The notes beneath the pieces are model-generated. The model did not search any database, had not been told where the DNA came from, and saw nothing but the letters and a program-made list of their open reading frames with translations. DNA of 16,683 nt from a bacterium (GTDB lineage Bacteria; SM23-31; JAUVVT01). Each line of letters starts with the position of its first letter. Position 1 is the first letter of the stretch. Of the stretch, positions 1 to 16,683 are shown piece after piece. Position numbers and translations under genes: made by a program. Location of the stretch: assembly GCA_030616165.1 (NCBI GenBank), contig JAUWXV010000058.1, positions 1 through 16,683 on the forward strand. The letters are read 5' to 3'.

Positions 1-10
1 TGTCTTGTTT

Positions 11-17
11 CCTCTCC
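11..17 (-). promoter_or_regulatory. Possible Shine-Dalgarno of a gene just outside the left edge
   Basis: On the minus strand the last bases before the window edge read AAGGAGAGGAAACAAGACA. The GGAG/GAGG core sits about 9-13 nt from position 1, so a start codon beginning at or just past the edge would be well spaced. It lies about 110 nt downstream of the start site predicted from the sigma-54 promoter at 137-152. Both signals point to a minus-strand gene beginning beyond base 1. In flagellar clusters a fliK or flgD-type gene often follows fliJ, but that identity is inference only. Confidence 0.35.
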
Positions 18-136
18 TTGAATAATTGAACTAAATAAAACCGAAAACAAGGAAAAATTCATAAACGTAAATTAAACCTAATGTTATGTAAAATAATTCA
101 TAATAAATTAAACTTAATATTAAGTATTTAGATTTT

Positions 137-152
137 TGCAACTTTTATGCCA
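137..152 (-). promoter_or_regulatory. Sigma-54 promoter for the next (off-window) operon
   Basis: The minus strand reads TGGCATAAAAGTTGCA. The -24 GG and -12 GC dinucleotides have the exact sigma-54 spacing, and both hexamer cores (TGGCAT and TTGCA) are identical to those before flgB at 7530-7545. Transcription would start near 126 and run left out of the window, so the promoter serves a gene not seen here. It lies 135 nt after the stop of the last flagellar gene. The motif match is seen directly; activation by the regulator encoded at 7692-9080 is inference. Confidence 0.75.
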
Positions 153-262
153 CTAAATATCTCCTTTTACTTTAATCCCTAAATAATTAGCATAATTTAA
201 ATATTATCAATATAATATATAAATTTAAAGTTATATCAATACTATTTTATTCACAATATCAC

Positions 263-277
263 AGGAAAGTTTTTCCT
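263..277. promoter_or_regulatory. Candidate enhancer (upstream activator) palindrome
   Basis: A perfect inverted repeat AGGAAA-GTT-TTTCCT is centred at 270, about 120 bp upstream of the -24 element at 150 (roughly -144 from the predicted start). A sister site TGGAAA-AAG-TTTCCA occupies the equivalent position before the flgB promoter. NtrC-type activators bind palindromes at such distances. Alternatively it could be a weak terminator for the flgB operon, since it lies 9 nt after the final stop codon. However, no U-tract follows on the minus strand, which makes the terminator reading poor. Confidence 0.5.
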
Positions 278-286
278 ATCAAAATT

Positions 287-841
287 TTAATACATCACTG
301 CTCCAGATAGTCTTTGAGTTATTTCAATTGCTCTATCAATCGACATCTGCCCAAGAATTCTTGCTACTCTTCTATCGTCCATTAGTAAAAAAATCTCCAC
401 AATTGTCTGGTCATCAAGTTGAGAAATAATTGGTGCTGCTTCTTCGGGTCTCATTCCCTCACACACTTTAGCAAGTTTCTGAATACGCTCTTTTTCATAA
501 CCTTCTCTTTGCCCGGTTAACATTTCTAACTCCCGCTTAACCGCTTCCAAACTGTCTTTTTCATTATTAATCCGCTGCTGCTCTTCAGTTAGTTTTAGTT
601 TCTCCTGCCCAAGGTCAAGTTCTCTTTTCTCATAATCTCTTGCTCTTAACTGTTCAGCAGTTGGTATCCCGGTTATTAAAGATGAATCTACTATAGCAGC
701 CTCTTTTCGAAATATATTTACAATCCTTTCCTGTAAAGGAAGTTCCTTATCTCTAAATTTATATACCAAACCATATATAACTCCCAACATTATTATAAAT
801 GAGAATGCTGACATTACTAAAAATTTTAACAATATTTTCAT
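287..841 (-). CDS. MotE/YlxF-like flagellar membrane protein with MgtE-N domain
   Basis: This 184-residue protein has one N-terminal membrane segment (about residues 5-27), a short extracytoplasmic linker, a charged coiled coil (about 68-125), and a C-terminal FliG/MgtE N-type domain. In that domain the stretch KVCEGMRPEEAAPIISQLDD and the following IVEIFLLMDDRRVARILGQM are characteristic. The architecture matches the MotE/YlxF family, encoded after fliJ in many flagellar operons; MotE in alphaproteobacteria is a periplasmic chaperone for the motor protein MotC. The gene starts 24 nt after the fliJ stop and closes the operon. No clear Shine-Dalgarno precedes its ATG, so it may depend on translation of the genes ahead. 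Family assignment is good; a specific function here is not shown. Confidence 0.85.
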   Translation of the reverse strand: MKILLKFLVMSAFSFIIMLGVIYGLVYKFRDKELPLQERIVNIFRKEAAIVDSSLITGIPTAEQLRARDYEKRELDLGQEKLKLTEEQQRINNEKDSLEAVKRELEMLTGQREGYEKERIQKLAKVCEGMRPEEAAPIISQLDDQTIVEIFLLMDDRRVARILGQMSIDRAIEITQRLSGAVMY

Positions 842-865
842 CTTTAATTAATTTTAAATTATTCT

Positions 866-1327
866 TCAAATATTCAATCTCGTAATTAATTCCTCCTGAA
901 GAAAATACTTTGATAAAGAAATTTCATCGCCTTGAATCTGCTGATCTTTATCAAAATCATGTAAGTATTCCTCCCTTGTTTTTTGTTTAAGGTTTTCTAT
1001 GGCTTGCCTCTCTTTATAAGCCCATTCCAGTTTCTTTTTATTATTCTCAACTTCTTTCTCACACTCTGATATCCTATTAATCTGTCTTTGAATTTCAAAT
1101 ATTAACAGAGTCAAATAACTGCTGTAAAATCTCATCTCAAATATGGACAACCTCTTTCTCCCTCTTATTTCATTCTGATAGGTCTGTAATTTATCTCTAT
1201 GATTGTCAAGAACTAACTGTTCTGATTCCAAGACATTTAATGCATTTGCAAGTTCCCTTTCTCTTATTTGCTGAATCACCTCTTTAATATCAAGAACCCT
1301 CTGCAATCTGAATCTATATCTTTTCAT
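866..1327 (-). CDS. fliJ: Flagellar export chaperone / ATPase stalk FliJ
   Basis: The 153-residue protein is almost entirely charged alpha helix and opens with YRFRLQRVLDIKE, the usual start of FliJ proteins. FliJ forms a coiled coil that inserts into the FliI hexamer, links it to FlhA and helps deliver export substrates at the cytoplasmic face of the export gate. Length is close to the family norm of about 145-150. The gene begins 11 nt after the fliI stop without a convincing Shine-Dalgarno, which suggests translational coupling. Sequence conservation in FliJ is low, so position directly after fliI carries much of the weight. Confidence 0.9.
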   Translation of the reverse strand: MKRYRFRLQRVLDIKEVIQQIRERELANALNVLESEQLVLDNHRDKLQTYQNEIRGRKRLSIFEMRFYSSYLTLLIFEIQRQINRISECEKEVENNKKKLEWAYKERQAIENLKQKTREEYLHDFDKDQQIQGDEISLSKYFLQEELITRLNI

Positions 1328-1338
1328 TGGTCTATTAA

Positions 1339-2685
1339 TTAATTCACGGAAACATCTTTAACTAATTCAATTAATTTTTTTATTGATTCCTCAAATTCGC
1401 ATTTCTCGTAAATATCCTGCCTCAAGAATTGATTTACAGAATCAATAAGGCTGATTGCCTCATCAATTTTTGGATTACTCCCTTTAGAATACGCGCCGAT
1501 ATTAATCAAATCTTCAGATTCCCGGTATGTAGCAAGTAAATTTTTTAATTTATTAACAGCAATTCTTTGCTCATCACTGACCACATCAATCATTAACCTG
1601 GAAACACTTTCCATAACATCAACCGCAGGATAATGATTCCCATTCGCCAGCCTTCTTGATAATACTATGTGACCATCAAGGATAGACCTTGTAATATCAG
1701 AAACGGGCTCGCTAAGGTCATCTCCTTCTACCAACACTGTGTATATTCCTGTTATGCTTCCCTTTTCCGTCGCCCCGGCTCTTTCTAATAGTCTCGGCAA
1801 AAAAGCATACATTGATGGGGGATATCCTCTCGTAGTGGGAGGCTCCCCAATAGAAAGGCCAATCTCTCTTTGAGCAACAGCAATCCGACTTGCAGAATCC
1901 ATCAAAAGCATAACATCCATCCCTTTATCCCTGAAATACTCTGCAATAGCAGTTGCTGTCATTGCCCCCTTTATTCTTAAAAGAGCAGGCTTATCATTGG
2001 TTTCCACCACTACAACTGAATTCTTTAGCCCCTCTTCGCCAAGGTCTTTTTCAATAAAATCCCTGACCTCCCTTCCTCTTTCTCCAACCAAGCCGACTAC
2101 CGTCAAATCTGCTTTTGTATTTCTGGCTATCATTCCCATTAATACTGATTTCCCTATACCAGAACCCGAAAATATTCCCACTTTCTGACCTTTTCCAAGG
2201 GTAACAAAACTGTCAATAGAACGAATTCCGGTAATTATTGGTTCATTAATTCTCTTCCTATCCATCGCTCTGGGAGGTGAATTATCTATTGGATATTTAA
2301 CCTTTTCCCTTATCGCTCCTTTATTATCGATAGGTCTTGCCAGTCCGTCTACTACTCTTCCAATTATATCTTCACTGATTTCAATATAAAAAGGTTCTCC
2401 TGTTGTAAAAACCTCCGAGCCTGGTGCAATCCCCTTTAATTCACTCAAAGGCATAAGAAGAACCATATTATCTCTAAACCCTACTACCTCTGCAATCCCT
2501 TCTGATTTGCCTTCCCTGCTTCTAATAATACATTTTTCACCAATTCTGCTGTGAGGACCAATTGACTCGTAAACCAGCCCTATTACCTTAGTTATTCTAC
2601 CCTTTCTTTTAACAAAACTGTGTTCTTCTATTAAATTGTGATATTTTTTAAAAATCTTATCTGATATCTGAGATTCAAACTCCAA
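1339..2685 (-). CDS. fliI: Flagellum-specific ATPase FliI
   Basis: FliI hydrolyses ATP at the base of the flagellar type III export apparatus and releases substrates from chaperones. It shows the F1-beta-like layout: an N-terminal barrel (GRITKVIGLVYESIGP), a Walker A loop GSGIGKS, a Walker B region VMLLMDSASRIAVAQRE, and the family signature GEPPTTRGYPPSMYAFLPRL. An upstream ATG at 2721 would overlap fliH by 47 nt and has no ribosome-binding site. A TTG at 2683-2685 follows TGGAGG with a 9-nt gap, overlaps fliH by only 11 nt, and gives a normal-length N-terminus (448 residues). I therefore prefer the TTG, though 2721 cannot be excluded. The gene lies between fliH and fliJ in the standard order. 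Confidence 0.95.
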   Translation of the reverse strand: MEFESQISDKIFKKYHNLIEEHSFVKRKGRITKVIGLVYESIGPHSRIGEKCIIRSREGKSEGIAEVVGFRDNMVLLMPLSELKGIAPGSEVFTTGEPFYIEISEDIIGRVVDGLARPIDNKGAIREKVKYPIDNSPPRAMDRKRINEPIITGIRSIDSFVTLGKGQKVGIFSGSGIGKSVLMGMIARNTKADLTVVGLVGERGREVRDFIEKDLGEEGLKNSVVVVETNDKPALLRIKGAMTATAIAEYFRDKGMDVMLLMDSASRIAVAQREIGLSIGEPPTTRGYPPSMYAFLPRLLERAGATEKGSITGIYTVLVEGDDLSEPVSDITRSILDGHIVLSRRLANGNHYPAVDVMESVSRLMIDVVSDEQRIAVNKLKNLLATYRESEDLINIGAYSKGSNPKIDEAISLIDSVNQFLRQDIYEKCEFEESIKKLIELVKDVSVN

Positions 2686-3409
2686 GTTTCTTATCCTCCA
2701 GCAGAACTCTTTCCAATTCATTAAGTTTTGTTTCTAACCGTGCATCAACTTCTCCAGAATTCGTCTCCAATAAGCATCCGCCTCTTGTTATCTTATCATC
2801 TGATTCTATCTTAAAATTTTTCACATCCTTTAACGTATTTATCAGTTCCTTTTCATACTCCTTAATAACATTATAATCCTCTGGATTCAACTTAAGAACT
2901 AAATCAGTCTCATCCGAAATAAACTCAAGAGATTCTTTAATCATAGCCAATATAACTTTATCATCTTTTTCTATCTCCTTTTTAATAATCTTTCTAACTA
3001 TAAGATAACAAAGAGTTATAACTTCTTTTTCTGCTTCATGAATTACTAATTCTTTTTCATCCAAAATCTTTTTTGAAATACTAAGAAAATCATCTATCAA
3101 TGGTCTTATTTCGTCTTTACCCTCCTTAATACCTCCTTCTTTCCCGTCATTAAAACCTTGAGTATATGTCTCTTTCTTTTCTTGTTCGAATTGAGCAGTT
3201 AGTTTGCTTTTCTGTTCTTCAAGCGCAATCTTAACTTTTTCACTGACTTCTTCCTTCAGGCGCTTTTCAAATTCTTCTCTCTTTCGATTTTCTTCCTCTT
3301 CCTGCCTTCTTCTTTCCTCCTCTTCAGGTCCAATTACCTCATCAACAACAAAACCTTCAACAAATCTTATTTTTCTTATTGGCTTCGTAGATTTAATAAT
3401 ATTATGCAA
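2675..3409 (-). CDS. fliH: Flagellar assembly protein FliH (FliI negative regulator)
   Basis: FliH binds FliI and docks it to the export gate and the C-ring; it resembles the peripheral stalk of ATP synthases. The protein has a short N-terminus containing NIIKSTKP (typical of FliH), a long Glu/Arg/Lys-rich coiled coil, a glycine-patterned stretch (YTQGFNDGKEGGIKEGKDE), and a globular C-terminal domain ending near GGCLLETNSGEVDARLETKL, which is characteristic. The open frame extends to a TTG at 3463 deep inside fliG, with no ribosome-binding site. TTG codons at 3409 and 3412 follow GGGGAGGAGAAGAGGAAA and place NIIKS at the expected N-terminus. I use 3409, giving 244 residues. Its 3' end overlaps the start of fliI. 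Confidence 0.9.
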   Translation of the reverse strand: MHNIIKSTKPIRKIRFVEGFVVDEVIGPEEEERRRQEEEENRKREEFEKRLKEEVSEKVKIALEEQKSKLTAQFEQEKKETYTQGFNDGKEGGIKEGKDEIRPLIDDFLSISKKILDEKELVIHEAEKEVITLCYLIVRKIIKKEIEKDDKVILAMIKESLEFISDETDLVLKLNPEDYNVIKEYEKELINTLKDVKNFKIESDDKITRGGCLLETNSGEVDARLETKLNELERVLLEDKKLGV

Positions 3410-4418
3410 CAATTTCCTCTTCTCCTCCCCTTCCGGAGATAACGATTTCGCCTTCTTCTTCAAGGCTTCTGATTACTTCAACGATTTTCATCTGCGAGTC
3501 TTCAACATCCTTCAACCTCACAGGACCCATAAATTCAAGTTCTTCTTTAATTAATCCAGACGCTCTTTCTGACATATTTCTGAATATTGCGTCCTTCACT
3601 TCATCTGTTGCAACCTTCAGCGCAAGAGAAAGTTCTTTTGAATCTACCTCACGGAGAACCCGCTGAATAGAGCGGTCATCAAGAAGGACAAGGTCTTCGA
3701 ATACAAACATAAGGTTCTTTATCTCGGTTGCCAGTTCCGGATTCCTCTTTTCAAGATCTCCAAGTATAGTCTTTTCTGTGGACCTTCCCGCAAGGTTTAA
3801 TATCTGTGCAACAGCCTTAGCACCACCTGCTGCGCTGAGGTCTTGTCCAAATACTGTTTCTACTTGGGATTCAAGAATCCCTTCAATATCTGAAAGAAGA
3901 TCAGGGGATATCTTCCCCATTGTTGCTATTCGATATGCCACTTCTCCTTGAATTTCAGGTGGTAAATCTGCAACTATCTGAGCAGTTTGTTCTGGTTCAA
4001 GATTTGCAAGTATCAATGAAATAGTCTGCGGATGTTCATGTTGAATAAAATTCAATAATTGATTCGGATCAACCTCTTTCAGTAGTTTAAATCCGCTGAC
4101 ATGAATGGCAGACTCAACTTTTGATACAATTTCATGAGCTCTCCTTGGTCCAAGTGCTTTTTCAAGAAGGGCTTTTGCATATTCTATACCACCCTGAGAT
4201 ATATACTCCTGCGCCATTATCATTTGATAGAACTCTTCCACGACTGCCTCCATAACCGTAGAAGGTACATCTCGCATATTCGCTATTTCAATTGACAATT
4301 TTTCTATATCTTTATCCTTGAGATTTTTGAAAATCTGGGATGCCGATTCTACACCTATAGAAATTATAAGTATCGCCGCTTTCTGCCTCCCAGTTAGCTC
4401 TTCAAACGAAATTTCCAT
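3402..4418 (-). CDS. fliG: Flagellar motor switch protein FliG
   Basis: FliG sits on the cytoplasmic rim of the MS ring and transmits torque from the stator. The 338-residue length is normal. The N-domain (from about residue 5, LTGRQKAAILIISIG) binds FliF, the middle domain contains the EHPQ motif (about 128-131), and the C-domain has MFVFEDL (about 237-243). That is followed by the conserved charged helix, about residues 258-303, which faces MotA. All three domains look intact. It starts 3 nt after the fliF stop, and its 3' end overlaps the start of fliH, so the export-ATPase genes are likely co-translated with it. Confidence 0.98.
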   Translation of the reverse strand: MEISFEELTGRQKAAILIISIGVESASQIFKNLKDKDIEKLSIEIANMRDVPSTVMEAVVEEFYQMIMAQEYISQGGIEYAKALLEKALGPRRAHEIVSKVESAIHVSGFKLLKEVDPNQLLNFIQHEHPQTISLILANLEPEQTAQIVADLPPEIQGEVAYRIATMGKISPDLLSDIEGILESQVETVFGQDLSAAGGAKAVAQILNLAGRSTEKTILGDLEKRNPELATEIKNLMFVFEDLVLLDDRSIQRVLREVDSKELSLALKVATDEVKDAIFRNMSERASGLIKEELEFMGPVRLKDVEDSQMKIVEVIRSLEEEGEIVISGRGGEEEIVA

Positions 4419-4421
4419 TTT

Positions 4422-5897
4422 CTAAGTTCTCTCCTCTATTAACCATGTTTTAAGTAAGGAAGCCACATTTTCAGGTTTATCTCTTGAAAATTTTGACACC
4501 TGGTCGAGCATTTGCGTTCTTCTCTGCGCCTCAGCAGATATCTCTTCTTCTATGGCTTCCGCCTCGATATCAATAGCTGGTCGAGGTTTTGGTCTTGGTA
4601 ATAATAAATCAAGACTTTTAAAAATTGACCTCAATACTACTAAAAATATTATCCCGGCAAAAGACAAAATAGAATATCTAATTACTTTCCCTATAAACTC
4701 CTTTCTTTGTTCTGCTCTTATTCTCGCCTCTTCTGCCTCTCTCGCTGTTGTATCAAACGGAAATTCAACAATTTGAACCTGGTCTCCGCGGCCCTCATCG
4801 TATCCTATGGCAGCCATAATAGAATTTTGTAAATCATTCAACTCCTGCTGAGACCTCCCGGTATCTACCGTAACGGAAACTGAAATCTTTTCAATCTTAC
4901 CATATTTATCGTTAATTTCTTCAATGATTTTATCAATCTCATAATTTGTAATTGAACTCTCTCCTCTGGATGGAGTACCCAGGGTATCGGTAACCATTCC
5001 TGCTGATTCACTTCTATCCTCACTCCTTACTATTTGAGTTCCGGGTTCATATCTCTCACTTACCGTTGAAATTTGCTTGAAATCCATTTCTATAGTAACC
5101 CTTACAACCGATTTGCCAGGTCCTAATACTCTATTAAGCATTGACTCTATCTCTCTCCTAAATCCACTTTCAATTTCATTCTGGATTTCAATTTGATTTG
5201 CAGTCATTAAATAAACTTCGTCACGGTTAAGTTCTTTGGAAAGGTCATTCCCATATGAATCAATTATACTGACATTGCCAACTTTAAGCCCTTCCACACT
5301 CATTGCAATAGTCTTGGCAATGCTGTAAACATTTTCACGTGTCAATTCTGTCCCCGGACGAAGCGTTAAAACCGTAGAAGCAGTCGTCTCTTTCTGGTCT
5401 TCTATGAATAATGCCTCCTCTGGAAGAACTATATTAACTTTTGCTCTTTCAACATTTTCGATAATACGAATAGTTCTCGCAAGCTCTTCCTGCAGAGCCC
5501 TTCGATAATTGACCTTCTGAATAAAATCTGTTATTCCAAGATTTGGTCTGTCAAAAATCTCGTATCCCACTCCTGCTTGAGAGATTATTCCTTCTGCATT
5601 AGCCTCGATTCTTAATCCGGTCTCTTCCCCCTCAGGAACTAAAATCGCCGTCCCCTCTGTCTCAAGTTTATAAGGAATACCCTTTTCCTCAAGTTTTTCT
5701 ATCAGTGCCTGTGCATCTTTAGGGTCAAGATTCGAAAAAAGAACAACATAATCTTTCTGGCTCGCCCAAATCATCAACAACATTATTACTACTATACTTA
5801 TAATAGAAACAAGAAAGATTACAAATTTTTGAGTAGGATTTAACTTTTTTAATACACTCTGAATCTGTTTAAAAAATTGTCGGAAAAATTCTACCAT
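4422..5897 (-). CDS. fliF: Flagellar MS-ring protein FliF
   Basis: FliF oligomerises in the inner membrane to form the MS ring, the first structure built in the basal body. Two membrane segments are visible (about residues 24-45 and 405-424). They enclose the periplasmic ring-building motifs, including VLFSNLDPKDAQALIEKLEE and the stretch ending in VNYRRALQEELARTI. The C-terminal cytoplasmic tail ending KPENVASLLKTWLIEE is the FliG-binding peptide. At 491 residues it is somewhat shorter than the common 520-560 range, with the shortening apparently in periplasmic or linker parts. No Shine-Dalgarno is evident before the ATG. A 68-nt AT-rich spacer separates it from fliE. Confidence 0.97.
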   Translation of the reverse strand: MVEFFRQFFKQIQSVLKKLNPTQKFVIFLVSIISIVVIMLLMIWASQKDYVVLFSNLDPKDAQALIEKLEEKGIPYKLETEGTAILVPEGEETGLRIEANAEGIISQAGVGYEIFDRPNLGITDFIQKVNYRRALQEELARTIRIIENVERAKVNIVLPEEALFIEDQKETTASTVLTLRPGTELTRENVYSIAKTIAMSVEGLKVGNVSIIDSYGNDLSKELNRDEVYLMTANQIEIQNEIESGFRREIESMLNRVLGPGKSVVRVTIEMDFKQISTVSERYEPGTQIVRSEDRSESAGMVTDTLGTPSRGESSITNYEIDKIIEEINDKYGKIEKISVSVTVDTGRSQQELNDLQNSIMAAIGYDEGRGDQVQIVEFPFDTTAREAEEARIRAEQRKEFIGKVIRYSILSFAGIIFLVVLRSIFKSLDLLLPRPKPRPAIDIEAEAIEEEISAEAQRRTQMLDQVSKFSRDKPENVASLLKTWLIEERT

Positions 5898-5965
5898 AAT
5901 AATAAAATTTTTTTAATTAAATGATTATATTTTTTAGTTAAGCCGTTAATGGAATCCCGAAGATA

Positions 5966-6262
5966 TTAGACCTGCATCCTCATAATTTCTCGATAAGCAT
6001 CTATCATTTTGTTACGTATTTCCATCATTAATTCAAAGCTTGTCCCTGCTTTCTCAACAGCAATCATAACATCATGAATATCTTTAATTTCCCCTGTTAA
6101 AAGTTTTTCTACAGATTCTCCAGCGAACTTCTGAGCCTCATCTACATCGTTTATAAACTTCTTTAAAGTCTGTTCAAAATTTACCTCTTTCTTAATAGAT
6201 TCCTGCTCTTTGGGAAGTTGAATCGGAGTAATCTGTTTATTTATTTGAGGAATTTTGTTCAT
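5966..6262 (-). CDS. fliE: Flagellar hook-basal body adaptor FliE
   Basis: FliE is a small export substrate that joins the MS ring to the rod. The 98-residue protein has a polar, poorly conserved N-terminus and the diagnostic C-terminal helix containing VEKAGTSFELMMEIRNKM followed by DAYREIMRMQV. Length matches the family (about 100). An AAGGAG Shine-Dalgarno lies about 9 nt before the ATG. It is placed between flgC and fliF as in most flg/fli operons. Confidence 0.96.
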   Translation of the reverse strand: MNKIPQINKQITPIQLPKEQESIKKEVNFEQTLKKFINDVDEAQKFAGESVEKLLTGEIKDIHDVMIAVEKAGTSFELMMEIRNKMIDAYREIMRMQV

Positions 6263-6301
6263 CTATTAAAACTCCTTTTTACATTAATCAAAATTTCCTA
6301 A

Positions 6302-6799
6302 TTATATTTCTAATGCTTGCTGCATCATACTTTTTGCAGCACCAATAGCAGTTACATTCGCTTCATATGCCCTCGTAGCTACCATCATATTAACCATTTC
6401 GGTAATCATATTAATATTAGGATAAGCAGCAAATCCATTTTCATCAGCATCGGGATGGTCAGGCTCATAAACAAGACGTGGTGGCTTATCATCTTCAAGA
6501 ATACCATCAATTTTTACTCCCTGGGCATATTCTTCTCTTACCTCTCGAAATGCTTTATTATCAATATGCCATTTATTTGTCCTTTTTAACTTTATAAATT
6601 CTTCTTTAAGGATAGTTAAAAATTGTGCTCTTTTAGCCGGACTCAAAATCACCTGCTGCCTCTTATATGGACCCCCTTTTTCAGTTCGAGTAGATTCAGC
6701 ATTTGCGATGTTACTTGCAATTATATTAAGTTTTGTGCGCTGAGCTGTTAGACCTGTTGCACTTATATCTATTGATGAGAATAATCCTTGTATTGACAT
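6302..6799 (-). CDS. flgC: Flagellar proximal rod protein FlgC (with internal insertion)
   Basis: FlgC forms part of the proximal rod crossing the periplasm. The N-terminus (ISATGLTAQRTKLNIIASNIANAEST) and the C-terminus (EMVNMMVATRAYEANVTAIGAAKSM) are the conserved rod/hook coiled-coil ends. The DPxHPDADENG-type motif reads EPDHPDADENGFAAYPNINM. At 165 residues it is longer than the usual 134-150. The extra length is a basic, Lys/Arg-rich stretch at about residues 61-91, between the N-terminal region and the GVKIDGI segment. The gene is followed 39 nt later by fliE but preceded by an unusually long 240-nt spacer after flgB. Confidence 0.97.
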   Translation of the reverse strand: MSIQGLFSSIDISATGLTAQRTKLNIIASNIANAESTRTEKGGPYKRQQVILSPAKRAQFLTILKEEFIKLKRTNKWHIDNKAFREVREEYAQGVKIDGILEDDKPPRLVYEPDHPDADENGFAAYPNINMITEMVNMMVATRAYEANVTAIGAAKSMMQQALEI

Positions 6800-7039
6800 T
6801 TACTGATAAACCTGAATTTATTGCCTAAATTTCTTCTTTTGATTTAAATATTACTAAAATTTTGTAAATTTTTATTTTTCAATAAAAAACGATTATATTT
6901 AATCCTCTTACTAAATTATCGGAAATTTACTAAAATTTCGTTAAATATTATACACTTATTAATATATTTTATCCTCAAAAACTCTCACAATACGATTACA
7001 ACATAATTTAAATAACTATAACCCTTAAGAATTTTTATC
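6800..7039 (-). other. Long AT-rich spacer between flgB and flgC
   Basis: FlgB and flgC are normally adjacent, yet 240 nt separate them here. No open frame of note, hairpin terminator or sigma-54 motif is visible. On the minus strand the sequence TCCGATAA at 6916-6923 matches seven of eight bases of the sigma-28 -10 box, but the matching -35 (TAAC at 6940-6943, 16-nt gap) is weak. Two similar stretches containing AAATTTTAGTAA occur about 80 nt apart. Most likely a long untranslated spacer; an internal promoter is possible but unproven. Confidence 0.4.
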
Positions 7040-7474
7040 TTATCTAACCCCTTCTCCCCTTATAGCCGACTTTAATCTGCTAAATATATTCCCAATCAAA
7101 ATAGAAGCACCTTGATATCTAATTTGATTCTTCGCAAGTTCTGCCATCTCTTTATCTATGTCCACATTATTCATTCCGCTTGGAAGAGTCGGGTCTTTCG
7201 GAATAATATATTTCGGCTTTACTTTCTCTATTTCCCTTTTGCCAATGGGCATATGCTTTTCATGCGTAACGTAGCCTCTAATCCCTTCTTTCTTAAAAGC
7301 CGCTTTTAAATCTTCTTCAAATGTTACTTCCGACCTTCTAAATCCCGGTGTATCCACATTTGCAATATTATCCGCAATAGATTTCTGCCTCATTGAATAT
7401 GCTCTTAATCCCTTATGTAAAAGTGGTATATTAGTCTTTCGAAAAATGAAATTCGGAATATCTACCAGTTTCAT
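7040..7474 (-). CDS. flgB: Flagellar proximal rod protein FlgB
   Basis: FlgB is a proximal rod subunit exported through the flagellar type III system. The 144-residue protein has the rod N-terminal motif MRQKSIADNIANVDTPGFRR and the C-terminal coiled-coil motif NNVDIDKEMAELAKNQIRYQ, both diagnostic, and a normal family length. It is the first gene of the flagellar operon. A sigma-54 promoter lies 56 nt upstream, giving a predicted 5' leader of about 45 nt. The Shine-Dalgarno before the ATG is weak. Confidence 0.97.
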   Translation of the reverse strand: MKLVDIPNFIFRKTNIPLLHKGLRAYSMRQKSIADNIANVDTPGFRRSEVTFEEDLKAAFKKEGIRGYVTHEKHMPIGKREIEKVKPKYIIPKDPTLPSGMNNVDIDKEMAELAKNQIRYQGASILIGNIFSRLKSAIRGEGVR

Positions 7475-7529
7475 AATATAGTCGATACTATTCTGCTATA
7501 TGTAATTGAGGAAATTTATATAATTTTTT

Positions 7530-7545
7530 TGCAATTAATATGCCA
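7530..7545 (-). promoter_or_regulatory. Sigma-54 promoter of the flgB operon
   Basis: The minus strand reads TGGCATATTAATTGCA, with GG and GC 12 bp apart, matching the sigma-54 consensus TGGCAC-N5-TTGCA at all but one core base. Predicted transcription start is near 7519, giving a 45-nt leader before flgB. An NtrC-type activator with the GAFTGA loop is encoded immediately upstream. This fits the common arrangement in which early or middle flagellar genes depend on RpoN. Confidence 0.85.
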
Positions 7546-7650
7546 TAATACAAAAATCTCTTAAATTAATAAGAAATTAACATAACTTATATATTTTCAA
7601 TGTAATAAATTTTAATTAAATCCCTCTTTAATATAAAAATCTATAATATA

Positions 7651-7690
7651 TGGAAAAAGTTTCCACAAAATCGGGATATTATTTCCACAA
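7651..7690. promoter_or_regulatory. Candidate activator binding sites upstream of flgB
   Basis: A perfect palindrome TGGAAA-AAG-TTTCCA spans 7651-7665, centred 115 bp upstream of the -24 element. A second copy of the half-site TTTCCACAA starts at 7682, 22 bp (two helical turns) after the first copy at 7660. The arrangement suits a dimeric enhancer-binding protein at about -140 to -165. The same GGAAA-N3-TTTCC palindrome recurs at 263-277 before the second sigma-54 promoter. A weak terminator for the regulator gene is the main alternative. Confidence 0.5.
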
Positions 7691-7691
7691 C

Positions 7692-9080
7692 TTAATTTTC
7701 TTTCAGAAAACAGGTATCAAGTTCTCCTTTCGCCTTATATTCATTAAGTTTATTTCTTAACGTTCTTACTGAAATATCAAGGATTTCGGCAGTTTTTGTT
7801 CTATTGAAGTCATTGTTTTTCAATGTTTTTAATATTTGTTGTTTTTCGAGTTCTCTTAATGTCATTTGAGTATCTTCAGAATGAAATTCACTTGACTGGT
7901 CAAATCCATCTTCCTCAAAGAGAAAATGCCTAATCTGTAAAATAGGCTCTTTACTGATAATCATTGCTCTTTCTATTCTGTTTTCGAGTTCCCTCACATT
8001 TCCCGACCAATCCAATCGCATAAGAAGAGATCCTGCCTCTCTGGAAATACCTTTTATCTCACGGTTGTGCTCTTTATTATACTTTCTGATAAAATGCTCA
8101 ACGAGTAGGGGTATATCCTTTTTCCTTTCTCGCAGTGGAGCAACATGAATTGGAATTACATTTATCCTGAAATACAAATCTTCTCTGAACCTCTCTTTTT
8201 TAATTTCTTCTTTAATATCCTTGTTTGTAGTTGCTATAATCCTCACATCAACCTTAATACTCTGAGTATCTCCAACCCTTTCAAACTCTTTTTCCTGAAG
8301 GACTCTAAGCAGTTTTGCCTGAAGTCCGGCGCTCATCTCGCTGACCTCATCGAGCAGAAGCGTTCCGGTATGTGCTGCTTCAAACCTCCCTTTCCTTGCC
8401 TTTATAGCGCCGGTAAATGCACCCTTTTCATGCCCGAAAAGTTCGCTCTCCATTAGCCCTTCGGGAATAGCAGCACAGTTCGTCTTTATAAAAGGTTTGT
8501 CTCTGCGCGGGCTGTTATAATGAATGGCACGTGCTATTAATTCCTTCCCTGTTCCGCTCGGTCCTTGAATAAAAATTGTGGCATCACTCTCCGCAACTGT
8601 CTTAAGCATATCAAAAATCTTCCGCATTTTTGCACTCTTTCCCACAATATTATCAAATCCGTAAAGACCATCAATTTCTGAGCGAAGATATCTATTCTCA
8701 TTTTTTAGTCTGTGATGCTCAATCGCCTTTTTTACAATCAATTCTATATGGTCAAGAGAAGACTCCTTGGTTATATAATCATACGCACCCATTTTCATAG
8801 CCTCTACTGCATTTTCAATCGTGCCAAAGGCTGTTATCATAAGAATTTCTGAGCCCGGCTGTGAAATTTTTGCCTCTTTTAAAACATCCATCCCCGATAT
8901 TTCTGGCATCCGAATATCAGTTATAACTATATCATATTCAGAATTTTTTAACTTTTCAATAGCCTCTTTCCCGTTTACAGCTTCATCTGCACTACAGCCC
9001 ATTCTTTTCAATATCTCTTTTAAATAGTCCCTTATAAGAGACTCATCATCAACGACCAATACATTCTCATTTTCTGGCAT
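7692..9080 (-). CDS. Sigma-54-dependent response regulator (NtrC/FleR/FlgR type)
   Basis: This 462-residue protein has three domains. The receiver (about 1-125) has acidic D11/D12, phosphoacceptor D55 in ITDIRMPE, and K105. The AAA+ domain (about 140-370) has Walker A GPSGTGKE (173-180), an intact GAFTGA loop (220-225) that contacts sigma-54, and Walker B LLLDEVSE. The C-terminus is a Fis-type helix-turn-helix (RTKTAEILDISVRTLRNKL). It lies 39 nt after the kinase gene and directly upstream of the sigma-54-controlled flgB operon. It is therefore probably the flagellar activator of the FleR/FlgR kind. A Shine-Dalgarno AGGGG precedes the ATG. The cellular signal is unknown. Confidence 0.93.
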   Translation of the reverse strand: MPENENVLVVDDESLIRDYLKEILKRMGCSADEAVNGKEAIEKLKNSEYDIVITDIRMPEISGMDVLKEAKISQPGSEILMITAFGTIENAVEAMKMGAYDYITKESSLDHIELIVKKAIEHHRLKNENRYLRSEIDGLYGFDNIVGKSAKMRKIFDMLKTVAESDATIFIQGPSGTGKELIARAIHYNSPRRDKPFIKTNCAAIPEGLMESELFGHEKGAFTGAIKARKGRFEAAHTGTLLLDEVSEMSAGLQAKLLRVLQEKEFERVGDTQSIKVDVRIIATTNKDIKEEIKKERFREDLYFRINVIPIHVAPLRERKKDIPLLVEHFIRKYNKEHNREIKGISREAGSLLMRLDWSGNVRELENRIERAMIISKEPILQIRHFLFEEDGFDQSSEFHSEDTQMTLRELEKQQILKTLKNNDFNRTKTAEILDISVRTLRNKLNEYKAKGELDTCFLKEN

Positions 9081-9119
9081 TTTTTACCCCTATCTTATTT
9101 GATAATAATTAAAAAATAA

Positions 9120-10352
9120 TCAAATAGGCAGATTTATTTCAAAAATAGCTCCCTTACCTTCTTCACTTTTAACGAATATTACTCCCTTATGGACATCAAT
9201 TATCTTTTTAACAATAGCTAAACCCAGTCCAGCTCCATTGGGCTTTGTTGTAAAAAACGGATTAAAAAGCTTTTTCTGGACACTTTCGCTCATTCCTTTC
9301 CCATTATCTTCTATAGATATAACCATATTCTTCCCATTATTTTCCATTCTTACCCCGACTCTTAATCTACCTTCATTTTCTATTGATTCTGACGCATTTT
9401 TTAAAATGTTCAGGAGAACCTGTTGAAAAAATTCCGGATCATACCTTATTTCTTTACAATCAGATGGAAAATCTCTAATAATCTCAATTTCTTTACCGTC
9501 CTGCTCCAATTCAACCTCCATAAGGCAAAGAACTTCATCAATTGTTTTAATAATATCCTGTTTTTGTAGTTCAGGTTTTATAGGTCTTGTATAAAAAAGT
9601 AGGTTTGCAGCAATTCTGTTGAGCCCGGAAACACCTTCGATAATCTTTTTCACAAGATTCCTTCTCGGGTCATCAATATCAAGGTCTCTTTCAAGAAGAG
9701 CAGCAAACCCACCAATTCCCCCAAGGGGATTCCTTATTTCATGAGCAACATTTGCTGCCATTTCCCCTAACGCAGCTAATGTTTTTGCATGCTGAACTTC
9801 TTCTTCAAGCATTTTTATCTCGGTCATATCACTGAATATCTCAACGGCACCAAGAATCTCTCCGTGCTCATTCTTCACAAGTGAAGTGCTGTATTCTATT
9901 GGAACTGTCGAACCATTAGTTGTGATTATTTCCCTCTCCTCATTTTCATATTCTTTACCGTCTTTTAGTGTCGATAAAAGAGAAAGACTCTTGTCTATTA
10001 AATTCCCATAAATATTTTTATAATATTTTCCAATTACATCTGAACTTTTCAATCCAGTAACTTCTTGTGCAGCATTATTAAAGACCGTAATTTTTCCTTT
10101 AAGATTGATTACCACAATACCCATCTTCACACTTTCAAGTATATTTCTGAGATGATTCTTTATTGAATCCATCTCTTTAAGATTTTCCGACAACTCTCTA
10201 TTTTTCTTCTCCAATTCAATATTTAGTTCCTTGACTCTCTCTTCAAGTAGTTTATAAGCATTTTCGAGTCTGAGCGTGGTCTCGCTAAAAAATTCAAAAG
10301 CATTCTTTAAAGCAGTAATCTCTTTTTCTTTAGATTTTTTCCTGACTGGCAT
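9120..10352 (-). CDS. Soluble PAS-domain sensor histidine kinase (FleS/FlgS-like)
   Basis: The 410-residue protein begins with a coiled coil (about 10-70), followed by a PAS domain (about 68-180), a HisKA dimerisation domain with H-box HEIRNPL (phosphorylated H204), and a HATPase domain. The ATPase domain shows the N box (NILKNASES, about 315), DNGKGM (349-354), NPFFTTK and GAGLGLAIV. No membrane segment or signal peptide is visible, so it senses a cytoplasmic cue, like FleS or FlgS of other flagellar systems. It forms a two-gene unit with the regulator downstream. Role in flagellar control rests on gene position; the kinase class is certain. Confidence 0.93.
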   Translation of the reverse strand: MPVRKKSKEKEITALKNAFEFFSETTLRLENAYKLLEERVKELNIELEKKNRELSENLKEMDSIKNHLRNILESVKMGIVVINLKGKITVFNNAAQEVTGLKSSDVIGKYYKNIYGNLIDKSLSLLSTLKDGKEYENEEREIITTNGSTVPIEYSTSLVKNEHGEILGAVEIFSDMTEIKMLEEEVQHAKTLAALGEMAANVAHEIRNPLGGIGGFAALLERDLDIDDPRRNLVKKIIEGVSGLNRIAANLLFYTRPIKPELQKQDIIKTIDEVLCLMEVELEQDGKEIEIIRDFPSDCKEIRYDPEFFQQVLLNILKNASESIENEGRLRVGVRMENNGKNMVISIEDNGKGMSESVQKKLFNPFFTTKPNGAGLGLAIVKKIIDVHKGVIFVKSEEGKGAIFEINLPI

Positions 10353-10484
10353 ATTTTCTATTCTTTCTATTTAGTAAATTTTGTATAACTTATTATCATT
10401 AAATATAATTTTTCTCACTTCAGATGAGAAGTTTAATCATCCCGAACATTTGGAATAATTTTAAGTCCTCTTTCCGCCAAAAGC

Positions 10485-10504
10485 GAATCCGCTGATGCGG
10501 ATTC
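10485..10504. repeat. Perfect hairpin, 8-bp stem
   Basis: GAATCCGC and GCGGATTC flank a TGAT loop. It is GC-rich compared with its surroundings and not followed by a T-run on either strand, so it is not an obvious terminator. It resembles other mobile palindromes in the window in size but lacks a GTAG foot. Confidence 0.6.
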
Positions 10505-10540
10505 TACTTCTCTTTTCAAAAGAAACATTCATGCTCCTTT

Positions 10541-10585
10541 GGAGCACACAAAAACATGATAATACATTCTATTTCCGGAATAAAG
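10541..10585. repeat. 45-nt direct repeat, copy A
   Basis: This copy matches 10799-10843 at 41 of 45 positions by eye. Both begin GGAGCAC, contain AAAACATGATAATA, and end with the palindromic TTTCCGGAATAAAG. The 258-bp spacing brackets the GTAG hairpin cluster. A shorter, degenerate relative in opposite orientation lies at 14529-14547 (17 of 19 positions). It is a dispersed intergenic repeat of unknown origin. Confidence 0.75.
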
Positions 10586-10631
10586 AACATAATTGTTAAT
10601 GATTTTTTTTATGCTCATATCTTTGTTCTCG

Positions 10632-10693
10632 CGTAGGGGCGGGCTTGTCCGCCTTTGGTGGGTTTACCCGCCTCTGGTGGGTTTACCCGCCCT
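10632..10693 (+). repeat. REP-like GTAG hairpin with three 19-nt tandem units
   Basis: A GTAG tetranucleotide (10632-10635) abuts a hairpin arm GGGCGGG. Three imperfect 19-nt units follow, at 10637, 10656 and 10675. Each can fold as GGYGGG-loop-CCGCC; the second and third share GGTGGGTTTACCCGCC. The GTAG foot plus palindrome is the hallmark of REP elements moved by REP-associated tyrosine transposases (RAYT). No such transposase is in the window. Confidence 0.65.
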
Positions 10694-10700
10694 TTTTCAT

Positions 10701-10724
10701 ATATGGGTGAACAAGTTCACCCAT
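10701..10724. repeat. Perfect 11-bp-stem hairpin
   Basis: TATGGGTGAAC and GTTCACCCATA are separated by AA. Read on the minus strand it is preceded by CG and starts GTATGGGTGAAC, one base from the GTAG-foot pattern of the neighbouring REP-like elements, so it may be a variant of that family in opposite orientation. Confidence 0.6.
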
Positions 10725-10798
10725 ACGTGGATATATATTTGTTTTAATAAAAGATTAAACAACAAAAAATTTTTTATATTAAACACTCACCTTCTAAA

Positions 10799-10843
10799 GG
10801 AGCACCCCAAAACATGATAATATATTTTATTTCCGGAATAAAG
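10799..10843. repeat. 45-nt direct repeat, copy B
   Basis: This is the partner of 10541-10585, 41 of 45 positions identical. It begins 15 nt downstream of the stop of the PHP gene in transcription order. Its palindromic core (TTTATT-TCCGG-AATAAA) could form a weak hairpin there, so a minor terminator role is possible. Confidence 0.75.
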
Positions 10844-10857
10844 TAAAAGCATTAAAG

Positions 10858-11652
10858 TTAAGTTAATGATAAAAAAGACCTTTTTCTTTCAGAAAATCTA
10901 CAAAGCTTCCCATACCCTATTCTTTTTAATTTTTCGATTGTTTCCCTAAAACGCCAGCCTACTTCAGAAGGATTGTGCGAATCGGAACCGAGTATAATCG
11001 GTATATCTAATTCACGTGCCTTGAAAATAATTTCATCATTCGGATAAGTTTCTTTAGCCTCTTTTCTTAATCCTGAAGTATTAATCTCAAGGCAGATATC
11101 ATTTTCTTTAATAGTCTCAAGCGCATCTGTTGCTATCTCTAAATATCCGTTTTTCGGCTTATAACCGAACTTCTTTATTACATCAAAGTGAGCGATACCA
11201 TCGAAAATTTTAGTCTCGGCTGCTTTTTTAACAGTTTCAAAATATTCTCTATAAACCTCATTTATATTTCTCTTTTTGAACTCATCAATATATTTTTCAT
11301 TATCAATACCCCACTTTCCCAAAAAATGAACAGCCGCCAATACATAATCAAATTCATTTTCATCAATAATCTTTTTCACATAATCGATATACTTTGGAAA
11401 ATAATCTGCCTCGATACCAAGTTTTATATCAATTTCTGAATATCTACTTTTTAGTTCATTTATTGTATTTATATATTCTGGAAGTTCAAGAATAGTCATA
11501 CGATTTTCTGGGTCATACTCATTTGGCATTGGAATATGGTCAGCAAAACCTATCTCAAAAAACCCTTCCTTAATCGCCTGTTCTACATAATCTTCCGGAA
11601 CACCATTTGCATGCTTACATAACCTTGTATGAATATGATAATCAATCAACAC
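10858..11652 (-). CDS. PHP-domain phosphatase, histidinol-phosphatase (HisJ/HisK) family
   Basis: The protein has the full PHP metal site: HIH and a following H in DYHIHTRLCKH, ADH, GIEAD, VHFLGKWG, AHFD, and the closing GSDSH. The C-terminal motif RKRSFLSL is typical of histidinol-phosphate phosphatases, which release phosphate from L-histidinol phosphate in histidine synthesis. No other his gene is present, so another phosphoester substrate is possible. The start is uncertain. The longest frame begins at a TTG at 11667 with no ribosome-binding site. A GTG at 11650-11652 has GAG five nt ahead and gives the family-typical N-terminus LIDYHIHT, about 264 residues, so I use it. It lies some 50 nt after the MEMO1-family gene, likely in one transcript. 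Confidence 0.88.
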   Translation of the reverse strand: MLIDYHIHTRLCKHANGVPEDYVEQAIKEGFFEIGFADHIPMPNEYDPENRMTILELPEYINTINELKSRYSEIDIKLGIEADYFPKYIDYVKKIIDENEFDYVLAAVHFLGKWGIDNEKYIDEFKKRNINEVYREYFETVKKAAETKIFDGIAHFDVIKKFGYKPKNGYLEIATDALETIKENDICLEINTSGLRKEAKETYPNDEIIFKARELDIPIILGSDSHNPSEVGWRFRETIEKLKRIGYGKLCRFSERKRSFLSLT

Positions 11653-11702
11653 TTTTGCTCGTATCAATACTTAAAAATTTTTAAATTTATACAGAATAAC
11701 TT

Positions 11703-12545
11703 TCAATCTCCATAAATCACAGCAGACAAATAACCCACTACCTTCCATTTATCATCTGTAACATCACCAGAGTTCTTATAACTTAGGACTTTTGAAAACT
11801 TTGCTCCTGCTAATTTTGCTGCATACATCACTGCCATCATAGGACCAGCTCCACAAGCTTCACACTTTTTTTGTTCTAAATCCCTTGATAATCCCTCAGG
11901 ATCAAGGTTATTTACCCTGTTAACGATATGATTATCTAATTTAACAGCGGTATCATAATTATGGAAATGAGAAAGATCACTTGATGCCACTGCTAAAACA
12001 TTTCTTTCCTTGAGAAATTTGCCCAATATCATTCCAAGATAAGTGCAGTTGCTGTAACTTTGGTCCCCCATTACAATCGGAAGAATTTTAAATTCCTTTA
12101 AAATAAACTGGAGAAAAGGGAGTTGAACCTCCAGTGAATGCTCATCTCCATGACCTTCATCTGATAGATAAACCTTCTCATTTGATTGAGTACAAATTTC
12201 TGCAAGTTCTTTATCAATCTTTATCCCTCCAAGAGGAGTTTCATACACATCTCCACCATATACCGAAGCTCCCATAAAATATTCCCTATGACTCGGCGCA
12301 ATAATAATAACCGTTTCGTATTCCCTTCCTTTTATCTGATTGTATGCTTCTGCTGCTACTTGGCCAGAATAAATATATCCTGCATGGGGAGAGAGCAAAC
12401 CCAAAACTTTCTCAGATACTCTTTCACCTTTCACAGATTTAAACATAGAACTTAAATCTTGAAGTAATTCATCAGATTCAAACGGATAAAAAGACCCGGC
12501 AAAAACTGCTTTTCTAACCTTCAAATTCTTGTTTATCCCTTCCAT
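11703..12545 (-). CDS. amrB: MEMO1-family protein (AmmeMemoRadiSam system protein B)
   Basis: The 280-residue protein carries the MEMO1 signatures VRKAVFAGSFYP, LLSPHAGYIYSGQVAAEAY, the SH pair (S85-H86), GDEHSLEVQLPFLQ, ASSDLSHF and ACGAGPMMAVM. The conserved H54, H136 and H193 and C231 are present, forming the putative metal site homologous to extradiol dioxygenases. Prokaryotic members usually sit beside an AMMECR1-domain protein and a radical SAM enzyme (AmrA, AmrS); neither is in this window. The biochemical role is unknown for the family. Length is normal. An AGGA lies about 9 nt before the ATG. Confidence 0.92.
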   Translation of the reverse strand: MEGINKNLKVRKAVFAGSFYPFESDELLQDLSSMFKSVKGERVSEKVLGLLSPHAGYIYSGQVAAEAYNQIKGREYETVIIIAPSHREYFMGASVYGGDVYETPLGGIKIDKELAEICTQSNEKVYLSDEGHGDEHSLEVQLPFLQFILKEFKILPIVMGDQSYSNCTYLGMILGKFLKERNVLAVASSDLSHFHNYDTAVKLDNHIVNRVNNLDPEGLSRDLEQKKCEACGAGPMMAVMYAAKLAGAKFSKVLSYKNSGDVTDDKWKVVGYLSAVIYGD

Positions 12546-12722
12546 AACATTTAATCCTATTATATTTTAATTAAAAACAATCCCCTATTCTAAAATTTAT
12601 TAAAAAAAAATCTTATCTACAAGTCTTTTTTTTTATATCTCTCAAAAAAATAATTGCATAACCTTTATTTTTACAAAAATATAGAGTAAACAAATCACAT
12701 AACCTAAGAAGAACTATGAAAT

Positions 12723-12756
12723 AAAAAATGCCAAGTATATTATTATACTTGACATT
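12723..12756 (-). terminator. Rho-independent terminator after the slipin unit
   Basis: In the minus-strand RNA the arms AAUGUCAAGUAUA and UAUACUUGGCAUU pair continuously over 13 bp, with one U-G wobble, around a 4-nt loop, and run straight into U6. The wobble forms only in the minus-strand RNA (it is C-A in the other), supporting the direction. It lies 15 nt after the stop of the 50-codon gene and so ends that transcript. Confidence 0.85.
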
Positions 12757-12770
12757 CTATTACACATTTT

Positions 12771-12923
12771 TTAATTATTAACATCCACAGCCCATAGAAG
12801 CAGTCTCAAAATAATCCACAAACTTATGAGCAGCATAAACAGAATAAAAGTTTTCTGCTTAACATTAAGTTTATCAAATATTCGTTTCTCGTATTTAAAA
12901 AAACTTTTTACAAATTCTATCAT
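12771..12923 (-). CDS. Small single-pass membrane peptide (50 aa), unrecognised
   Basis: This ATG-initiated frame encodes a basic, aromatic N-terminus (MIEFVKSFFKYEKRIFDKL) followed by one strongly hydrophobic segment (about residues 26-46) and a short polar tail ending VDVNN. It is preceded by the slipin gene and followed at once by a strong terminator, which supports expression. No Shine-Dalgarno is evident. It lies in the same reading frame as the slipin gene, separated by TAG TAG, a 32-codon open stretch and a further TAG four codons before its ATG. It could be a genuine small membrane partner of slipin, or the surviving end of a longer decayed gene. I do not recognise a family. Confidence 0.5.
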   Translation of the reverse strand: MIEFVKSFFKYEKRIFDKLNVKQKTFILFMLLISLWIILRLLLWAVDVNN

Positions 12924-13034
12924 AGAATCAAACTATAAAGGGATTTCAATCTTTATGTTTTTTTCCCTATGATACTTTTTCATTAATATATCTTCGATGT
13001 TTCTGCTTAATCCAGAATATTCATCAGGTTTCTA
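12924..13034 (-). other. In-frame open stretch between slipin and the small membrane gene
   Basis: After the slipin stop (TAG at 13035) a second TAG (13032-13034) follows directly. Then 32 sense codons, 12936-13031, in the slipin frame encode a protein-like charged stretch containing SRNIEDILMKKYHREKNIKI, ended by TAG at 12933-12935. No ATG, GTG or TTG start opens it; the only ATG is halfway. It may be ordinary spacer or a decayed coding extension. Confidence 0.35.
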
Positions 13035-13817
13035 CTATTCTTTTTTCGCGAGTTCTTTCTCTTTCTTCGCAAAAGCTTCTAAAAATGGTTTAAAAAGGTC
13101 AATGGGAACAGGGAAGATAAGAGTAGAATTATTTTCGGCAGCAACATCGACTAATGTTTGCAAAAATCTAAGCTGCATAGCCATCGGATTCTTGCTTATA
13201 ATCCCAGCAGCCTCGGACAATTTTACAGATGCTGAAAGCTCTCCCTCTGCATGAACAATCTTTGCCTCTCTCTCAATATTTGCTTCAGCCTTTTTTGCCA
13301 ATGCCCTTCTCAGCTCAGGCTGGGTATAGTCAACATTTTTAACCTCTACACCGGATACCTTTATTCCCCATGGATCAGTATGAAAATCTATAATCTTTTG
13401 TAACTCTGTATTGATCTTATCTCGGTTGGCTATCAGTTCAAAAAATTCATTCTTACCAACTATCCCCCTCAAAGTTGTCTGAGCAAACTGGGTTGTCCCG
13501 TAAAGGTAATCCCTTATTTCAATAACACTATGCATGGGGTCCATCACTCTAAAAAATAGTACGGCATCTACCTTAACCGGAACCCTGTCCTTTGTAATCA
13601 TTTCCTGTGTCGGGACATCGATAACTTCTGTCCTTATACTAATTCTCCTTTCAACCCTTTCAATAAATGGAATTATTATTACAATACCCGGACCTCTGGT
13701 TCCAACATACTTCCCTAATCGAAATATCACCACCCGCTGATATTCCTTTACTATCTTTAAAGCCATTGCCACTAAAATTACAACTACACCAATAATTAAC
13801 ACAAATGCTGAAGACAT
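13035..13817 (-). CDS. Slipin (stomatin-like SPFH/band 7 protein)
   Basis: Slipins are membrane-anchored scaffold proteins that form large oligomers and microdomains and are often associated with NfeD-type partners. The 260-residue protein has an N-terminal membrane segment (about 3-22), then the SPFH start KIVKEYQRVVIFRLGKYVGT, RGPGIVIIIPFIERV, and DVPTQEMITKDRVPVKVDAV. The coiled-coil region has the EAxxEREA-type pattern (KKAEANIEREAKIVHAEGEL), and the slipin C-terminal LRFLQTLVDVAAENNSTLIFPVP follows. AAAGGAGG lies 4 nt before the ATG. No NfeD gene is adjacent; instead a 50-codon membrane peptide follows. Confidence 0.95.
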   Translation of the reverse strand: MSSAFVLIIGVVVILVAMALKIVKEYQRVVIFRLGKYVGTRGPGIVIIIPFIERVERRISIRTEVIDVPTQEMITKDRVPVKVDAVLFFRVMDPMHSVIEIRDYLYGTTQFAQTTLRGIVGKNEFFELIANRDKINTELQKIIDFHTDPWGIKVSGVEVKNVDYTQPELRRALAKKAEANIEREAKIVHAEGELSASVKLSEAAGIISKNPMAMQLRFLQTLVDVAAENNSTLIFPVPIDLFKPFLEAFAKKEKELAKKE

Positions 13818-13884
13818 TATAACCTCCTTTTTTAATTTATAAAAAATTTAACTCTTCTAATAAAACAAAAATAATTTTCCCTGT

Positions 13885-13905
13885 CGAAGGTGTTCTTCAC
13901 CTTCG
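13885..13905 (-). repeat. Hairpin, variant of the GTAG family
   Basis: CGAAGGTG and CACCTTCG pair around TTCTT. On the minus strand it is led by GTTAGGGG, close to the GTAGGGGC lead of the REP-like hairpins at 10632 and 14113, so it may be a diverged member in opposite orientation. It lies 68 nt upstream of the slipin start. Confidence 0.55.
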
Positions 13906-13982
13906 CCCCTAACAAAGAACCAAACTTTAAAATACTTCTATTCAAAAGGGATTTGGATTAAAATTAATAAAGTTTAACTTAA

Positions 13983-13998
13983 TAACCTGAATAATTCA
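13983..13998 (+). repeat. 16-nt inverted repeat, left copy
   Basis: TAACCTGAATAATTCA is the exact reverse complement of 14974-14989. The pair encloses about 1 kb of gene-free DNA. A partial third match (TTATTCAGGT) lies at about 14318. No target-site duplication is evident. Confidence 0.55.
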
Positions 13999-14112
13999 CA
14001 AATGTTTGTTAAATTAAACTTATTTCTAATAAAAACTATTTCTTAGGGTCTTCTGAAAAAAGAAATTATATATATTAAATACCTTTTCTCACAAATTATC
14101 AATGCCAAATCC

Positions 14113-14134
14113 GTAGGGGCGGGTTTACCCGCCC
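14113..14134 (+). repeat. REP-like GTAG hairpin
   Basis: GTAG (14113-14116) is directly followed by a perfect hairpin GGGCGGG-TTTA-CCCGCCC. It shares its foot and arm with 10632-10652 and its loop with the tandem units that follow there. It is very GC-rich within AT-rich DNA, which fits insertion of a small mobile palindrome. Confidence 0.7.
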
Positions 14135-14528
14135 TTCTTTTTGAATAATTAATGAATACGGTCTAAAGCAGTAACTAAATCTTATATAGGTAACCAAATA
14201 AAAACATAATTTAAAATGGTTGAATAGGCATTTTTTCCTGTCAATTACTATAAAACATACAAGAATTAATAACTATGATATTATATAAAAAAACAAAAAT
14301 TAAGTCTCTTTATCTGTTATTCAGGTAATACAATAATTATAAGTGTTTACTCCATCACTAACAGTAATATTTTAATAAATTAGTAACAATAATAAAAAAG
14401 TTCTTGTTTTTACGAATATATTTTGTTATATTTATAATGTAATATTATTATCAATAACAATCAGAAACTTGTTTATATTTCGATGAACTCTAAAAAATTA
14501 ACCTTCAGAATGAATTGTTAATAAAAAG

Positions 14529-14547
14529 CTTTATCCCGAAAATAGAA
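14529..14547 (-). repeat. Degenerate partial copy of the 45-nt repeat
   Basis: CTTTATCCCGAAAATAGAA matches the reverse complement of the 3' part of copy A (10541-10585) at 17 of 19 positions. It lies 31 nt before a GTAG hairpin, again pairing the two repeat kinds. Confidence 0.45.
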
Positions 14548-14578
14548 CCACGAGTTTCACAGATTTAAGAAATTAGCT

Positions 14579-14603
14579 GTAGGGACAGAACAGTGTTCTG
14601 TCC
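14579..14603 (+). repeat. REP-like GTAG hairpin with a different stem
   Basis: GTAG (14579-14582) is followed with no gap by GGACAGAAC-AGT-GTTCTGTCC, a perfect 9-bp stem. The foot is the same as at 10632 and 14113 but the stem sequence is unrelated beyond its leading GG. Conservation of foot and fold rather than stem sequence suggests structure-guided recognition. Confidence 0.7.
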
Positions 14604-14828
14604 TCACAATTCTGATGGCGATGGTCTTTCAGCCTTAAAGTCAATATTTATGTAAATGATAGGATTTTATCATAGTGATAATCTTTATAATCTTATTTTT
14701 TAACGATTTACACATTTTTCAGAAAAAAAATTGTAGTTTTTTTTATAATAATAAAAAAATTTATTTTCGTAAACCTATGTAATGCATAAAATAACGAATA
14801 GTTCAATTTTTTCACTAATATAAAAAAA

Positions 14829-14910
14829 ATGATAAAAATGATAAAAAATTGTCATTTTTTATCATAAAATGATAAAATATTATCATAAAATGATAAAAAT
14901 TTATCATATC
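14829..14910. repeat. Array of ATGATAAA/TTTATCAT palindromes, 21-bp period
   Basis: Three consecutive inverted repeats lie at 14838-14865 (12-bp arms), 14869-14886 (7-bp arms) and 14890-14907 (8-bp arms), each separated by AAA. An extra ATGATAAAA half-site lies at 14829. TATCAT recurs at 14860, 14881 and 14902, exactly 21 bp apart, or two helical turns. The layout resembles an operator or iteron array. The nearest minus-strand gene ends 238 nt away, so no target gene is obvious. Confidence 0.6.
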
Positions 14911-14973
14911 TAAAAAATATCTTAAGTCTAGGACCCAGTATCGATAACGTCGCCTTTAAAATAAATAGTTTTA

Positions 14974-14989
14974 TGAATTATTCAGGTTA
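14974..14989 (-). repeat. 16-nt inverted repeat, right copy
   Basis: TGAATTATTCAGGTTA is the exact reverse complement of 13983-13998. Flanking bases diverge within one or two positions on both sides. Confidence 0.55.
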
Positions 14990-15147
14990 AATAACCACAA
15001 AGATATACAAATCCTATTAAGTTTTTGCAACTGTTCTAATATTGCTGTAAATAACAGAAGTACTTAATAATATGAATGTTCTCTTAACCCGATTATTTCA
15101 AAATATTAATCTATACGAAACCTCTCAGAAATCCGAAATGGCATTTA

Positions 15148-16668
15148 TTAAAGCTCCCATCCTCTTCGGTATTCGCGACGCAGATATTCATTCGCTTCAG
15201 GTATGTTTGTAACTTTCATGTTTCTGGAGTCCCACTCTAACGGCGGTGTAGTATGGCTTTCATCGAAATTCCTTCTGCTATATCGTAACGCAACACCGGC
15301 AAGGCATATAGTTTCTGTAACGTCTCTTGCATTTATAAAATTCCCGGGCGACGGTTCCCCCCCTTTGAAAGCCTCTACCCAATCACTATCGCCTCCCCCT
15401 CTGCTCCTTTCTGCTTTAGGAATTTCGTCCACTCCCAGATATTCAAGCATCTTTTTCTCAGGAATGATTTGGTTCCCGAGAATTGTTCCTTTATCGCCGA
15501 CAAACATAGTCCCGGTCGCTGGCATTTGCCTGTTATCCATTTTCAATTCATCAGGTGTTAGAGGTCTCATTCCTCCGTCATACCAATATAAATCAATCGC
15601 GGGTCTTCTCCTTCGTGCCGGAAATCTAAAACGAATTGTGCAGGCATGCGGGAAAGCAAAGTCATTATGTTGAACAATGCTGACCTGGTCTACTATTTCG
15701 CAGGAAGAACTCGGGAGTGCTTCGATACTGTTTGGAACACCCAAATCAAATGCCATAAATATTGGCCAAAGACTATAATTACCCATATCTGCAATACTGC
15801 CACCTCCAAAGTCATACCAACCGCGAAATACAGCATGTGTATAATTCGGATGATAGGGACGATCGACTGCCGGACCGAGCCATAAATCCCAGTCAAAGCT
15901 TCTCGGAACCCGCACTCTTTCAGTTGGAATACTCAGATATTGAGGCCAAAACGGCCTGTCTGTCCAGTTATGAATCTCCCGAAGTGTGCCAATTGCCCCG
16001 TCCAATACCATATCTCTTACTGAATCAATCGGTCTTCTCCAGGCTGACAAGTGTGTTGCTACTCCCGTTTCACGAGCAGTTTCGACCATCAATCTGGCTT
16101 CATATACCCTGTTAGCCAATGGTTTATGCATAACAACATGCTTGCCTTTTTTCATTGCTGCAATTGATATAGTCGCATGGAGATGGTCCGGTGTCATTAC
16201 TTTTACTGCATCTAAGTCCTTTTCCTTTTCCAATAACTCTCTAAAATCAGCATAGGAAGAGCATCCGTTATAACTTTCTGAAGACCTGTTTTTTGCATAG
16301 TACTTTTCTACAACCTCTCGGCCGGGAAGTCGGCCACACCGAATACCATTAACGCCTTCTCCCCAGGTAGGCTCTTCTAAAACCTTTCGTATGCTGTTTC
16401 GAATTCCATTTTTAGACCAGTCAACATAATTTGTGTTGTCTCTTTCAGGGTCACAGACAGCAACAATTTGTATATCAGGATTAGCGACCAACCTAACCAT
16501 TTCCCTTAATCCCTGAGTGCCGCAGCCGATGTAACCTAAGGTAACTTTATCGCTCGGAGCGACATATTTAGGCCCACCTAACACATGTCTTGGAACAACA
16601 GTAAATGCAAAAGTTGCTGCTGCTGAGCCCAGAAATTTTCGACGGTTTATGTTTCTTTTAAGTGTCAT
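15148..16668 (-). CDS. Tat-exported Gfo/Idh/MocA-family oxidoreductase
   Basis: This 506-residue protein begins with a twin-arginine signal (RRKFLG at 9-14, hydrophobic stretch to about 25), then a Rossmann NAD(P)-binding fold (GYIGCGTQG, 45-53; acidic CDPERD near 72-77). The fold continues through the family motif TPDHLHATISIAAMKKGKHV. The C-terminal half is the Gfo/Idh/MocA substrate domain (WDLWLGPAVDRPYHP, FGGGSIADMGN). Such proteins are numerous in Planctomycetes and related candidate phyla and act on sugars or their derivatives; the substrate here is unknown. Two usual active-site motifs differ: EKP reads HKP (K182 kept) and DxGxH reads DMGNY. AGGAGG lies about 6 nt before the ATG. The gene looks richer in G+C than its neighbours and is isolated by 1.3 kb of repeats. 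Confidence 0.9.
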   Translation of the reverse strand: MTLKRNINRRKFLGSAAATFAFTVVPRHVLGGPKYVAPSDKVTLGYIGCGTQGLREMVRLVANPDIQIVAVCDPERDNTNYVDWSKNGIRNSIRKVLEEPTWGEGVNGIRCGRLPGREVVEKYYAKNRSSESYNGCSSYADFRELLEKEKDLDAVKVMTPDHLHATISIAAMKKGKHVVMHKPLANRVYEARLMVETARETGVATHLSAWRRPIDSVRDMVLDGAIGTLREIHNWTDRPFWPQYLSIPTERVRVPRSFDWDLWLGPAVDRPYHPNYTHAVFRGWYDFGGGSIADMGNYSLWPIFMAFDLGVPNSIEALPSSSCEIVDQVSIVQHNDFAFPHACTIRFRFPARRRRPAIDLYWYDGGMRPLTPDELKMDNRQMPATGTMFVGDKGTILGNQIIPEKKMLEYLGVDEIPKAERSRGGGDSDWVEAFKGGEPSPGNFINARDVTETICLAGVALRYSRRNFDESHTTPPLEWDSRNMKVTNIPEANEYLRREYRRGWEL

Positions 16669-16683
16669 TTTTTACCTCCTGAT

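Follow-up and report, generated by a model that had tools for sequence, protein, structure and literature searches.

A palindrome at flagellar sigma-54 promoters as the predicted enhancer site of a kinase-linked, FlbD-like activator

The window analysed here, a stretch of 16,683 nucleotides that makes up the complete contig C253 of a 3.74 Mb draft bacterial genome (G000), carries the short palindrome GGAAA-N3-TTTCC transcriptionally upstream of each of two minus-strand sigma-54 promoters, and this arrangement raises the question of what the palindrome is for. The initial annotation of the sequence had taken it to be the recognition site of a regulator encoded close by, and had proposed that this regulator co-activates the flgB operon and a second operon lying beyond the left end of the window.

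Palindromes, promoters and operons in the window

Both palindromes are present at the positions given earlier. One (GGAAAGTTTTTCC, 264-276; 263-277 in its 15-bp form) is found directly 3' of a FlbB/MotE-like gene and belongs to the promoter predicted for fliK-flgD-flgE, and the other (GGAAAAAGTTTCC, 7652-7664; 7651-7665 in its 15-bp form) is the primary site of the flgB promoter. The promoters are consensus calls, and their sequences, like those of the sites, are predicted. The flgB promoter (TGGCATATTAATTGCA, 7546-7531, minus strand) would serve the operon flgB-flgC-fliE-fliF-fliG-fliH-fliI-fliJ-flbB/motE, and the left promoter (TGGCATAAAAGTTGCA, 152-137, minus strand) reads off the contig, by synteny into fliK-flgD-flgE. 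The two had been called identical, which is true of the consensus bases (TGGCAT-N5-TTGCA) but not of the spacers. From the centre of the palindrome to the first T of TGGCA the distance is 118 bp at the left promoter and 113 bp at flgB; the earlier figures of 120 and 115 bp hold if the count is taken to the GG. What had been described as a half-site, 22 bp further upstream than the primary flgB copy, does exist, but is really a near-complete second site with one mismatch (GGATATTATTTCC, 7674-7686). A third exact copy (1600-1612) lies within fliI, is not upstream of any promoter and is probably due to chance.

The controlled operon begins with flgB (7040-7474, minus strand; TIGR01396), and its last gene before the fliK promoter encodes a FlbB/MotE-like protein (287-841, minus strand) that occupies the MotE position, has an MgtE_N-type domain and matches the FlbB flagellar collar model below threshold. 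Contig C246 of the same genome (G000:C246:1-13545; L088) starts within a large ORF with a FliK domain (PF02120), followed by flgD, flgE, flbD and motA, and in the relatives fliK-flgD-flgE comes directly after flbB/motE, from which we infer that C246 probably continues the left end of the window. The left promoter probably drives fliK-flgD-flgE, as the content of C246 and the gene order of the relatives both suggest, and this agrees with the earlier prediction that the left-hand operon is flagellar.

Distribution of the site in the genome and the class

In itself the palindrome is not enriched, as the genome contains 13 exact copies and the reversed control also 13, a result that would suit the view that this genome abounds in short AT-rich palindromes and that two matches mean nothing. 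It is the position of the copies that makes this view scarcely credible. Three of the 13 exact palindromes are located 60-320 bp upstream of a sigma-54 consensus, where 0.037 would be expected (P about 8e-6), and these three are the two window copies and one near the flagellin promoter. The consensus TGGCA-N6-TTGC is matched 41 times in the genome against four times in the control, so that most of the matches are likely to be real promoters. A site with no more than one mismatch is found within 320 bp of all five intergenic flagellar sigma-54 promoters, namely those of flgB, the left operon, flgF (C187), flbD-motAB (C246) and fliC (C199), and of only one of the 36 other matches (p=8e-6). The earlier expectation that the palindrome would be commoner upstream of sigma-54 promoters is thus borne out at the flagellar ones. 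Moreover, dinucleotide shuffling of each window upstream region gave an equal match in 0 of 500 cases, and the positional enrichment that speaks against chance in this genome is also seen in the class and in other phyla. A sigma-54 match at C245:5368, inside flgK and without a site, was rejected as a flagellar promoter; if it is counted, the proportion becomes five of six.

The sole site-bearing promoter among the 36 other matches (G000:C187:9634-9648; L055, L089) is non-flagellar, has two enhancer-like sites 21 bp apart and precedes a gene for a 1309-aa secreted Ig/cadherin-like protein on C187; it may belong to the flagellar regulon.

The class was sampled through six genomes, the window's own and five relatives, with loci found by a FlgB search; several of the compared genomes are incomplete drafts. 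All 16 flagellar sigma-54 promoters found in these genomes are preceded at 60-320 bp by GGAAA-N3-TTTCC with no more than one mismatch, and conservation in related genomes, which the initial annotation had made a test of its idea, is seen at flagellar promoters of all five relatives. A relaxed motif, GG(A/C)AA-N3-TT(T/G)CC, was chosen after the class sites had been viewed, the strict motif giving 16 of 16 as well; the sites are exact matches to the strict form in nine cases and to the relaxed form in 11, and 3.6% of shuffled sequences come within one mismatch of the relaxed form. The genes downstream are flgB, fliK, flgF, flbD/motAB and fliC. At flgB the sites are orthologous across G001-G004, the primary site having the same sequence in G000 and G001, and in G002 and G004 one half of each kind is combined (A/T and C/G at the third position).

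The order common to the class is histidine kinase, response regulator, site, sigma-54 promoter and flgB-flgC-fliE-fliF-fliG-fliH-fliI-fliJ-flbB/motE, followed by a site and promoter ahead of fliK-flgD-flgE and by a further site and promoter ahead of (flbD)-motA-motB-fliL-fliM. The whole of this order is found on a single contig in G004, where the small flbD was not identified. The sites lie 104-301 bp upstream of their flagellar promoters, some of them far out (230-301 bp), and their own upstream neighbours differ from one promoter to another. This variation bears on whether the palindromes could be terminators, or hairpins in the mRNA, where the preceding genes end, as might be thought from their position, directly 3' of a stop codon in both cases, and from modest folding z-scores of -1.7 and -2.3. 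That reading was rejected as very improbable, since a terminator search at flgB found none, no T-run follows either stem and the element recurs at flagellar sigma-54 promoters with differing neighbours, also in tandem, with its sequence conserved rather than its stem.

Across 20 promoters there are 12 secondary matches (at most two mismatches) 15-60 bp from the primary site, where 1.4 would be expected. Eight of the 12 have a spacing of 21-24 bp, and outside the window's own family these are seen only in G047; the second flgB site is kept in G001 with a spacing of 23 bp. The earlier proposal of cooperative binding is hence plausible for these pairs but not in general, a second site being absent at most promoters of other families.

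Midway between the enhancer and the -24 element both window promoters also share an AT-rich 16-mer, TATTWTCAATRTAATA, which is found on the plus strand at 202-217 (TATTATCAATATAATA, IHF-like, 57 bp upstream of the left promoter's -24) and at 7592-7607 (TATTTTCAATGTAATA, 54 bp upstream of that of flgB). One-mismatch copies are present at flgB of G001 and G003, and in the class four promoters, three of flgB and one of fliK, have the element between -53 and -57. The IHF-like sequence makes an IHF/HU bending site possible, and the genome has ten HU/IHF-family matches. As there are 19 matches to the 16-mer with up to one mismatch in the genome and the element is not exclusive to these promoters, it is regarded as a side feature only.

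The activator, its helix and their distribution beyond the class

The gene at 7692-9080 (minus strand) encodes a sigma-54 activator of the NtrC family of EBPs (PF00158, E=5e-73; PF02954, E=1e-12), with an intact receiver in which the conserved Asp, Thr and Lys are retained, an AAA+ domain with the GAFTGA sequence and a Fis-type HTH. Next to it, at 9120-10352 on the same strand, lies the gene for a PAS histidine kinase, its predicted partner, and the order kinase, regulator, site and flgB is kept in the class. The recognition helix, ISVRTLRNKL, is of the FlbD type; a literature search on the FlbD recognition helix returned nothing useful. The same RTLRNKL helix is found in an EBP that holds the FlbD position in an Azospirillum flagellar operon, beside fliF-fliH-fliN and flhA. 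In a protein tree, which left out Caulobacter FlbD, V. cholerae FlrC, P. aeruginosa FleR and C. jejuni FlgR, all sampled RTLRNKL regulators and the Azospirillum protein form one clade (support 99/98), and they do so too (93/99) when the HTH is excluded to avoid circularity.

Beyond the class, 386 genomes were searched for a module composed of a sigma-54 promoter with GGMAA-N3-TTKCC 80-140 bp upstream. Within the class it is matched nine times, in all six genomes and always before flagellar genes, with no match in the reversed control; outside the class there are 34 matches against two in the control. Nine of the outside loci that were read precede rod, hook or FlgJ-like genes and the rest precede unrelated genes. 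A FlgB search of named genomes returned mostly Firmicutes without sigma-54 promoters. A strong RTLRNKL-type HTH is encoded in 24 of the 32 module-positive genomes and in 52 of the 354 others (p=1e-12), and the association persists without the class (18 of 26, p=4e-9), although such co-occurrence p-values are indicative only, because the genomes are related and not statistically independent. The same pattern is seen at flgB loci, where an exact site is present in eight of the 12 that have an RTLRNKL regulator upstream and in four of the 97 others (p=6e-7). At a Nitrospira flgB locus the regulator, the site GGCAAGAATTGCC and a sigma-54-like promoter follow in the same order as in the window, and at a Planctomycetota flgB locus there is a pair of sites spaced at 22 bp. 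Helix and site do not always go together, as three distant flgB loci have an RTLRNKL regulator and no exact site (L062, L084, L211). Many RTLRNKL genomes are without the module at 80-140 bp, and two flagellar, module-positive genomes (G241, G359) fall below the helix threshold.

The palindromes might also be flagellar enhancers that are bound by another EBP of the genome, such as a master regulator of the FleQ/FlrA type. The genome has ten strong EBP matches, of which nine are proteins other than the window regulator, and the flgB-adjacent EBP of G091 has a different helix, NRTTLVQKI. Among the EBP C-termini that can be read in the window's genome (those on C250 and C241 are incomplete), however, RTLRNKL occurs in the window regulator alone, G091 encodes an RTLRNKL regulator elsewhere (L228), and across genomes the presence of the helix tracks that of the site. 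The FlrA/FleQ-type repeat of D. vulgaris is different as well, yGTCA-N6-TGACr (PMC4641369). A role for another EBP is consequently improbable. The recurrence of the palindrome at flagellar promoters, in other phyla as well as across the class, makes it very probable that it is the docking site of the neighbouring flagellar activator, as first proposed, an assignment favoured by the adjacency of site and gene, by the RTLRNKL helix, read in no other EBP of the genome, and by the co-occurrence of helix and site.

Proposed mechanism and relation to known flagellar systems

It is highly probable, judging from sequence comparisons, that the palindromes are the enhancers of a kinase-linked flagellar sigma-54 two-component system of the FlbD/ftr type. 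In response to a signal, the histidine kinase would phosphorylate the receiver of the activator, a dimer of which is predicted to bind GG(A/C)AA-N3-TT(T/G)CC through the ISVRTLRNKL helix of its Fis-type HTH. In the window's family the second site, two helical turns away, may aid loading of the AAA+ oligomer. The DNA would then loop, perhaps aided by an IHF/HU-type bend near -54, so that, about 115 bp downstream at TGGCA-N6-TTGC, the GAFTGA loops could remodel the sigma-54 polymerase. Co-activated in this way would be the flgB-to-motE basal-body operon, fliK-flgD-flgE, flgF, flbD-motAB and flagellin.

The closest parallel at the DNA is the Caulobacter FlbD/ftr system, which likewise pairs a flagellar sigma-54 activator of NtrC architecture with a palindrome of the same layout. 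The FlbD site, as cited in PMC3333781, is CCCGGCA-N5-TGCCGGG. The window site shares the 13-bp frame of its core, with the third position of each half changed from C to A and from G to T; positions 3 and 11 of the window sites are mostly A/T instead of C/G, and the outer CCC/GGG is missing. Caulobacter FlbD/ftr also needs IHF (PMC3096577). DVU1063, the FlbD homologue of Desulfovibrio vulgaris, is a further flagellar sigma-54 regulator with an FlbD-like site layout, its DAP-chip motif, GGCAxxxxTGCC, being reported to resemble that of FlbD (PMC3333781). Some DVU1063 sites are 40-70 bp downstream of promoters (PMC4641369), whereas the sites found in this analysis are all upstream. The receiver is atypical in both FlbD and DVU1063, and FlbD is without a kinase (PMC3333781, PMC7064773).

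The window regulator differs from both in its intact receiver. It also has an adjoining kinase, unlike the kinase-free Caulobacter FlbD, which works with FliX. In this respect it resembles FlrC, FleR and FlgR, whose receivers have the phosphorylation residues and which have a partner kinase and rod and hook targets (flgB, fliK-flgD-flgE and flgF in the window's system), a likeness of architecture and targets. In the FlrBC, FleSR and FlgSR systems a histidine kinase and a phosphorylatable EBP control rod and hook genes (PMC7064773). With regard to the FlbD/ftr type, the regulator shares the clade of the Azospirillum protein and the layout of the site, but has neither the atypical receiver nor the lack of a kinase; it would work like FlbD and is not filed as FlbD proper. 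Its description as FlbD-like at the DNA and FlrBC/FleSR-like at the input, a variant of a known flagellar enhancer system, appears well supported.

A wider proposal, for which we would give even chances, is that ISxRTLRNKL EBPs of many phyla read GG(A/C)AA-N3-TT(T/G)CC at sigma-54 rod and hook promoters as a bacteria-wide code, the kinase-linked form being older and the kinase-free, FliX-controlled FlbD of the alphaproteobacteria derived. A guess made on raw sequence has in this way led to a well-supported predicted regulon for an uncultured group, and with a rule of one helix and one site, flagellar regulons can be predicted for genomes that lack experiments. A testable connection is offered as well, between the kinase-driven flagellar checkpoints of the FlrBC type and Caulobacter FlbD/ftr, seemingly separate solutions. 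A minor observation concerns a locus of another phylum (L109, G176:C12), at which promoter and site stand ahead of a PilM-like gene, which points to a possible further role of the site, in type IV pili, in some lineages.
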